Positions 1 to 64,000 of a stretch of DNA of 64,000 nucleotides are shown here, piece after piece. The notes under the pieces are model-generated. The model was not told the origin of the DNA. It saw only the letters and a program-made list of their open reading frames with translations, and made no database searches. This DNA is from Terriglobales bacterium (GTDB lineage Bacteria > Acidobacteriota > Terriglobia > Terriglobales > Acidobacteriaceae). The stretch is taken from contig DASRER010000022.1 in the NCBI GenBank assembly GCA_035651995.1, positions 186,001 through 250,000 on the forward strand, written 5' to 3'. A program made the position numbers and the translations under genes. Each line of letters starts with the position of its first letter. Position 1 is the stretch's first letter.

Positions 1-2
1 TC

Positions 3-1157
3 AACGACGAGAGCCTGCGCGACGGCCTGCAATCTCCCTCGGTCAAAGATCCCACGCTCGATGAGAAGGTCGAGATCCTCCACCTGATGGAAGCTCTGGG
101 CATCAACATGCTCGACATCGGGCTTCCTGGCGCGGGCAAGCGCGCCTACGAGCAATGCGAGCGCCTGGCGCGCGAGATCGCCACGGCGAAGCTTGCCATC
201 CGGCCCAACTGCGCCGCGCGCACGCACAAGAACGACATCACGCCCATCGCCGAGATCTCGCAAAAGGCCGGCATCCAGATCGAGGCCGCGACCTTCATCG
301 GCTCCAGCCCGATTCGCCGCTACGCCGAGAACTGGACCGGCGACTTCCTGCTCAAGACCACCGAAGAAGCGGTGAAGTACGTCGTCTCGCTCGGGCTTCC
401 GGCGATGTTTGTCACCGAAGACACCACACGCTGCGATCCCGAGACGGTGAAGCGGCTGTATGCGACCGCCATCAACTGCGGCGCGCGCTCCATCGTCATC
501 TGCGACACGGTGGGACACGTGACGCCGACTGGCGTGACCAACCTGGTCCGCTTCGTGATCGAGGAAGTGGTGAAGCCGTCCGGCGAAACCATCCGCGTGG
601 ACTGGCACGGGCATTGCGATCGCGGACTTGCCATCGCCAATTCGCTCGCCGCACTGGCGGCTGGATGCGAATGCGTGCACGCGACCGCCATCGGCGTGGG
701 CGAACGCGTGGGCAACACGCAGATGGACCAGATGCTGGTGAACCTGAAGCTGATGGGCGTCGAGCCTTGGACGCAGCAGGACCTGACGCGGCTGAAGGAT
801 TATTGCGCGGCCGTCTCGCGCGCGACGGGCGTTCCGATCCCCAGGAACTATCCCGTGCTCGGCGACGACGCCTTCCGCACCGCCACCGGCGTTCACGCCG
901 CGGCGGTGATCAAGGCGCTGCGCAAAAACGACGTCGAGCTGGCCAACACCGTTTATTCCGGCGTTCCGTCACACTTCTTCGGCCTCGAGCAGGTGATCGA
1001 GATCGGCCCCATGTCGGGCAAGTCGAACGTGCTGTTCTGGCTGGAGCGGCGCGGAATGAAGGTGAGTGAAGACGTGGTGGAGCGCATCTACCAGCGCGCC
1101 AAGCAGAGCGACCGCACGTTAACGGAAGCCGAGATCCTCGCCTGCTGCAAGCGATGA
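3..1157 (+). CDS. DRE-TIM metallolyase, 2-isopropylmalate synthase-like (5' truncated)
   Basis: The frame is open from the first bases of the window, so the gene starts upstream; 384 residues are visible. The opening residues carry the DRE-TIM signature (N-D-E-S-L-R-D-G-L-Q), and later a D-W-H-G-H-C-D-R segment supplies the HxH metal ligands of HMGL-like enzymes. These fold as a TIM barrel and condense or cleave acyl-CoA with a 2-oxoacid using a divalent metal. The C-terminal part (TGVHAAAV, YSGVP, GPMSGKSNV) resembles 2-isopropylmalate/homocitrate synthase relatives, but the regulatory LeuA dimer domain of classical LeuA is absent, so the exact substrate is open. Its TGA overlaps an ATG (ATGA at 1154) that could start the next frame. 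Family is clear; reaction is inferred. Confidence 0.85.
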   Translation, partial: NDESLRDGLQSPSVKDPTLDEKVEILHLMEALGINMLDIGLPGAGKRAYEQCERLAREIATAKLAIRPNCAARTHKNDITPIAEISQKAGIQIEAATFIGSSPIRRYAENWTGDFLLKTTEEAVKYVVSLGLPAMFVTEDTTRCDPETVKRLYATAINCGARSIVICDTVGHVTPTGVTNLVRFVIEEVVKPSGETIRVDWHGHCDRGLAIANSLAALAAGCECVHATAIGVGERVGNTQMDQMLVNLKLMGVEPWTQQDLTRLKDYCAAVSRATGVPIPRNYPVLGDDAFRTATGVHAAAVIKALRKNDVELANTVYSGVPSHFFGLEQVIEIGPMSGKSNVLFWLERRGMKVSEDVVERIYQRAKQSDRTLTEAEILACCKR

Positions 1158-1158
1158 A

Positions 1159-1242
1159 ATTGCCGAATTGCCGAACCGCGGAATGGCCGAATTGGAGATG
1201 TGCTGCCAATTCCGCAGTCCGGCGCTTCCGCAATTCGGCAAT
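1159..1242. repeat. Imperfect inverted repeat between two genes
   Basis: Perfect 12-nt arms, ATTGCCGAATTG at 1159-1170 and CAATTCGGCAAT at 1231-1242, flank further near-complementary sequence (CCGAATTGG against CCAATTCCG). The unit GCCGAATT recurs in tandem inside each arm, as if a short repeat had expanded and folded back. The right arm ends on the first two bases of the ATG at 1241. Transcribed, it would form a long hairpin just before the M20 peptidase start. Confidence 0.75.
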
Positions 1243-2527
1243 GTGCACGGCTCGCAAGTTCGGCGTCGCGGCGGTAGTATGGCTGTTCTTCGCCGTGATG
1301 CTTTCCTCGCAGGCAGACACCAAACCGGACACGCTGCCGCCCCAGCAGGAAGTGGCGCGCGTGGCGGCGCTGCCTGCAGTCCACGCGGCCTTCCAGTGGT
1401 TCCAGTCGCATGAGCGCGAGATCAGCGAGCGCCAGCTGGAGATGGTGAGGATCCCTTCGCCGCCGTTTGGCGAGGCGGCGCGATCGCGCTGGCTGCGCGA
1501 GCGCTTCCGCGATGCCGGATTACGTGAGGTCCACTCCGACCCGTTGGGCAATGTGTTCGGTGTAAGGCGCGGCTCCGACGAGAGGGCGAAGTACGTCGCG
1601 ATCACGGCGCACATCGACACCGTGTTTCCCGCCGGGACGCAGCTGGAGGTCCGCCGCGACGGCGAGAAGCTGCTCGGGCCCGGCATCAGCGACAACGGCG
1701 CGGGCGTGATGGCACTGCTGGCGGTGGCGCAGGCGATGCACGCGGCGGAAGTCCGCAACGTGGCGCCGATCGTCTTCATCGGCAACGTCGGGGAAGAAGG
1801 CGAAGGCGACCTGCGCGGCATGCGCCACGTGTTCAGCGATCCGAAGTGGAAGGACGCGATTGCGGCCACGCTGGTGATTGATGGCGCGTCGAGCGACACC
1901 ATCGTGGCGCAGGCGCTGGGCAGCCGCCGCTTCGAGGTCACGGTGCGCGGCCCAGGCGGACACTCCTGGAGCGACTTCGGCGCGCCCAATCCCATCGTGC
2001 TGCTGTCGCGCGCGATCGCGCAAATGAGCCTGATTCCGCTGCCCGCCTCTCCGAAGACGACGCTGAACATCGGCGTCATCAGCGGTGGCACGAGCGTGAA
2101 CTCGATTCCCGAGAGCGCCTCGATCCGCGTGGACATGCGCTCCTCGTCGACCGAGCAACTGGAGCGCGTGGAGGCGGCCATGCGGCAGGCGGTGACGCGC
2201 GCGCTGGCTTCCGGCAACGGCGTGGCCGGCGTGAGCTACGAGGTGCGGCAGATCGGCGAGCGTCCTGCGGGCGACCTGGCGGAGACCTCGCGCCTGCTCG
2301 CCATCATGCGCGCCGTGGATGTGCACCTGGGAAATCCGTCGCGCGTCACGCGCGCCTCAACCGATGCGAACCTCCCCATCTCGCAGGGACGCGAAGCCCT
2401 GGCCGTGGGCGGAGGCGGTTCGGGCGGCGGCGCGCATACGGTGCACGAATGGTTCGATCCGCGGGGGCGCGATTTGGGACTGAAGCGGATCCTGCTCGCG
2501 GCGCTGGCGGTGGCAGGAGCGAAGTAG
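1241..2527 (+). CDS. Secreted M20-family metallopeptidase
   Basis: 428 residues from the ATG at 1241. An ATG at 1154 is in frame and overlaps the upstream stop, but its extra 29 residues are a translation of the inverted repeat, and the signal-peptide-like stretch (FGVAAVVWLFFAVML) begins only after 1241, so I prefer 1241. The dizinc M20 plan is complete: TAHIDT (His-x-Asp), GISDNGAG (bridging Asp), GEEGEGD (catalytic Glu-Glu), the lid segment GPGGHSWSD, and a C-terminal GGAHTVHEW histidine. The family hydrolyses peptide or acyl-amino-acid bonds (tripeptidase T, ArgE/DapE-like); the signal sequence implies a periplasmic role in peptide turnover. Substrate unknown. Confidence 0.85.
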   Translation: MCTARKFGVAAVVWLFFAVMLSSQADTKPDTLPPQQEVARVAALPAVHAAFQWFQSHEREISERQLEMVRIPSPPFGEAARSRWLRERFRDAGLREVHSDPLGNVFGVRRGSDERAKYVAITAHIDTVFPAGTQLEVRRDGEKLLGPGISDNGAGVMALLAVAQAMHAAEVRNVAPIVFIGNVGEEGEGDLRGMRHVFSDPKWKDAIAATLVIDGASSDTIVAQALGSRRFEVTVRGPGGHSWSDFGAPNPIVLLSRAIAQMSLIPLPASPKTTLNIGVISGGTSVNSIPESASIRVDMRSSSTEQLERVEAAMRQAVTRALASGNGVAGVSYEVRQIGERPAGDLAETSRLLAIMRAVDVHLGNPSRVTRASTDANLPISQGREALAVGGGGSGGGAHTVHEWFDPRGRDLGLKRILLAALAVAGAK

Positions 2528-2575
2528 GGCAGTTTCGAGTTTCCCGTTTTCAAATTTCCAGCAAACTCCACTCAA

Positions 2576-4357
2576 ATGATGAAGACGACATTGTTAATCT
2601 GCAGCATTCTGTTCGTGGCCGGCGCGGCGGTAATGATGAGCGACGACGCCAAGAGAAAACCCGCTCTTGCCGACGGCAAGGAAAAAACCCCCGCGCCGGA
2701 CGTGATCTTCGTCAACGGCGATATTTATCCAGGCGCGCGCTTCGTGGCGAACGGCAGGGGCGGATTGCGCGGAGAGAGCGTGGGGCCGCGGGCACAGGCG
2801 ATGGCGGTGCGCGACGGGCGCATCGTCGCGGTAGGCACGACGGCCGAAATCAGCAAACTAAAGGGCAAGGACACCGAAGTCGTCGACCTCGGCGGACGGT
2901 TTGTCATGCCGGGATTCAACGACGCGCACCTGCACCTGGCCAACGGCGGCTTCGAGCAACTGAACGTGAACCTGGTGGGAACCAAGTCGCTCGACGAGAT
3001 GTTGCAGCGCATCGCGGCGCGCGCCGCCCAGACCAACCCGGGCGAGTGGGTTGTTGGCCGCGGTTGGGACGAAACCAAGTGGACGGCGCCGCAACTGCCG
3101 ACGCGCCAGGACCTGGACAAGGTGACCGGCGATCATCCCGCATTCTTCGGGCGGGTGGATGGGCACTCGATCGTGGCCAACACGGCGGCGCTGAAGCTGG
3201 CGGGGGTAACCCGCGAAACGCCCGACCCGATGGGCGGAAAGATCGTGCGCGACGCGCAGGGCGAAGCCACCGGTGTGATGCGCGACACCGCCGAAAACCT
3301 GGTCACGCGCGCGCAGGGGACGCTGGCCAGCGGGGCCACGCGACAGGGCGTGTCGTCGCCCGGCGCGCCTTCACAGCGGCGAAAAGCCGCCGAGCTGGCG
3401 CTGGCGGACGCGGCGCGCTGGGGCGTCACCTCGGCGCAGGACAACTCCGCCTGGGAGGACTTCCTCGTCTATGAGGACCTGGAGCGCGAAGGCAAGCTGA
3501 CGCTGCGCATCAGCGAGTGGCTGCCGTTCGATGCGCCGCTCGCCACCTTGCAGGCGCACCGCGCACACCATGCCGCGACCGATGCGCTGTTGCATACCGG
3601 CATGCTGAAGGGCTTCATGGATGGGTCGCTCGGGTCGCACAGCGCAGCCATGCTGGCGCCCTACGCAGACGAGCCGAAGAATGCCGGCCTGCCGCGCTAC
3701 GAGGCCACGCGCTTGAACACGATGGCGGAGGAGCGCTCACTGGCGGGGTTCCAGCTGGGCTTCCACGCCATCGGCGACCGCGGAGCGCAGATGGCGCTTG
3801 ATGCCTTCGGCGTGGCGCAGCGGGCGGCCCAGGCACGCGACTTCCGCAACCGCATCGAGCACGCACAGGTCACTACGCCGGCGCAGTTCCGCCAATTCCA
3901 CGAGCTGAACGTGATCGCGTCCATGCAGCCCTGCCACCTGCTCACCGACATGAACTGGGCGGTGGCGCGCCTGGGGCCGGAGCGGGCCAGAACGTCGTAC
4001 GCCTGGCGGAGTCTACTCGACCATGGGGTCTGGCTGGCGTTCGGGACCGACTATCCCGTGGAGCCGATCACGCCGTTCCGGGGGATCTACGCGGCGCTGA
4101 CCCGCAAGAACGAGGCGGGCACGAAGGAATATTTTCCCGAGCAGAGGCTGACCATCGAAGAGGCGATAGCGGGATATACGACCGGAGCGGCCTACGCTCA
4201 GTTCGCCGAGCGGGAGAAGGGCACGCTGGAAAAGGGCAAGCTGGCGGACTTCGTGGTGCTCGATCGCGACCTGGTGAAGGCCGCGCCGGCCGAGATTCTC
4301 GGCACGCAAGTGTTGCGAACGGTAGTCGGCGGGAAGACGGTGTACGAGGCGAGATAA
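2576..4357 (+). CDS. Exported amidohydrolase, YtcJ/amidohydrolase-3 type
   Basis: 593 residues starting at tandem ATG codons (2576/2579). A hydrophobic leader (LLICSILFVAGAAVMM) suggests export or anchoring. The metal-dependent hydrolase motifs occur in order: GFNDAHLHL (HxH), GRVDGHS, GFHAIGDRG, RIEHAQ and GTDYPVEP, followed by the small C-terminal beta-domain (GKLADFVVLDRDL) of cyclic amidohydrolases. The relatives hydrolyse amides, formamides or ring amides and the substrate is rarely known. A stretch around residues 243-266 rich in Ser/Gly/Ala/Arg looks like a lineage-specific loop insertion. It follows the M20 peptidase by 48 nt, so the pair may be co-transcribed. Family is secure; function beyond amide hydrolysis is not. 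Confidence 0.85.
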   Translation: MMKTTLLICSILFVAGAAVMMSDDAKRKPALADGKEKTPAPDVIFVNGDIYPGARFVANGRGGLRGESVGPRAQAMAVRDGRIVAVGTTAEISKLKGKDTEVVDLGGRFVMPGFNDAHLHLANGGFEQLNVNLVGTKSLDEMLQRIAARAAQTNPGEWVVGRGWDETKWTAPQLPTRQDLDKVTGDHPAFFGRVDGHSIVANTAALKLAGVTRETPDPMGGKIVRDAQGEATGVMRDTAENLVTRAQGTLASGATRQGVSSPGAPSQRRKAAELALADAARWGVTSAQDNSAWEDFLVYEDLEREGKLTLRISEWLPFDAPLATLQAHRAHHAATDALLHTGMLKGFMDGSLGSHSAAMLAPYADEPKNAGLPRYEATRLNTMAEERSLAGFQLGFHAIGDRGAQMALDAFGVAQRAAQARDFRNRIEHAQVTTPAQFRQFHELNVIASMQPCHLLTDMNWAVARLGPERARTSYAWRSLLDHGVWLAFGTDYPVEPITPFRGIYAALTRKNEAGTKEYFPEQRLTIEEAIAGYTTGAAYAQFAEREKGTLEKGKLADFVVLDRDLVKAAPAEILGTQVLRTVVGGKTVYEAR

Positions 4358-4364
4358 CCCCGCC

Positions 4365-4389
4365 GGCCCTGGCTGCGTCTGCCAGGGCC
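4365..4389 (+). terminator. Hairpin terminator after the amidohydrolase
   Basis: GGCCCTGGC at 4365-4373 pairs perfectly with GCCAGGGCC at 4381-4389 across a 7-nt loop, starting 8 nt after the stop codon. There is no U-tract, so it is either a weak intrinsic terminator or a 3'-end-stabilising stem. Confidence 0.6.
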
Positions 4390-4465
4390 ATTGGGAGGCA
4401 TCGTTGACCCTCGTCAAGGCCGCGAAGATTCGCTATTTGTTCGCCTGCCGAGGCTACGGAAATCG

Positions 4466-4495
4466 TTGCAAGCAGCCTCTGGAATTGCGTACACT
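4466..4495 (+). promoter_or_regulatory. Candidate sigma-70 promoter for the small membrane protein
   Basis: TTGCAA (4466-4471) and TACACT (4490-4495) are separated by 18 nt, the best -35/-10 pair I see in the 266-nt gap before the gene at 4624. It lies downstream of the hairpin at 4365-4389, consistent with a new transcription unit. Match is moderate. Confidence 0.35.
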
Positions 4496-4515
4496 CTGCT
4501 CCGCGTCAAGCCTTC

Positions 4516-4551
4516 CAGCCGGGGCCCATCGGCTGAACCCGGGTACCGGGT
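4516..4551 (+). other. Two tandem short hairpins in the leader
   Basis: CAGCCG/CGGCTG (4516-4521 and 4530-4535) and ACCCGG/CCGGGT (4537-4542 and 4546-4551) can form two adjacent stems in the 5' leader of the gene at 4624. No known riboswitch pattern was recognised. Confidence 0.35.
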
Positions 4552-4623
4552 CCTTGCATACCAAACCAGCGGAACGCGACAGCTGGGAAGACCGGGGCTT
4601 TTAGCAGGACACCTGATCGACGC

Positions 4624-5118
4624 ATGACTTTCTTGGTTGTGGTGGTATTGCGATGGCTGCGCCAGCGGGCTGCGGCTGCTGCTCCGCGAAAGGAGCGCGA
4701 CCGGCTGGTATTCGGCGCGTCGGGCGTGAAGGCGGTTTATGGAATAGGCGCGGTGGTCGCCCTGGCCATTCTCCTGACCCTGCTGGATAACCATCAGCCG
4801 GCCTGGCTGGTAGCCGTTCCCGGCCTGTTCCTGGGCCTCTTTCTTTACTCCTGGCCGGCCGACATCGTGCTGGACGCCGCCGGGATCGCGCAACGCCACT
4901 GGTGGGGCCGCAAGGTGGTGATCGCGTGGAACGAAGTCTCCAGCATCTGCCATCGCAGCGGCGACAACAGCACCTTCGTCTTCGCCCAGGACGGCCGCGA
5001 CATTCGCCACACCGGCTTCCACGCCGATTCAGCACGCTTCCAGGCAGAAGTGAAGTCGCGCTCGCAGGTCTCGCAGGTGGGCGACTGGGACGCGGTGCCG
5101 TCGCTGATTCGGGCGTAA
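4624..5118 (+). CDS. Small membrane protein with PH-like domain, function unknown
   Basis: 164 residues. An N-terminal segment with a hydrophobic run (FLVVVVLRWL) and a basic stretch is followed by two predicted membrane helices at about residues 39-54 and 60-78. A soluble C-terminal half (DIVLDAAGIAQRHWWGRKV, IAWNEVSSI) has the strand pattern of bacterial PH-like domains, which often read a residue environment of the form IxWxEI/V. I do not recognise a specific family. It has its own candidate promoter and is followed by a degenerate repeat, so it is probably monocistronic. Confidence 0.6.
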   Translation: MTFLVVVVLRWLRQRAAAAAPRKERDRLVFGASGVKAVYGIGAVVALAILLTLLDNHQPAWLVAVPGLFLGLFLYSWPADIVLDAAGIAQRHWWGRKVVIAWNEVSSICHRSGDNSTFVFAQDGRDIRHTGFHADSARFQAEVKSRSQVSQVGDWDAVPSLIRA

Positions 5119-5120
5119 AG

Positions 5121-5157
5121 CGCTCTCCACGTTCCGCCTTCCGCTCTCCGCTATCCG
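5121..5157. repeat. Degenerate TCCGC-type short tandem repeat
   Basis: A run of variants of a 7-8 nt unit (GCTCTCC, GTTCCGCC, TTCCGCTC, TCCGCTAT, CCGCC). It shares the exact 12-mer CCGCCTTCCGCT (5134-5145) with the segment inside tatD (11779-11790). Confidence 0.55.
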
Positions 5158-5189
5158 CCAAACCCAGAGCTGGACTGTAAACTCGCCTC

Positions 5190-6077
5190 GTGACCTTGCG
5201 CACCGTCAAAGCCCACGTTTTGCTGGTCCTGGTGACGCTGGTGTGGGGAGCGACGTTCGTGCAGATCAAGGACGTTCTGCGCGACATCTCACCGCTGCTG
5301 TTCAACACCGTGCGCATGTGCCTGGCGGCGGTGACGCTGGCGCTGATTTTCCGGCGGGACATGGGTCGCATCCGCAAGGCGGTCCTGGCCGACGGTGTGC
5401 TGGTCGGGGCGATGCTGTGGCTGGGATATGAGTTCCAGAGTACGGGCCTGGCGCGCACTACGCCCTCGAAGTCGGCCTTCCTCACCGGCGTTTCGGTCGT
5501 GCTGGTGCCGGTGTTCCTGGGAGTTTTCTGGCGGAAGCGGTTCACCGGCTGGACGTGGGCGGGCGTGCTGCTGGCCTTCGCCGGGCTCTACCTGATGAGC
5601 GTGCCCGGCGGGATGGCGCAATGGCAGGCAATCAATACTGGCGACCTGCTCACGCTGGCGTGCGCTGTGGCCTTCGGCTTCCAAATCATTCTTGTGGGGC
5701 GGGCGTCGAGCCGGCATGGATTCGAACCGATCGCGTTCCTGCAAATTGCCGCGGCGGCGGTGCTGATGGCGTTCACCGTGCCGCTGGTGGAGCAACCGCA
5801 TGCGGTGTGGTCGGGGAGGGTGCTGACCGCCATCGTAGTGACCGGCCTGCTGGGGACGGCGGGCGCCTTTAGCGTCCAGGCGTGGGCGCAGCAGTTCACG
5901 TCGCCCACTTATGCGGCGCTGATTTTTTCGCTGGAGCCGGTGTTTGCCTGGCTCACGTCGTACCTTGTGCTGGGCGAGCGGCTGGGATACCGCGCGGGCG
6001 CAGGCGCGGCGCTGATCCTCGGCGGCATTCTGACAGCGGAGTTGAAGGGCTCGCCCGCCGACGAGGCAGCGAGCTAG
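5190..6077 (+). CDS. EamA/DMT-family drug-metabolite transporter
   Basis: 295 residues from a GTG start at 5190. About ten hydrophobic helices are arranged as two EamA repeats. The first opens with VTLVWGATFVQIK and contains the family GY-x-FQSTGLARTT-x-S-x-AFLTG stretch; the second ends with YAALIFSLEPVFAWLTSYLVLGE, the usual C-terminal signature. The family exports metabolites or amino acids across the inner membrane, and substrate cannot be read from sequence. It stands alone between a degenerate repeat and the long gap before htrA. Confidence 0.88.
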   Translation: MTLRTVKAHVLLVLVTLVWGATFVQIKDVLRDISPLLFNTVRMCLAAVTLALIFRRDMGRIRKAVLADGVLVGAMLWLGYEFQSTGLARTTPSKSAFLTGVSVVLVPVFLGVFWRKRFTGWTWAGVLLAFAGLYLMSVPGGMAQWQAINTGDLLTLACAVAFGFQIILVGRASSRHGFEPIAFLQIAAAAVLMAFTVPLVEQPHAVWSGRVLTAIVVTGLLGTAGAFSVQAWAQQFTSPTYAALIFSLEPVFAWLTSYLVLGERLGYRAGAGAALILGGILTAELKGSPADEAAS

Positions 6078-6402
6078 TCCGCTGGGGTTAGCCCCGCCGG
6101 CGCCGCTGCGGCAGCGGTTTCTGGCCCACCGTGCCAAAAAAAAAGAATCACCCATGCCTGCAAGTTTCGTTGGACCGGTAGTTCATAGCTGCAGGGAGTA
6201 GTGTGCCGCGCGCGGAACGCAGACACCGCGTCGAAAACGCTGCAAACGGCGCTCCCATTCAGCTCAAATCGGCGTGTGACGGAAAGGCATTTTCCTGCGT
6301 CTAACATTACAGAGGCCGTTTCTAACCGGCTTCAGCAGACGAACGTGTCCTCATTCCGAGAGAGCTATAATCGTTTGTTAGGTAAGTGGAGGCAGAACGA
6401 AT
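6078..6402. other. Gap of 325 bases before htrA
   Basis: No gene is supported. It holds two small dyads just after the EamA stop (GGGG/CCCC at 6084-6095 and CCGCTGC/GCAGCGG at 6103-6117), an A-run at about 6134-6143, a candidate -10 element at 6366, and an SD-like GGAGG about 9 nt before the htrA ATG. A short reading frame from 6201 overlaps htrA and lacks protein-like character. Confidence 0.5.
6366..6371 (+). promoter_or_regulatory. Candidate -10 element for htrA
   Basis: A perfect TATAAT sits 32 nt upstream of the htrA ATG. No consensus -35 is present at 16-18 nt, so the promoter may need an activator or an alternative sigma factor, as is common for envelope-stress proteases. Confidence 0.4.
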
Positions 6403-7983
6403 ATGAGTGCGCGCGCACGCGCAACCATGGAACGTTTCCTGAATAGCCGCTGGGCGTCAACCGTCCTGGTGCTGGCAACGCTGGCGGTGGGAATCCTGAT
6501 CGGGACCATCATCAGCAACGGCGTCAAGGGCAGAGCGCTGGCGGCCTTCGACAGCTCCGATGCGACTCCTCTGCAGCTGCCGGCGCCGAAGCAGTTGTCG
6601 AACGCGTTCGCGACCATCGCCAAGCAGGTGGAACCGTCGGTCGTGAACATCAACACCGAATCCATCAGCAAGCCGGAGCCTGCGCAGCGGCGCCGCCGCG
6701 GGCAGCCGCCCGATGACGACAACCAGAGCCCGTTTGACGATTTCTTCGACCGCTTCTTCGGCGGACAGGGCGGGCCGCCGCCCGAGGGCAGCCGCGAGCG
6801 TGCCCTGGGTTCGGGCGTGATCATGGATACCAAGGGTTACATCGTGACCAACGCGCACGTGGTGGACGGCGCGGACCGCATCAAGGTGAAACTGATGGAC
6901 GATCCGCCGGGGACCGACTATCCGGCGAAGGTCATCGGCGTGGACAAGGAAACCGACTTGGCGGTGATCAAAATTGAGCCCAAGCGGCCTATCCAGGCCG
7001 CCAAGATAGGGAACTCCGACTCGGCGCAGGTGGGCGACTGGGTGCTGGCGGTGGGCAGCCCGTTCGGACTCGAGGCCACGGTGACGGCGGGAATCGTTTC
7101 GGCGAAAGGGCGCAGCAACATCGTTCCGCGCCGCCAATTCCAATCGTTCCTGCAGACCGACGCGGCCATCAACCCCGGCAACTCGGGCGGGCCGCTGGTG
7201 AACATGGACGGCGAAGTGATCGGCATCAACACCGCCATCTACACGCAGGGGTTCTCGACCGGATACCAGGGCGTGGGCTTTGCGCTGCCTTCGGCGACGG
7301 TGGCCAAGGTCTATAACGACCTGATCGGGCCTGAGCACCGGGTTACGCGCGGATCGATCGGCGTGGTGTTCAACGCGCAGGAGAATCCGGCGGTGGCGCG
7401 CATCTATGGCAACGGAGTGACCATCAGCCAGGTGCCGCCCAACGGCCCGGCTGCGGCTGCGGGGCTGAAGGAAGGCGACACGATCGTCGCGGTCGACGGC
7501 AAGCCGGTGAAGAGCGGCGACGAGCTGGTGTCTGACATCAGCAGCCGCAGGCCGGGCAGCCAGGTGAAGCTCGACTACATGCGCGACGGGAAGCGCCAGA
7601 CCGCGGCGCTGACCGTGGCCGACCGCGCCAAGCTGTTCCCGACCGAAGGCGAGACGGCAGAAGAACTGGGCGGACCGGCGCAGCCGACCGAAAGCAAGCT
7701 GGGCGTGACCATCGCACCGCTGACGCCCGAGCAGGCAATGCGGCTAGGCGTTCCGGCGGGCAAGGGCGTGGTGGTGACTCGCGTCAAGCCGGGCTCGTTT
7801 GCCGACGACATCGGCGTGAACCGCGGCGACGTGATCCTGCAGATCAACAAGCAACCGGTGAACAGCGAGGCCGACTTTACCCGCATCGAGGGGCAGCTGA
7901 AGAGCGGGCAGGACGTGGCGCTGCTCGTTCACCAGGGCGGCCGGCAGGGTGGAAGCATCTTCCTGGCGGGGACGTTGCCATAA
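6403..7983 (+). CDS. htrA: HtrA/DegP-type periplasmic serine protease with two PDZ domains
   Basis: 526 residues with an SD (GGAGG) upstream. An N-terminal membrane segment (about residues 18-37) anchors or exports it. The trypsin-like domain shows His152 (TNAHVVD), Asp185 (ETDLAVI) and Ser261 (NPGNSGGPL). Two PDZ domains follow (about residues 320-410 and 435-520), each with the usual small-residue peptide-binding loop. A Pro/Arg-rich stretch and an FDDFFDRFFGG segment, typical of the DegP LA-loop region, lie at about 90-125. The family degrades or refolds misfolded envelope proteins. It appears monocistronic. Confidence 0.95.
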   Translation: MSARARATMERFLNSRWASTVLVLATLAVGILIGTIISNGVKGRALAAFDSSDATPLQLPAPKQLSNAFATIAKQVEPSVVNINTESISKPEPAQRRRRGQPPDDDNQSPFDDFFDRFFGGQGGPPPEGSRERALGSGVIMDTKGYIVTNAHVVDGADRIKVKLMDDPPGTDYPAKVIGVDKETDLAVIKIEPKRPIQAAKIGNSDSAQVGDWVLAVGSPFGLEATVTAGIVSAKGRSNIVPRRQFQSFLQTDAAINPGNSGGPLVNMDGEVIGINTAIYTQGFSTGYQGVGFALPSATVAKVYNDLIGPEHRVTRGSIGVVFNAQENPAVARIYGNGVTISQVPPNGPAAAAGLKEGDTIVAVDGKPVKSGDELVSDISSRRPGSQVKLDYMRDGKRQTAALTVADRAKLFPTEGETAEELGGPAQPTESKLGVTIAPLTPEQAMRLGVPAGKGVVVTRVKPGSFADDIGVNRGDVILQINKQPVNSEADFTRIEGQLKSGQDVALLVHQGGRQGGSIFLAGTLP

Positions 7984-8290
7984 GGCGGTCGTTAGTCGTC
8001 GGTTCGTGGGCGGAAAACCTCGGGGCGTCGATGGAAGCGGAGACCCGTCCGTCGCTGAATTAGGGCGGAAAATGGGGACGATGTGCATTCCGACCGCTTC
8101 GTAAGCTGCTGAAATTCAAGGCCCATGTTCCGGTACCGCGGGACATGGGCCTTGGTTATCCTGACCGGCCACTTTCTGCTGGCCAGCCAGCACCGAAATA
8201 GGCGATCATGTCGGCCGGTTCGTTCCCTAAGTCGGAACGAGCAGGGTCAATTCCCGGCGGCTCTGGCCGGGTAACGAAAACCCTGACGAG
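7984..8290. other. Gap of 307 bases after htrA
   Basis: No gene supported. The first 110 nt show nothing I recognise apart from short GTCG/CGTC dyads. A strong hairpin lies at 8118-8153, and the last 130 nt form the leader of the next gene. Confidence 0.5.
8118..8153 (+). terminator. Strong hairpin, probable htrA terminator
   Basis: AAGGCCCATGT (8118-8128) pairs perfectly with ACATGGGCCTT (8143-8153), with additional CC/GG pairing toward the loop. No U-tract follows. Position between htrA and the next gene supports termination, but a leader role for the gene at 8291 is possible. Confidence 0.55.
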
Positions 8291-8761
8291 GTGGCATTCT
8301 TGGGGCGAGCTGGGATTCGCCAGGTGGTTGCGATCGCAGTGCTCGGGCTGCTGGCGGCGACATCCGCCGGCGCGGCCGCCCATTCCACCAGGAAGTCCAG
8401 CCGCAAGGCTTCGGTCCACGCGGCGAAGTCGAAATCGAAGAAAAGCTCAAGGAAGGCGAGCCGACAGGCCTGGCGCCACCGGCAGCAGGTGGTGGACCCG
8501 GCGCGGGCGACCGAGATTCAGGCGGCGCTGATCCGCGCGCACTACCTGAATGGCGAGCCGACCGGCAAGTGGGACGCCGCCACCAAGTCCGCCATGGCGC
8601 GCTACCAGGAAGACAACGGCTGGCAGACCAAGAAGGTGCCCGACTCGCGGGCGCTCATCAAGCTGGGGCTGGGGCCGGACCGCAACCAGCTCATCAATCC
8701 TGACACCGCCTTCATCGCCATGCCCGAGCCGGCCAACAAGGGCGGCGGACAGCAGCAGTAA
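8291..8761 (+). CDS. Exported peptidoglycan-binding domain protein
   Basis: 156 residues from GTG 8291. A signal peptide (about residues 10-30, VVAIAVLGLLAATSAGAAA) is followed by a strongly basic Ser/Lys/Arg segment (residues 32-62) and a PG_binding_1-like helical domain (about 66-110; IQAALIRAHYLNGEPTGKWD, KSAMARYQEDNG). The domain binds peptidoglycan; no catalytic domain is attached. The basic linker could also bind anionic wall polymers. Short length and lack of an enzyme suggest a structural or accessory wall protein. Confidence 0.75.
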   Translation: MAFLGRAGIRQVVAIAVLGLLAATSAGAAAHSTRKSSRKASVHAAKSKSKKSSRKASRQAWRHRQQVVDPARATEIQAALIRAHYLNGEPTGKWDAATKSAMARYQEDNGWQTKKVPDSRALIKLGLGPDRNQLINPDTAFIAMPEPANKGGGQQQ

Positions 8762-8872
8762 GCCCCTTCGAAGCTTTCAGTTCTCGGTTCTCAGATAAAC
8801 CCTCCATCCGGTAGTGTGTGCGGTTGTCGAAAACTCGCCGGTTTGGCGTGTGTTGTTCGAGGGAGGGAACGG

Positions 8873-9337
8873 ATGAAGACGGAACTGCTGACGATTTTGC
8901 TACTGCTGTTGTTCGCCGTGCAGGCGTTTGCCGCTGACGCGCCCAGGCGCCAGGTCATCAACCTGGCGAACCGGCGTCCGAACCTGCCGTTCAGCGACGC
9001 GGTGATGGTGGGCGACACACTGTATCTTTCCGGCCGGATCGGGATCGATCCGAAGACAAACCTGCCGCCGGCCGGCATCGAGCAGGAAGCGCGCTTGCTG
9101 CTCGACGGCTTCAAGGCCGTGCTCGCCGAGGCGGGCATGACGATGGACGACTTGGTGTCGGTGCAGGTGTGCTGTCCCGATGTGTCGCTGTTCGACCGCT
9201 GGAATGCCGTTTACAAAACGTACTTCAAAGGCGATCTGCCGGCGCGCGCGTTTCTCGGCTCGGGGCCCCTGCTGTTCGGGGCGCACTTCGAGATGATGGG
9301 CATTGCGGTGAAAACGAAGGCAAAAGGAAAGAAGTAA
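8873..9337 (+). CDS. RidA/YjgF-family protein with signal peptide
   Basis: 154 residues from ATG 8873, chosen because GAGGGAGG lies just upstream and a signal peptide (LLTILLLLLFAVQAFA-A) starts there; the longer frame from 8816 adds nothing protein-like. The RidA fold signature is present (YLSGRIGIDPKTNLPPAGIE, ARLLLDGFKAVLAEAGMTMDDLV), as is the family Arg in LPARAF. RidA proteins hydrolyse reactive enamine/imine intermediates in the cytosol, so an exported version is unusual; the C-terminal motif GSGPLLFGAHFEMMGIAV deviates from the cytosolic consensus. Substrate unknown. Confidence 0.8.
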   Translation: MKTELLTILLLLLFAVQAFAADAPRRQVINLANRRPNLPFSDAVMVGDTLYLSGRIGIDPKTNLPPAGIEQEARLLLDGFKAVLAEAGMTMDDLVSVQVCCPDVSLFDRWNAVYKTYFKGDLPARAFLGSGPLLFGAHFEMMGIAVKTKAKGKK

Positions 9338-9413
9338 AAGGCAAAGGCGAAGTCAAAGTCAAAAGCGAAACACAAAGCAACACAACGGACACGAAGGAGA
9401 CACAGACAAAGCG

Positions 9414-10400
9414 CTATTTTTCGCGGGCGACTACATACTCGGGGATGGAGAGCAGGCAGCGCTTGATGTCCGAGTCGGGGAAGGTGCAGATGGCCTTGCG
9501 GGCGGCGGCGGCGTTCTCAGCGGCGGCGGCGTAGGCGGCTTCGATCGAGCCATAGCGCTCGAGGATGCTTAGCACCTGCTCGTGGGTGACGCTCACGAAG
9601 GCGCGCTCTTCCATGACCTTTTCGATCAGCGTACGTTCGGCGGGCGTGCAGCGATCGAGCGCGTGGATGACCGCCATGGTCACTTTGCCCTCGCGGAGGT
9701 CGCTGGCGACGGGCTTGCCGAGGACCTCTTCGGAGGCGGTGAGGTCGAGCACGTCGTCGACGATCTGGAAGGCCATGCCGAGATTGCGGCCGTACTCGCC
9801 GAGCCGGTCTTCTTCGTCGCCGGTGGCGCCGCCCAGGATGCCACCGAGGCGCATGGAAATCGAAAACAGGCAGGCGGTCTTGCGGAAGATGAGGTCGAAG
9901 TGTTCATCCAGCGAGATGCAGCGGCCGAGCTTTTCCATTTGCAGCAGCTCGCCTTCCACCATCTGCTGCGTGAGCTCGATGAGCAGGTCGAGGATGCGGA
10001 AGTTGCGCTCCTGGAGCGCGATCTTGAACGCCTGCATGTAGAGCCAGTCGCCGGCGAGCACGCACTTGGAATTGCCCCACTGCGTATTGGCGGCGGGACG
10101 GCCGCGGCGGAGCTGCGCTTCGTCAATGATGTCGTCGTGGACGAGCGTGGCGGTGTGGATGATCTCGACGACCGCGCCCATTCGCACGGCGCCGCGTCCT
10201 TCGTAGTTGAACTGTTTGGCCGCCAGCAGGAGGAGCGCCGGGCGGATGCGCTTGCCGCCGCCGGCGCGCAGGTACTCGCCGATATCGGTGATCGCCGGGA
10301 CGGACGAAACCGTGTCGCGGCCGAACTCGCGCTCGATGGCGGCGAGGTCATCGCGCAGCAGCTCGAACACTTCCTTAGCGGTCGTGGTGGCGGTGCTCAC
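9414..10400 (-). CDS. Trans-polyprenyl diphosphate synthase
   Basis: 328 residues from a GTG start at 10400. Both aspartate-rich motifs are present: the first (VHDDIIDEAQLRRGRP, about residue 90-105) and the second (GMAFQIVDDVLDL, about residue 208-220), with GGGKRIRP near residue 50 for isopentenyl-PP binding. The family elongates allylic diphosphates to long-chain polyprenyl diphosphates, here most likely for a quinone side chain; product length cannot be read by eye. It is convergent with ridA-like and follows yajQ on the same strand across a palindromic repeat. Confidence 0.9.
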   Translation of the reverse strand: MSTATTTAKEVFELLRDDLAAIEREFGRDTVSSVPAITDIGEYLRAGGGKRIRPALLLLAAKQFNYEGRGAVRMGAVVEIIHTATLVHDDIIDEAQLRRGRPAANTQWGNSKCVLAGDWLYMQAFKIALQERNFRILDLLIELTQQMVEGELLQMEKLGRCISLDEHFDLIFRKTACLFSISMRLGGILGGATGDEEDRLGEYGRNLGMAFQIVDDVLDLTASEEVLGKPVASDLREGKVTMAVIHALDRCTPAERTLIEKVMEERAFVSVTHEQVLSILERYGSIEAAYAAAAENAAAARKAICTFPDSDIKRCLLSIPEYVVAREK

Positions 10401-10417
10401 GTCAAAGCCGATTCTTG

Positions 10418-10494
10418 ACCGCGGAGGCCGAGACGCGGAGAAAACAGATTCTGAAACCGTTCTGCTTTTCTCCGTGCCTCCGCGTCTCCGCGGT
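10418..10494. repeat. Palindromic repeat of CGGAGACG-type units
   Basis: The left part (from ACCGCGGAGG at 10418) and the right part (ending CTCCGCGGT at 10494) are imperfect reverse complements, both built from variants of CGGAGGCA/CGGAGACG with period about 8. It fills most of the 99-nt gap between yajQ and the prenyl synthase and could form a long hairpin in that transcript. Confidence 0.75.
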
Positions 10495-10499
10495 GAGCT

Positions 10500-10997
10500 C
10501 TAGTTCGTCCGGTAATTCGTGAACTGCATGTCAATGCCGAAATCGGACTGCTTGATCAGCGCGATGATCTCCTGGAGCGTGTCGCGGTCCTTGCCGCTCA
10601 CGCGCACCAGGTCGCCCTGGATCGAGGCCTGAACTTTTTTCTTCGAATTCTTGATGAGCTTCACGATGTCGCGCGCTTTTTCGACCGGGATGCCCTGTTG
10701 CAACGTGATGCGCTGGCGCACGCTGGAGCCGGCGGCGGGCTCGACCGCGCCGTAGGTGAGGCCGCGCAGCGGCACGCCGCGGCGCACGAGCTTCTGCTGG
10801 AAGACGTCGTTGACCGCCTTGAGTTTGTACTCGTCCTGCGAGGCGAGGACGATGGCGTCTTTGCCTTCCATCTTGATGTCGCTGCGCGAGTCCTTCAGGT
10901 CGAAGCGCTGGTGGATCTCCTTGAGCGCCTGCTGCATGGCGTTGGAGACCTCCTGAAGGTCGATGCGGCTGACGATATCGAATGAGTTCTCGGGCAT
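10500..10997 (-). CDS. yajQ: YajQ-family nucleotide-binding protein
   Basis: 165 residues, the normal family length. The N-terminus (MPENSFDIVSRIDLQEVSNA) and the FDLKDS, YGAVEPAAG and SKKKVQASIQGDLVRVSGKDRD segments match YajQ/DUF520 throughout. Members have a double ferredoxin-like fold; the Xanthomonas homologue binds cyclic di-GMP and acts on transcription, while the E. coli protein is reported to bind nucleotides. This matters here because a large EPS locus lies 8 kb away, but a direct link is speculation. Confidence 0.93.
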   Translation of the reverse strand: MPENSFDIVSRIDLQEVSNAMQQALKEIHQRFDLKDSRSDIKMEGKDAIVLASQDEYKLKAVNDVFQQKLVRRGVPLRGLTYGAVEPAAGSSVRQRITLQQGIPVEKARDIVKLIKNSKKKVQASIQGDLVRVSGKDRDTLQEIIALIKQSDFGIDMQFTNYRTN

Positions 10998-11035
10998 GGC
11001 GATGAACCCACTAGCTTACCTTGTGGGACCCCTTC

Positions 11036-11108
11036 TTAACCACAGAGGACCCAGAGAAACACAGAGATTGTGAATTTTCTCCGCGTCCTCGCTGACCTCT
11101 GTGGTTAA
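11036..11108. repeat. Palindromic repeat of CACAGAGG-type units
   Basis: TTAACCACAGAGG (11036-11048) and CCTCTGTGGTTAA (11096-11108) are perfect 13-nt inverted arms around CCCAGAGAAACACAGAG-like units. The right arm contains the tatD stop codon (11105-11107). This CCACAGAGG palindrome class is one I know from many Acidobacteria and Planctomycetes genomes. Confidence 0.8.
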
Positions 11109-11989
11109 AGCTTTTCTGCGAAGAAGCGGCGGAAGTTGGCGGCGGTGGCGTCGCCGACTTCTTCGGCAGTCGAGCCGCGGAGTTGGGCGATGTGGCGCGC
11201 GGTCTCGGCGACAAACGCCGGCTCGTTGCGCTTGCCGCGGTGCGGCACCGGCGCGAGGAAAGGCGAGTCGGTCTCGATGAACATGCGGTCGAGCGGGAGC
11301 GCGCGCGCGGCATCGCGGATGTTCTGCGCTTTGGGGAAGCTAACGTTGCCGGCGAACGAGATCACGAAGCCGAGGTCGAGTGCAGCGTGGGCGTGGCGCA
11401 GCTCGCCGGTGAAGCAGTGCAGCACGCCGCCAAGGCCCGAGGGCTTCCAGTGCTGGGTGAGCAGCGCGAGGCAGTCGTCCCAGGCGTCGGCGCCGTTCTG
11501 CGAGGGGCGGCAATGAATAATGATGGGCAGCTTCGCCGCGCGGGCCTGCTCCATCTGGCGAATGAAGACTTGTTGTTGCACCGGGCGCGGCGAGTGGTCG
11601 TACCAGTAGTCGAGTCCGACTTCGCCCCAGGCAATGACGCGCGGGTGGTTGGCGAGCTGTTCTAGTTCGACAAAATCTTTCTCCTCAGCGAGCCTGGCTT
11701 CGTGCGGGTGGATGCCGATGGTGGCGTAGAGAAAAGCGCTGCTGGCCGCTGGCTGCTGGCTGCCGGCAAGACCGCTCTCCGCCTTCCGCTGTCCGCGTTC
11801 CGTAACACCGTTGGCGAGTGGATCGAATTCTTCGGCCAGTTCGATGGCGCAGGCCAGCGAGCCAGGACCGGCGCCGCTGCCGATGGCCAGGATGGTCTCG
11901 ACTCCGGCTTCGCGAGCGCGCGCGAGCACGGCGGCGCGGTCGCCGGCGAACTGCGGCATTTCGAGGTGGGCATGGCTGTCGATGAGCAT
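11105..11989 (-). CDS. tatD: TatD-family metal-dependent deoxyribonuclease
   Basis: 294 residues. TatD metal ligands appear in order: DSHAHL, GEVGLDYW, IIHCRPS, HCFTGE, ETDSPFLAP. The family acts as a 3'-5' DNase in DNA repair or quality control. The protein is about 30 residues longer than usual because a Gly/Ser/Ala/Gln-rich stretch (about residues 56-85) interrupts the region just before LYATIGIHPHEA, where homologues have only a few residues. That stretch is encoded by a short tandem repeat (see separate entry). It lies 93 nt downstream of the metG stop across another repeat. Confidence 0.92.
   Translation of the reverse strand: MLIDSHAHLEMPQFAGDRAAVLARAREAGVETILAIGSGAGPGSLACAIELAEEFDPLANGVTERGQRKAESGLAGSQQPAASSAFLYATIGIHPHEARLAEEKDFVELEQLANHPRVIAWGEVGLDYWYDHSPRPVQQQVFIRQMEQARAAKLPIIIHCRPSQNGADAWDDCLALLTQHWKPSGLGGVLHCFTGELRHAHAALDLGFVISFAGNVSFPKAQNIRDAARALPLDRMFIETDSPFLAPVPHRGKRNEPAFVAETARHIAQLRGSTAEEVGDATAANFRRFFAEKL
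11733..11822. repeat. Short tandem repeat expanded within tatD
   Basis: On the plus strand the first half repeats GCTGCTGGC/CGCTGGCTG units and the second half repeats TCCGCCT/TCCGCTG/TCCGCGT units. CCGCCTTCCGCT (11779-11790) is shared exactly with the intergenic copy at 5134-5145. Length keeps the tatD frame open and adds about 30 residues. Confidence 0.65.
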
Positions 11990-12001
11990 AGGAAAAAACT
12001 T

Positions 12002-12077
12002 ACCGCGGATGTACGCGGACCAACGCGGATCAAAAATACGAAAGCATGATGCGCGCTCGTCCGCGTGAAGCCGCGGC
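12002..12077. repeat. Imperfect palindromic repeat of ACGCGGA-type units
   Basis: ACCGCGGATGTACGCGGAC at the left and GTCCGCGTGAAGCCGCGG at the right are imperfect reverse complements, both built of CGCGGA variants. It occupies the gap between metG and tatD. Confidence 0.65.
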
Positions 12078-12082
12078 GGGAA

Positions 12083-14278
12083 TTACTTGAGCCTGGCGCC
12101 GACGGGCACGTCTTCCAGGAAACCGGCAAGCACGGGCGTGCCTTTTTCGCCGACCGAGGCAGCAACGATCATGCCGTTCGACTCCAGGCCGCGGAGCTTG
12201 CGCGGGGCGAGGTTGGCGACGATGACCACCTTGCGTCCGACCAGCGTCGCCGGGTCGTAGGCCTCGGCGATGCCGGCAACGACCTGGCGGACCTCGGTGC
12301 CGATGTCGACTTCGAGGCGCAGGAGCTTGTCGGCGCCCTTTACTTTCTCCGCGACCTTGACCTGGCCGACGCGGAGTTCGACTTTGGCGAAGTCATCGAT
12401 CGAGATTTTTTCTCCGGCGGGCGGCGGGGCGGCCGACTGCGCGGCGGGCTGACCGGCGGCAGCGTTCGCGCCGGCAGGTTCCGATGAAGGCGCGGGCCAA
12501 GCGGCGCGAGGGGCGGAAGAAGCAGGGACGGCCTGCGTGGCGCGGCCGGCGTCGCCGTCACCGGCGGCCTTGGCGCGCGGCTGCTCGGCGGGCTTCGAGG
12601 CCGCGACCGGCTTGGCTTTGCCTGCGTCGGCTGCCACGGCGGTGGCCGGCCCGGCGAGCGTCTGGTCTTCGAGCTTGTGCAGTCGCTCGATCACACTTTT
12701 CTCCGCGCGCGGGAACACGGGCTCGACTTTGCCGAGCTTGGCGGCAACCGGCAAATCACCCCACTTGAGCTGATCGAGCCTGACTTGCTCGATGTTGCCC
12801 AGTCCGAGCTGCGACCAGATGCGCGCGGTGGCTTCGGGGATCACCGGATGCACGAGGGCGGTGACGATGCGCAGCGCCTCGGCGGAGGTGAAGAGCACGT
12901 CGGCAAGGCGTGAGCGATTTTCGTTGCCGGGCTTCTCCGCCAGGGCCCACGGCTCGTGCTCGACGATGTACTTGTTCACCGCGCCGACCAGTCCCCACGC
13001 GGATTCCAGCGCCCGCGAGAATTCGTACTCGCGGAAGTGGTCCGCATAGCCGGCAATGGTTTGGGTGGCGAGCTCGGCAATCGCGTTGTCGGCGGCGTTG
13101 CGGCGCTCCTGGACCGAGGGATACGGAATCTCGGCGCGGAAATATTTTCCGATCATGGTCAGGGTGCGGCTGGCGAGATTGCCGAGATCGTTGGCGAGGT
13201 CGGAGTTGTAGCGGCCGACGAGCGCGTCGAAGCTGAAGCTGCCGTCCTGCCCGAAGACGACCTCGCGCAGCAGGAAGTAGCGCAGCGCGTCGGCGCCGAG
13301 CGTGTCGAGGATGCCGTCAGGCCGCACGATATTGCCGCGCGACTTCGACATTTTGTTTTCCTCAAACAGGAGCCAGCCGTGCGCCACGACCGAGCGCGGC
13401 GGCTCCAAGCCGGCAGCCATCAGGAACGCCGGCCAGTACACGCAGTGGAAGCGCACGATCTCCTTGCCGATGAGGTGGACGTCGGCGGGCCAGTAGCGAT
13501 GGAAATTATTCGCGCCGGGCGAGCCGAAGCCGAGACCGCTGATGTACGTCGTCAGCGCGTCAAGCCAGACGTAGATGACTTCGTTGGGATCGTCGGGCAG
13601 CGGAATGCCCCACTTGATGGTGGCGCGGCTGATGGAGAGATCGCGCAGGCCGCCGCGAACGAAAGCGAGCGCCTCGTTGCGGCGCGCTTCCGGACGGATG
13701 AAGCCGGGATGCTCGTCGTAGAACTGGAGCAGTTTCTCTTCGAAGGCGGAGAGCTTGAAGAAGAAATTGTGCTCGCTGATGGTTTCGGTGGGGCGTCCAC
13801 ACTCGGGGCATGGCGCGCCCGGGCCGGCGGCATCAACGTACAGCTCATCGAAGACGCAATACTGGCCGGTGTACGAGCCCTTGTAGATGTATCCCGCCTT
13901 CTTCATGCGCTCGAACAGTTCGAGCACGGCCCGGGTGTGGCGTTCTTCGGTGGTGCGCACGAACTCGTCGTAGCGGATGCCCATGCGGTCCCAGAGCGCG
14001 CGGAAGGCGGCGGAGTTCTGGTCGGCGAGGTCGCCAGGCGACATGCTGGCGAGCGCGGCGGAGCGCTCCATCTTTTGTCCGTGCTCGTCGGTGCCGGTGA
14101 GCAGCAGCGTTTCCACGCCGTGCATGCGCTGCCAGCGGGTGATGGCGTCGGCGGCAATGGTGGTGTAGGCGTGGCCCAGGTGCGGGCGCCCGTTCACGTA
14201 GTAGATGGGCGTTGTGATGTAGAACTTGCCGGGCTTCGAGTCGGTTCCGGCCTTGGCGTTGGCGTCGTCTTTAACCAT
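12083..14278 (-). CDS. metG: Methionyl-tRNA synthetase with C-terminal tRNA-binding domain
   Basis: 731 residues. Class I signatures: TPIYYVNGRPHLGHAYT (HIGH equivalent HLGH) near residue 35 and NKMSKSRGN near residue 310. One CPECG zinc-type knuckle is seen near residue 160. The anticodon-binding helical domain runs to about residue 540. An Ala/Pro-rich low-complexity linker of about 80 residues then leads to a C-terminal OB-fold tRNA-binding (EMAP-like) domain (DDFAKVELRVGQVKVAEKVKGA to the end), which gives dimerisation and tRNA affinity. It charges tRNA-Met and initiator tRNA. Its start codon overlaps the larC stop by 8 nt, implying translational coupling. Confidence 0.96.
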   Translation of the reverse strand: MVKDDANAKAGTDSKPGKFYITTPIYYVNGRPHLGHAYTTIAADAITRWQRMHGVETLLLTGTDEHGQKMERSAALASMSPGDLADQNSAAFRALWDRMGIRYDEFVRTTEERHTRAVLELFERMKKAGYIYKGSYTGQYCVFDELYVDAAGPGAPCPECGRPTETISEHNFFFKLSAFEEKLLQFYDEHPGFIRPEARRNEALAFVRGGLRDLSISRATIKWGIPLPDDPNEVIYVWLDALTTYISGLGFGSPGANNFHRYWPADVHLIGKEIVRFHCVYWPAFLMAAGLEPPRSVVAHGWLLFEENKMSKSRGNIVRPDGILDTLGADALRYFLLREVVFGQDGSFSFDALVGRYNSDLANDLGNLASRTLTMIGKYFRAEIPYPSVQERRNAADNAIAELATQTIAGYADHFREYEFSRALESAWGLVGAVNKYIVEHEPWALAEKPGNENRSRLADVLFTSAEALRIVTALVHPVIPEATARIWSQLGLGNIEQVRLDQLKWGDLPVAAKLGKVEPVFPRAEKSVIERLHKLEDQTLAGPATAVAADAGKAKPVAASKPAEQPRAKAAGDGDAGRATQAVPASSAPRAAWPAPSSEPAGANAAAGQPAAQSAAPPPAGEKISIDDFAKVELRVGQVKVAEKVKGADKLLRLEVDIGTEVRQVVAGIAEAYDPATLVGRKVVIVANLAPRKLRGLESNGMIVAASVGEKGTPVLAGFLEDVPVGARLK

Positions 14279-15725
14279 GCGGATGTGCGGTGCTGTCGGA
14301 TTCGGTGGCGCGCGCGTCCGGATTGGCGTTCAGGTAGGCGCGCATGGCTTCCTGCATGACCTGCTTCAAGGGCACGCGATGTTCGGCGGCGACGCGGCGG
14401 CAATCTTCGTACTCGGGGGCGGCATTGGCGATGGCGCCGTTCAGGTTCGCGACCTTCATGCGCACATCGCCCCAGGGAGTGGTGACCGAGACAGAGCGGC
14501 GGGCCAAAACCTGGCGGCGCTCGTCGCGCATGCGCACGCCGAGCGTGGTGCTCTCGGCGAAGAGCAATTTCGTGATGCGCGCGGCGTCGGTGGGCCGGCA
14601 GAGAACCGTGAGCAGCGTGCCGGGGCGGTTCTTCTTCATCTGCACGGGCGTGGCGAAGGCGTCGAGCGCGCCCTCGGCGAGCGCGCGCTCCATCACGTAG
14701 GCGAAGACCTGCGGCGAGAGGTCGTCGAGCGTGGCTTCGAGGACGGTGACCACGTCTTGTTCGGCGCCCTCGGCTTTCTGCTGAACGACGTGAGATGCCT
14801 CGGCGCTTTCGCCGATGGTGAGGCGAACGACGTTCGCCTGTCCGGCAATGTCGCGCGTGCCGGCGCCGTAAGCGGCGCGCGGGTTTTGCATCGCCGGGAA
14901 CGCGCCGAAGCGCGATGCCAGCACTTTTACGATGGCGGCGCCAGTGGGCGTGACCAACTCCAGGTTCACGCCGCTGCTGTAAACGGGCGCGTCGCGCAGC
15001 AGCTCGACGGTTGCGGGCGCAGGAACGGGGAACACGCCATGCGCGCACTTCACCGTGCCACCGCCAACGTTCAGCGGCGAGCAGACCCACTCGTCCACAT
15101 TGAGCGCTTCGCTGCCGACGGCGGCGCACACAATGTCTACCAGCGCGTCGGCTGCGCCGACCTCGTGGAAGTGGAGAGTGTCGATGGCGGCATTGTGGAT
15201 CCTGGCTTCGGCGGCGCCGAGTGCCTCGAAGATGGCGATCGAGGTTTTTCTGGCGCTCTGGCTGATCGGGGCGGCGGCGATGATCTGTTTGATCTCGCCC
15301 AGGTTGCGGCCGTGCGCATGGTCGTGATGCTGGCGCGCGTGCTCGACGGGCGCGGCGCCCTGCTGGGCGGCGTTGTGGTGGTGATGGAGAGGGAAGTGGT
15401 CGTGATGATGCTCGTGCAGGTGCTCGTGGCGGCGCTGGTTTTCGCGCTCGCGCCAGTCGGGGCGCGCGGAGTGCGAATCGTGAGAGTGCTCGTGCGCGCG
15501 CAGGAACTCATCGCGGGGCAAGTCCTTCTGGCCGTGCACGCACACATCAACTTTGGTCGCGGAGATGCCGCCGCGCAGCACGCGATGCACTTCGAGCCGC
15601 GCGCCGATGTTGAGGGCTGCGACGGTGCGTTCCAGCAGCTCGACGGGGACACCTGCGTCCAGCAGCGCGCCGAGGAACATGTCGCCGCTGATGCCGGAGA
15701 AGCAGTCGAGGTAGGCAATGCGCAT
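14271..15725 (-). CDS. larC: LarC, nickel-pincer cofactor Ni chelatase
   Basis: 484 residues from ATG 15725, chosen because MRIAYLDCFSGISGDMFLGA is the family N-terminus; the open frame extends upstream without homology. LarC inserts nickel into the pyridinium bisthiocarboxylate mononucleotide to finish the nickel-pincer nucleotide of lactate racemase and related enzymes. A His-rich tract (about residues 95-155, including DSHSARPD, HEHLHEHHHDHF, HHHH, HHDHAHGRN) fits nickel binding. In lactobacilli LarC is made by ribosomal frameshifting between two frames; here it is one continuous frame. No larA, larB or larE is seen nearby. Divergent from argS. Confidence 0.93.
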   Translation of the reverse strand: MRIAYLDCFSGISGDMFLGALLDAGVPVELLERTVAALNIGARLEVHRVLRGGISATKVDVCVHGQKDLPRDEFLRAHEHSHDSHSARPDWRERENQRRHEHLHEHHHDHFPLHHHHNAAQQGAAPVEHARQHHDHAHGRNLGEIKQIIAAAPISQSARKTSIAIFEALGAAEARIHNAAIDTLHFHEVGAADALVDIVCAAVGSEALNVDEWVCSPLNVGGGTVKCAHGVFPVPAPATVELLRDAPVYSSGVNLELVTPTGAAIVKVLASRFGAFPAMQNPRAAYGAGTRDIAGQANVVRLTIGESAEASHVVQQKAEGAEQDVVTVLEATLDDLSPQVFAYVMERALAEGALDAFATPVQMKKNRPGTLLTVLCRPTDAARITKLLFAESTTLGVRMRDERRQVLARRSVSVTTPWGDVRMKVANLNGAIANAAPEYEDCRRVAAEHRVPLKQVMQEAMRAYLNANPDARATESDSTAHPHG

Positions 15726-15854
15726 GGTTGTCGCCGGTGTTCGGAAGATATCCGAAAGTGGCGGCGCGCTGCGAGCAGTGCTCCGCGCTGAAGAAACTTT
15801 CATCATAGGGAACCGGCAGTGCGCCGTCAAACATGGTTGGCCGCACTGCTCTGC

Positions 15855-15860
15855 TATAAT
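15855..15860 (+). promoter_or_regulatory. Candidate -10 element of the argS promoter
   Basis: A perfect TATAAT in the larC-argS divergent gap, 82 nt before the proposed argS start. No clear -35 at 16-18 nt; TTGGCC lies too close. Confidence 0.45.
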
Positions 15861-15895
15861 CACCAGCTTCCGCCGCATTCCGCGAAGATGCCTGG

Positions 15896-15920
15896 AACCC
15901 GCGTGAATAGCGGGTTTTCT
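15896..15920 (+). terminator. Intrinsic-terminator-like hairpin in the argS leader
   Basis: AACCCGC (15896-15902) and GCGGGTT (15910-15916) pair perfectly across a 7-nt loop and run into TTTTCT. It lies between the argS -10 element and the SD. No plus-strand gene ends upstream, so it may be an attenuator acting on argS. Confidence 0.55.
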
Positions 15921-15936
15921 GCATTAGGGAGGAAAT

Positions 15937-17925
15937 CTGTACCGCCGATATCAGCAGCGACTGGCCGAGCGCGTCCGCGAGGTCCTGCGGCGTCTTTACC
16001 AGATCGAAGTCGAGCAGGTGGTGGTCGAGCAGCCGCCACAGGTGGCGATGGGCGAGTACGCGCTGCCGCTGGCGTTCGACCTGGCGCGCAAGCTCCGCAA
16101 GCCGCCGCGAAAGATCGCGGAAGAGATTGTCGCGGCGCTGGGCGAGATGCCGGGATTCGCCGGCTTCGAAGTTGCCGGCGCGGGGTACATCAATGCGCGG
16201 CTGGAGCGGGGAGCGGTGGCCGCGGAGATTGCAAACCCCTCGTTAGCCGAGCAAAAAGCGCCCGGCGAAGGCGGGGCGTCCACGGGTGCGGAGCGTGGAG
16301 GGGCCTCGAAAATTCTCGTCGAGCATACGAGCATCAATCCCAACAAGGCGGCGCACGTCGGGCACTTGCGCAATGCCATCCTGGGCGACACGTTTGTGCG
16401 CCTGCTGCGCGCGGCCGGGCATACGGTCGACATCCAGAACTACATCGACAACACGGGGGTGCAGGTTGCCGATGTGGTGGTCGGGCTGCTGCATCTCGAG
16501 CGCAAGTCGAAAGCCGAGATCCTGAAGCTGATCGAAACCGATCCTAAGCTCGACTACACCTGCTGGGACCTCTATGCGCGCGTCTCGCAGTGGTATGAGC
16601 AGGACAAAGCGAACCTGGCGCGGCGCGGCGAAGTGCTGCACGCAATCGAGGCTGGGGGCAACGACGCGGCGGAGATCGCCGACGCGCTCTCGACGGCGAT
16701 CGTGCGCTTTCACTTGCGGACGATGGAGCGGCTGGATGTGGAATACGACTTCCTGCCGCGCGAGAGCGAAATCCTACACCTGCACTTCTGGGAGCTGGCG
16801 TTCCAGCAGCTCAAGGACAAGGGTGTCCTTTACCTCGAGGCTGAGGGGAAGAACAACGGATGCTGGGTGATGCGGCGCCCCGGCGCCGAGAAAACCGGGG
16901 ACGGGCCGGACGAGGACGCGAAGGTCATCGTGCGCTCGAACGGCACGGTGGGGTACGTGGGGAAAGACATTGCGTATCACCTGTGGAAATTCGGGCTGCT
17001 CGGGCGGGACTTCGGATACCGGCGCTTCTTCCGCTATCGCAACAATCACGAGGTCTGGATTTCGGCCGAGCAGGGCGAGAGGGAGCATCCTCACTTTGGC
17101 GGCGTGAGTGAGATCTACAACGTGATTGACGCGCGGCAGGCAGACCCGCAGAACACGGTGATCGAGGCGCTGCGCGGCTTGGGATACACGGAGCAAGCCG
17201 AGCGTTATCATCATTTTTCGTATGAGATGGTGGCGCTGACGCCGCGCTGTGCGGCTGAACTCGGCTATCAGCTCACGGAAGAGGAGCGCGGACGGTCCTA
17301 TATAGAGGTTTCAGGCCGCAAGGGCTTCGGGGTGAAGGCGGACGACCTGGCTGACCGGCTCATCGAGTCGGCGCTGGCGGAAGTGGCGTCGCGGCACCGG
17401 GAACTCAGTCCGGCCGAGCAGCGCACGATCGCCGAGCAGATCGCGATCGGCGCGCTGCGCTACTTCATGCTCAAGTTCACCAAGAACTCGGTGATCGCGT
17501 TCGACTTCAAAGAAGCGCTCAGCTTCGAAGGCGAAACCGGGCCATACGCGCAGTACGCGATTGTTCGCGCGACCAACATCTTCCGCAAGGCGGGCGTGAA
17601 TCCCGACGATGTGCTGAATTCGGGCAACGACTTTGCTGAGTTATTCTCGGGCGAAGCGGGCGACGAGTTCTGGGAGCTGTGGCTGGCGGCGTCGAAGACA
17701 AGCACCGTGGTTGACCAGTGCATCGCGACGACCGAGCCGGCGTACGCGGCCAAACACGCGTTCCAGTTGGCGCAGCTTTTCAACAACTTCTACCACCGGC
17801 ACCACATCCTCACCGAAGCCGACGAGAAGCGGAAACAATTCCTGATGGCGACGGCGGCGGTGGTGCGGCGCGAGCTGATCGGAATCCTGAAAGTCATGGG
17901 CATCGCCGTCCCGGAAGTCATGTAA
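15937..17925 (+). CDS. argS: Arginyl-tRNA synthetase, probable CTG start
   Basis: 662 residues if read from CTG at 15937. No ATG, GTG or TTG lies between the in-frame TAG at 15925 and the GTG at 16018, yet the codons before 16018 (YRRYQQRLAERVREVLRR) look like the ArgS N-terminal additional domain, and AGGGAGGA sits just before the CTG. The class I motif is HVGHLR (HIGH) after INPNKAA; the KMSK site is the relaxed form SGRKG of many ArgS. A DALR-type anticodon domain ends the protein (FYHRHHILTEADEKRKQFL). An insert rich in Gly/Ala/Glu precedes ILVEHTSINPNK, perhaps repeat-derived. Confidence 0.95.
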   Translation: MYRRYQQRLAERVREVLRRLYQIEVEQVVVEQPPQVAMGEYALPLAFDLARKLRKPPRKIAEEIVAALGEMPGFAGFEVAGAGYINARLERGAVAAEIANPSLAEQKAPGEGGASTGAERGGASKILVEHTSINPNKAAHVGHLRNAILGDTFVRLLRAAGHTVDIQNYIDNTGVQVADVVVGLLHLERKSKAEILKLIETDPKLDYTCWDLYARVSQWYEQDKANLARRGEVLHAIEAGGNDAAEIADALSTAIVRFHLRTMERLDVEYDFLPRESEILHLHFWELAFQQLKDKGVLYLEAEGKNNGCWVMRRPGAEKTGDGPDEDAKVIVRSNGTVGYVGKDIAYHLWKFGLLGRDFGYRRFFRYRNNHEVWISAEQGEREHPHFGGVSEIYNVIDARQADPQNTVIEALRGLGYTEQAERYHHFSYEMVALTPRCAAELGYQLTEEERGRSYIEVSGRKGFGVKADDLADRLIESALAEVASRHRELSPAEQRTIAEQIAIGALRYFMLKFTKNSVIAFDFKEALSFEGETGPYAQYAIVRATNIFRKAGVNPDDVLNSGNDFAELFSGEAGDEFWELWLAASKTSTVVDQCIATTEPAYAAKHAFQLAQLFNNFYHRHHILTEADEKRKQFLMATAAVVRRELIGILKVMGIAVPEVM

Positions 17926-17949
17926 TGAGTGCTAACATCGGCGCCAGGG

Positions 17950-18819
17950 ATGCCTTCGCCGATGCAGTCCGAGTCCCCCTCACCGCCGACGGCGCAGACC
18001 ACGTCGCTCTCCGTGCTCGTGCCGGTGTACAACGAGCAGGACCTGGTGGGGCGCAGCCTGGCGCGGCTCACGGTGCTGGCTGAGTCGCCGCTGCTGGAGC
18101 GCGTCCAGGTCATCGTGGTGGACGATTGCTCCACTGATGGAACGGCGGCAGCGCTGGAGGGGTTCCAGCGTTCGCTCCCGGCGCAGCGCGGCAAAATCGA
18201 GTGGGCGTTCCGGCGGCACGAACGCAACCAGGGCAAGGGTGGCGCGGTGCGCACCGCCCTCGAGTTGGCGAGCTGCGAGCTGAGCGTGGTTCACGACGCC
18301 GACCTGGAATATCACCCGCGCGACCTGCTGAAGTTCGTTCCGCTGTTCCTTGAGGAAGGCGCCGACGCGGTATACGGTTCGCGCTTCCTTCCCGGCGAGT
18401 TCAAGCGCGCCCTCTTCTTCCGGCATTCGATCGGCAATCACTTCCTCACGTTCCTGTGCGACCTGGCGTGCGACCTGAACCTGACGGACATGGAGACCTG
18501 CTACAAGATGATCCGCACCGACCTGCTGCGCACCATCCCGATCAGCAGCCGCGACTTCCGAATCGAGCCGGAGCTGACCATCAAACTGGCCAAGCGCGGG
18601 GCGCGCATGTATGAAGTGCCCATCCGCTACTCGGGAAGAACGTACGCGGAAGGCAAGAAGATCAATTGGCGAGACGGAGTGCTGGCGCTGTTCGCCATCG
18701 TGAGATTTGGGCTGAGCGGGAACATTCGCAAGCCGGGTGCGCAAACCTCCCCCGGGCGAACAGAGCCGCAAGCCGTCGAGAGCGCCGCCGTCACCGAGAG
18801 CCTTGTCCGCGAGCCTTAA
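17950..18819 (+). CDS. Family 2 glycosyltransferase, dolichyl-phosphate-mannose-synthase-like
   Basis: 289 residues from ATG 17950; a GTG at 17929 and an ATG at 17962 are alternatives. GT-A fold motifs: LSVLVPVYNEQDL, VVDDCSTDGT, HDADLEYHP (DxD), and GSRFLPGEFKR followed by an amphipathic segment. The DMETCYKMIRTDLL and KRGARMYEVPIRYSGR stretches match the GT2 subgroup that loads sugars on polyprenyl phosphate. It starts 24 nt after argS and may be read with it, but its function matches the EPS locus that follows. Acceptor and sugar unknown. Confidence 0.88.
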   Translation: MPSPMQSESPSPPTAQTTSLSVLVPVYNEQDLVGRSLARLTVLAESPLLERVQVIVVDDCSTDGTAAALEGFQRSLPAQRGKIEWAFRRHERNQGKGGAVRTALELASCELSVVHDADLEYHPRDLLKFVPLFLEEGADAVYGSRFLPGEFKRALFFRHSIGNHFLTFLCDLACDLNLTDMETCYKMIRTDLLRTIPISSRDFRIEPELTIKLAKRGARMYEVPIRYSGRTYAEGKKINWRDGVLALFAIVRFGLSGNIRKPGAQTSPGRTEPQAVESAAVTESLVREP

Positions 18820-18921
18820 GCAGGGGCCTGCCGGTGACCCGGCGCACATCTCACCTTATGACACGCGCGGGGCACGATGACGCGCGCCGCAAGTGTGCCG
18901 CCGTTCCAATCCGAAACACGC

Positions 18922-18946
18922 GTTACCCCTGATACGCGGAGGTAAC
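18922..18946. promoter_or_regulatory. Inverted GTTACC/GGTAAC pair
   Basis: GTTACC (18922-18927) and GGTAAC (18941-18946) flank 13 nt in the 211-nt gap before the ATPase gene. Similar GTTAYC sites recur in other leaders of this locus. A direct repeat ACGCG overlaps the pair. Confidence 0.35.
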
Positions 18947-19030
18947 CAGTGAGGAAGCATTTGGCCGTGGGCAGCCCGGCCTTTCGCGTTAAGATGGGTG
19001 GTGGAGCGCGTGTGTCCGCTCGGCACGACG

Positions 19031-19972
19031 ATGTACTTGGAATTCTATAAATTACGGCAGGCGCCCTTCCAGCTCACGCCGGATTTCCACTTCGTTCAGC
19101 TGCTGGACCCGCACCGCGACGCGCTGAAGGCGATCTCGCAGGTGGTGGCCCAGCGCAAGGGCTTCATGGTGCTGACCGGGGCGGTGGGTACTGGCAAAAC
19201 GACGCTGCTGAACGCCATGCTGTCGTGGTTCTCCCATGTGCGGCCGCGCATCTCCACGGCGTTCATCGTGAATCCGTTGCTGACGCGCGACGAATTCCTG
19301 GAAACGGTGTTGGACGAGTTCGATGTCCGGTGCGCCGAGTCGAGCAAACCCAAGCGTCTGGCGGCACTGCACGAGTACTTGCTGCAGGTAAAGAAGGAGC
19401 AGGGAACCTGCGTGCTGATTGTGGACGAAGCCCACCTGCTCACCATTGACGTGCTCGAGGAGATACGCCTGCTGGGCAACATGGAAACGCCGCAAGGAAA
19501 GCTGATGCAGGTGGTCCTCTGCGGACAGCCGGAGCTGGCCGAAGTGCTGCTGCGGCCGGCGCTGCGCGCGCTGAGGCAGCGCATCGCGGTGATGGCGCAG
19601 CTGCGTCCGCTTTCGGCGCAGCAGGCGGCCAACTACATTGTGCAGCGGCTGAATACCGCCGGGCTGGCGGGCCCGGTACCGTTCACGACCGCGTCGCTGA
19701 CGTCCGTCTACCACAGCACCAAAGGCGTGCCTCGGCTCATCAATCTGTTGTGCGACACTTGCCTGCAGGTGGGATACGAGCTGAAGGAAACATCCATTAA
19801 CCCGGCGATCGTCCATGAGGCATCGTCGCGCCTGGCCGCGCTGGAGAGCGCGCTTGGCACCGCTGATCTTCCGATGGAACGCGGAGAAGCAGCCAGCGAT
19901 GAGCGCCCCCATGATGCGATGGCATCCGGTGTACCGCCGCAGCGACATCCCGCGGGAGTCAGACGTCAATGA
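19031..19972 (+). CDS. ExeA/GspA-like AAA ATPase of EPS locus
   Basis: 313 residues from ATG 19031; the frame is open to 18998 but MYLEFYKLRQAPFQLTPD is the family start. Walker A is GAVGTGKTT (about residue 47), Walker B is LIVDEAHLL (about residue 130), and a sensor region follows (LRQRIAVMAQLRPL). This is the ATPase type routinely found in PEP-CTERM/exosortase EPS loci (TIGR03015 group), related to GspA/ExeA, which work with envelope machines. Its last codons overlap the start of the tyrosine kinase gene by 4 nt (ATGA), so the two are translationally coupled. Confidence 0.87.
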   Translation: MYLEFYKLRQAPFQLTPDFHFVQLLDPHRDALKAISQVVAQRKGFMVLTGAVGTGKTTLLNAMLSWFSHVRPRISTAFIVNPLLTRDEFLETVLDEFDVRCAESSKPKRLAALHEYLLQVKKEQGTCVLIVDEAHLLTIDVLEEIRLLGNMETPQGKLMQVVLCGQPELAEVLLRPALRALRQRIAVMAQLRPLSAQQAANYIVQRLNTAGLAGPVPFTTASLTSVYHSTKGVPRLINLLCDTCLQVGYELKETSINPAIVHEASSRLAALESALGTADLPMERGEAASDERPHDAMASGVPPQRHPAGVRRQ

Positions 19973-20913
19973 GCAAGTTCTTCGATCGGAGCACGAAGCC
20001 GAATGCCGAACCGGTGTCAGTGGACGGCAAGGTCGAGCACTGGCTGGAGCAGATACAAAAGTCGGTGGATGAGCAGGTGAGCGGCGTGTCGCTCGCGTTT
20101 CCTCCCACCGATGCGGCTCCCGCCGAGACATCCCGCACGGAAGCGGCGCCGCCCCCGCCGCCACCTGAAATTCACGCCGATTTGGCTGCGGTTGGTTTCG
20201 ACCGCTTTGCCACGGTGCATTTGCCGTCGCGGATCGAGCGCGCGGTGCTGCCGACCAGTGATGGCAACGACGAGGCGGCCCGCGAGGCCTACGGCGTGCT
20301 GCGCACCCGGCTGCTTCGCCGTCACGCGGTGACGGGCATTCGCACGCTGGCCATCACCAGCTCGGTGAAAGGCGAGGGCAAGACGGTAACTACGCTGAAC
20401 CTGGCCATGTCGTGCGCGCAGGTTCAGGGCATGACAATCCTGGCCGTGGATGGCGACCTGCGGTCGTGCGGACTCTCCAGTTCGATGGGACTGAGTGAAT
20501 CGAACGGCGGCTTGGCGAAGGTCCTCAAGGGCAGTATTCCGTATGAAGCCGCGGTTCTGGCAACGAACATCAACAATCTCTATGTGCTGCCGTCGGGAAT
20601 GGCTGGATCCCATCCGGCCGAACTGTACCAGGGCGCCGCGCTGCGGAACTTTCTCGCCTGGTGCAAGGGCCGATTCAAAATGGTGCTCGTCGATTGCCCA
20701 CCCGTCGTCGGACTGGCCGACAGCGAACTGATCACCGCAGCGTGCGACGGCATCCTTTTTGTGGCGCGTTCCCGGCAAACCCAGCCGGCCCTGCTGAAAC
20801 AAGCTCTAGGGCAGCTGGAGCAGAAGAAAATTGTGGGCGTAGTGTTCAACGGCGGGCAAGCGCACAAGTACGGATACGGCTATAACTATGCGTATACCAA
20901 TCGAGGGAAGTAG
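19969..20913 (+). CDS. Bacterial tyrosine kinase (BY-kinase, CpsD/Wzc-C type)
   Basis: 314 residues. P-loop SSVKGEGKTVTTLNLA, Walker A' LAVDGDLRS and Walker B VLVDCPPV are the BY-kinase set, and the C-terminus is a Tyr cluster (KYGYGYNYAYTNR) for autophosphorylation. It is a stand-alone cytoplasmic kinase; the membrane activator would be the Wzz-like protein at 30124. Cycling of phosphorylation controls EPS chain length and export. The N-terminal 90 residues are Pro/Ala-rich and variable. Coupled by overlap to the ATPase gene. Confidence 0.9.
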   Translation: MSKFFDRSTKPNAEPVSVDGKVEHWLEQIQKSVDEQVSGVSLAFPPTDAAPAETSRTEAAPPPPPPEIHADLAAVGFDRFATVHLPSRIERAVLPTSDGNDEAAREAYGVLRTRLLRRHAVTGIRTLAITSSVKGEGKTVTTLNLAMSCAQVQGMTILAVDGDLRSCGLSSSMGLSESNGGLAKVLKGSIPYEAAVLATNINNLYVLPSGMAGSHPAELYQGAALRNFLAWCKGRFKMVLVDCPPVVGLADSELITAACDGILFVARSRQTQPALLKQALGQLEQKKIVGVVFNGGQAHKYGYGYNYAYTNRGK

Positions 20914-21022
20914 CCTCGACGCCGGACCGAACATCCGCATCGGATCGGTTATCACCTACTAGATAATCGAGCTGCCCTTACAGGGTTATCCATTTAATAA
21001 CTAAGCCCAGCCACCACGCTTG

Positions 21023-21039
21023 TGTCTCAACTTGAGACA
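21023..21039. promoter_or_regulatory. Perfect 17-bp palindrome, candidate operator
   Basis: TGTCTCAA and TTGAGACA are perfect arms around a single C. The size and symmetry suit a dimeric helix-turn-helix regulator. I saw no second copy in the window. Confidence 0.45.
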
Positions 21040-21100
21040 AGGTGACGATGCCTGGCCCTGGAAACGGGATAGTCAAAGTCGCTGTGGAAGCTTGCAGCGA

Positions 21101-21112
21101 GTTACCGGTAAC
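21101..21112. promoter_or_regulatory. Perfect 12-bp palindrome GTTACCGGTAAC
   Basis: The two GTTACC half-sites found scattered in other leaders are here fused without a spacer, 264 nt before the lipoprotein start. Confidence 0.4.
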
Positions 21113-21375
21113 CAATAGATTGCAAGTACTTGCGCACGACAGGACTGTCCTATTGGTCAACCCTTAACGAAGAATATTGTTGCATTTCAATCCAGAGACA
21201 TGGAATATGAGCAGCACTGATTCTTCCGTTTGCAACGGAGCAGGACTGGGCAGTTCGTCATCTGCCGAGCCAGGCACCGCCAGCTTGGGCCTAAAACAGG
21301 GCACAGCTGCCGCATTCGTGCCGGGATCCCCAGCCGGTGCGTTGCTGTTAACGCGCGAAGACAGTCGTAACCTAG

Positions 21376-24300
21376 ATGCCCTCGAGAACAAAGCTAGGTC
21401 CAGCCAAACGGGGATCTCTCACGCGAACCGGGTTGCTAGTGCTGGTAACGGCACTGGTGTCGCTGTGGGCTGGCTGCGGCGGCGGGGGCGGTAGCGGCGT
21501 AGTCTCAGGCGTAACTTTCAGTGCGCAGTCGCCGGTGACGGTCACGATTTCGCCGACATCGATGACCATGGCCCCCGGTGGCACGACAAGCTTTACAGCT
21601 TCCGTCAGCGCCGGCGTTAATCCAGCGGTCACCTGGACGGCGAGCGCGGGCACCATCACCGGCACCGGCAACACCATCACCTTCACAGCTCCGAATACCT
21701 CACCGACCACGGTGACAGTGACTGCCACCAGCGTCGCCGATACCAGCAAGAGCGCATCGGCCACGGTGAATGTGAGTTCGCAGGGCGGCGTAACAGTTGC
21801 AGTTTCGCCTCCCACCGCCGATCTCGTGGCCGGCGCTACGGCAACCTTTACCGCTACGGTAAGTGGTGCCACGAATACGGCCGTGAGCTGGACAGCGACC
21901 GGCGGCACAGTCTCGGGCAACGGCAACACCATTACCTATACGGCGCCGGTTACGCCCGGCAGTTTCACGCTGACCGCTACCAGCGTTGCCGACACGAGCA
22001 AGTCGGCTTCATCGGTGATCACCGTCCTGCCGCCCGTGACGGTATCGATCGCGCCGCAGACTCTCTCGATGGCAGTGAATGAGCAGCGGACCTTCTCGGC
22101 GAGCGTGATCGGAACGACGAATACAGCGGTGACATGGAGCGCCACTGCCGGCAGCGTCTCCGCCAACGACCCGACCATTATTTTCACGGCGCCGAGCACA
22201 CCTGGAACCGTAGCGCTGACGGCCACGAGCGTGGCCGACCCGAGCAAGAGCGCCACAGCCACCATTACTGTCTCACCGGTGGCGAGCCTTACCGTCAACT
22301 TTAAGACTTTGACGTTGGTGGCCGGCGCCGAGCAAACCCTGGTCGCGACGGTGGTGGGACTTGATCCGCTGGTGAACTGGAGCACGACGGGTGGAACGAT
22401 CACCGGCACCGGGACGGTCGTCAGGTTTACCGCGCCAAGCGTTCCCGGCAACTACACAGTGCTTGCCACGTCAGCGCTGAACCCTTCGGTGTCTGCGTCG
22501 GTCGCCGTGACAGTGGTTGCGCCGGTGATTGTGAGTATCAATCCGTCGGTAGCGACCGCCGTGACCGGCGGCAGCCAGAGCTTCACCGCCATCGTGACGG
22601 GCGCCTCCAACACCGCGGTGACCTGGACAGCTTCGAGTGGAACTATTACCGGCACGGGCAACACCATCATCTACGGCGCGCCCACGACACCGGGCACCTA
22701 TACGGTCACGGCAACCAGTGTTGCCGATCCGGCACAGTCGGCGACGGCGGTGGTAACAGTTTCCGACGTGCAGGTGTTCGTCAGCCCGCCTTCGGCCAGT
22801 TTGGCGGTGAATCAGACGCAAAGTTTGACCGCGATCGTTTCCGGCACCCTGCTGAACGAAGTGACGTGGAGCGTCAGCGGCGGCACGATCACCGGTACGG
22901 GCAACGTGGTTACGTACACGGCACCGGCAGTGCCGGGTTCGTACACAGCGACAGCGACCAGCGTCGCCGATCCGACCAAATCGGCAACCGCGGCGATTGA
23001 CGTTACGGCCGTCGACGTAGCGGTGAGCCCTCCGACGGCCACGATCAAGGCCGGAACCACGGTGAACTTTACCGCCACGGTGACGGGCGGCAACGACCAC
23101 GGCGTGGAGTGGAGCACGGACAACGGCACGCTGGTGGTCATCAGCACCAGTTCCGCCAAGATCGGGGCGCAACCGACGGGCACTAGCACGGTCACCTATA
23201 CGGCGCCTACCACGGCGGGAACGACCACAGTCACGGCAAAACCTAACGCCGACAAGACCAAGAAAGCGGTCGCGTCGATTACCGTCACGCCAATTGTGAC
23301 GTTGAGTGTGACGCCGGCGACAGCATCCGTCATCACAAATGCTTCGCAGGCGGTGACCGCCACGGTGAGCGGCACAACGACGACAGGCGTTACCTGGTCA
23401 ACTACCTGTGGCACCATCGTCGGCACCGCCAACACGATCACATTCAACGCGCCTGGCGCGCCGACCACTTGTACGGTGACGGCGACCAGCGTTGCCGATC
23501 CATCCGTGACTGGTACAGCGGTGATCACGGTCACACCGGCTCCAGTGGTCACCGTGGACCTGTCCCCGCAGACGGCAGCCCTGCTGGCAGGACAGAGCCA
23601 GATCTTCACCGCCACGGTCACCGGTTCGGGCAATACTGCAGTCACGTGGTCGGCGACCGGCGGCACAGTTGGTGGCGCCGGCACGTCGATCAACTACACC
23701 GCCCCCGCCACGCCGGGAACTTTCACGCTGACGGCTACGAGTGTGGCCGATCCGAGCAAGAGCGCTTCGGCGACCATCACGGTCACGGTGGTCGGGATTT
23801 CGGTGAATCCGACGAGCGCGTCGCTGCAGACGGGCACTACGCAGAACCTGACCGCGACCGTCACGGGCACGAGCAACACCGGCGTGACCTGGAATGCGAG
23901 CAGCGGCACCATTACGGGCACCGGCAATACGATCACGTACACCGCGCCGAACGCGGCCGGTTCGTCAACCGTGACGGCCACCAGCATCGCTGATCCGACC
24001 AAGAGCGCTTCAGCGGCGATCACCACCACGGCTGTATCCATATCGCTCAGCCCAACCAACCCGTCGGTGCCGGTGGGCGGCAGCATCGTCTTCACAGCGA
24101 CCGTGACGGGCGGTTCCATTCCGGATGTCACCTGGACGACGACCGGCGGCAGCGGCGCGGTGGTCGGCACAAACACCCTGAACTACACCGCGCCAACGAC
24201 GGGCGGCACCTACACCGTCACCGCCACCAGCGTGGCCGATCCGACCAAGTCGGCTTCGACGACGGTAACCGCGCTTCCGCCGGTGGCCGTGAGCATCGGT

Positions 24301-26037
24301 CCGAGTACGGCATCGTTGAATGCCGGAGGCACGCAGCTGTTTACAGCAACTGTGACCGGCACGCCGAACACGGCCGTGACATTCACCGCGACCGGCGGCA
24401 CGATTTCCGGCTCGGGCAATACGCGCACCTACACCGCGCCCAATACTGCGGGAACTTTCACGGTCAAGGCCACGAGCGTGGCTGACCCGACGAAATCGGC
24501 CAGCGCCACGGTCACTGTGACGCTGGTGTCGGTCTCCATCTCACCGACGTCGGCGACGGTGAGTGTGGGTGCGACGCCGTCGTTTACCGCGACCGTCAAC
24601 GGTACGTCGAATACCGGCGTTACGTGGAGCACCACCGGCGGCACGATTGCCGGATCCGGGAATACGGTCACTTACAACGCGCCCAATACGCCGGGCAACT
24701 TTACGATCACTGCCACCAGCGTCGCCGATCCGTCGAAGTCGGCCTCAGCCACGGTGACGGTGAATGCGCCGGTCTCGGTTTCGATCAACCCGCAAGTGGC
24801 CTCGGTTACGGCAGGCACGCAGCAAACGTTCTCAGCAACCGTGACGAACGCGAGCAACACGGCAGTTACTTGGACCACTACGGGTGGCACGATCCAGGGC
24901 AACACCAACACGATCACGTACACAGCTCCGACCACGCCGGGCAGTTATTCGGTGACCGCGACCAGTGTTGCCGATCCGCTCAAGTCGGCGACCGCCACGG
25001 TAACGGCGACGCAGATTCCGACCGTCTCCGTCTCCGTGAGCCCGTCTACCGCTTCGCTCACCACGAACGCGAGCACGAATTTCACGGCTACGGTAGCCGG
25101 AGCTACCAATACGGGCGTGACCTGGACTGCGACCGGCGGCACCATTACCGGTACCGGCAACACGGTCAGCTACAAGGCCCCGACGAGCGCGGGCACGTTC
25201 ACGATTACGGCAACCAGCATCGCCGATCCGACCAAGTCGGATACCGCTTCGATTGCCGTCACGGCGGTCGGAGTGTCCGTCAATCCGACAACGGCCTCGG
25301 TGATTACCGGCAAGACGCAGAGCATCACGGCGACGGTCACCGGAGCCAGCAATACAGCGGTTACGTGGACGGCCAGCTGCGGCACGATCACCGGCACCGG
25401 CAATACGGTCACTTACACGGCACCGAACACGGCGGGCACCTGCACGGTGACGGCGACCAGCGTCGCCGATAACACCAAGTCGGCGTCGACCTCGATCACC
25501 GTCACCGTGGTGGCGGTGTCGGTCAGCCCACCTACGGCGTCATTGCTTACCAACGGCACGCAGAGCTTCACGGCGACGGTGACGGGTACGTCCAACACCG
25601 GTGTCACATGGAACGCAACCGGCGGTTCGGTGACCGGGTCGGGCAACACGATCACCTATACAGCGCCGGCCAATGCGGGGACCTTTACCCTGACAGCCAC
25701 GAGCGTGGCTGACACGAGCAAGCAGGCGACGAGCTCGATCACAGTCTCCGCGCCACTGCAGCACTTCGCCGACTTGAGCTGGACGGACCCGAACGGCGCA
25801 TCGGTGGGAGTCACCAGCTACAGGGTCTACCGCGCCACAGGTGTGCTCGACGCTAACGGCAACGTGACGTCGTGCGCGACCCTGAACCTGCTGACGACCG
25901 TGAATGCTCCCACCCTGGTTTACACCGACAGCACGGTGGTTTCGGGCAATGGCTACTGCTACGCCGTATCGGCGGTGAATGCCGGCGGCGAGGGTCCTCG
26001 GTCATCGTCCGTGGTGGCCAAGATTCCGGTGCCCTAA
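21376..26037 (+). CDS. Giant Ig-like (BIG2-type) repeat lipoprotein
   Basis: 1553 residues. A lipoprotein signal (TGLLVLVTALVSLWAGC, with the Cys near residue 34) is followed by a Gly run and 17 tandem domains of about 82 residues. Each carries VTWTA-x-GGTITGTGN-x-ITYTAP and a closing TATSVADPTKSA-like motif. The C-terminal about 95 residues form a fibronectin-III-like domain (ADLSWTDPNG, YRVYRATG, YCYAVSAVNAGGEG). Such proteins are surface fibres that bind glycans or cells. Its place between the kinase and the regulator suggests a matrix or scaffold protein tied to the EPS. Start chosen as the first ATG giving the lipoprotein signal; no good SD. Confidence 0.88.
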   Translation: MPSRTKLGPAKRGSLTRTGLLVLVTALVSLWAGCGGGGGSGVVSGVTFSAQSPVTVTISPTSMTMAPGGTTSFTASVSAGVNPAVTWTASAGTITGTGNTITFTAPNTSPTTVTVTATSVADTSKSASATVNVSSQGGVTVAVSPPTADLVAGATATFTATVSGATNTAVSWTATGGTVSGNGNTITYTAPVTPGSFTLTATSVADTSKSASSVITVLPPVTVSIAPQTLSMAVNEQRTFSASVIGTTNTAVTWSATAGSVSANDPTIIFTAPSTPGTVALTATSVADPSKSATATITVSPVASLTVNFKTLTLVAGAEQTLVATVVGLDPLVNWSTTGGTITGTGTVVRFTAPSVPGNYTVLATSALNPSVSASVAVTVVAPVIVSINPSVATAVTGGSQSFTAIVTGASNTAVTWTASSGTITGTGNTIIYGAPTTPGTYTVTATSVADPAQSATAVVTVSDVQVFVSPPSASLAVNQTQSLTAIVSGTLLNEVTWSVSGGTITGTGNVVTYTAPAVPGSYTATATSVADPTKSATAAIDVTAVDVAVSPPTATIKAGTTVNFTATVTGGNDHGVEWSTDNGTLVVISTSSAKIGAQPTGTSTVTYTAPTTAGTTTVTAKPNADKTKKAVASITVTPIVTLSVTPATASVITNASQAVTATVSGTTTTGVTWSTTCGTIVGTANTITFNAPGAPTTCTVTATSVADPSVTGTAVITVTPAPVVTVDLSPQTAALLAGQSQIFTATVTGSGNTAVTWSATGGTVGGAGTSINYTAPATPGTFTLTATSVADPSKSASATITVTVVGISVNPTSASLQTGTTQNLTATVTGTSNTGVTWNASSGTITGTGNTITYTAPNAAGSSTVTATSIADPTKSASAAITTTAVSISLSPTNPSVPVGGSIVFTATVTGGSIPDVTWTTTGGSGAVVGTNTLNYTAPTTGGTYTVTATSVADPTKSASTTVTALPPVAVSIGPSTASLNAGGTQLFTATVTGTPNTAVTFTATGGTISGSGNTRTYTAPNTAGTFTVKATSVADPTKSASATVTVTLVSVSISPTSATVSVGATPSFTATVNGTSNTGVTWSTTGGTIAGSGNTVTYNAPNTPGNFTITATSVADPSKSASATVTVNAPVSVSINPQVASVTAGTQQTFSATVTNASNTAVTWTTTGGTIQGNTNTITYTAPTTPGSYSVTATSVADPLKSATATVTATQIPTVSVSVSPSTASLTTNASTNFTATVAGATNTGVTWTATGGTITGTGNTVSYKAPTSAGTFTITATSIADPTKSDTASIAVTAVGVSVNPTTASVITGKTQSITATVTGASNTAVTWTASCGTITGTGNTVTYTAPNTAGTCTVTATSVADNTKSASTSITVTVVAVSVSPPTASLLTNGTQSFTATVTGTSNTGVTWNATGGSVTGSGNTITYTAPANAGTFTLTATSVADTSKQATSSITVSAPLQHFADLSWTDPNGASVGVTSYRVYRATGVLDANGNVTSCATLNLLTTVNAPTLVYTDSTVVSGNGYCYAVSAVNAGGEGPRSSSVVAKIPVP
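21520..25749 (+). repeat. 17 tandem coding repeats of about 246-250 bp
   Basis: The motif encoding TATSVAD recurs at near-constant spacing 17 times, with copies 4 and 7 the most divergent (ATSALNPS, AKPNADKT). The protein motifs are better conserved than the codons, so the array looks old and selected rather than freshly duplicated. The repeated codon pattern also creates a ladder of antisense open frames. Confidence 0.85.
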
Positions 26038-26346
26038 CCGAGCCAAGAAACCAGCCGCTCCTCTTCTTCCCAAGGCCAGTTTTGCGCCTTCTTGCGAGTC
26101 GCCGAAGTGTGGTCGCCGGGAAGGCGGCTTTCCCTCCAGGTGTGCAAGTCATTGCGCACTTAGAACCAAGGGTGGTCACCAACTTGTTACCTTCGAGCTG
26201 CAGCTTTCAACCTAAGTTGATGATAAAAAAGGGCCTAGCTGCTGATCCGATGTGTCGGAAGGGCAACAAAAGGTTGTACTTGTTTGGTCATTTGCATGCA
26301 CAATCACTGCATCTGCGAGAGCTGGTTTCCTCTTCAGGACCGCCGA
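26038..26346. other. Gap of 309 bases before the AAA+ regulator
   Basis: No gene supported. It holds a weak dyad (TCAAC at 26207-26211, GTTGA at 26216-26220), a GTTACC at about 26186, and CATGCACAAT (26295-26304), a 10-mer that also occurs in the leader of the sugar transferase. The frame of the next gene is open back to 26284. Confidence 0.45.
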
Positions 26347-27396
26347 ATGGCCGCCATAATTCCCGAGATGCCGGACGCCGTGCGCATGAACGGTCATGCG
26401 CTGCCCCCGATGGCAGTGGTGTTTGGCAATACGGCTGAAATGCTGGCCATCCGCGAGCGCGTCAAGCGGCTGGCGTCGGCGAATGTGCCGGTGTTGATCC
26501 AGGGCGAAAGCGGCACCGGCAAAGACATTATCGCCCGCGTGATCCATGCGCTCTCCGCCACCGGCGAGCAGAGCCCATTCCTGAAGGTCAATTGCCCGGC
26601 GATCCCCGGCTCACGGCTGGGAAGCGAGCTGTTTGGATGCGAGCGGGCCGCCGGCATCAACGGCCACGAACCCGGACGTGACGATTTGGCGAACGGGGGA
26701 ACGCTTTATCTGGACGAAATCGCCGAACTGGCGGCGTCGTTGCAATCCAAGCTGCTCCACCTGCTCCAGGACGGCCAGTTCTCCGGGGCCGATGACGATC
26801 GCGCCGAGATCCGCCTGGTATGCGCAAGCAACCGGCCGCTGGACCGCGAGGTCGAGAAGGGCGCCTTCCGGCAGGACCTGTATTACCGCATCAACGTCGT
26901 CTGCATACAGGTTCCGGCGCTGCGCCAGCGTAAAGACGACATCCCGGTGCTGGCGAACTATTTCCTCGACGTGTACAGCAAGAAGTACGACCGCCCGGCG
27001 GCGCCGCTTTCGCGCGATCTGCTGGCGCGACTGCGCAACTACTCGTGGCCTGGCAACATTCGCGAGCTGGAGAACCTGATCAAGCGCTACGTCATCCTGG
27101 GTTCGGAAGACGCGCTGACCGCCGAATTCACCGCTTCGAGTTCAGAGAGTACAGCGGCTCCTGCCGCTGTCAACGGCAACATTTCTTTGAAGGCGCTCAC
27201 GCGCAACGCGGTGCGGGAGCTGGAAACCAAGATCATCATCGACGCGCTGGAAGCGAACCGCTGGAACCGGCGGCGCACGGCGCGGACATTGAACATCAGC
27301 TATCGCGCGTTGCTCTACAAGCTCAAGCAGGCGAATGCGCTGAAGAACACGCCAGCGGCCAACGATGAAACGGGGCCGCAGGGACACGAAGACTAG
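26347..27396 (+). CDS. Bacterial enhancer-binding-type AAA+ regulator lacking GAFTGA
   Basis: 349 residues from ATG 26347 (open from 26284). No receiver or sensory domain; it is just the AAA+ core plus a Fis-type helix-turn-helix. Walker A GESGTGKD, Walker B GGTLYLDEI, the sensor segment ASNRPL and arginine-finger region are all there. The C-terminus (ELETKIIIDALEANRWNRRRTARTLNISYRALLYKLKQ) is a clear Fis HTH. The loop that should read GAFTGA reads AAGING after ELFGCER, so contact with sigma-54 is doubtful. It heads the export gene set (nusG-like, wza-like, barrel, wzz-like, TPR) and probably controls the EPS locus. Confidence 0.88.
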   Translation: MAAIIPEMPDAVRMNGHALPPMAVVFGNTAEMLAIRERVKRLASANVPVLIQGESGTGKDIIARVIHALSATGEQSPFLKVNCPAIPGSRLGSELFGCERAAGINGHEPGRDDLANGGTLYLDEIAELAASLQSKLLHLLQDGQFSGADDDRAEIRLVCASNRPLDREVEKGAFRQDLYYRINVVCIQVPALRQRKDDIPVLANYFLDVYSKKYDRPAAPLSRDLLARLRNYSWPGNIRELENLIKRYVILGSEDALTAEFTASSSESTAAPAAVNGNISLKALTRNAVRELETKIIIDALEANRWNRRRTARTLNISYRALLYKLKQANALKNTPAANDETGPQGHED

Positions 27397-27506
27397 GTTT
27401 TGTGGGCAGGGCGCGAGCCTTGCCGGTTGAACGTTGATCGCCGTACGGGTGAAACAGCACGGGAATTTTGGGAGGACCAAGAGATTGGGACTCAGAGGGC
27501 GAAGCT

Positions 27507-28052
27507 ATGAATAGTCTGGAGAAAGCGAACTCGCTGCCGATCGCGGCTACGGCTGATTCGGCGCGCTGGTACGCCATTCACGTTCGCCCTCGGCATGAGA
27601 AGAAGGTCGTTTCGCAACTGCAGGAGAAAGGCATTACGACCTACCTGCCGCTGCTTTCGGAGACGCACCGCTGGAGTGACCGCCGCAAGCTGGTGGAGAT
27701 CCCGCTGTTTCCCTGCTACGCCTTCGTCTCGATTGCCGACGAAGCCGCCCTGCGCCTGACCGTGCTGAAAATTTTCGGTGTGCTGGCGTTCGTGGGAAAT
27801 CAACGCCAGGGCACGCCGATCCCCGACAGCGAGATCGAGGACCTGAAAACGCTGCTGGGCAGCAACATTCCATTTGCGCAACACCCGTTTTTGCAAGTCG
27901 GCAAGCGCGTGCGTGTCCGGGGCGGCGCGCTCGATGGAGTGGAAGGCATTCTGACGGAGCGCAGCGGCGATCGCCGCCTGGTGCTCTCCGTGAGCACGAT
28001 CAATCGGTCACTGTCGGTGAGCATCGAGGGATACCAGGTCGAACTGGCGTGA
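27507..28052 (+). CDS. NusG paralogue (RfaH/UpxY-like antiterminator)
   Basis: 181 residues from ATG 27507. NGN domain: ARWYAIHVRPRHEKKVVSQLQEKGI, YLPLLSETHRWSDR, PLFPCYAFVSI. A C-terminal KOW domain follows (VGKRVRVRGGALDGVEGILTE). Specialised NusG paralogues bind RNA polymerase at their own operons and let it read through long gene clusters. A 30-kb EPS locus directly downstream is the typical setting for RfaH, UpxY and LoaP. No classic ops element was found in the leaders. Confidence 0.9.
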   Translation: MNSLEKANSLPIAATADSARWYAIHVRPRHEKKVVSQLQEKGITTYLPLLSETHRWSDRRKLVEIPLFPCYAFVSIADEAALRLTVLKIFGVLAFVGNQRQGTPIPDSEIEDLKTLLGSNIPFAQHPFLQVGKRVRVRGGALDGVEGILTERSGDRRLVLSVSTINRSLSVSIEGYQVELA

Positions 28053-28102
28053 CCGGAGTCATAACGCGAACCGGCCGAATAGAGGAAGGCAAAGGGGTTG
28101 TC

Positions 28103-28804
28103 ATGAAGAGTAAAGCGATTCTGTCCACTGGCGTCGTGATTCTGACGCTGATTCTGGCCGACAGCAGCCTGGCACAATCGGCGAAAGGCGGCACGCAAAG
28201 CGCTGCGCCCTCCCAAAACGTCGCCAAGAAATCTGACGCCGCACCTGCCCCCGCCGAAGGCTCTGCGGCGCCGGCTTCTGACACTGCTCCCGCCCGCGTC
28301 GCGCCGGTGCTGCCCGCCGATTACGTGATCGGAGCCGACGACGTCCTGGACGTCAACGTTTGGAAGGAACCGGACCTGACCCGTAAGGTCACCGTGCGGC
28401 CCGACGGAATGATCACCCTGCCGGTGATCGGTGACGTGCAGGCCGCTGGCAAGGCGCCGAAACAACTACAGGATGAGCTGAAAGAGAAACTAAAGGCGTA
28501 CGTTTCTACACCTGACGTGACGGTCATCGTGGACGGTGTGCGCAGCGTGAAGTTCAACATTGTGGGGGACGGCATCGCCAAGCCGGGGACCTACACGCTG
28601 TCACCGCCGATGACTGTGCTCGACGCCATCGCGCTGGCAGGCGGCCTGAAGGACTTCGCCAAGAAAACCAAGATTTACGTCCTTCGAGTGGGAGCCGATG
28701 GCACGAGCACGAAGATCCCGTTCAACTACAAGGAAGTGACCAAGGGCGAAAAGCTTACCCAGAACATCGAGATCAAGAGCCGCGACACGATTGTGGTGCC
28801 GTAA
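28103..28804 (+). CDS. Wza-type polysaccharide export protein
   Basis: 233 residues from ATG 28103, with an AAGGGG upstream. A signal peptide (ILSTGVVILTLILADSSLA) precedes an Ala/Pro-rich linker. The poly_export domain follows (YVIGADDVLDVNVWKEPDLTRKVTVRPDG) with one SLBB domain (VNIVGDGIAKPGTY, LDAIALAGGLKDFAKK). There is no lipobox Cys, so unlike E. coli Wza it is likely periplasmic. The partner barrel is probably the next gene. Family forms the periplasmic/outer-membrane channel for EPS. Confidence 0.9.
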   Translation: MKSKAILSTGVVILTLILADSSLAQSAKGGTQSAAPSQNVAKKSDAAPAPAEGSAAPASDTAPARVAPVLPADYVIGADDVLDVNVWKEPDLTRKVTVRPDGMITLPVIGDVQAAGKAPKQLQDELKEKLKAYVSTPDVTVIVDGVRSVKFNIVGDGIAKPGTYTLSPPMTVLDAIALAGGLKDFAKKTKIYVLRVGADGTSTKIPFNYKEVTKGEKLTQNIEIKSRDTIVVP

Positions 28805-28817
28805 CTGAGAGGTTTGT

Positions 28818-30122
28818 ATGCGTACGACGAACCAGCCAATCGGAACTATTCTGGCAGTGCTGATGGTTTCTTTCGCCAGCGCGGCCTACGCACAGTTCTC
28901 GCCGCCGCCCACGCCGCTGAACCAGGGGACGCAGCCGGGCATCTTTTCCGGCGAAGCGCAGAAGAACAACTTGATCATGGTGGGCCTGAGCGCCTCGACC
29001 ACGTATGACGACAATGCCGACAATGTGAACCGTCTCAGCAACGTCATGTCGTCCTTCTCCGGCGATTTCAAGCTGAACCTGCTGCGCCCGCGCTGGAACC
29101 TGCTGCTGGGTTACACCCCGGGCTATTCCTACAATACCGAGATCACGCGCTACAACGAGTTCTCGCAAGCGCAGATGTTTTCGCTGCAGTACCGGATGAG
29201 TCCGCGGCTCTCGCTCTCGTTGCGCAACCAGTTCAGCCGGATCAGCAACCCACAACAGTCCATCACCACGGGAGGCGAACCCCCGCTGTTCGGCGCGGTC
29301 GAAGGCACGAACCCGACCGGCGTCGGACAGAACCTGATCCGGACCAGCGAGCAGGCTGGAGTCGATGTCACCTACCAGCTGGACGCGCGCAGTTTTGCAG
29401 GAGTCGGGGGTGGTTACGCCATTGTGCAGTCGAAGGCGCCGGGCGCCAGCATTCTGCTGCAGGACTCGCTGACACCTTCCGCCAACGCCTTTTATTCACG
29501 CAAGATTACTTCGACGCAGACGTCGGGCGTGCAGTACCGCTGGCAGAGAATCGACGCCCAAGGCGGAGTGGTCCGCACGACGGCGCACACGATCCTGTTG
29601 TTCCACAGCGTCAATCTTCCACATCACGTCACGGTGTCAGTGTTTGGCGGTCCGGAGGGAACCGAGACGCTGCGCGTTGTCGGACCTACGTCGGTCGCGA
29701 ACCCGCTTACGTGGTCGTGGTCGGCGGGAGGCAACTTCGATTGGCGGGGCGTGCGCAATGCCATCAATGCCGGCGTGGTCCGTCAGGTGAATGACGCGGG
29801 CACGCTGGGCGGCGTAGTCCGGCTGACGAACCTGAACGCCGGCTTCAATCGCCGGCTCACGGCCCGCTCGACGATTCACATGGGAGTGAGTTACGCCCGC
29901 AATCGCGCCTTCGACCTGCTCGTGAGTCCAGGGGCAACCGGGGATTACGTCATCGGAAGCGCCGAGTATCAGCACACGCTGGGCCGCCACATCGGATTCT
30001 CACTTTCCTATTCCCACGTGGAACAGACGAAGGCAGCCACACTGCCCTCAGTAGTGCAAGGCGATCACAACCGGGTCGCCATCGCCTTGTCGTATTCATT
30101 CGAACGACCGATCGGAAGGTAA
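28818..30122 (+). CDS. Outer-membrane beta-barrel protein of EPS locus
   Basis: 434 residues. A signal peptide (TILAVLMVSFASAAYA) is followed by many amphipathic strands with aromatic girdles, ending in a strand rich in alternating aromatic residues (RVAIALSYSFERPIGR). It resembles the TIGR03016-like PEP-CTERM-associated barrel placed next to Wza-type genes. Because the neighbouring export protein lacks a membrane-spanning C-terminal helix, this barrel may be the outer-membrane exit pore. It begins 13 nt after the export gene stop. Confidence 0.72.
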   Translation: MRTTNQPIGTILAVLMVSFASAAYAQFSPPPTPLNQGTQPGIFSGEAQKNNLIMVGLSASTTYDDNADNVNRLSNVMSSFSGDFKLNLLRPRWNLLLGYTPGYSYNTEITRYNEFSQAQMFSLQYRMSPRLSLSLRNQFSRISNPQQSITTGGEPPLFGAVEGTNPTGVGQNLIRTSEQAGVDVTYQLDARSFAGVGGGYAIVQSKAPGASILLQDSLTPSANAFYSRKITSTQTSGVQYRWQRIDAQGGVVRTTAHTILLFHSVNLPHHVTVSVFGGPEGTETLRVVGPTSVANPLTWSWSAGGNFDWRGVRNAINAGVVRQVNDAGTLGGVVRLTNLNAGFNRRLTARSTIHMGVSYARNRAFDLLVSPGATGDYVIGSAEYQHTLGRHIGFSLSYSHVEQTKAATLPSVVQGDHNRVAIALSYSFERPIGR

Positions 30123-30123
30123 C

Positions 30124-31701
30124 GTGCCAAGCGAACCAGAAAGCAATGAACTAAATCTGATGGCATACTGGGCGCGGCTTCGCGCCCGGCGCTGGTGGGT
30201 GCTCTCCTCTCTTGCCATCGGCTGGGTGGTGATCATGGCCGCCGGCATTTTCATTCCGCCGCGCTACCGCTCTGAGACCGTGATCCTGGTCGAACAGCAG
30301 CAGGTGCCGGAGCACTACGTGCAGGCCAATGTCGCCGCCGACCTGCAACAGCGCTTGCAAAGCATGAGCGAGCAGATTCTGAGCCGCACGCGCCTGCTGA
30401 TGGTCATCGACAAGTTCCATCTCTATGGCAAGGAGCGCGCCAACATGGACCCCGATTCGCTGGTCCAGCGGATGAGGAAAGACATCGCGATTGAGCTGGT
30501 GCGCGCCTCGGGGAGAAATGATCTTTCCGCGTTCAAGGTATCGTACTCGGCTTCAAACGCGGTGCTGGCGCAGCAGGTGACCGGCGAGCTAACGTCGGCG
30601 TTCATCGAGGAGAACCTGCGGACGCGCGCAAGAATGTCTGAGAGCACGACCGAATTCCTGGAAAGCCAGTTGGCGCAGGCGCGGACCGCCCTCACCGAAC
30701 AGGAAGAGAAGCTGCGGAAGTTCAAGTCGGAATACCTGGGCCAGCTTCCCGAGCAGGTGCAAGGCAACATCCAGATACTTTCCGGACTTCAGGCGCGCTT
30801 GCAGGCCTCGCGCGACGCCCTGAACTCCGCCGAGCAGCAGCACCTCTACCTGGAATCGCTGCTTGCACAGTATCGCAACACACCGCTGCGCCCCGACGCT
30901 TCGGGCAATCCTGTGATCCCGGCCAACGATCTGGAGTCGCGCCTGGAACAGCAGAAGGCGCAACTGGCCGAGCTTAGCGCCAAGTACACGCCCCAGCATC
31001 CTGACATCGTGATGCTGAAAGAGAAGATTGCCGCGACCGAAAAGTTAAAAGAGGAAGCGGACAAGGCGAAGCCTGCCAGCAAAAACGACGACGCGAGCGA
31101 AGCCAAGAGCTCGTCGCTCAACCCGGCCACGGCACAGTTTGAGAGCCAGTTGAAGGCCAACCAGCTCGAGATTGCAAACCGCAAGAAAGAGGTTCGCGAT
31201 CTCGAGGCACAGATGGAGCAGTACCAGGCGCGGCTGAACGTGGCGCCGGTGCGCGAGCAGCAACTGGCGGCGATCACGCGCGATCACGAACAGTCGAAGC
31301 AGTATTACGAATCGCTTCTGGCCAAGAAGCTGCAATCGGAAATGGCCACCAACCTGGAACGCAGGCAGCAGGGAGAACAGTTCCGCATGATTGACCCGCC
31401 CAGCCTGCCCTCGCGTCCTTATTTTCCCAACCGGCTGATGCTGAGCCTGGCGGGCTGCGCTTTGGGACTGGCGATTGGCGTTGGGCTGGTGGTGCTGGTA
31501 GAGAGGATGGAGCCGACCGTGTACCTGGTTGACGAGCTGCGCGGCCTTACCAACGCTCCGGTTCTGGCCGAGTTGCCGGTGCTGATGACCGACATCGAGC
31601 GTCGGCGCAGCCGGTTACGCTTGATTTCCGAAACCATCGGCGCGGCTGTGATCCTGACCATTATTCCCGGGGTCACCATACTCACGTACTTGCGAGGGTG
31701 A
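30124..31701 (+). CDS. Wzz/GumC-like chain-length determinant
   Basis: 525 residues from GTG 30124, one base after the barrel stop. The N-terminal transmembrane helix (about residues 21-41) is followed by a Wzz domain (PPRYRSETVILVEQQ) and a long coiled-coil region (about residues 180-430, rich in Glu/Gln/Lys with EQEEKLRKFKSEY). A Pro-rich segment (IDPPSLPSRPYFPNR) leads to a helix at about 436-460, and a last helix ends the protein (VILTIIPGVTILTYLRG). No kinase domain is fused; it should pair with the BY-kinase at 19969. Controls polymer length and export. Confidence 0.9.
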   Translation: MPSEPESNELNLMAYWARLRARRWWVLSSLAIGWVVIMAAGIFIPPRYRSETVILVEQQQVPEHYVQANVAADLQQRLQSMSEQILSRTRLLMVIDKFHLYGKERANMDPDSLVQRMRKDIAIELVRASGRNDLSAFKVSYSASNAVLAQQVTGELTSAFIEENLRTRARMSESTTEFLESQLAQARTALTEQEEKLRKFKSEYLGQLPEQVQGNIQILSGLQARLQASRDALNSAEQQHLYLESLLAQYRNTPLRPDASGNPVIPANDLESRLEQQKAQLAELSAKYTPQHPDIVMLKEKIAATEKLKEEADKAKPASKNDDASEAKSSSLNPATAQFESQLKANQLEIANRKKEVRDLEAQMEQYQARLNVAPVREQQLAAITRDHEQSKQYYESLLAKKLQSEMATNLERRQQGEQFRMIDPPSLPSRPYFPNRLMLSLAGCALGLAIGVGLVVLVERMEPTVYLVDELRGLTNAPVLAELPVLMTDIERRRSRLRLISETIGAAVILTIIPGVTILTYLRG

Positions 31702-31735
31702 CCGCTCCACCGAAGCATTGTTCCTAATGGATGAA

Positions 31736-34024
31736 ATGAGCAAGACCATGAAAAGACGCACCGCGATCCTTGGCTTGGCGGTCGTTGCGCTGCTGGTTGC
31801 CGTTGGGTGCACACGAGACCCCAAAAAACTGAGCGAACGTTATGTCGCAAGCGGCGACCGCTATGCGGCCAAAAACGACTTCGTGTCGGCCAGCATTCAG
31901 TATCGCAACGCAGTGCAGGCCTATCCGCAATCGTCGGAAGCGCATTACAAGCTCGGGGGCGCCTACCTGAGGCTGCAAAACTGGCCGCAAGCATACCGCG
32001 AGCTGTCGCAGGCCGTGCGCATTGATGCGAAGAACACGGCGGCGACCCAGCAGCTAGCCAGCCTGGAGCTGGCTGCCAACCGCGCCGACGATGCGTCCGC
32101 GCTGCTGGAGAGCGCCATCCGGAACGAACCGGGAAATGCCGACCTGCACATGCTCATGGGCGAGGTGCATGTTCAGCGCGGAAACTTCGAGTCGGCCCTG
32201 CAGGAGGTGTTGAAGGCCGAGCAGTTGTCACCGAACAAGGCCGCTATTCTGAGCCGGCACGGAGATTTGACGTTGCTGCTGCGGCGCTTCCCAGAAGCGG
32301 AGTCGCTGTATCGCCGCGCCATCGACAGTGATCCGTCGTACCTACCCCCGTATTTCAACCTCTCGCAGCTGGCGCGCGTGCAAGGCGACTCGGCCGGTGA
32401 GCTGGCCGCGCTGGACTTGGCCGTGAAGAACAACCCCAAGGCGATCCAGGCGTACGTGATGGAAGCGCGGTCCTATCTGCGACAGAGCAAAGCTGACCTG
32501 GTGCCGGAACTGCTTTCGCGCATGCAGTCCGCGACCGGCAACTCCGACGAGGCGCTGCTGGCCACCGGTGAGTTCTACCTGGAAATGGGAAAGTTTCCCG
32601 AAGCCAAGGCCGTCTTGCAGCGGGCCCTGGAGCACGATTCCAAGAACGTAACCGTACGCAAGCGTCTGATCGAGGCGCACATGCAGCTGCATGAGCTTGC
32701 CGAGGCCGAGCGCCTGAACCGCGAACTAAAGCAGAACCAACCGGGCGACGCCGAGGGTACCCTGTTCAACGCGCGCCTGCTGCTGATGCAGGGGCGCCGG
32801 GCGGAAGCGGTCACGACGCTGCAGAAGCTGGTGCATGACGCCCCGGACCTGGCGGCCGCTCACTTCACATTGGGGTTGGCCTACGCCGAGCAGGGCGATA
32901 CGGCGCGCGCCGTGAGCAGCCTCAAGGAAAGCCTTTCCCGCAATCCCAACCTGTTGTTTGCCTACATGGTGATCGGCAATCTTTACCTCAGCCAGGGCGA
33001 CGGCAAGCTCGCGCTGGAAAATGCTGATCAGGCGCTGAAGCGCAATGGCCGGTTTATTCCGGCGGCGATGCTGCGCGTCAACGCCAATATGCTGATGGGC
33101 AAGTACGACATCGCGGTGGCCGATCTGAGGCTGCTGGCGCAGGCGATGCCGAACGATGCGAGCGTGCAGGAGAGGCTTGGATACGCGATGTTCAGGCAGG
33201 GGAAGCCGGCCGAAGCGGAGAAGATCATCGAGCGTGCGCTCGAGATGCAGCCGGGAATGGTTGCTGCCATGCAGGACCTGGTGGCGTTGTACGCGGGCCA
33301 GCACCGCGAGAGCGAGATTGTTCCGCGGTTGCGGCAACAGATCGCACGCAGCCCGCAGACCTCCGAGTTTTACGAGCTGATGGGGAACGCGTTCGTCAAC
33401 GCCGGTGATCTGGCCAGCGCTGAGCAGGCGTATAACGACGCGCTGCGGCGGAATCCCGATGCGCTTTACGCCAGCCTGCAGCTCGCCGGTCTGTACAGCC
33501 AGCGCGGCAGGCAGGAGGAGGCGCTTGCCGGCCTGAAGAAGCTGCTGGAGAGGCATCCCGACACGCTCGCGGCGTACGCGCTGCTGGGCAATATCTACGA
33601 AAAATTAGGCAATACCGCACAGGCGGAGAAGGCGTACCAGGACGCGTTGCAGCGCGACCCGGACTTCGCGCCGGCGTTGAACAATCTTGCCTGGCTCTAC
33701 GCCGAGAAGGGCGGCAACATCGACATGGCGCTCGGCCTGGCGCAGCGCGCCAAGAGCCGCGTGCCCGACAATCCTTCCATCACCGACACGCTGGCATGGA
33801 TTGAATACCGCAAAGGTCTGTACGACAGCGCGACAAGGTCTTTCGAGAGCCTGGTGCGGAGCAATCCGAAGGTTGCCGTGTACCGCTACCACCTTGGAAT
33901 GGCGCTGATCAAGTCGGGCCGCGTGGCGGAAGGCCGCGCATCGCTCAGGCAGGCGCTGGATATGCAGCTGGCGTCACCCAATGCCGAAGAGGCCCGCAAG
34001 GCATTGAGCGGTGGCGCATCCTAG
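31736..34024 (+). CDS. TPR-repeat lipoprotein (PrsT-like)
   Basis: 762 residues if started at 31736; ATG codons at 31727 and 31748 are equal candidates and no SD decides. Lipobox LLVAVGC follows a short signal. The rest is a continuous array of tetratricopeptide repeats (about 20), for example AEQGDTARAVSSLKESLSRNP and YEKLGNTAQAEKAYQDALQRDP. This is the layout of the PEP-CTERM system TPR lipoprotein PrsT. A scaffold for the assembly complex on the periplasmic face of a membrane is likely. It ends the export gene set and overlaps the next gap by none. Confidence 0.82.
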   Translation: MSKTMKRRTAILGLAVVALLVAVGCTRDPKKLSERYVASGDRYAAKNDFVSASIQYRNAVQAYPQSSEAHYKLGGAYLRLQNWPQAYRELSQAVRIDAKNTAATQQLASLELAANRADDASALLESAIRNEPGNADLHMLMGEVHVQRGNFESALQEVLKAEQLSPNKAAILSRHGDLTLLLRRFPEAESLYRRAIDSDPSYLPPYFNLSQLARVQGDSAGELAALDLAVKNNPKAIQAYVMEARSYLRQSKADLVPELLSRMQSATGNSDEALLATGEFYLEMGKFPEAKAVLQRALEHDSKNVTVRKRLIEAHMQLHELAEAERLNRELKQNQPGDAEGTLFNARLLLMQGRRAEAVTTLQKLVHDAPDLAAAHFTLGLAYAEQGDTARAVSSLKESLSRNPNLLFAYMVIGNLYLSQGDGKLALENADQALKRNGRFIPAAMLRVNANMLMGKYDIAVADLRLLAQAMPNDASVQERLGYAMFRQGKPAEAEKIIERALEMQPGMVAAMQDLVALYAGQHRESEIVPRLRQQIARSPQTSEFYELMGNAFVNAGDLASAEQAYNDALRRNPDALYASLQLAGLYSQRGRQEEALAGLKKLLERHPDTLAAYALLGNIYEKLGNTAQAEKAYQDALQRDPDFAPALNNLAWLYAEKGGNIDMALGLAQRAKSRVPDNPSITDTLAWIEYRKGLYDSATRSFESLVRSNPKVAVYRYHLGMALIKSGRVAEGRASLRQALDMQLASPNAEEARKALSGGAS

Positions 34025-34097
34025 TGAGTCATCCTGCCGATATGAAAACGCTTGGAGCAGTGCGCAAAGGTTTTGCACTACGCGCACCAAAGTGCCA

Positions 34098-34114
34098 TGC
34101 ACAATTAATGTGCA
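34098..34114. promoter_or_regulatory. Palindrome upstream of a sigma-54 promoter
   Basis: TGCACA and TGTGCA are perfect arms around ATTAA, about 100 nt upstream of the candidate -24/-12 element. The distance suits an upstream activator site. Several more TGCA-containing half-sites and a GTGCGC/GCGCAC dyad (34060-34087) lie just upstream. Confidence 0.45.
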
Positions 34115-34210
34115 ATCTGTTGCATAGCCAAGTTTGTTGCCAAGCTGCTGATTATAAGATGCTTATCAATACATCCCACGAGAGCCTGGTAGTCATTCCC
34201 AAAGCTGCTC

Positions 34211-34226
34211 TGGCAGCCCAATTGCC
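34211..34226 (+). promoter_or_regulatory. Candidate sigma-54 (-24/-12) promoter of the sugar transferase
   Basis: TGGCAG (34211) and TTGCC (34222) hold the invariant GG and GC exactly 12 nt apart, as in TGGCAC-N5-TTGC. It lies 75 nt before the sugar transferase ATG. One position (G for C after GGCA) departs from consensus. Confidence 0.5.
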
Positions 34227-34300
34227 ACTTACGGAACTAGAGCGTCTTCCCGAGGGCAGCTCGGCCACTTGCCTTAGCCCGGGAAAACGGTTCCGAAACC

Positions 34301-35488
34301 ATGGCCACTTTGCCTACATTCAAGAGCGTTCATGCGCCACGGACCAGGGCCAGCAGCCTTCGGCCACGCAAACAGGTTCGGGCTTACGAAGTCGACATTC
34401 TGGACGAGCAGCATTTTGTTCGCATGCTGCGCTCGGAACGGAAGCGGACCGACCGCTCCGGCAAGCCGTTCGTCCTGATGCTTCTGGACGGCACCGAGAT
34501 TTTTCAGAGCGAGATTCGGCACTCGACGCTGCAGCGGATGGTTTCCACGCTGGAAGCCACCGTGCGCGAAACCGACACGTACGGCTGGTATCAGAATGGC
34601 GCGGTGATCGGCGTGCTGTTCACCGAGATGGGCAACGTGGAGGCTGCCACGGCCGCCGACACGATCGTGGACAAGGTCACCGGCGCGCTGCGTGATGGAC
34701 TGGGCTCGGCGTTGTTCAAAGAGATCGCGGTCACGATCCATGTTTTCCCCGATGGGACACACAAGAAGGCGTCGCACAGTGAGCCGCATCGGCACAACGA
34801 GGAAGACAAGTTCTACACCGAGTTTGCCCAGCCGCACCGCTCCCAACGCTTTGGCGGCATCATGAAGCGCTCCGTCGACCTGATCGGCAGCTTGTGCGCG
34901 ATTGCGGTGCTGTCGCCGGTTTTCCTGATCATCGCAGCGCTGGTCAAGTTGACGTCGAAGGGGCCCGTACTGTTCCGCCAGCGCCGCATCGGGCAGTACG
35001 GCCAGTCGTTCACGTTCCTGAAGTTTCGCTCGATGTACACCAACGCAGACTCCAAGATCCACCAGGAGTATGTGTCCAAGCTGATCTCAGGCAAGGGCGA
35101 TCTGAACCAGGGTTCGTCCAAAGAAGGCGTGACCTACAAGCTGATGAATGACCCGCGTATCACGCCGCTGGGACGCTTCCTGCGCCGCACCAGCCTGGAT
35201 GAGCTGCCCCAGTTCTTCAACGTGCTCAAGGGCGAAATGTCGCTGGTTGGCCCGCGCCCGCCGATTCCGTACGAGTTCGAATGCTACGACTTGTGGCATC
35301 GCCGGCGCGTGATGGAAGTGAAGCCCGGCATTACCGGCCTGTGGCAGGTGATGGGGCGCAGCCGCACCAGCTTTGACGAGATGGTTCGCCTGGACCTGAA
35401 GTACGCGCGCGCATGGTCTATCTGGCTCGATCTGAAGATCCTCTGGCAGACACCCAGAGCGGTGTTTTCAGGAGACGGCGCCTACTAG
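34301..35488 (+). CDS. Initiating sugar-phosphate transferase with degenerate GGDEF-like domain
   Basis: 395 residues. The C-terminal half (about residues 185-395) is a bacterial sugar transferase: one membrane hairpin ([23 protein letters not shown]), [50 protein letters not shown]. These transfer a hexose-1-P from a nucleotide sugar to undecaprenyl phosphate, the first step of EPS assembly. The N-terminal 150 residues align by pattern with a GGDEF domain ([38 protein letters not shown]), but the GGDEF active site reads QNGAV, so it cannot make cyclic di-GMP. It may sense a nucleotide. No four-helix WbaP-type N-terminus is present. Confidence 0.85.
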
Positions 35489-35507
35489 GCGGCGTCGCCG
35501 GCACCCT

Positions 35508-35527
35508 GGTTACCGGCGCTGGTTACC
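35508..35527. promoter_or_regulatory. Direct repeat GGTTACC x2
   Basis: GGTTACC at 35508-35514 and 35521-35527, 13 nt apart in the 123-nt gap before the Gfo/Idh/MocA gene, followed by GTTATC at 35531. Same half-site as in other leaders of the locus. Confidence 0.35.
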
Positions 35528-35611
35528 CCCGTTATCTTCTTTCCCACAAACAAGATGTGGTTCACTGGCCTTACACCGCGATAAACGCGATTCGGTGTGG
35601 GTGAAAACACC

Positions 35612-36613
35612 ATGATCAAGGTTGGCGTCATCGGGTACGGCTACTGGGGTCCGAACATTGTTCGGAACTTCCACCAGCTCGAGAATTCCCGCGTCACTGT
35701 GCTCTGCGACAAAAGTCCGCAGATGCTACGCCGGGCGGGAAACGCGCATCCCGACATTCCGACCACCAGCGATCCCTGCGAGGTGATTGCCTCCAAGGAC
35801 GTCGACGTGGTCGCAGTGGTGACGCCGGTGTGGACGCACTACGAGCTCGCCAAGGCGGCCCTGGAGCACGGCAAGCACGTGTTCGTGGAGAAGCCCTTCA
35901 CCTCGACTTCGGCGCAGGCGGAAGAGTTGGGCGAGCTGGCCGCGAAGAAGAACCTGCAGATCATGGTGGACCACACGTTCCTGTTCACCGGCGCGGTGCG
36001 CAAGATTCGCCAGCTGATCGACGAGGGAACGCTGGGCGACCTGTACTACTACGATTCCACTCGAGTGAACCTGGGCCTGTTCCAGCACGACGTGAACGTT
36101 ATCTGGGACCTGGCGCCGCACGATCTCTCGATCATGGATTACCTGATCAACAAGAAAGCGGAGGCCATTTCGGCGACCGGGCAGATCCACCTGAACGGCC
36201 ACGAAGATATCGCGTTCCTCACGATTTATTTCCCTGACAAGGTGATTGCGCACATCAACGTCAACTGGCTTTCGCCGGTCAAGGTGCGCACCACGCTGAT
36301 CGGTGGCGAAAAGAAGATGCTGGTGTGGAACGACCTGGTGGCCGACGAGAAGATCAAGGTCTACGACAAGGGCGTCGAGATCAAGGGCCGCGAAGGCGTT
36401 TACGACCTGCTGGTCAGCTACCGCTCGGGCGACATGTGGTCGCCGCAGGTGGAGCAGGTTGAGGCGCTGAAGCTCGAGTTGCAGCATTTCATCGATTGCG
36501 TGCAGAAGAACCAGAGGCCGATGAACGACGCCGCAGCCGGCCTACGCGTGGTCAAGATGCTCGAATCGGCCAACCAGTCGGTCGCAAAGCGCGGCGAACT
36601 GGTGCGGTTGTAA
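35612..36613 (+). CDS. Gfo/Idh/MocA-family sugar oxidoreductase
   Basis: 333 residues from ATG 35612; a GTG at 35597 is in frame but the Rossmann start MIKVGVIGYGYWGPNIVRNF is right at 35612. EKPFTSTSAQAEE is the family EKP catalytic-lysine motif. DVNVIWDLAPHDLSI supplies the conserved His. The family oxidises the 3-hydroxyl of UDP-N-acetylglucuronate-like sugars (WlbA/WbpB type). It opens a unit of five genes that continues to the amidotransferase. Confidence 0.88.
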   Translation: MIKVGVIGYGYWGPNIVRNFHQLENSRVTVLCDKSPQMLRRAGNAHPDIPTTSDPCEVIASKDVDVVAVVTPVWTHYELAKAALEHGKHVFVEKPFTSTSAQAEELGELAAKKNLQIMVDHTFLFTGAVRKIRQLIDEGTLGDLYYYDSTRVNLGLFQHDVNVIWDLAPHDLSIMDYLINKKAEAISATGQIHLNGHEDIAFLTIYFPDKVIAHINVNWLSPVKVRTTLIGGEKKMLVWNDLVADEKIKVYDKGVEIKGREGVYDLLVSYRSGDMWSPQVEQVEALKLELQHFIDCVQKNQRPMNDAAAGLRVVKMLESANQSVAKRGELVRL

Positions 36614-36701
36614 TCGGCGCCGGCGAGCGACGCCTTCGATCCATCCAGCTCACACCGAAAGTCGCGAACGCAGACATAACCCGGCTCACAACCTTTTGGT
36701 C

Positions 36702-37580
36702 ATGGCGCCAACCCAGCAGCCTCGCTACGTTGTGATCAGTCCCGTTCGTGACGAGGCACAGCACATCGAGAAGACGATCCAAAGCATGGTCGGGCAGAAG
36801 CACCGCCCGCAGCAGTGGATCGTGGTGAATGACGGCTCGTCGGACAATACCGGCGCCATCGTCGATCGCTGGGCCGCCGAGCACCCCTGGATCACGCCGG
36901 TTCACCGGCCCGATCGCGGCCGCCGCGCTCCGGGCGGTGGTGTGGTGGAGGCATTCAACGCCGGTTACCAGAGCATCGCGTCGGCTGATTGGGACTTTTT
37001 GGTGAAGCTCGATGGCGACCTGGAATTCGAGCCTGCCTACTTCGCAAGATGTTTCGCCGAATTTGAGAGCGATCCCAAGCTGGGCATCGGCGGAGGCATT
37101 ATTTGCCACGTGGTCGATGGCAAGCTCGTGCCCGAGCCGAACCCGAAGTTTCACGTTCGCGGCGCGACCAAGATCTACAAGCGCGCCTGCTGGGACGCGA
37201 TCGGCGGGCTGATCGCTGTCTCCGGATGGGACACCATCGACGAGCTGAAGGCGAACATGCTCGGTTGGAGCACGCGCACGTTTCCCGAGCTTCCGCTCAC
37301 GCATCATCGCTTCACCGGCGCCGCCACCGGCGCATGGCAGAACGCGGTGAAGAACGGACGCGGCAGCTACATCACTGGCTACCACCCAATGTTCATCCTG
37401 CTGCGCTGCTTCAACCAGCTGTTTCGCAAGCCGTCCATCGTGGGATCGGTCGGCCTCTTCTACGGCTATGTCACCGGGTACCTGCGCCGCGTTCCGCAGG
37501 TTCCCGACAAGCAGCTCATCGAATACGTGCGCAAGCAGCAGCTTCGCCGCATGATCTCGTCAACCAGCGTCTGGAGATAG
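36702..37580 (+). CDS. Family 2 glycosyltransferase
   Basis: 292 residues from ATG 36702 (a TTG six bases earlier is less likely). GT-A motifs: VISPVRDEAQHIEKTIQSM, VVNDGSSDNT, LVKLDGDLEFEP (DxD), and ELPLTHHRF in the C-terminal part. It lacks membrane helices apart from a short hydrophobic stretch, so it acts at the cytoplasmic face, adding a sugar to the lipid-linked repeat unit. Donor and linkage unknown. Confidence 0.87.
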   Translation: MAPTQQPRYVVISPVRDEAQHIEKTIQSMVGQKHRPQQWIVVNDGSSDNTGAIVDRWAAEHPWITPVHRPDRGRRAPGGGVVEAFNAGYQSIASADWDFLVKLDGDLEFEPAYFARCFAEFESDPKLGIGGGIICHVVDGKLVPEPNPKFHVRGATKIYKRACWDAIGGLIAVSGWDTIDELKANMLGWSTRTFPELPLTHHRFTGAATGAWQNAVKNGRGSYITGYHPMFILLRCFNQLFRKPSIVGSVGLFYGYVTGYLRRVPQVPDKQLIEYVRKQQLRRMISSTSVWR

Positions 37581-37592
37581 TCGCCGCCGCTC

Positions 37593-38576
37593 ATGGACGT
37601 CTCCATCGTTATCGTCAACTGGAACTCCATTGAGTTCCTGACGAAGTGCGTCGAGTCCATCTACGCGACCACGCATCGCCTGAGCTACGAAATCGTGGTC
37701 GTCGACAACTCTTCGGCCGATGATTTCACCGCTTTCTCGCAGCGCTACCCCCAGGTCAAGGTCGTGCAGGCCGGACGCAACCTCGGGTTTGCCGGCGCCA
37801 ACAACCTGGGAACCGAGCACACCAGCGGCGACAAGATCCTGTACCTGAACCCAGACACGCTGGTGACCGGCAACGCAATTGAACAGATGGCGGCGCGGCT
37901 TGACGCTCCCGAGGTTGGCGCCGTCGGCTGCCGCCTTTTGAACGGCGACATGACGCTGCAGATGAGCGCGGTGCAACCGTACCCGACCATCGTGAACCAA
38001 CTGCTTACGCTCGATTACTTCAAGCGGCGCTGGCCGATGTTCCCTCTTTGGGGGATGCGCGCCCTGTACGCGCCAGATTCGCCGGCCGCCAATGAGGTGG
38101 AGGTCATCTCCGGCGCCTGCCTCATGGTGAAGCGTGCCGTGCTGGAGAAAGTGGGCGTGTTCAGCACCGAGTACTTCATGTACGCCGAAGAAATTGACCT
38201 GTGCTACCGGATTCGCCGCGCCGGCTGGGTCCTCTCCTACCTGGGCGACGCGGAAGTGGTGCACTTCGGCGGGCAGAGCACCAAGAAGAAGGGCGACGGC
38301 TTTGCCGACGTGATGATGCGAGACTCGGTTTTCAAGTTCCTGCGTAAGTTTCGCGGCAAGACTTACGCAGCGTGTTATCGCGGAGCGATGTTTTTCAGCG
38401 CGATAGCGCGCCTGATCGTGCTGGGGCCGCTAGTCGTCGTCCGGGGCATGCTGCGGGGTGGCGACGACGTTGCCCGTGCGTTCAACAAGTGGAGAAAGAT
38501 TGCGACCTGGAGCCTTGCTCTGCAGTCCTGGACACATACGGTAGCGCGTGCGCGGACGACGGCGGTGAAGAGCTGA
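37593..38576 (+). CDS. Family 2 glycosyltransferase, rhamnosyltransferase-like
   Basis: 327 residues. N-terminus VSIVIVNWNSIEFL, VVVDNSSADD, and NPDTLV (NxD of rhamnosyltransferase-type GT2) then SGACLMVKRAVLEKVGVF and EEIDLCYRIRRAGW are the classic WbbL/GumH-type GT2 signatures. It is expected to transfer rhamnose or a similar deoxysugar. Its TGA overlaps the ATG of the next gene (TGATG), so the two are coupled. Confidence 0.9.
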   Translation: MDVSIVIVNWNSIEFLTKCVESIYATTHRLSYEIVVVDNSSADDFTAFSQRYPQVKVVQAGRNLGFAGANNLGTEHTSGDKILYLNPDTLVTGNAIEQMAARLDAPEVGAVGCRLLNGDMTLQMSAVQPYPTIVNQLLTLDYFKRRWPMFPLWGMRALYAPDSPAANEVEVISGACLMVKRAVLEKVGVFSTEYFMYAEEIDLCYRIRRAGWVLSYLGDAEVVHFGGQSTKKKGDGFADVMMRDSVFKFLRKFRGKTYAACYRGAMFFSAIARLIVLGPLVVVRGMLRGGDDVARAFNKWRKIATWSLALQSWTHTVARARTTAVKS

Positions 38577-40513
38577 TGTGCGGCATTTGCGGCAAGATTA
38601 ATTTCGACGCCAACGCGCCGGTCGACTCCAGCGCGCTGCGCTTTATGATGGACGCCATGGCCCATCGCGGGCCCGACGAAGACGGCGTTCATCTCTCGCG
38701 CAATGCCGGGCTGGGCCACAAGCGGCTGTGCATCATTGACCTCAGCAGCGGGCAGCAGCCCATGGCCAATGAAGATCAGAGCATCTGGATCATCTTCAAC
38801 GGCGAGATTTACAACTACAGGGAGCTGCAGAAGTTCCTGCTGAACAAGGGGCACCGGCTGCGCACCGCCTCGGACACCGAAGTTATCGTCCATTTGTACG
38901 AGGAATTCGGCGAGGGCTGCGTGGCCAAGTTGCAGGGCATGTTCACCTTCGCCCTGTGGGACACGAAGAAGGGCGTGCTCCTGCTCGCGCGTGATCGCGT
39001 GGGCATCAAGCCGCTGTACTACTGCGTCACCGCTGACTCGCTGCTCTTTGGCTCGGAAGTGAAGGCGATCCTGGCCGAAGGGTCCGTGCAAATCGAGCTG
39101 AACCCTGCAGCGCTCGATACCTTCCTCACCTTCGGCTACGTTCCCGGCGAGGAAACGCTGTTCCGCGGCATCGAAAAGCTGCAGCCTGGGCACTACCTCA
39201 CGGTCTCAAGGGGCGCGGTGAAGGTCACGCAGTACTGGGACCTGCAGATACCCAATGCGAAGCGCACGCAGTCGTTCGAAGAGAACGTGGAGGCGCTTCG
39301 CGAGCTGCTCGGCCAGTCGGTGCGCGATCACATGATCAGCGATGTGCCGGTTGGCATACTGCTCAGCGGCGGCGTCGACTCGACGGCCGTGCTGAGCTAC
39401 GCGGTGGAAGCCTCCAGCCAGCCGCTGAGCACGTTCACCATTGGCTTTGGCGAGCACGATGGCGCCGACGAACGGTTGCCGGCTCGCCTGGTGGCCAGGC
39501 AATTTGGCACCCAGCACTACGAAACCACCATCACCTCGCGCGATTTCGCCGACTGGCTGCCGTCGTTCGTCTGGCACATGGAAGAGCCGGTGTGCGAGCC
39601 GCCCGCGGTGGCCCTTTACTTCGTCTCCAAGCTTGCGCGGAAGCACGTCACGGTATTGCTCTCGGGCGAAGGCGGCGACGAGGCATTCGCCGGCTACAGC
39701 ACGTATCGCAACATCGTCTGGCTGGAAAGAATGAAGCGGCTGCTGGGCCCCTTCAGCAAACCGGCGTCGGGAGTGGGCAGGCTTCTGGGAGCGCTGGCAG
39801 GAAACAAGCAGCTGCAGCACTACGCGCCGCTGTTGGCCACGCCACTGGAGAAGTATTACTACAGCCGCTCTTCTGACCCGCTGGCGTTCTTCAACCGGAA
39901 TCGTGCCTCGCTGTATTCGTCCGACTTCCTCGCCCAAGTCCACACCAACGGCCATGCCAAGCTCTCTGAGATGCTGATGACGGCCTTGGGATCAGCCGAC
40001 GCGCTATCGAAGATGCTCTACGTCGACACCAAGACCTGGCTGCCCGACGACCTGCTGGTGAAGGCCGACAAGGTCACCATGGCAAACTCGGTCGAGTTGC
40101 GCGTGCCGCTGCTGGACCATCATGTTCTGGAGTTTGCCGCATCGCTGCCGTCGTCCCACAAGCTGCACGGCATGCGGACCAAGCACGTCCTGAAGCAGGC
40201 CATCGCGCCGCGAGTTCCCAAACCGATCCTGGAGCGGCGCAAGACAGGGTTCCCGGTCCCCTATGAGCGCTGGCTGCGCTCTGACCTGAAGCCGTTCGTT
40301 GCCGGCGTGCTCACCGACCCCCGAACCACAGCCAGAGGCTACTTCAAGCGCGACCTGGTCGAGCAGCTCCTGAGGGAAAACTCCCCTGAACGCAACTATT
40401 CAAAGGAGATATTCTCGCTACTGATCCTCGAGCTGTGGCACCGGGGGTTCGCCGATCGGGCGTCGGCACGGCCGGCCGGCGGGCTAACCCCTTCTGTGAC
40501 CGCACATGCCTGA
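38576..40513 (+). CDS. asnB: Asparagine-synthase-like amidotransferase of EPS locus
   Basis: 645 residues from ATG 38576, where Met1-Cys2 (MCGICGKINFD) provides the Ntn glutaminase nucleophile; the longer open frame upstream overlaps the GT2 gene. HRGPDEDG and FNGEIYNY complete the glutaminase domain. The synthetase domain has the PP-loop LSGGVDST at about residue 263. Copies of this protein are regular members of PEP-CTERM/exosortase EPS loci (XrtA-associated amidotransferase), where the substrate is thought to be a uronic acid of the polymer, not aspartate. Symbol refers to the family only. Confidence 0.9.
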   Translation: MCGICGKINFDANAPVDSSALRFMMDAMAHRGPDEDGVHLSRNAGLGHKRLCIIDLSSGQQPMANEDQSIWIIFNGEIYNYRELQKFLLNKGHRLRTASDTEVIVHLYEEFGEGCVAKLQGMFTFALWDTKKGVLLLARDRVGIKPLYYCVTADSLLFGSEVKAILAEGSVQIELNPAALDTFLTFGYVPGEETLFRGIEKLQPGHYLTVSRGAVKVTQYWDLQIPNAKRTQSFEENVEALRELLGQSVRDHMISDVPVGILLSGGVDSTAVLSYAVEASSQPLSTFTIGFGEHDGADERLPARLVARQFGTQHYETTITSRDFADWLPSFVWHMEEPVCEPPAVALYFVSKLARKHVTVLLSGEGGDEAFAGYSTYRNIVWLERMKRLLGPFSKPASGVGRLLGALAGNKQLQHYAPLLATPLEKYYYSRSSDPLAFFNRNRASLYSSDFLAQVHTNGHAKLSEMLMTALGSADALSKMLYVDTKTWLPDDLLVKADKVTMANSVELRVPLLDHHVLEFAASLPSSHKLHGMRTKHVLKQAIAPRVPKPILERRKTGFPVPYERWLRSDLKPFVAGVLTDPRTTARGYFKRDLVEQLLRENSPERNYSKEIFSLLILELWHRGFADRASARPAGGLTPSVTAHA

Positions 40514-40563
40514 CCGGGCCAGCACCTAACCCATTGTAACTAGGTGGTTTATTACGGGAGTTT

Positions 40564-40662
40564 CGGGCAGCCGCAAGCCCGGTTCTACTACTTTCGAGAG
40601 GGTCTGCGCTATTACGTTGTGTGGTAATATCCCCCGAATAATGACGGCTACCCTCAGCCGTC
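40564..40662 (+). other. Leader with three dyads before the beta-helix gene
   Basis: CGGGC/GCCCG (40564-40568, 40577-40581), ATTAC/GTAAT (about 40611 and 40624) and a perfect 7-bp stem GACGGCT/AGCCGTC (40643-40649, 40656-40662) lie in the 177-nt gap. TAATAT at 40625 is a possible -10. The last stem sits close to the SD (GACGGAGA) of the gene at 40691. No known riboswitch recognised. Confidence 0.35.
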
Positions 40663-40690
40663 CAGCCAAAGTTTAGACGGAGATTTCAGC

Positions 40691-42028
40691 GTGAAGCTGT
40701 TGCTGCGTAGTCTTGTCTTTATCGGGCTTTTGTTGCCTCTCGGCGCCTCAGCCACCACCTACTTTGTCACGCCGGCCGGGAGCGGCACCACCTGCACTGC
40801 GGCGGCGCCTTGCTCGCTGACCACCGCGGCGGGCAAAACGAATCCCGGAGACATCGTTCAGCTTGCGCCGGGAACCTATTCGGGCACTTTTTCGATTACG
40901 CGGTCGGGCTCAGCCGCGGGAGGGAAGATCACCTACCGCGGACACGACGGCACCGGCTGCCCGACAACGCCCCTTGCCGACAAGAACTCGCGCGGCGTGC
41001 GTCCCGCCCCAACAGCCGTTGTGACCGGCGGTTTTTCGATTTCGGCCAGCTTCATTCGTATTGAGTGCGTCAAGGCGATTGCCAACCCCATCGCCTTCAC
41101 CAACGGAACACGATCGGACATTGACCTGCTGGACAGTTATATGGACGCGTCTACGAACCCCGGCCACGGCAAGATCTTCGGCGCGGAAGGCTGCGACAGC
41201 AGTGATGAAACCTGCTTTGCTTCGAACATCTTCGCGGCCCGCAACTACGCGTTCGAGCCGTCTCTCAGCTTCTACTTGCGGTGCAACAACTGCACTATCC
41301 AGGACAACGAGAGCGAACGGCCAATCAACGCCGGTGACGGCGATCACGTGCAATTCTTCGGCAATAACCTGACGTTCCAGGGAAATTACTTCCATGGGAG
41401 CGTCTTCGCCGATGCCGTAAACGCGCACACCGATTGCTTCCAGTCCTGGAACATCGGGCAGCTCGGTGAAGTAGCCCGGAACATCACGATTACGCGCAAC
41501 ACCTGCATGAATATCGATGAATGCGTGCTCGTGCGTAACCTGGGCTCGACCAGCAGCCACCAGAACTTCACGATTACCAATAACCTGTGCGCGTTCTCGC
41601 GCATCGGCGGCAACATTCAGGGTGATGGCGAGCTGGAGAACGTGGGCGGCACCAACAACGTGCTGCACAACACCTACATTCAGATGACGCAGGGCTTCGA
41701 CAACGGCACGGTCGCCAACTTCAAGAACAATCTATTGGCGAACGGCGCGCAGCTTGTGGTTGAGTGCAACGGCGCCTGCGCTTCCGTGTCGCAGAGCAAC
41801 AACCTGAACCTCGGTTCCAACCTGTCGTCGTTCGTGAGCGCCGCCACGTCGGACTTCCACCTGTCGAGCTCGGCGAGCACCGCGATCAACCGCGGCGCCA
41901 CCGGGCTTGGCATCACGATCGACCACGACGGCAACCCGCGCGACTCGCTGCCCGACATTGGCGCGTTCGAGTTCGGATCAGCGAATACGCCGCAGAGTCT
42001 GACGAACGTGCAAGTGACGGTTCGCTGA
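40691..42028 (+). CDS. Secreted right-handed parallel beta-helix protein
   Basis: 445 residues from GTG 40691, with SD GGAG. A signal peptide (LLLRSLVFIGLLLPLGASA) is followed by AxTYFVTPAGSGTTCTAAAPCSL, the entry to a beta-helix (choice-of-anchor-Q/right-handed helix type), and repeated xNITITRNTC-like rungs. It ends in HDGNPRDSLPDIGAFEF, the usual capping motif. Cys pairs are frequent and suit an extracytoplasmic place. Such folds are common in polysaccharide lyases and C5-epimerases, so it may act on the EPS. Catalytic residues were not identified. An intrinsic terminator follows. Confidence 0.8.
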   Translation: MKLLLRSLVFIGLLLPLGASATTYFVTPAGSGTTCTAAAPCSLTTAAGKTNPGDIVQLAPGTYSGTFSITRSGSAAGGKITYRGHDGTGCPTTPLADKNSRGVRPAPTAVVTGGFSISASFIRIECVKAIANPIAFTNGTRSDIDLLDSYMDASTNPGHGKIFGAEGCDSSDETCFASNIFAARNYAFEPSLSFYLRCNNCTIQDNESERPINAGDGDHVQFFGNNLTFQGNYFHGSVFADAVNAHTDCFQSWNIGQLGEVARNITITRNTCMNIDECVLVRNLGSTSSHQNFTITNNLCAFSRIGGNIQGDGELENVGGTNNVLHNTYIQMTQGFDNGTVANFKNNLLANGAQLVVECNGACASVSQSNNLNLGSNLSSFVSAATSDFHLSSSASTAINRGATGLGITIDHDGNPRDSLPDIGAFEFGSANTPQSLTNVQVTVR

Positions 42029-42056
42029 ACTCGCTTTGCATCTGAAGGCTGCGACC

Positions 42057-42089
42057 ACGGCGGAGCATCAAAATTGGCTCCGCCGTTTT
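42057..42089 (+). terminator. Rho-independent terminator after the beta-helix gene
   Basis: ACGGCGGAG (42057-42065) and CTCCGCCGT (42078-42086) form a perfect 9-bp stem around a 12-nt loop, followed by TTTT (42086-42089). This is the best intrinsic terminator in the window and separates the beta-helix gene from the polymerase gene. Confidence 0.85.
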
Positions 42090-42138
42090 GCAGCGTCTAA
42101 ACGCTCAGGCGGCTGATCCAGCCGTCCGCTCCAACATC

Positions 42139-43503
42139 ATGGAAACCCAGCAGATCGCATCGGCGAGCCCCTTCGGGTTGGCGCTCACTATCCTGATGGG
42201 TGTTTTGCTGCTGGCGCTGCCGCGGAAGCACGCGATCATCCCGCTGGCCTTCATCACCTGCTATACGACGTTTGGCCAGAACATCTATATCGCCGGCATG
42301 AACTTCTACATGCTGCGCGTCCTGGTCTTGTTCGGGTTCCTCAGGCTGCTGGTCCGACAAGATGCGCGGAGCTTCGGCTGGATGAGGATGGACACCGCGG
42401 TCCTGGCCTGGTCGACGTGGAGCGTGATTGCGTACACACTGCTGTGGCAGACATCGGCGTCGCTGATCAACGCGCTTGGGTATGCTTACGACGCGCTGGG
42501 GCTCTACTTTCTCAGCCGCGCTCTGATCCGGGAAGTCGAAGACATCAAGCACGTTTGCCGCGTTTTTGCCGTCATGCTGGTTCCGCTGGCGCTGTGCATT
42601 TGCGTCGAGAAGGCAACCGGCCGGAATCCGTTCTACGTTCTCGGCGGCGTGCCTGAGTTCACCGAGCTTCGCGAAGGTGTGCTGCGCTGCCAGGGACCGT
42701 TTCGTCATCCGATTCTCGCCGGCTCGTTTGGCGCCGCCTGGTTTCCGCTCTTCGTGGGACTGTGGTGGCAGGGCCGCGGCAACCGTGCGATGGCGTTGCT
42801 GGGAATCGCATCGTCAGGCATCATCACCTTGCTCTCCGGCTCGAGCGGACCCGTGGGAAGCCTGCTGGCAGCCGTGGTTGGCCTCATGATGTGGCGCTTC
42901 CGCAATTACATGCGGCTGGTCCGCTGGGGATTCGTCCTGTCGATCATCGCGCTCGATGTGGTGATGAAGGATCCGGTTTGGTTCATTTTCGCCCGCTTCC
43001 GGTTCTTCTCTGGATCGACCGGCTGGCACCGCAGCTGGCTGATCGACCGCACGATCGCCAATTTCTCCGACTGGTGGCTGGTCGGCACCAAGAGCGTTGC
43101 CGAGTGGGGCGTGTACGCCGGCGACGTAACCAATCATTTCATCGAGCAGGGAGCGCGCTCCGGCTTCTTCACGCTGCTCTTGTTCGTTTGGGTTGTGGTT
43201 CTCGCATTCTCGCAGATCGGCCGGGCGGTGCGCGGCGCCCGGAATGAGCTGCGGAAGGTCCAGATGCTCGTGTGGGCCGTCGGATGCTCGCTGCTGGCGC
43301 ACCTGGTGAACTTCTGGAACGTAAGCTACTTTGATCAGAACGTCGTGAACTGGTATCTGGCACTGACGATGAGCACGGCCGCGTTCGCGGTCTACTGCCG
43401 TGCTTCGGCCGCAAAGAAGGTCGAGGTTGGCGCAACCGACGTCGGCGACGAAAATCTCGATCTGGTCCCGGCTCTTCCCGAAATGCAGCATCCGCAGCCC
43501 TGA
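42139..43503 (+). CDS. O-antigen ligase/polymerase-like membrane protein (Wzy/WaaL type)
   Basis: 454 residues from ATG 42139. About ten membrane helices with a large periplasmic loop (about residues 265-335, with RFRFFSGSTGWHRSWLIDRT and WGVYAGDVTNHFIEQGARSG) fit the Wzy_C layout. Arg and His in the loop are the residues that ligases and polymerases of this superfamily use. It is presumably the EPS polymerase, or the exosortase-A-associated O-glycosylation-ligase-like variety. No other polymerase candidate is present. Confidence 0.82.
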   Translation: METQQIASASPFGLALTILMGVLLLALPRKHAIIPLAFITCYTTFGQNIYIAGMNFYMLRVLVLFGFLRLLVRQDARSFGWMRMDTAVLAWSTWSVIAYTLLWQTSASLINALGYAYDALGLYFLSRALIREVEDIKHVCRVFAVMLVPLALCICVEKATGRNPFYVLGGVPEFTELREGVLRCQGPFRHPILAGSFGAAWFPLFVGLWWQGRGNRAMALLGIASSGIITLLSGSSGPVGSLLAAVVGLMMWRFRNYMRLVRWGFVLSIIALDVVMKDPVWFIFARFRFFSGSTGWHRSWLIDRTIANFSDWWLVGTKSVAEWGVYAGDVTNHFIEQGARSGFFTLLLFVWVVVLAFSQIGRAVRGARNELRKVQMLVWAVGCSLLAHLVNFWNVSYFDQNVVNWYLALTMSTAAFAVYCRASAAKKVEVGATDVGDENLDLVPALPEMQHPQP

Positions 43504-43544
43504 GCGGCTCGCGGCAACGCTGCGCGACAATCGCGGCGGAAATC

Positions 43545-44585
43545 ATGGTAATCCACAGCCTGGATCCGTTGACCGACCCCCGATGGCCTGAATTCCTCGA
43601 ACGCCATCCCAAGGCGTCGGTGTTCCACAGCGTCGGATGGCTGCGCGCGTTGGCCGTGACGTACGGTTACCGGCCAGTGGTGCTGACTGGCTCCGCGCCT
43701 GGCGAGCCGTTACGTAACGGAGTTCTGTTCTGCGAGGTCAAGAGTTGGATCACGGGGCGCCGACTGGTCTCGGTGCCGTTCTCCGATCACTGCGATCTGC
43801 TGCTGCAGGAACCTGGCGATGGTGGCGAGTTCGTCGAATTCCTCAGCGCTGAAGTCAAGCGCCAGGGCCTCAAGTATGTCGAGTTCCGGCCGCGGACCGA
43901 GTTTGGCGGTGAGGCCGCTCATCTCACCAGGTCAGGGGATTTTGTCCTTCACACGGTCAACCTTGACCGCAGCGAGCAGGAAATCCTGGAAAGCTTCCAC
44001 AAGGATTCCATCCGCAGAAAGATAGCGCGAGCCGAGCGCGAGAAGCTGACCTTCGAAAAGGGAGTCAGCGCGGAGCTCCTGGAGGGCTTTTATCGCCTGA
44101 TGGTAATTACCCGTAAGCGCCACGGCCTCCCACCAGCGCCCATTGCATGGTTCTCCAGCCTGATTCGTAATCTGGGCTCGGCGGTACAGATCTGGATCGC
44201 GTGCCGCGAGCGGCAGCCGGTCGCGGGCATGCTGACCCTGTCGTTCAAGGATTCCACGGTCTACAAATACGGCTGCTCGGATGCGCGCTACAACAACCTG
44301 GGTGGGATGCCGTTCTTGTTCTGGATGAGGATTCTGGCAGCCAAGGCAGAGGGCAGCCGCGAGCTCGACCTCGGACGCTCCGAAGCCGACAACATGGGGC
44401 TGATTACCTTCAAGCGCAGACTCGGCGCCAGCGAGTCGCCCCTCACGTACTGGAGGCTGCCGGCGAACCCCAGAGCCGAAGCGGCGCCCGGTGGATTCCT
44501 CGCCTTTTCGAAGCGGGTCGCGGTTCATACACCGGATTGGCTGCGCATTGGAGTGGGCCATCTTCTGTATAAACACCTCGGTTGA
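43545..44585 (+). CDS. FemAB-like acyl/peptidyl transferase, PEP-CTERM type
   Basis: 346 residues, the length of the XrtA/PEP-CTERM-associated FemAB protein (TIGR03019-like). Features: WLRALAVTYGYRP near the start, IRRKIARAEREKLTFEKG in the middle, and KYGCSDARYNNLGG plus RELDLGRSEADNMGLITFKRRLGA at the end, the GNAT-like C-terminal domain. FemAB proteins use aminoacyl-tRNA or a similar donor; in EPS loci they likely acylate or modify a sugar unit. Mechanism inferred from family. Confidence 0.85.
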   Translation: MVIHSLDPLTDPRWPEFLERHPKASVFHSVGWLRALAVTYGYRPVVLTGSAPGEPLRNGVLFCEVKSWITGRRLVSVPFSDHCDLLLQEPGDGGEFVEFLSAEVKRQGLKYVEFRPRTEFGGEAAHLTRSGDFVLHTVNLDRSEQEILESFHKDSIRRKIARAEREKLTFEKGVSAELLEGFYRLMVITRKRHGLPPAPIAWFSSLIRNLGSAVQIWIACRERQPVAGMLTLSFKDSTVYKYGCSDARYNNLGGMPFLFWMRILAAKAEGSRELDLGRSEADNMGLITFKRRLGASESPLTYWRLPANPRAEAAPGGFLAFSKRVAVHTPDWLRIGVGHLLYKHLG

Positions 44586-44637
44586 CGGCGCGCGGTACTT
44601 GCCAAAGGCGCGTCGCAAGAAAGCTAACAGCGTCTTG

Positions 44638-46680
44638 ATGCCTTCCTTTCGACCAAGCAGATTGAGCAGCGCAGGACCTCTTCTAGGCATGGCAGTATTG
44701 CTGCTGTGCGGTTGCCTCTCTTATGCCGCGGAGATCCTCGTGATCCGCACGCCCGATGCCGCTGACGAGGCGGAGCAGATCAAGGGCATTGCCGAATTCT
44801 ATGGCCTGGGCATCCATGCCGTGGATGCCTCCTCCGTACAGTCTGTAGCGCAGGCGTTAACTCGCCTCGCGGACAGACATACCGTCGCGGTGCTGGTGGC
44901 GCAGGACGCGCTGCCAGCATTGCGAAGGGACGCCGTCGTCAACGCGCTGCGCCGGCCAAACAAGGCCATTCCGCTCATGATTTTTGATATCCACGGCAAT
45001 TCGGAACCCCTGAACTCGTGGTCTGACGGCGCGGTGCGCGGATGTGGGACCTCATCGCCGGCGCCGGCCGGAGCTGTGTTGGTGATCGACAAGGACGCGG
45101 CGATAGCGCGCAATCTGGCTGGCTGGCGCTTGCCGGCAGTTTCCGCGCCAGCGTGTGATCTGCAACCCGCCGAAGGACGCGCCCAGAATCTGATCGTCGC
45201 GCAGGCAGGCGCCTGGCGAAGCAGCATCCTGGTGCGCACGCAATCGAGGCCAGGCGAGGTGTACTACGCAGCTCGCATGGTGCGCTCCGGGGAGCCGATC
45301 AAGGTGGCCCCGCTGGCCCTCCCGGAGGTTTTTTCTTCGGCGGCGACTTATTTCCTCTTTTTCCGGCATGCGGCCGGTGACTATGCGTGGCATTACGACG
45401 CGCAGTACGCCAATCTGACCATCGATGACCCGTGGCTGACCGAACCCTACGGCCACCTTGCGTATGGAGCTTTGCTCACGGAGATGCAGAAGCACCGCTT
45501 CCATACCACGATTGCCTTCATCCCGTGGAACTTTGATCGCAGCGAGCCGGACGTCGTCACGCTGTTTCGCGAGCACCCAGAGCACTACTCTATCGCCGTT
45601 CACGGCGACGACCACACGCACCAGGAGTTCGGTCTTAGCAGCACGCCACGCGAGCACGTGGCAAAGATCAAGCAGGCCGTGGCGAGAATGGAAAAATTCT
45701 CTTCACTCACGGGGCTGCCCTACGATCGCTTCATGGTCTTTCCGCACTCCGTCGGACGCGAAGAGTCATTCATTGACCTCAAACGCTATGGATTCTTGGG
45801 GACAGCGAACTCCTTGAATGTTCCGTCTGACAAGCCGTTTCCGACCGACCCGGAGTTCCTGCTTCGGCCATTCACGCTGCGCTATGCGAACTTCCCCAGC
45901 CTCTTCCGGTACTTCGGGGAGGGGCAAATCCGCCGTCTCGATGTCGCGATCCAGATTTTTCTTGGCAATCCGGTCTTGCTGTACGGACACGAGGGACTGT
46001 TTGAAGACGGCCCCACAGCGTTCAATGGCACCGCGGACTTCATCAACCGTTTGCAGCCTGCAACGCGGTGGGCAAGTCTGGGAACAATTGCCCGGCACCT
46101 GTACCTGATCCGTCTGCGCGACGACGGCGGCTACGACGTCCGCATGTTCTCGCCTGAAATGGTGCTCAGCAATCCGGGTCCCCGGGATGCAGTGTTCCAT
46201 GTCGAGCGGCCGAACCGAAACGCGATTGCCTCGGTCGTGACCGTAGACGGTGAGCCGGCGCCGATCGACAATACCGGCTCGCCCCAAAGGATGCGTTTGT
46301 CGATTCCGGCGGGGCAATCGAGGACTGTCCGAATCACCTACCAGAACGACCTGGACCTGGCGCACGAGGACATCAGCAAGTCGAGCCTGTACTCACGGGC
46401 CCTCCGGTTGGCCTCGGACTTTCGCGACTTGTACCTGCTTCGTTCCAGAGTCGGTCGCATGCTGGCGGATGCGTACTATAGCAATGGGCTGGATTCCTTC
46501 GAGCTCCGCCTCGAACGGCAGTGGCCCTCCTACCTGGCGATGTTTACGGGGCTGGCGGCCCTGGTCTGGTATGTCCGGCGCCGCCTGCGAAAAAAGCGCG
46601 CGGTGAGAACAGCCAAACAGGCCCGCACTGAGCATCTTCACGCTGCACCCTCGTCGGTGGTCGCGCCCAGCAATGACTGA
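44638..46680 (+). CDS. Membrane-anchored polysaccharide-deacetylase-like protein
   Basis: 680 residues from ATG 44638; the frame is open from 44491 inside the femAB gene but a signal (LLGMAVLLLCGCLSYAA) follows only here. The first 230 residues are a two-lobed region of unclear family. A NodB-like catalytic region follows (DDPWLTEPYG, TIAFIPWNFDR, AVHGDDHTH), with the Asp and His ligands in place. A C-terminal helix (MFTGLAALVWYV, RRRLRKKR tail) anchors it in the inner membrane with the enzyme in the periplasm. It may remove acetyl groups from the growing EPS. Overlaps the next GT2 gene by 8 nt. Confidence 0.75.
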   Translation: MPSFRPSRLSSAGPLLGMAVLLLCGCLSYAAEILVIRTPDAADEAEQIKGIAEFYGLGIHAVDASSVQSVAQALTRLADRHTVAVLVAQDALPALRRDAVVNALRRPNKAIPLMIFDIHGNSEPLNSWSDGAVRGCGTSSPAPAGAVLVIDKDAAIARNLAGWRLPAVSAPACDLQPAEGRAQNLIVAQAGAWRSSILVRTQSRPGEVYYAARMVRSGEPIKVAPLALPEVFSSAATYFLFFRHAAGDYAWHYDAQYANLTIDDPWLTEPYGHLAYGALLTEMQKHRFHTTIAFIPWNFDRSEPDVVTLFREHPEHYSIAVHGDDHTHQEFGLSSTPREHVAKIKQAVARMEKFSSLTGLPYDRFMVFPHSVGREESFIDLKRYGFLGTANSLNVPSDKPFPTDPEFLLRPFTLRYANFPSLFRYFGEGQIRRLDVAIQIFLGNPVLLYGHEGLFEDGPTAFNGTADFINRLQPATRWASLGTIARHLYLIRLRDDGGYDVRMFSPEMVLSNPGPRDAVFHVERPNRNAIASVVTVDGEPAPIDNTGSPQRMRLSIPAGQSRTVRITYQNDLDLAHEDISKSSLYSRALRLASDFRDLYLLRSRVGRMLADAYYSNGLDSFELRLERQWPSYLAMFTGLAALVWYVRRRLRKKRAVRTAKQARTEHLHAAPSSVVAPSND

Positions 46681-47740
46681 ACCGCAAGTGAAAACGCGAC
46701 CGCTGGTCAGCATCGTCACGCCCGTCTACAACGAGGCGGGACACATTGCGGAGTGCATCGAGAGCGTGCTGGCGCAGACGTACCAGAATTGGCAGTACAC
46801 CGTCGTCGACAACTGCAGCACCGACGGTTCCGGCGAGATCGCGCAACGCTACGCCGCCAAGGACGCCCGAATCACCGTGCACAGAAATGCCGAATTTCTA
46901 CGCGCGATCCCTAATCACAACGTCGCCCTGCGGCAACTCCAGCCCGAGGCCAAGTATTGCAAGGTCGTGTTCGCCGACGACTGGCTCTTTCCGGAGTGCG
47001 TCGAGCGAATGGTTGCGCTGGCCGAAGCCCATCCGTCGGTCGGAATCGTGTCCGCTTACGCGCTGCAGGGCTCGAAGGTACTCTGGACGGGACTGCCGTA
47101 TCCCAGCAGCATCGTCTCGGGGCGCGAGCTGTGCCGCAAGATGTTTCTTGAGCACTGCTATGTTCTGGGCTCAGCGACGGCAATGCTCTACCGCGCCGAA
47201 CTGGTGCGTGGCCGCGATCCTTTCTTCAACGAAGGGAACCTGCACGCCGATACGGAAACGCACGTCGCACTGCTGCGCGATTGCGATTTCGGCTTCGTGC
47301 ACCAGGTGCTGAGCTACAGCCGTGACCGCGAGGAGTCGCTGAGTTCATTCTCGTCCGACATGAACACGCACTTTTCGTCAACTCTGCAACTGCTTGTGAA
47401 GTACGGGCCCGACTTCCTCGCACCCGACGAGCTGGAGCGATGCACGCAGGCACATCTCTCCATGTACTACCAATATCTCGGCAAGAACGTGATCTTGGGC
47501 CGGAACGACGCATTCTGGATGTATCACCGGCTGAAAATGGCAGAGGCCGGATTTCCGCTGAAGCGTCGCCGGGTCGTCGCCGGATTGCTATCGGCCCTGG
47601 GGGAAGCTCTGCTCAATCCGCAGCACGCACTGGCGCGGCTGCGGTTCCGTCGAGATGCGAACCGGCAAGCGAAGAGACAACCGGCAACCAGCGCTGCTCC
47701 GGGCAAGGTTGCAGCAACCACAATCAAGGAGGGGGGATAG
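46673..47740 (+). CDS. Family 2 glycosyltransferase
   Basis: 355 residues, start ATG overlaps the deacetylase stop. GT-A motifs: LVSIVTPVYNEAGHIAECIESVL, VVDNCSTDGS, KVVFADDWLFPEC (the DD of the DxD position), then FNEGNLHADTETHVALLRDCDFGFVHQVLSYSR. C-terminal 60 residues are basic and likely membrane-associated. A cytoplasmic EPS glycosyltransferase; sugar unknown. Confidence 0.88.
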   Translation: MTEPQVKTRPLVSIVTPVYNEAGHIAECIESVLAQTYQNWQYTVVDNCSTDGSGEIAQRYAAKDARITVHRNAEFLRAIPNHNVALRQLQPEAKYCKVVFADDWLFPECVERMVALAEAHPSVGIVSAYALQGSKVLWTGLPYPSSIVSGRELCRKMFLEHCYVLGSATAMLYRAELVRGRDPFFNEGNLHADTETHVALLRDCDFGFVHQVLSYSRDREESLSSFSSDMNTHFSSTLQLLVKYGPDFLAPDELERCTQAHLSMYYQYLGKNVILGRNDAFWMYHRLKMAEAGFPLKRRRVVAGLLSALGEALLNPQHALARLRFRRDANRQAKRQPATSAAPGKVAATTIKEGG

Positions 47741-47747
47741 AAGCACA

Positions 47748-48860
47748 ATGCGCGCGAACCAGCGCAAGACACAGGCGAAGCTCAACCTGAAGGTCGGCGA
47801 ATGGGTACAGGTGCGTCCGGTGGAGGAAATTCTTGCAACGCTCGACGCCACGGGCCGCTACGAGGGCCTGCCCTTTATGCCCGAGATGCTGCAGTACTGC
47901 GGCAAGCAATTTCGCGTGTACCGCCGTGCCGACAAGACCTGTGACTACCTCAAGGACTGGAGCATCCGCCGGATGACAAACTCGGTCTACCTCGAGGGCA
48001 ACCGCTGCGATGGTTCCGCACACGATGGCTGCGAGGCCGCATGCCTCATCTGGTGGAAAGAGGCCTGGTTGACGCGCGTTCAGAACGAGGTGGCGCCCGG
48101 GCAGGCGCTTGCCGCAGCGGCGCCGAAGCCCAGCCCGGCGCCACAAAACGGGCTCTGCACGGTGGAGAGCATCATCGCTGCGAGCCGCGTGCGCGCGGAG
48201 GATGGGACCGAGCTTTACTCATGCCAGGCGACCGACGTCACCAAGTTCACTTCGTACATGAAGATCTGGGACGTGCGCCAGTACGTTCGCGACGCGCGCT
48301 CCGGAAATTGGCATACCGGCCTCGGCGGCAACGCTCGCGGGGACCGTCTGCTCGAGTTGGCGCTGAGCTGCTTACACGTGTTCCGCGCGGTCCTGATCAG
48401 CTTCTTCAATGAGATTCAGCAGCGCCGACACCACTCCGCTTACATGCGTTATCCGCTCATCCAGGGCAGCGCGGAGAAGACGCCGCTGGAGCGCCTGAAC
48501 CTCCAACCCGGTGAACTGGTGCAGGTGAAGAGCAAGCAAGAAATCATCGCGACGCTCGACCACGACCAGCGCAACCGTGGGCTGTGGTTTGATTCCGAGA
48601 TGCTCCCCTACTGCGGCCGCATCTTCCGCGTCTTGCGCCGGGTGACGCGCATCATCGACGACAAGACGGGAAAACTCCTGATCATCAAGAATCCGTGCAT
48701 CGTGCTCGAAGGCGTGGTCTGCCAGGGAGAGTTCCACCGTCTGTGCCCGCGGGCGATTTACGCCTACTGGCGCGAGAACTGGTTGCGCCGCGTCTCCTCC
48801 GAGGCAATTCCGGAGGGCCGGGAGCTGGAGTGCGCCAAGGGCGCCGAAGCCTGCCGCTAA
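47748..48860 (+). CDS. Duplicated Cys3His-domain protein, function unknown
   Basis: 370 residues from ATG 47748. Two copies of an about 100-residue domain (about residues 13-112 and 244-343) share L-N-L-x2-G-E-x-V-Q-V, E-I-x-A-T-L-D, E-M-L-x-Y-C-G-x2-F-R-V-x-R-R, then L-E-G-x2-C-x-G-x2-H-x2-C and W-x-E-x-W-L-x-R-V. The C-x4-H-x2-C plus the YCG cysteine would bind one metal per copy. The linker (about 113-243) has a SCQATDVTKFTSYM segment and a hydrophobic stretch. I know related single- or double-domain hypothetical proteins from actinobacterial and acidobacterial glycan clusters, with no assigned function. It lies between a GT2 and the deacetylase-GT4 fusion. Confidence 0.75.
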   Translation: MRANQRKTQAKLNLKVGEWVQVRPVEEILATLDATGRYEGLPFMPEMLQYCGKQFRVYRRADKTCDYLKDWSIRRMTNSVYLEGNRCDGSAHDGCEAACLIWWKEAWLTRVQNEVAPGQALAAAAPKPSPAPQNGLCTVESIIAASRVRAEDGTELYSCQATDVTKFTSYMKIWDVRQYVRDARSGNWHTGLGGNARGDRLLELALSCLHVFRAVLISFFNEIQQRRHHSAYMRYPLIQGSAEKTPLERLNLQPGELVQVKSKQEIIATLDHDQRNRGLWFDSEMLPYCGRIFRVLRRVTRIIDDKTGKLLIIKNPCIVLEGVVCQGEFHRLCPRAIYAYWRENWLRRVSSEAIPEGRELECAKGAEACR

Positions 48861-48885
48861 CCGGCCTCCGTCACCGTCCATTTTC

Positions 48886-51051
48886 ATGATCAGCACCAAA
48901 CTCTATTACCTGCTGAAGCCGCTGCTGCCGTGGCATGTGCGCATGTACTTGCGGCGCTTGCGGGCGCGCCACCGGCGGTCGCTCTTCACGGGCGTTTGGC
49001 CCATCGACCCTCGCGCCGGCGTTGTTCCGCCGGGTTGGCCCGGATGGCCGGAGGGGAAGCAGTTCGCGCTCATCCTGACGCACGACGTGGAGCGCCGCAA
49101 GGGTTACGAGCGCGTGGAGCGCCTCGCCGAGATCGAGGCGCGCTACGGGATGCGATCGTCGTTCAACTTCGTTTCCGAGGGCGACTACCGCGTGAGCGAC
49201 CAGGTATGCGCGGCGCTCCAGCGGGCCGGATTCGAAGTTGGGGTGCACGGCCTCCAGCACGACGACAAGCTTTACAGCTCCAAGCGAAATTTTGCCGAGC
49301 GCGCGGCGCGCATTCGCGAGTACGCGCGCCGATGGAACGCCACCGGTTTTCGCTCACCGTTCATGCAGCACAAGCTCTCCTGGCTGCATGAGTTGGGCCT
49401 GGAGTACGACGCGTCTACTTTCGACACCGACCCGTTCGAGCCGGAACCGGACGCGGTCGGCACGATCTTTCCGTTCTGGGTGCCCGGCCGGAACGGCGAC
49501 GGCTTTGTTGAGCTGCCCTACACCCTGGCCCAGGACTTCACGCTCTTCAAGGTGCTGGGCGAGTCCACCATCGACATCTGGAAGCACAAGCTGGCCTGGG
49601 TGGCCGAGCATGGCGGGATGGCGCTGCTCAACACGCATCCTGACTACATGCAGATGGAAGGGAAGCAGCCTTCGCGTGACGAGTATCCGGTTGCGCTCTA
49701 CGAAGAGTTTCTGGATCACGTGCGCACACGGTACGAGGGCCGGTTTTGGTGCGCCGTGCCGGGCGACGTGGCGCGCTACTACTGTTCGACGCTTCCCACG
49801 CACCAGCGCAACTCACGCAAGAAGATCTGCATGGTGTCGCACAGCGTGTACGAGAGCGACAATCGCATTCGGCGCTACGCGGAAGCGCTGGCCGGCCGAG
49901 GTGACCGCGTCGACATCATTGCTCTAGCGGGCAGCGATTCGATGCTGGACACAACCCAGCTGTGCGGCGTGAACGTGCATCACATTCAATTTCGTAAACG
50001 GAACGAGCGCAGCAAATGGGCGTACGCCACGCAGCTGCTGCGTTTCTTCTGGGCGGCGGCGCGCAAGCTGCGCGAGCTGCATTATCACGTGGGTTTCGAC
50101 CTGATCCACGTGCATAACATTCCGGATTTCCTGGTCTTTGCCGCATGGTATCCGCGCCTGACCGGCGCCAGGCTGATTCTCGACATTCACGACGTCGTTC
50201 CCGAGCTGTTCTCCAACAAGTTCAACGTGCCGCAAACGAACTTTTACATTCGCATGCTGAAGGCGATCGAGCACGCGTCGTGCGCGTTCGTGGACCACGT
50301 GATCATCGCCAACGATCTGTGGTTCGAGAAGGTGGTGGCGCGCTCAGTGCCGCGAGCGAAGTGCTCGGTCTTCCTGAACCACGTGGATCGCACCAAGTTT
50401 TACCGCCATACGCGCAAGCGCAACGACGGAAAGTTCATCGTGATCTTTCCCGGCACGTTTCAGTGGCACCAGGGACTCGATATCGCGGTCCGCGCCTTCG
50501 CTCGCGTCCGCGAAAAAGTGCCCAACGCGGAATTCCATTTGTACGGCGGCGGAGGTGGTGGCGATCGCCAGGCGGAACTTCAGGCGCTGGCAAGGGAGTT
50601 GGGCGTCGGCGAGTATGTGAAGTTTTTTGGCAGCCGCCCGCTGGAGGAGATTGCCGACGTCATCGCCAACGCCGATCTCGGCGTAGTGCCCAAGCGCGCC
50701 GACTCATTCGGCAATGAGGCATACAGCACCAAGATCATGGAATTCATGTCGCAGGGAATTCCGGTCGTGGCTTCGCGCACCAAGATCGATCAGTTCTACT
50801 TCGACGACTCGGTCGTCCGCTTTTTTCCTTCAGGCGACGACAAGGCAATGGCCGATGCGATGCTCGAAGTGATCGTGAATCCCGCTGTGCGCCAGAGTTT
50901 GATCGCTAACGGTGAAGAGTACGTGCGCCACAACAGCTGGGAAGAGCGGAAGGCCGACTATTTGAATCTGGTTGACCGCCTCACGACGGAAGACTTTGTC
51001 GGCCTGCGGGAAACGGCCGAAGCCGCCGCCGGCGCCAGCGGTGACGACTAG
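48886..51051 (+). CDS. Polysaccharide deacetylase-GT4 glycosyltransferase fusion
   Basis: 721 residues. Residues about 60-290 are a NodB-type deacetylase: LTHDVERRKGY, SSFNFVSEGDYRV, GVHGLQHDDKLYSS (HxxxxH ligand) and TGFRSPF. Residues about 310-710 are a GT4 glycosyltransferase (GT-B fold): KICMVSHSVYESDNRIRRYAEAL, FDLIHVHNIPDFL, VIFPGTFQWHQGLD, YGGGGGGDRQ and the E-x7-E region GNEAYSTKIMEFMSQGIPVVA. Fusing the two activities in one cytoplasmic chain suggests transfer and deacetylation of the same lipid-linked sugar. Overall start is the ATG nearest the hypothetical gene. Confidence 0.88.
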   Translation: MISTKLYYLLKPLLPWHVRMYLRRLRARHRRSLFTGVWPIDPRAGVVPPGWPGWPEGKQFALILTHDVERRKGYERVERLAEIEARYGMRSSFNFVSEGDYRVSDQVCAALQRAGFEVGVHGLQHDDKLYSSKRNFAERAARIREYARRWNATGFRSPFMQHKLSWLHELGLEYDASTFDTDPFEPEPDAVGTIFPFWVPGRNGDGFVELPYTLAQDFTLFKVLGESTIDIWKHKLAWVAEHGGMALLNTHPDYMQMEGKQPSRDEYPVALYEEFLDHVRTRYEGRFWCAVPGDVARYYCSTLPTHQRNSRKKICMVSHSVYESDNRIRRYAEALAGRGDRVDIIALAGSDSMLDTTQLCGVNVHHIQFRKRNERSKWAYATQLLRFFWAAARKLRELHYHVGFDLIHVHNIPDFLVFAAWYPRLTGARLILDIHDVVPELFSNKFNVPQTNFYIRMLKAIEHASCAFVDHVIIANDLWFEKVVARSVPRAKCSVFLNHVDRTKFYRHTRKRNDGKFIVIFPGTFQWHQGLDIAVRAFARVREKVPNAEFHLYGGGGGGDRQAELQALARELGVGEYVKFFGSRPLEEIADVIANADLGVVPKRADSFGNEAYSTKIMEFMSQGIPVVASRTKIDQFYFDDSVVRFFPSGDDKAMADAMLEVIVNPAVRQSLIANGEEYVRHNSWEERKADYLNLVDRLTTEDFVGLRETAEAAAGASGDD

Positions 51052-51091
51052 TCCCGGCGGCTTAGCAATTCATAGTGGCCTGCGCCGGACA

Positions 51092-51110
51092 GTAACCAGC
51101 TGTTGGTTAC
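51092..51110. promoter_or_regulatory. Perfect 7-bp inverted repeat GTAACCA-5-TGGTTAC
   Basis: GTAACCA (51092-51098) and TGGTTAC (51104-51110) flank GCTGT in the 206-nt gap before the SDR gene. Same half-site as at 18922, 21101 and 35508. Confidence 0.4.
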
Positions 51111-51257
51111 CGTTGAAACTTGCCTCTGATTGTGAGCTTGGGCTATTTTGGGATGAGTAACGTGATCGCCGGATCGGCCCGCTCAGGCAGTCTAAGCAAA
51201 ACAATCTACAGCTAGTTATCATTTGATCGGGGCCTGCGGTTTTCCTACGGGAGCGCT

Positions 51258-52310
51258 ATGAAAGTACTGTTGACCGGGCACAAAGGCTATATCGGCGCCG
51301 TGGCAGCGCCCATGTTACTCGCCGCCGGCCACGAGGTGGTCGGGCTCGACACCGACCTGTTTGCCGGATGCGACCTGGGCCGCACGCTGCCCGACCTGAT
51401 TCCCGGCATCCGCAAGGACCTGCGCGACCTGTCGCGATCGGACCTGGCCGGCTTCGACGCTGTGTTTCATCTCGCGGCGTTGTCGAATGATCCGCTGGGC
51501 AACCTGGCGCGCGAGCTGACCTACGACATCAATTGGCGTGCTTCGGTGCGACTTGCCGAGCTGGCGAAGGCGGCGGGCGTGAAGCGCTTCGTTTTCTCGT
51601 CTTCGTGCAGCACGTACGGCGCGTCGGGCGACGAAATGCTCGACGAAACCGCGCCGCTCGCGCCGGTCACGGCCTACGCCGAGTCGAAGGTGTACGTGGA
51701 GCGCGACGTGGCCAAGCTGGCCGACGACAACTTCAGCCCCACCTACATGCGCAACGCCACCGCGTACGGCGCGTCGCCGCGGCTGCGGCTCGACCTGGTG
51801 CTGAATGACTTCGTTGCCGCTGCCTACACCACCGGAAAGATCTTCATCAAGAGCGACGGCTCGCCGTGGCGGCCCATCGTCCATATCCAGGACATCATCG
51901 GCGCCGCGATTGCCGTGCTGGCTGCGCCGCGCGAGGTCGTGCACAATCAGACGTTCAACGTCGGCCGCAGCGATGAGAACTACCGCATCCGGGAGCTGGC
52001 CGATATCGTTCTTCAAACCGTGCCCGGCTCGACCGTGGAATATGCCGCCGGCGGCGGCCCCGACAAGCGCTGCTACCGGGTGACATTCGCGAAGATCAAC
52101 CGCATGGTGCCGGGCTTCGTTGCACAGTGGACGGCGCGCAAGGGCGCGCAGGAGCTCTACGACGCCTATCGCGCCGCCGGCCTCACGCGCGAAGAAGTTG
52201 CCGCCGGCCGCTACACGCGGCTGGTACAGATCCAGAAACTGATGAAATCCGAACAGCTCGATGCGTCACTGCGCTGGACGGCGGCTGCGGCCGCGCCGGC
52301 GGTGAGCTGA
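51258..52310 (+). CDS. NAD-dependent epimerase/dehydratase (extended SDR)
   Basis: 350 residues. Glycine motif TGHKGYIG near the start, [16 protein letters not shown] (catalytic Ser) and YAESK (Tyr-x3-Lys) mark an extended SDR acting on a nucleotide sugar. The leading unit of the nucleotide-sugar cassette, 15 nt before rfbC. Substrate is unknown; the cassette has a CDP-glucose-forming enzyme, so a CDP-sugar is possible. It opens a new transcription unit after a 206-nt gap. Confidence 0.86.
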
Positions 52311-52325
52311 GAGGCGAGGCCCGAG

Positions 52326-52904
52326 ATGATCTTCACGGAAACCAGGCTGAAGGGTGCGTTCACCATTGACATTGAGAAGCGCGAAGACAATCGCGGTTTC
52401 TTTGCCCGCGCATTCTGCCAGAACGAATTTGCCCAGCACGGCCTGAAGCCGGTCATCGCGCAGGGCAACGTGGCGTTCAACGCCAAGAAGGGCACGCTGC
52501 GCGGCATGCACTTCCAGTTCCCGCCCAGCGCCGAGACCAAACTGGTGCGCTGCACGCGCGGCGCGATCCTCGACATCATCGTAGACCTGCGGCCCGAGAG
52601 TCCAACTTACCTGCAGCACATCGAGGTCGAACTCAGCGAAGACAACTATCGCGCGCTCTATGTTCCGGAGCGCTTCGCGCACGGCTACCAGGCGCTGCGC
52701 GACAACACCGAAACCAGTTATCAGGTAGGCGAGTTCTATACGCCGGGCAGCGAGGGCGGGTTGCTGTACAACGATCCGCGCCTCGGACTGAAGTGGCCGC
52801 TGCCGATTTCCGTGATCTCCGACAAAGACAAGATGTGGAAGCCTCTGGCTGAACAGGAACAGGAAATGAAGCAACGCATGAGCCTGGAGCCGGCGCGCGT
52901 ATAG
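52326..52904 (+). CDS. rfbC: dTDP-4-dehydrorhamnose 3,5-epimerase-like (RfbC family)
   Basis: 192 residues, normal length. FTIDIEKREDNRGFFARAFC, KGTLRGMHFQ (catalytic His), KLVRCTRGAILDIIVDLR, VPERFAHGYQALRDNTE are family signatures of the double-stranded beta-helix epimerase. With RfbF nearby it may act on a CDP- rather than a dTDP-4-keto sugar; RfbA/B/D are absent from the window. Confidence 0.9.
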   Translation: MIFTETRLKGAFTIDIEKREDNRGFFARAFCQNEFAQHGLKPVIAQGNVAFNAKKGTLRGMHFQFPPSAETKLVRCTRGAILDIIVDLRPESPTYLQHIEVELSEDNYRALYVPERFAHGYQALRDNTETSYQVGEFYTPGSEGGLLYNDPRLGLKWPLPISVISDKDKMWKPLAEQEQEMKQRMSLEPARV

Positions 52905-52935
52905 GCGCCGGCCGCCAGGGTAGTGAGAGGTCGTT

Positions 52936-54267
52936 ATGATTCTGGTCGACAGCGCACTCCAAGCCCGCGAAAAAGAAGGCCGTCCCATCCGCGTCGCCCT
53001 GATCGGGGCCGGCTTTATGTCGCATGGGCTGGCCAATCACATCGTCAACACCACGCCGGGCATGCGCCTGGTGGGAATTTTCAACCGCAAGCCGGAGCGC
53101 GCGGTGGAGTGCTGCCAGTACGCCGGTGTTCGCGACGTTGTCCAGCCGCGCGACCAGCGCGAACTCGATCTCGCCATCCGCGAAGGCAAGACCGTCGCCA
53201 CCGGCGACGCGTTCCTGCTTGCCCGCTCGGCTGAAGTGGACGTTCTGGTCGACGTGACCGGATCGGTGGAGTTCGGCGCGCGCGTGGCGTTCGAAGCGTT
53301 CAAACACCGCAAAGACGTGGTCCTGATGAACGCCGAGATCGACGCCACCATCGGCCCGATCATGCAGAGGTATGCCGACAAGCACGGCGTCATCTTCTCC
53401 GCGTGCGATGGCGACGAGCCCGGCGTGCAGATCAACCTCTACCGCTGGGTGAAGGGCCTGGGCCTGACGCCGCGCGTAATCGGCAACATCAAGGGCCTGC
53501 AGGATCCCTATCGCAACCCGACCACGCAGAAGGGCTTCGCCGAGAAGTGGGGCCAGAACCCGGCCATGGTCACCAGCTTCGCCGACGGCTCCAAGATCAG
53601 CTTCGAGCAGTCGATCGTGGCCAACGCCACCGGCTTCGTAGTCCGTTCGCGCGGCATGTCGCGCGGCATGGACTACAAAGACGACGTGATGAAGATCGGC
53701 AAGCTCTACGACATCGATGAAGTTCGCCGGCTTGGCGGCGTCATTGATTATGTCGTCGGCACGCCCCTCACCAAGGTGTACGTGCTGGCCGAGCATCCCG
53801 ATCCGAAACAGCAGCACTACCTGAGCCTGTACAAGATGGGCGATGGCCCGCTCTACTCGTTTTTCACTCCTTATCACCTCGTCCACTTCGAGGTGCCGAG
53901 CGCGATCGCGCGCGTGGCACTGTTCCGCGATCACCTGGCAAGGCCCCTGGGCGGGCCGGTGGTCGAGGTTTGCGCCTGCGCCAAGCGCGACCTCAAGGCC
54001 GGCGAAGTGCTCGACGACTACGGCATGTACATGACGTACGGCGAAGCGGTGAATGCCGACGAGATGTGCCGCGAACGCTATCTGCCCGAGGGCCTGGTGG
54101 AAGGCTGCGAGCTCAAGCGCGACATTCCGAAAGACGGCGTCCTGACCTACGACGACGTGATCCTGCCACCCAATCGGCTGGCGGATCAGTTGCGCGCCGA
54201 GCAGTATCGCGTGTTCCGCGGCGAGACGTGGCTGGAAGAGCGGGTCACCGCGGGCGCGCACGCTTAA
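52936..54267 (+). CDS. NAD(P)-dependent oxidoreductase with SAF-type C-terminus
   Basis: 443 residues. A Rossmann start IRVALIGAGFMSHGLANHIVN is followed by a homoserine-dehydrogenase-like middle (VDVLVDVTGSVEFGARVAFEAFKHRKDVVLMNAE). The C-terminal part (CACAKRDLKAGEVLDDYGMYMTYGEAV) has the SAF (antifreeze-like) pattern. This protein type recurs beside RfbF- and RfbC-like genes in bacterial glycan loci. Reaction unknown; it presumably reduces or oxidises a nucleotide-linked intermediate. Confidence 0.8.
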   Translation: MILVDSALQAREKEGRPIRVALIGAGFMSHGLANHIVNTTPGMRLVGIFNRKPERAVECCQYAGVRDVVQPRDQRELDLAIREGKTVATGDAFLLARSAEVDVLVDVTGSVEFGARVAFEAFKHRKDVVLMNAEIDATIGPIMQRYADKHGVIFSACDGDEPGVQINLYRWVKGLGLTPRVIGNIKGLQDPYRNPTTQKGFAEKWGQNPAMVTSFADGSKISFEQSIVANATGFVVRSRGMSRGMDYKDDVMKIGKLYDIDEVRRLGGVIDYVVGTPLTKVYVLAEHPDPKQQHYLSLYKMGDGPLYSFFTPYHLVHFEVPSAIARVALFRDHLARPLGGPVVEVCACAKRDLKAGEVLDDYGMYMTYGEAVNADEMCRERYLPEGLVEGCELKRDIPKDGVLTYDDVILPPNRLADQLRAEQYRVFRGETWLEERVTAGAHA

Positions 54268-54297
54268 CCAGCAACAGGGGCCGAACCGGAGAACGTT

Positions 54298-55113
54298 ATG
54301 AAGGTCGTTCTATTTTGCGGCGGTCTGGGAATGCGCATCCGCGATGCGGAGGACATTCCCAAGCCCATGGTGCACATCGGCTATCGGCCGATCCTGTGGC
54401 ACGTGATGAAGTACTACGCCCACTTTGGGCACAAAGACTTCATCCTCTGCCTCGGGTATCGCGCCGACGCCGTGAAGAATTACTTCCTGAATTACAACGA
54501 GTGCGCCTCGAACGATTTTGTCCTGTCAGGCGGCGGGAAAGACCTGAAGCTGATCAACAGCGACATTCACGACTGGCGCATCACCTTCGCCGACACCGGC
54601 ATCAGCTCCAACATCGGCCAGCGCCTGAAGGCGGTCCAGAAATATCTCGAGGGCGAAGAAGAATTCCTCGCCAACTACAGTGATGGCCTGACCGATTTGC
54701 CGCTGCCGCAGCAGCTCGATCACTTCCATCAGCACGGCAAAGTGGCCAGTTTCCTGTGTGTGCGCCCGAACCTGAGCTACCACATTGTTTCGCTGCAGGG
54801 CGGCAAAGACAGCCTGGTCTCCGGCATTCACCCCATCAACAACGGTTCCATGCGCATCAATGGCGGCTTCTTCATTTTCAAAAAGGAGATCTTCAACTAC
54901 ATCCGCGACGGGGAAGAGCTGGTCATCGAGCCGTTCCAGCGCCTGGCGGCGGAGAAGCGCCTCATCGGCTACGCCTACGACGGCTTTTGGGCAAGCATGG
55001 ATACGTTCAAGGACAAGCAGCAGCTCGAAGGTTTGTGCAGTAGCGGGACCGCGCCGTGGGAAGTCTGGAAAAGCAACGGTCGCGGTACCAAGACGGCCAA
55101 GGCCTCAGACTGA
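54298..55113 (+). CDS. rfbF: Glucose-1-phosphate cytidylyltransferase
   Basis: 271 residues, family length. Nucleotidyltransferase signature FCGGLGMRIRDAEDIPKPMVHIGYRPILWHVM, then the RfbF-specific NYFLNYNECASNDF and SDGLTDLPL. It makes CDP-glucose from CTP and glucose-1-phosphate. Normally RfbG (CDP-glucose 4,6-dehydratase) follows; no RfbG or RfbH is in the window. The PIG-L gene starts immediately after its stop codon. Confidence 0.93.
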   Translation: MKVVLFCGGLGMRIRDAEDIPKPMVHIGYRPILWHVMKYYAHFGHKDFILCLGYRADAVKNYFLNYNECASNDFVLSGGGKDLKLINSDIHDWRITFADTGISSNIGQRLKAVQKYLEGEEEFLANYSDGLTDLPLPQQLDHFHQHGKVASFLCVRPNLSYHIVSLQGGKDSLVSGIHPINNGSMRINGGFFIFKKEIFNYIRDGEELVIEPFQRLAAEKRLIGYAYDGFWASMDTFKDKQQLEGLCSSGTAPWEVWKSNGRGTKTAKASD

Positions 55114-55773
55114 ATGCTTCCGCTAAGCCTGCCGCTCGTCGCCGACCGTCCGCTCAAGGTGCTCTGCCTTGGCTCGCATTCTGATGACATCGAGATCGGC
55201 TGCGGCGGCGCCGTCCTGGAACTGATCGCCGGCCGAAAGAACTTGCAATTCACCTGGGTCGTGTTCAGCTCCGGCGGCGGCGCCCGCGAAACTGAAGCTC
55301 GCGCCAGCGCCGACCTGTTTCTCCAGGGTGTAAGGCAAAAAGAAGTGCTCGTCCACGGATTTCGCGACAGCTTTTTCCCGTCCGACTTCCCGAAAATCAA
55401 AGAAACGTTCGAAGAGCTCAAGCGCGTAACGCCCGACCTGGTCCTGACGCACAGCCGCAAGGACGCGCACCAGGACCATCGCGTGGTCGCCGAGTTGACC
55501 TGGAACACATTCCGCAACCACCTTGTGCTCGAGTACGAGATTCCCAAATACGACGGCGACCTCGGGCAGCCCAACGTTTTCATGCCGCTGCGCGCCGCGT
55601 CGTACCAGAACAAAGTGAACTACCTGATGGAAGCCTTCGCCTCGCAGCGCAGCAAACGCTGGTTCCAGCCCGAAACCTTCATGGGCCTCATGCGCCTGCG
55701 CGGCATGGAGTGCAACGCCGAGAGTGGCTACGCGGAGGCGTTCTACGGAAGGAAAGTGACGCTGGGGCTTTAA
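55114..55773 (+). CDS. PIG-L/LmbE-family deacetylase
   Basis: 219 residues, starting directly after the rfbF stop. CLGSHSDDIEIGCGG (H-x-D-D zinc site) and THSRKDAHQDHRVV (second His site) are the family motifs. The fold deacetylates N-acetyl sugars such as GlcNAc-PI or GlcNAc-mycothiol precursors. In this locus it would act on a nucleotide- or lipid-linked amino sugar. Third deacetylase of the locus. Confidence 0.9.
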   Translation: MLPLSLPLVADRPLKVLCLGSHSDDIEIGCGGAVLELIAGRKNLQFTWVVFSSGGGARETEARASADLFLQGVRQKEVLVHGFRDSFFPSDFPKIKETFEELKRVTPDLVLTHSRKDAHQDHRVVAELTWNTFRNHLVLEYEIPKYDGDLGQPNVFMPLRAASYQNKVNYLMEAFASQRSKRWFQPETFMGLMRLRGMECNAESGYAEAFYGRKVTLGL

Positions 55774-55809
55774 TTTTCCGGCCTCAACCGGGACCCCGTC
55801 AACCTGTCG

Positions 55810-57285
55810 ATGGAAAACCTGAAGCAGAAGACGATCAAGGGAGCTCTGGCCAAAATCTGCTCCCAGGGCGCCACTTTCTTCCTGCGCGTCGGCTCGCTCA
55901 TGGTGATGGCCCGCCTGCTCGAGCCGCGGGACTTCGGCCTGGTCGGCATGGTCACCGCTGTCATTGGTGTCCTGAACCTGTTCAAAGACTTTGGGCTCTC
56001 CACTGCTTCGGTGCAGCGCACCAACGTCACCGAAGAGCAGGCCGCGACGTTGTTCTGGATCAACGTGGCGGTAGGCGGAGCCCTGGCGATGATTGCGGCG
56101 GCGGCGGCGCCGGTGCTGGCGACGTTTTACCGCGAGCCCAGGTTGGTGCCGGTCACATTGGTCATGGCTTCGGCGTTCCTGTTCAATGCCGCCGGAGTGC
56201 AGCACTCGGCGCGCCTGCAACGCGAGATGCGTTTCGTTCCGATCTCCATGATCGAGGGGCTGTCGCTGCTGGTGAGCGTAATCGTCGGTATCGCGATGGC
56301 CAAGGTCGGGTATGGGTACTGGTCACTGGTTGTTACAGGGGTGCTTACTCCGCTTCTCTCCACGCTTTCACTCTGGACGTACACCCGCTGGATACCAACG
56401 CGCCCGCACCGCAGGTCTGGCATCCGTTCCATGATGCGCTTTGGCGGAACCGTGACCCTGAATGGCATCGTGGTCTATTGCGCATACAACATGGAAAAGG
56501 TCCTTCTCGGCCGGTTCCTGGGCGCTGAGACCTTGGGAATCTATGGCAGGTCGTATCAGCTGATCAGCATCCCGAACGAGAACCTGAACTCGGCGGTGGG
56601 CGGCGTGACCTTCTCGGCGCTGTCGCGCGTGAAGGACGATCCACCGCGCTTCCGCGCCTACTTCCTGAAGGCGTACTCGCTGCTGCTTGCGCTGACTATT
56701 CCCACGACGACTGCTTTTGCCCTGTTCGCCAATGAAATCATCGTGGTGCTGCTCGGGCAGAAGTGGCATGAGAGCGCGCCGATTTTTCGCCTGCTGGCGC
56801 CAACCGTGCTCGTATTCGCGCTTATCAATCCTCTGGGCTGGCTGCTCATTTCTCTCGGGAAGGTGGGCCGCAGTCTGAAGGTCGCGCTTGTTCTTGCGCC
56901 GGTCGTGATGGCCGGTTACCTCTCGGGCCTGCGCTATGGGCCCACGGGCGTCGCCGCCGGTTATTCGATCGCGATGGCCTTGTGGACGATCCCGCACATG
57001 CTCTGGTGCCTGCACGGCACGCCGGTATCGTTTGGTGATCTGGCCCGCACCATCGTTCGTCCGGCGGCCTCAAGCATGATCGCAGCCGGCGCCGCGCTTG
57101 CAGTCCAGTTGCTGCTCCACTCCATGGCGCCGCTGCCACGGTTGGTGATCGGCGGGCTCGTGCTTGCCGGTGTCTACCTTTTGGTCCTGCTGCTCGTGAT
57201 GGGCCAGAAGGCTGTCTATCTCGACTTGATTTCAACTTTGCGGAAAACCGCTCCTGTCACGAGTGGTGCGGCAGCTTCGGCATAA
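55810..57285 (+). CDS. Oligosaccharide flippase (Wzx-like)
   Basis: 491 residues with about 12-14 membrane helices of the MOP superfamily polysaccharide type. Start KQKTIKGALAKICSQGATFFLRVGSLMVMARLLEPRDFGLVGMVTA matches Wzx/MurJ-like N-termini; the YNMEKVLLGRFLGAETLGIYGRSYQLIS segment is the classic loop of EPS flippases. It moves lipid-linked repeat units to the periplasm. The only flippase candidate in the locus. Confidence 0.9.
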   Translation: MENLKQKTIKGALAKICSQGATFFLRVGSLMVMARLLEPRDFGLVGMVTAVIGVLNLFKDFGLSTASVQRTNVTEEQAATLFWINVAVGGALAMIAAAAAPVLATFYREPRLVPVTLVMASAFLFNAAGVQHSARLQREMRFVPISMIEGLSLLVSVIVGIAMAKVGYGYWSLVVTGVLTPLLSTLSLWTYTRWIPTRPHRRSGIRSMMRFGGTVTLNGIVVYCAYNMEKVLLGRFLGAETLGIYGRSYQLISIPNENLNSAVGGVTFSALSRVKDDPPRFRAYFLKAYSLLLALTIPTTTAFALFANEIIVVLLGQKWHESAPIFRLLAPTVLVFALINPLGWLLISLGKVGRSLKVALVLAPVVMAGYLSGLRYGPTGVAAGYSIAMALWTIPHMLWCLHGTPVSFGDLARTIVRPAASSMIAAGAALAVQLLLHSMAPLPRLVIGGLVLAGVYLLVLLLVMGQKAVYLDLISTLRKTAPVTSGAAASA

Positions 57286-57290
57286 CCGGC

Positions 57291-58955
57291 TTGAAGCTGC
57301 TTCGAGCTACAGCAGGCGTCGCCGGCGTTGCGGCGGGGCTGTGGCTGATGCTTACGATGGCTGCTTGCCGCAGCCGGCCGCCCGTCAGGATTTCGTTCGT
57401 CCAATCGGCCCCGAGCGTCGAGGCTTACGATTTCGTCGAAGTCGCCGCCAGCGTCGGGTGGCCCCGCTCGGGGAACCCGTTCACCGATGCGGAGTTCAGC
57501 GGATGGTTTGAGCGCGCCGACGGCACCGGCCGAGTGCACGTTGACGGTTTCTGTGACTCCGACGACGGCAGCATCTTTCGCGTTCGCTTCATGCCGCCGG
57601 TCCCGGGTGAGTATCGGTACTCGGTGCAGTATCGCCAGGGCGGCGCAGCGGCCGATTTCAGCGGCACTTTTCGGGCGGTGGACGGCCATCGGCGCGGGCC
57701 GGTTCGCGTCGACTCGCGTTATCCCTGGCACTTCGTCTGGGAGGGGACCGGCGAGCACTACTTCTTCAACGGCACGACGGCGTACTGGTTGATTGGGTGG
57801 ACCGACGACCACGTTATCGAATCGAGCCTGGAGCGGCTTCACACTCTCAAGGTCAACCGCGTCCGCGTGACAGTCGCCGGCCGCACTGACAGGTTTTTCG
57901 GCGAACCGGTCATGGTAGGGAAGAACTGGACGGTGTTCCTCACTCCCTGGCCCGCGAAGGAGCCGGAAGATACGTTTCACCCCAGTTTCGACTTCAGCCG
58001 CTTTTACGTGCCGCATTGGCAGAAGCTGGAGCGGGCGCTGCGCTTCGCCCGTGAGCGCGACATGGTCATCTCGCTCGTCCTCGACATGAACGACAGCCGG
58101 ACCCATCCCGCCGCCGATAGCGAAGACGAGCGCCGCTTCATTCGCTACGCCGTCGCCCGGCTTTCCGCGTTTTCGAACGTTACCTGGGACCTTGGCGATG
58201 ACCTCGACACCTATCGGAGCGAGTCCTGGACGCACCGCACCGGCGAGTTCGTATACAAGCTCGATCCATATCATCACCTCGCGACCAGTCATCCCGTGAA
58301 TCCCGTGCATCAGGACCGCATGGCGGAGTGGTTCGGCTTTACTTCATTCCAGGAGTGGTCACGGCGGCAGCACGTCTTTATGCTCGCTGAACGAAAACGC
58401 CAGCAGGAGTTGGGAAGAATCATTCCTCAGACCAATGAAGAATACGGATACGAGGACCACTACCCGACTTGGTCGGCTGGCCTCGGCTCCGACAGCGCCG
58501 ACGCTTTGCGGCGAACTGCCTGGGACATAGCGATGGCAGGCGGCTATCAGACCACGGGAGAAACCGCCCGCCGGGGCACCAACATTCTTCCCGATACCGG
58601 CGGCGGGTGGATGAACGGCCGCGGCGATGACACGATGACCATGCTGCGCGGCTACTCCTACATGGTCGATTTCTTTACCAGCTTCGACTGGTGGAAGGCC
58701 GATCCGCACGATGAGCTGGTGAATCCGGGAAACTACTGCCTTGCCGAGCCGGGATCGACCTATGCTGTTTACCTGCCGCATGGTGGCCGGGTCACCGTAC
58801 GCCTCGGAAGCGGCGCGTACGCCGCCGAGTGGTTCGATCCGGCCACCGGAAATCGAACTGATCTGCCGCCGGCGCGCGGTCCGATCTGGATTTCGCCGGT
58901 TGCGCCGGATCAGAACGACTGGGCCCTGCTGTTGCGCAGAAAGAGCGTCCATTGA
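57291..58955 (+). CDS. DUF5060/DUF4038 glycoside-hydrolase-like lipoprotein
   Basis: 554 residues from TTG 57291. A lipobox (LWLMLTMAAC) follows the signal. An N-terminal beta-sandwich (YDFVEVAASVGWPRSGNPF, CDSDDGSIFRVRFMPPVPGEY) resembles DUF5060, and the rest is a TIM-barrel DUF4038 domain (FFNGTTAYWLIGWTDD, LKVNRVRVTVAGRT), the family of apiosidases (GH140-like). Acidic residues (DLGDDLDT, TNEEYGYED) are present, but which are catalytic is not sure. An EPS-modifying or depolymerising hydrolase of the cell surface is likely. Confidence 0.82.
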   Translation: MKLLRATAGVAGVAAGLWLMLTMAACRSRPPVRISFVQSAPSVEAYDFVEVAASVGWPRSGNPFTDAEFSGWFERADGTGRVHVDGFCDSDDGSIFRVRFMPPVPGEYRYSVQYRQGGAAADFSGTFRAVDGHRRGPVRVDSRYPWHFVWEGTGEHYFFNGTTAYWLIGWTDDHVIESSLERLHTLKVNRVRVTVAGRTDRFFGEPVMVGKNWTVFLTPWPAKEPEDTFHPSFDFSRFYVPHWQKLERALRFARERDMVISLVLDMNDSRTHPAADSEDERRFIRYAVARLSAFSNVTWDLGDDLDTYRSESWTHRTGEFVYKLDPYHHLATSHPVNPVHQDRMAEWFGFTSFQEWSRRQHVFMLAERKRQQELGRIIPQTNEEYGYEDHYPTWSAGLGSDSADALRRTAWDIAMAGGYQTTGETARRGTNILPDTGGGWMNGRGDDTMTMLRGYSYMVDFFTSFDWWKADPHDELVNPGNYCLAEPGSTYAVYLPHGGRVTVRLGSGAYAAEWFDPATGNRTDLPPARGPIWISPVAPDQNDWALLLRRKSVH

Positions 58956-59911
58956 TGGCAGAAGCTCCGCTGGTCAGTGCTGTGATCGCCACCTATAACC
59001 GCGCCTACATTGTCGGCGAGGCGATTGACAGCATTCTGGCCCAGACCTATCCGCGCGTGGAAGTGATCGTTGTGGACGACGGGTCGAAAGACGGCACGCC
59101 GGCCGTGTTGAGCGAGCGATATGGCGACCGCATCCGGCTCATCTCGCAGAAGAACGCGGGCCCTGCCGCGGCACGTAACCGGGGTGTCCAGGAGGCGCGA
59201 GGCGACATCATCACGTTTCTCGACTCCGACGATCTGTGGCTGCCGACGTACATCGAACGGCAAGTATCCGTACTGAACCGCGGCGGCGCGTCCATGCCGT
59301 GCTCGCTGTCCAATGCCGACCTGCGCATCGCCAACGAGTCGCGTGGCACGGCATTTCAACTGGCGCGCATGTTTCCCGCGGAGCGTGAAGGCATTTGGCT
59401 CAACCCGGCTGACGTGCTCGCCAGCCGCTACGTGATGTTCAACCAGATGGTGGCCATCCGGCGCCAGGTGCTGGAGCGCATCGGCGGCTTCGATACCACG
59501 TTCAAATACGGCGAGGACTGTGATCTCGAACTCCGGTTGTCGCTGGAAGGGCCCTGGGGCTTCGTCCGCGATCCGCTGGTGATCTACCGTGAAGGTTCGG
59601 CCAACAGCTTCTCGCAGCGCGCCGCCAAAGACGAGGTCGTTCTCAAGCAATGCATCGTGAGTATGCGCGAACGCGCTCTCACTTTCATCGAAGGCAAGCC
59701 GCAATTTCGCGCTTGCCGCAAGTACATGCGGTGGGAGCTGAGCCAGATGCGCTTGGAGTTGACCGCCGCCCGGATGGCGGCCAATCCCACCTGGATCAGC
59801 GGCCTCACCAGCAAGCTCCTCAGTCTCGGCGTGAAGCTCGGCAAATTCCTGTACCGGCGCTCGCCGTGGTATCCCCGCATGGCGGTCGCCACGCTCCGAC
59901 CGGCAATATGA
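58955..59911 (+). CDS. Family 2 glycosyltransferase
   Basis: 318 residues from ATG 58955, overlapping the previous stop (TGATG). GT-A motifs: SAVIATYNRAYIV, VIVVDDGSKDGT, ITFLDSDDLWLP (DxD), QKNAGPAAARNRG. FKYGEDCDLELRLSLEG is the usual acceptor-side motif. The last EPS gene; its stop overlaps the cusB-like start (ATGA). Confidence 0.9.
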   Translation: MAEAPLVSAVIATYNRAYIVGEAIDSILAQTYPRVEVIVVDDGSKDGTPAVLSERYGDRIRLISQKNAGPAAARNRGVQEARGDIITFLDSDDLWLPTYIERQVSVLNRGGASMPCSLSNADLRIANESRGTAFQLARMFPAEREGIWLNPADVLASRYVMFNQMVAIRRQVLERIGGFDTTFKYGEDCDLELRLSLEGPWGFVRDPLVIYREGSANSFSQRAAKDEVVLKQCIVSMRERALTFIEGKPQFRACRKYMRWELSQMRLELTAARMAANPTWISGLTSKLLSLGVKLGKFLYRRSPWYPRMAVATLRPAI

Positions 59912-61137
59912 GACGCCACACAATTGCAGGCCCTGCGTTGCTGTTCATGGCGGTCCTGCCGCTTGCTGCGGCGCACGCCCAGACCGCGGTCGCCGACGCT
60001 AACGCGCGGAAGCCTCTCTATTACCGCGATCCCATGCATCCGTCGTACACGTCCGACAAGCCGGGTAAGGCGCCCGACTGCGGCATGGACCTGGTGCCGG
60101 TCTACGCGGACGATGCTGGCGCGAGCAGCCGGCCGGGCACGATTCAGCTGACTGCGCAGCAGCAGAAGCTCATGGGCATTCGCCTGGCGCGCGTCGAAAA
60201 TTCCACGGGAAGGCGCACCATTCGTACGATCGGCAGGGTCGCGGTTGACGAGACCCGCGTGTTCCCGCTGATCGCGGGCGCCGAGGGCTGGGTGACGCAG
60301 ATCTTCGCGTCCACAACCGATAGCACGGTCCGCAGAGGACAGCCGCTCGCCGCCGTCTACGGGCGCGATTACACGGCGGCGGAGCGCGCATACATTTACG
60401 CGCTGCGCACCGCGGCTAGCCAGTCGGCTGTGTCACAAGCTGACCCCCAGGACACGCCCGCCGCCAACATCAAGGAAGCACGCCTGACGCTCGAGAACAT
60501 GGGCTTTGGCGAGGAACAGATTGAGCAACTGGCCAGGAGCCACCAAGTGATTCTGAACGTCACGCTTCAATCTCCGGCTGACGGCATCATCATCAAGCGC
60601 AACGTCTTTCCTAAACAGAAGTTCGATCGCGGCGCCGAGCTGTTCCGCATCGCCGACCTGAAGCACGTATGGATCGTGGCTGACCTGTTCGGCGATGATG
60701 CGGCGCAGGTGCACAGCGGCGCAACCGCGCGGATCTCCATTCCCGGGCGGCCGATGAGCGGCATGCGCGCCACCGTCAGTGAGAGCCTGGCGCCCTACGA
60801 CGAGGCCTCGCGAACGCTCAAGTTGCGCCTCGAAGCCGACAATCCGAAGCTGGTGCTCCGACCCGACATGGTGGTCGATGTTGAGATATCCACCAGCCTT
60901 CGGCCCGGGCTGGTCGTGCCCGCCGGCGCTATCGTCAGTTCAGGTGCGGGCAAAACAGTTTTCGTGCAACGCGGCGATGGTTCCTTCGAAGCGCGGCCGG
61001 TGGTCACCGGCTGGCAGACTGCGGCCGAGGTCGAGGTCACACACGGCCTGCGCGAAGGTGAAACGGTCGTCGCCTCCGGCAACTTCCTCCTCGATTCGGA
61101 AAGACGCATCGGTCAGGGCGCCTCCCGCCAGCAATGA
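59908..61137 (+). CDS. cusB: CusB-like RND efflux adaptor with heavy-metal-binding domain
   Basis: 409 residues from ATG 59908. Signal peptide (LLFMAVLPLAAAHA), then a heavy-metal-binding domain (YYRDPMHPSYT, PDCGMDLVPVY) as in periplasmic Cu/Ag chaperone-type adaptors. A membrane-fusion domain follows: PLIAGAEGWVTQIFAS, a helical hairpin (about 150-200), and a beta-barrel and membrane-proximal domain (VVPAGAIVSSGAGKTVFVQ). It links the pump to an outer-membrane channel. Coupled to both neighbours by ATGA overlaps. Confidence 0.9.
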   Translation: MRRHTIAGPALLFMAVLPLAAAHAQTAVADANARKPLYYRDPMHPSYTSDKPGKAPDCGMDLVPVYADDAGASSRPGTIQLTAQQQKLMGIRLARVENSTGRRTIRTIGRVAVDETRVFPLIAGAEGWVTQIFASTTDSTVRRGQPLAAVYGRDYTAAERAYIYALRTAASQSAVSQADPQDTPAANIKEARLTLENMGFGEEQIEQLARSHQVILNVTLQSPADGIIIKRNVFPKQKFDRGAELFRIADLKHVWIVADLFGDDAAQVHSGATARISIPGRPMSGMRATVSESLAPYDEASRTLKLRLEADNPKLVLRPDMVVDVEISTSLRPGLVVPAGAIVSSGAGKTVFVQRGDGSFEARPVVTGWQTAAEVEVTHGLREGETVVASGNFLLDSERRIGQGASRQQ

Positions 61138-64000
61138 TCAACCGGATCATCGATTTTTCGGCGCGACATCGCCTCCTGATCGTCGCGGGCGCGGTATTCG
61201 CCGCGCTCCTGGGCTGGCGTGCGCTCAAGCGCTTCCCGCTCGACGCGCTGCCGGAGCTCGCCGACACCCAGGTGATCATCCACTCCGCCTGGGACCGCAG
61301 CCCGGAGGTGATCGATGCCCAGGTCACGTACCCGATCGTTTCCAGCCTGCTTGGCGCGCCGCGCGTCAAGTCAGTGCGCGGAATCTCGGACCTGGGTTCG
61401 TCGTTCGTCTACGTTACGTTCGAAGAGGGCACGGACCTTTACTGGGCGCGTTCGCGCATCATCGAATACCTGGCCACCATCCAGCCGCGGCTGCCGGAAG
61501 ATGTTCGCGTCGAACTCGGGCCGGATGCCACCGCGCTCGGTTGGGTCTTCCAGTACGCACTGGTGGACCGCTCCGGCACTCACCAGCCGGATGAGCTTCG
61601 CTCCTACCAGGACTGGTATCTGAAGTACTACCTGAAAGCGATTCCCGGCGTCGCTGACGTCGCGACTGTGGGCGGCTTCGTTCGCCAGTATCAAATCAAC
61701 CTTGATCCCAATCGGCTGCGCGCCTACGGCATTTCAACCAAGCAGGTCGTCGCCGCGTTGCGGGGAAGCAACAACGAGGCAACCGGCAAGGTCGTGGATT
61801 CGGGTGGCGCGGAATTCATCGTCCGCGGGCTCGGCTACGCGCATAACACTGCCGATCTTGAAAACATTCTCGTTGCCACCGCGCCCGACGGCACGCCCTA
61901 TCGCATCAAGGACCTGGGGCACGTCGCCATCGGCTCAGATTTCCGGCGTGGCGTTGCCGATCTGGATGGAGAGGGCGGAACCGTCTCCGGCATCGTCATC
62001 ATGCGGCAGGGCCAGAATGCGCTGGAGGTGATCGACCGCGTCAAGCAACGGTTGCGCCAGCTCGAGCCGTCGCTGCCGAAGGGAGTGGAAGTGGTAGCGG
62101 TTTACGACCGCTCAGACTTCGTCCGGCGCTCCATCGACAATTTGAACACCACCATCGTCGAAGTGATGTTGACGGTCGCGATCGTGATCCTCGTTTTCCT
62201 CTGGCACCCGCCCAGCGCCAGCGTGCCACTGCTGACCATTCCTTTCGCCGTGCTGATCGCGTTCGTGCCGTTCCAGATGCTCGGCCTGAGCGCGAACATC
62301 ATGTCGCTCGGAGGGATCGCGATTGCGATTGGGGCCATGGTCGACGCTTCCATCGTGATGGTCGAGCAGACGCACAAGAAGCTGGAGGAGTGGGACCGGC
62401 TCGGGCGCCCAACCGAGGCCAGCTCGATCGTGCTGCGCGCCGTGAAGCAGGTGGCTCGCCCGAGCTTCTTCGCTTTGATCGTGATTGCCGTCTCGTTCAC
62501 TCCGGTGCTTTCGCTTCAGGCCGAGGAAGGCCGTCTTTTCAGGCCGCTGGCTTACACCAAGAGTCTCGCCATGCTGATCGCGGCGGTGCTGGCCGTGACT
62601 CTGGTTCCCGTCTTGCAGCTCACCTTCATGCGCGCCGAACCGGTAAGCCTGCGACTGCGCTGGCTGGAGGGCATCATCAACCGCCTCTGGGTGGGCAGGA
62701 TCCATCGTGAGGAGCGGCATCCGCTCACGCGCTGGATGGTGCGCGTCTATGAGCCGATCGTCAGCTGGTCGCTCTGCCACAAGCCGGTGGTCTTCGGAAC
62801 AGCGCTGTTGATGGTGGCCCTGACGATCCCGGTCTGGATGCGGCTGGGCGCCGAATTCATGCCGCCGCTCGATGAAGGGGTTCTGCTCTACATGCCGACC
62901 ACGATGCCCGGGATTTCGGTCGGCCAGGCGGAACAGCTGCTCACCGCCACCGACCGTACGCTGCGGGAATTTCCCGAGGTGGAGCGCGTGCTCGGGAAAG
63001 CAGGACGCGCCGATACGGCCACCGATCCGGCGCCGCTCTCCATGCTGGAGACGCTGGTGGTGCTGAAGCCCGCCAGCCAATGGCCGCGCGTGCCCCGCTG
63101 GTATTCCTCGTGGGCGCCGGGATGGCTCAAGCCCGTACTCAGCCGCTTCGCGCCGGAACACGCTTCGCGCGAAGAACTCGTTCGCCGGATGGACCAGGCG
63201 CTGAAGCTGCCCGGGCTCGCGAATGCATGGACCATGCCCGTCCGCGGACGCATTGACATGCTGGCAACCGGCGTCCGAACGCCGGTCGGCCTCAGGATTT
63301 CCGGCTCCAACGTCGCGGAAGTCGAGCGCCTCGGCGTCGAAGCCGCCAACCTGCTGCGGTCGGTTCCAAACACACGCGCGGTGTTCGCCGAGCGCGCCGC
63401 ACAGGGAAATTTCCTCGACGTTCAGTGGGACCTCGCCGCCATGGCTCGGGCCGGCGTGACCATGGAAGACGCACAGTCCACGGTGCGTTACGCGATTGGC
63501 GGTGAGAACGTGAGCGTCATGCTCGACGGACGCGAGCGGTATCCCATCAACGCGCGTTACGCCAGCGAGTTTCGCGATAGCGCGCAGAGCATCGAACACG
63601 CCCTGGTGCCGGCTGCAAACGGCAGCCGGCAAGTGCCCGTCAGCGAGATCGGGCGTGTCGTGGTAAGCACCGCCCCGGTCATGCTGCGCAACGATGACGG
63701 TTTGCTCAGCGAGTACGTCTACGTCGACGTCTCGACCGAAGACCTTTCCGGCTACGTGCGCGAAGGCGATCGCCTGCTGCGCGAAAAGCTGGCGCTGCCG
63801 CCGGGATACTCAGCATCCTGGACGGGGCAGTACGAGGCAATCGAGCGCACGCGCCGGCGCCTGTGGAGCGTCGTTCCCATGACGCTCCTGATCATTTTCC
63901 TGTTGCTCTATGTCAACACTCGGTCTGTGCTCAAGAGCGCCATCGTCCTGCTCGCTGTGCCGTTTTCCGCGGTGGGAGCGATCTGGGCGCTGTATCTGCT
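61134..64000 (+). CDS. cusA: CusA-like Cu/Ag RND efflux pump (3' truncated)
   Basis: Starts at ATG 61134, overlapping the adaptor stop, and runs past the window end; 955 residues are visible (family about 1030-1050). N-terminal helix LIVAGAVFAALLGWRAL, periplasmic porter domains, and helix 4 GAMVDASIVMVEQTHK (with the proton-relay Asp). The three methionines of CusA copper binding are in place: Met587 (LLYMPTT), Met637 (APLSMLET) and Met709 (RIDMLATG), so Cu(I)/Ag(I) is the expected substrate rather than Zn/Co/Cd. No outer-membrane channel gene is in the window. Confidence 0.93.
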   Translation, partial: MINRIIDFSARHRLLIVAGAVFAALLGWRALKRFPLDALPELADTQVIIHSAWDRSPEVIDAQVTYPIVSSLLGAPRVKSVRGISDLGSSFVYVTFEEGTDLYWARSRIIEYLATIQPRLPEDVRVELGPDATALGWVFQYALVDRSGTHQPDELRSYQDWYLKYYLKAIPGVADVATVGGFVRQYQINLDPNRLRAYGISTKQVVAALRGSNNEATGKVVDSGGAEFIVRGLGYAHNTADLENILVATAPDGTPYRIKDLGHVAIGSDFRRGVADLDGEGGTVSGIVIMRQGQNALEVIDRVKQRLRQLEPSLPKGVEVVAVYDRSDFVRRSIDNLNTTIVEVMLTVAIVILVFLWHPPSASVPLLTIPFAVLIAFVPFQMLGLSANIMSLGGIAIAIGAMVDASIVMVEQTHKKLEEWDRLGRPTEASSIVLRAVKQVARPSFFALIVIAVSFTPVLSLQAEEGRLFRPLAYTKSLAMLIAAVLAVTLVPVLQLTFMRAEPVSLRLRWLEGIINRLWVGRIHREERHPLTRWMVRVYEPIVSWSLCHKPVVFGTALLMVALTIPVWMRLGAEFMPPLDEGVLLYMPTTMPGISVGQAEQLLTATDRTLREFPEVERVLGKAGRADTATDPAPLSMLETLVVLKPASQWPRVPRWYSSWAPGWLKPVLSRFAPEHASREELVRRMDQALKLPGLANAWTMPVRGRIDMLATGVRTPVGLRISGSNVAEVERLGVEAANLLRSVPNTRAVFAERAAQGNFLDVQWDLAAMARAGVTMEDAQSTVRYAIGGENVSVMLDGRERYPINARYASEFRDSAQSIEHALVPAANGSRQVPVSEIGRVVVSTAPVMLRNDDGLLSEYVYVDVSTEDLSGYVREGDRLLREKLALPPGYSASWTGQYEAIERTRRRLWSVVPMTLLIIFLLLYVNTRSVLKSAIVLLAVPFSAVGAIWALYL

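Follow-up and report, generated by a model that had tools for sequence, protein, structure and literature searches.

What does a protein built from two copies of a Cys-rich domain, matched by no family in the libraries searched, do in a bacterial exopolysaccharide locus? The question is raised by one gene of a Terriglobales bacterium (Acidobacteriota), which lies in a stretch of 64,000 nucleotides of contig DASRER010000022.1 that was analysed as a whole and is called the window below. The genes of the locus that bear on the question are:

43545 to 44585, plus strand: FemAB/GNAT-type gene (Pfam Acetyltransf_6) of the same locus, the partner type of single-domain relatives
46673 to 47740, plus strand: GT2 glycosyltransferase (Pfam Glycos_transf_2), 7 bp upstream of the two-domain gene
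47748 to 48860, plus strand: two-domain Cys-rich protein of 370 amino acids, with its ATG at 47748 and a TAA ending at 48860
48886 to 51051, plus strand: GT4 protein with a weak deacetylase-like N-terminal part (Pfam), 25 bp downstream of the two-domain gene
51258 to 55773, plus strand: sugar genes of a recurrent cassette (Pfam), coding for an SDR epimerase, an RmlC-like protein, a DRL-type oxidoreductase, a nucleotidyltransferase-like protein and a PIG-L protein
54298 to 55113: the nucleotidyltransferase-like gene, assigned by clustering and without a Pfam match
55810 to 57285, plus strand: Wzx-type flippase (Pfam Polysacc_synt_3)

The two-domain gene is preceded by a Shine-Dalgarno-like stretch, is surrounded by genes on the same strand and occurs as a single copy in its own genome. 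Both neighbors named in the initial annotation, a glycosyltransferase and a deacetylase-GT4 fusion, are present, though the N-terminal deacetylase match of the 48886 to 51051 product scores 14.2 bits against a Pfam cut-off of 23.1. The sugar and export genes at 51258 to 57285 resemble a cassette recurring at other loci, and the DRL-type oxidoreductase among them (52936 to 54267) is one that we take to be DXR-like. At the edge of the locus, the genes at 40691 to 42028 and 42088 to 43503 have no Pfam match at E 0.001; judged by eye, the latter has the look of a membrane polymerase or ligase.

The suggestion that the protein represents an undescribed family is borne out by the searches that were run: Pfam returned sub-threshold matches only (best E 0.035; SH3_15 at E 0.13), PHROGs two weak matches (best E 0.03), NCBIfam none, and the sequences of the PDB nothing up to E 1. 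A literature search found no description of this family, which does not by itself prove that there is none, and the main text of PMC12419801 mentions neither FemAB nor SH3 nor DUF4910. With its own genome counted in each case, matches occur among near genomes in 4 of 61, within the same phylum in 18 of 396 (one of them probably a chance match) and within the same class in 34 of 399 (some of them fragments), as well as in three of 246 genomes from the phylum of a Kutzneria genome, that genome included. A scan of genome_contigs gave 282 loci; among the best 80 of these, judged by their record titles, 59 come from Acidobacteria or Actinobacteria, and the others from Nitrospira, Proteobacteria, Gemmatimonadetes, Rokubacteria and further taxa. 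The family also has six matches in plasmid records. This patchy spread suggests horizontal transfer. A viral origin was rejected, as viral_contigs held no relatives in searches with either the single protein or the alignment. In one genome (L006, G027), a short and apparently degenerate second fragment resembling copy 2 follows the full gene at a distance of about 1.3 kb. The wps-3 gene AMIS_58140 of Actinoplanes missouriensis, placed beside a BioF2-like acetyltransferase gene in PMC13390465, was considered as a homolog and dropped: just one of 67 genomes of the genus has a match, namely the Actinoplanes genome (L068) around which the set was drawn, and these 67 may not include A. missouriensis.

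Examination of the protein itself divides it into the following parts:

47781 to 48083, plus strand: copy 1, residues 12-112, an SH3-like barrel by prediction
48006 to 48044, plus strand: Cys-rich loop of copy 1, C87-x4-H92-x2-C95-x3-C99
48222 to 48233, plus strand: CQAT motif, residues 159-162, with the constant pair C159-Q160; the CQ is also kept in single-domain relatives
48336 to 48431, plus strand: long hydrophobic or amphipathic helix between the copies, residues 197-228 (DSSP, hydropathy)
48492 to 48800, plus strand: copy 2, residues 249-351, an SH3-like barrel by prediction, with the loop C325-x4-H330-x2-C333

The duplication of a domain of about 100 residues, claimed at the outset, is clear: the copies are 44% identical over 100 residues without a gap (blastp E 3e-25), and their alignment scores 190, the best of 2000 shuffles being 55. 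The YCG, C-x4-H-x2-C and W-x-E-x-W-L motifs attributed to both are likewise found in both copies of the window protein, with the matched pairs C51/C289, C87/C325, H92/H330 and C95/C333, and with W-K-E-A-W-L in copy 1 corresponding to W-R-E-N-W-L in copy 2. Two further Cys had been overlooked, C99 in copy 1 and C159 in the CQ segment between the copies, and both are constant in the family.

Residues were counted over the 113 two-domain proteins that were left once rows 95% alike had been removed; 112 of them are readable at copy 1, the remaining row having been shortened by trimming so that it carries no letters there. C87, C95, C99, C159 and Q160 are each present in all 112 readable rows. Among these, 79 rows from genome_contigs were found by a pattern that fixes C87, D88, G89, H92 and C95, and the free test of these five residues is given by the other 33 readable rows, which derive from whole-genome searches: C87, C95, C99 and C159 are present in 33/33 and H92 in 32. 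In copy 1, H92 (111 of 112) and R86 (109) are near-constant, while C65 is present in 107 and C51 in 100. In copy 2, C325 and C333 are found in 111/113 proteins, C289 in 106, C317 in 86 and H330 in only 32. C325 and C333 are missing jointly in two mutually related proteins (L147 and L148) and singly in none of 120 rows; these two proteins have a long hydrophobic N-terminal extension and retain C289 and C317 despite the loss. A compensation of C317 loss by an extra Cys in the copy-2 loop was also considered (Fisher p 2.7e-4) and was given no weight, because the extra Cys is absent from nine of the 28 rows without C317 and present in 26 of the 92 that keep it, and because the rows of the alignment are related. 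The first alignment omitted L005, L006 and L022-L031, which are second pieces, fragments, the single-domain L022 (the same gene as L166) and a likely chance match, L023 (G231, E 0.007); L039 and L040 are identical. The 120-row set omitted L001, L003 and L008 (repeats or the window itself), L124, L133 and L136 (repeats), L145 and L152 (masked letters), the single-domain L154-L157, and L153, an internally deleted protein that has neither the CQ segment nor the Cys loop of copy 1 and that we take to be degenerate.

Profile searches also recovered relatives with one domain, preceded by a CQ segment. Eight of these were read whole (L154/L160, L155/L161, L156/L165, L157/L159, L158, L162, L163 and L166), while the matches in G926, G742, G991 and G988 (two pieces) and the second of the pieces in G748 are fragments or broken and were left unclassified. 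All eight have the CQ Cys together with C-x6-C-x3-C, and in the module of L158 these four Cys are the only ones; the CG Cys is missing from two of the eight. The His of C-x4-H is absent from all eight, L163 carrying one at another place in the loop. At least one complete three-Cys loop is present in every whole protein that was read. In a tree of the domains, which rests on few columns, a branch (96/84) has all 25 copy-1 domains on the same side, and the single domains group with 23 of the 25 copy-2 domains (98/93), the copy-2 domains of L018 and L021 falling with copy 1 instead. From this tree and the architecture of the single-domain forms, it seems that the basic unit of the family is a CQ segment followed by a copy-2-type domain.

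The same relatives are tied to one kind of enzyme. Two of the eight (L157 and L158) are fused to a FemAB/GNAT-type protein, and the genes of the other six lie directly downstream of a FemAB/GNAT-type gene on the same strand, that of L162 being flanked by such genes on both sides. The Acetyltransf_6 profile (PF13480) scores above the Pfam cut-off in six of the eight partners and below it in those of L158 (16.7 bits) and L165 (18.8 bits, cut-off 22), the L165 partner also being missed by a custom FemAB profile. Chance adjacency to FemAB-type genes in six to eight of eight cases is very unlikely because the eight genomes hold just 0-4 detected Acetyltransf_6 matches each, a tally in which the two weak partners are not listed. 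The window protein itself is not homologous to these partners, and Pfam finds no Acetyltransf_6 or GNAT domain in it.

Taken across both architectures, the constant set is C-x7-C-x3-C in the two-domain proteins plus the remote CQ Cys (C159), with equivalents of all four in 8/8 single-domain forms, and these four Cys are the possible metal ligands. Hence, of the metal-type conservation proposed initially, the constancy of Cys as in a metal site stands, while the conserved site is a different one from the shared C-x4-H-x2-C unit: its His is near-constant in copy 1 (H92) but mostly lost in copy 2 (H330) and absent from that position in the single-domain forms. As judged from this conservation, the Cys cluster probably holds a metal. 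The 13-residue loop of one barrel (C87, C95 and C99) would join with C159 of the CQ segment to bind a single ion, most likely a structural zinc and less likely an Fe-S cluster, and copy 2 may carry a second, variable metal site. Disulfide bonds between the constant Cys are another possibility, though no signal peptide is seen in the sequence. Four constant Cys in the arrangement C-x7-C-x3-C plus a remote C would also suit a redox-active Fe-S cluster or a thiol switch tuning polysaccharide output to the oxygen or redox state; we regard this as decidedly unlikely, since no redox partner occurs among the ten recurrent neighbor clusters named by Pfam and no known Fe-S family is matched in Pfam or NCBIfam.

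AlphaFold2 modeled the full protein from an 80-row alignment with pLDDT 89.9 and pTM 0.88, and a construct of just copy 1 and the CQ segment with pLDDT 89.8 and pTM 0.83; the CQ segment reaches pLDDT 94-96 in the absence of copy 2. The strand pattern of the models (DSSP) fits a small β-barrel, and the Cys loop, at pLDDT 96-97, has little regular secondary structure. For both copies the top structural matches are SH3-like or KOW-type chains, with no Foldseek E below 0.001 and no VIA Z of 8; for copy 1, Foldseek lists nitrile hydratase, YorP, Mind bomb, CAP-Gly, ribosomal and SH3 chains. These scores are modest; each copy is best read as a predicted SH3-like barrel that carries a Cys loop of its own. 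The first VIA rows for the full-length and copy-1 models are the MIB/REP repeats of Mind bomb (Pfam SH3_15), a eukaryotic ubiquitin ligase: 4xi6 gives Z 6.7 (rmsd 2.3 over 70 residues of copy 2) and 6.2 with copy 1, 4tse 6.6 with the full model and 5.6 with copy 1, and 4xi7 6.9 in an alignment spanning both copies (rmsd 11.4) and 6.3 with copy 1. These values lie below the Z 8 guide, the Pfam match to SH3_15 (PF18346; residues 15-33, E 0.13) is weak at 13 bits against a gathering cut-off of 24, and we know of no Cys loop of this kind in Mind bomb. Foldseek with the full model pointed to the C-terminal SH3-like domain of the nitrile hydratase beta subunit (PF02211; E 2.7e-3, probability 0.99, TM-score about 0.2), which has VIA Z 5.2 to that model. 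Membership in that family was rejected: Pfam gives no match, and hhalign against 12 PF02211 domains yields probabilities of 13.8 for copy 1, 3.5 for copy 2 and 2.5 for the single domain, over at most 39 columns. A nitrile hydratase alpha-subunit gene was not found by Pfam among the 12 window neighbors scanned.

The many ribosomal KOW-type chains in the VIA results (Z 4.5-5.8), together with the slightly basic character of the family (net charge averaging +6.8 across 80 rows, with extremes of -4 and +19), raise the alternative of a KOW/SH3-like factor that binds nucleic acid, for instance the long transcripts of exopolysaccharide operons or a tRNA usable by FemAB-type enzymes. Such Z values are in the range that the tool calls a common arrangement, Pfam finds no NusG-type match, and a role in transcription would leave both the Cys set and the FemAB fusions unexplained, making this alternative highly improbable.

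Genomic neighborhoods were compared at 81 loci (80 plus the window) with a reach of 10 kb, some being cut by contig ends, and neighbor types were assigned with profiles or clusters whose seed groups had each been named from the Pfam result of a single representative. In 75 of the 81, one or more of eight glycan gene types are present, in agreement with the glycan-cluster setting annotated initially; these and the following counts are approximate, as a simple gene caller was used and some loci are nearly identical (L039, L040). A GT2 gene is found at 57 loci and a flippase gene at 52, adjacent in 26 and on the same strand in 24 of these. Nucleotidyltransferase (44), C-methyltransferase (36), RmlC-like (35), DUF4910 (32, adjacent in 19), PIG-L (28) and SDR epimerase (28) genes recur as well. 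A FemAB-type gene lies near the two-domain form at just 12 of the 81 loci and next to it at three. Six loci have no tested glycan gene, the same six whether or not FemAB is counted. In Mesorhizobium ciceri the two-domain gene overlaps the flippase gene by 4 bp, with PIG-L, nucleotidyltransferase, methyltransferase, RmlC-like and DUF4910 genes nearby, and at another locus (L060) the flippase gene, as called, begins at the final base of the two-domain gene. On a Bosea plasmid (L197), a gene table of 20 kb, which is incomplete, annotates no glycan gene other than the adjoining divergent Polysacc_synt_3 flippase; this is a minimal context for the flippase link. At two of the six loci without a tested glycan gene, both from Crossiella (L095, L108), the homolog lies outside detected glycan clusters, beside housekeeping-like genes that by eye are FolD- and malate dehydrogenase-like.

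Neighborhoods centered on the metallopeptidase-like DUF4910 protein have been proposed to make a modified surface carbohydrate, and they have epimerase, nucleotidyltransferase, methyltransferase and glycosyltransferase neighbors in common with the loci described here, while the portion of that account considered here names no comparable Cys-rich protein (Das et al. 2014, PMC4000134).

This context brings in the main rival to an accessory role, namely that the protein is an enzyme of an unusual-sugar pathway in which the metal loop and C159-Q160 form the active site, for example to transfer an acyl or aminoacyl group, or to carry out a thiol step, on the sugar produced by the PIG-L, DUF4910, C-methyltransferase and nucleotidyltransferase genes. 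The constant Q160, the near-constant R86 and H92 around the loop, the adjacency of DUF4910 at 19/81 loci and the presence of at least three of five sugar gene types at 32/81 all speak for it. Nevertheless, we consider it doubtful: SH3-like barrels are usually binding modules and seldom catalytic, the single-domain forms lack the C-x4-His and are paired with an acyltransferase-like gene, and 49/81 loci have fewer than three of the five sugar gene types, although many of these are cut by contig ends. The description of the family as one of enzymes, made in the initial annotation, finds no direct support, the predicted fold resembling an SH3-like barrel.

We instead favor an accessory protein with a metal-stabilized loop over a free enzyme because of the gene linkage, the kind of fold predicted and the existence of fusions to acyltransferase-like proteins. 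Specifically, we propose, with a probability of roughly 0.45, that the two-domain protein acts in Wzx-type exopolysaccharide assembly as an accessory, docking protein of the cytosol, made of metal-clipped SH3-like barrels. The amphipathic middle helix would place it at the membrane; the single-domain form may serve FemAB-type acyltransferases that decorate the lipid-linked repeat unit, and the two-domain form, with its flippase and GT2 neighbors, may serve export of that unit. Several observations run against this docking role: the polar Q160, R86 and H92 would also suit an active site, FemAB-type genes are scarce around the two-domain forms, the six loci without tested glycan genes have to be accommodated, and the FemAB-type assignments at L158 and L165 are sub-threshold.

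A bolder extension, which we deem unlikely as a whole, is that the family constitutes a class, not previously described, of metal-clipped SH3-like subunits by which repeat units are licensed for export. Here, the single-domain form would be a dedicated subunit of FemAB-type acyltransferases, the duplicated form would couple the decorated lipid-linked unit to the Wzx flippase, and the four-Cys site, possibly an Fe-S cluster, would act as a switch.

Exopolysaccharide clusters contain many conserved genes without an assigned role, and the present family is widespread and has a sharp motif; a single class of enzymes, the FemAB-type acyltransferases, is indicated by its single-domain members. If the proposed role is true, the family would add a new accessory component to the decoration and export of surface polysaccharides, and would offer a way into the unusual sugar that the DUF4910/PIG-L cassette makes.
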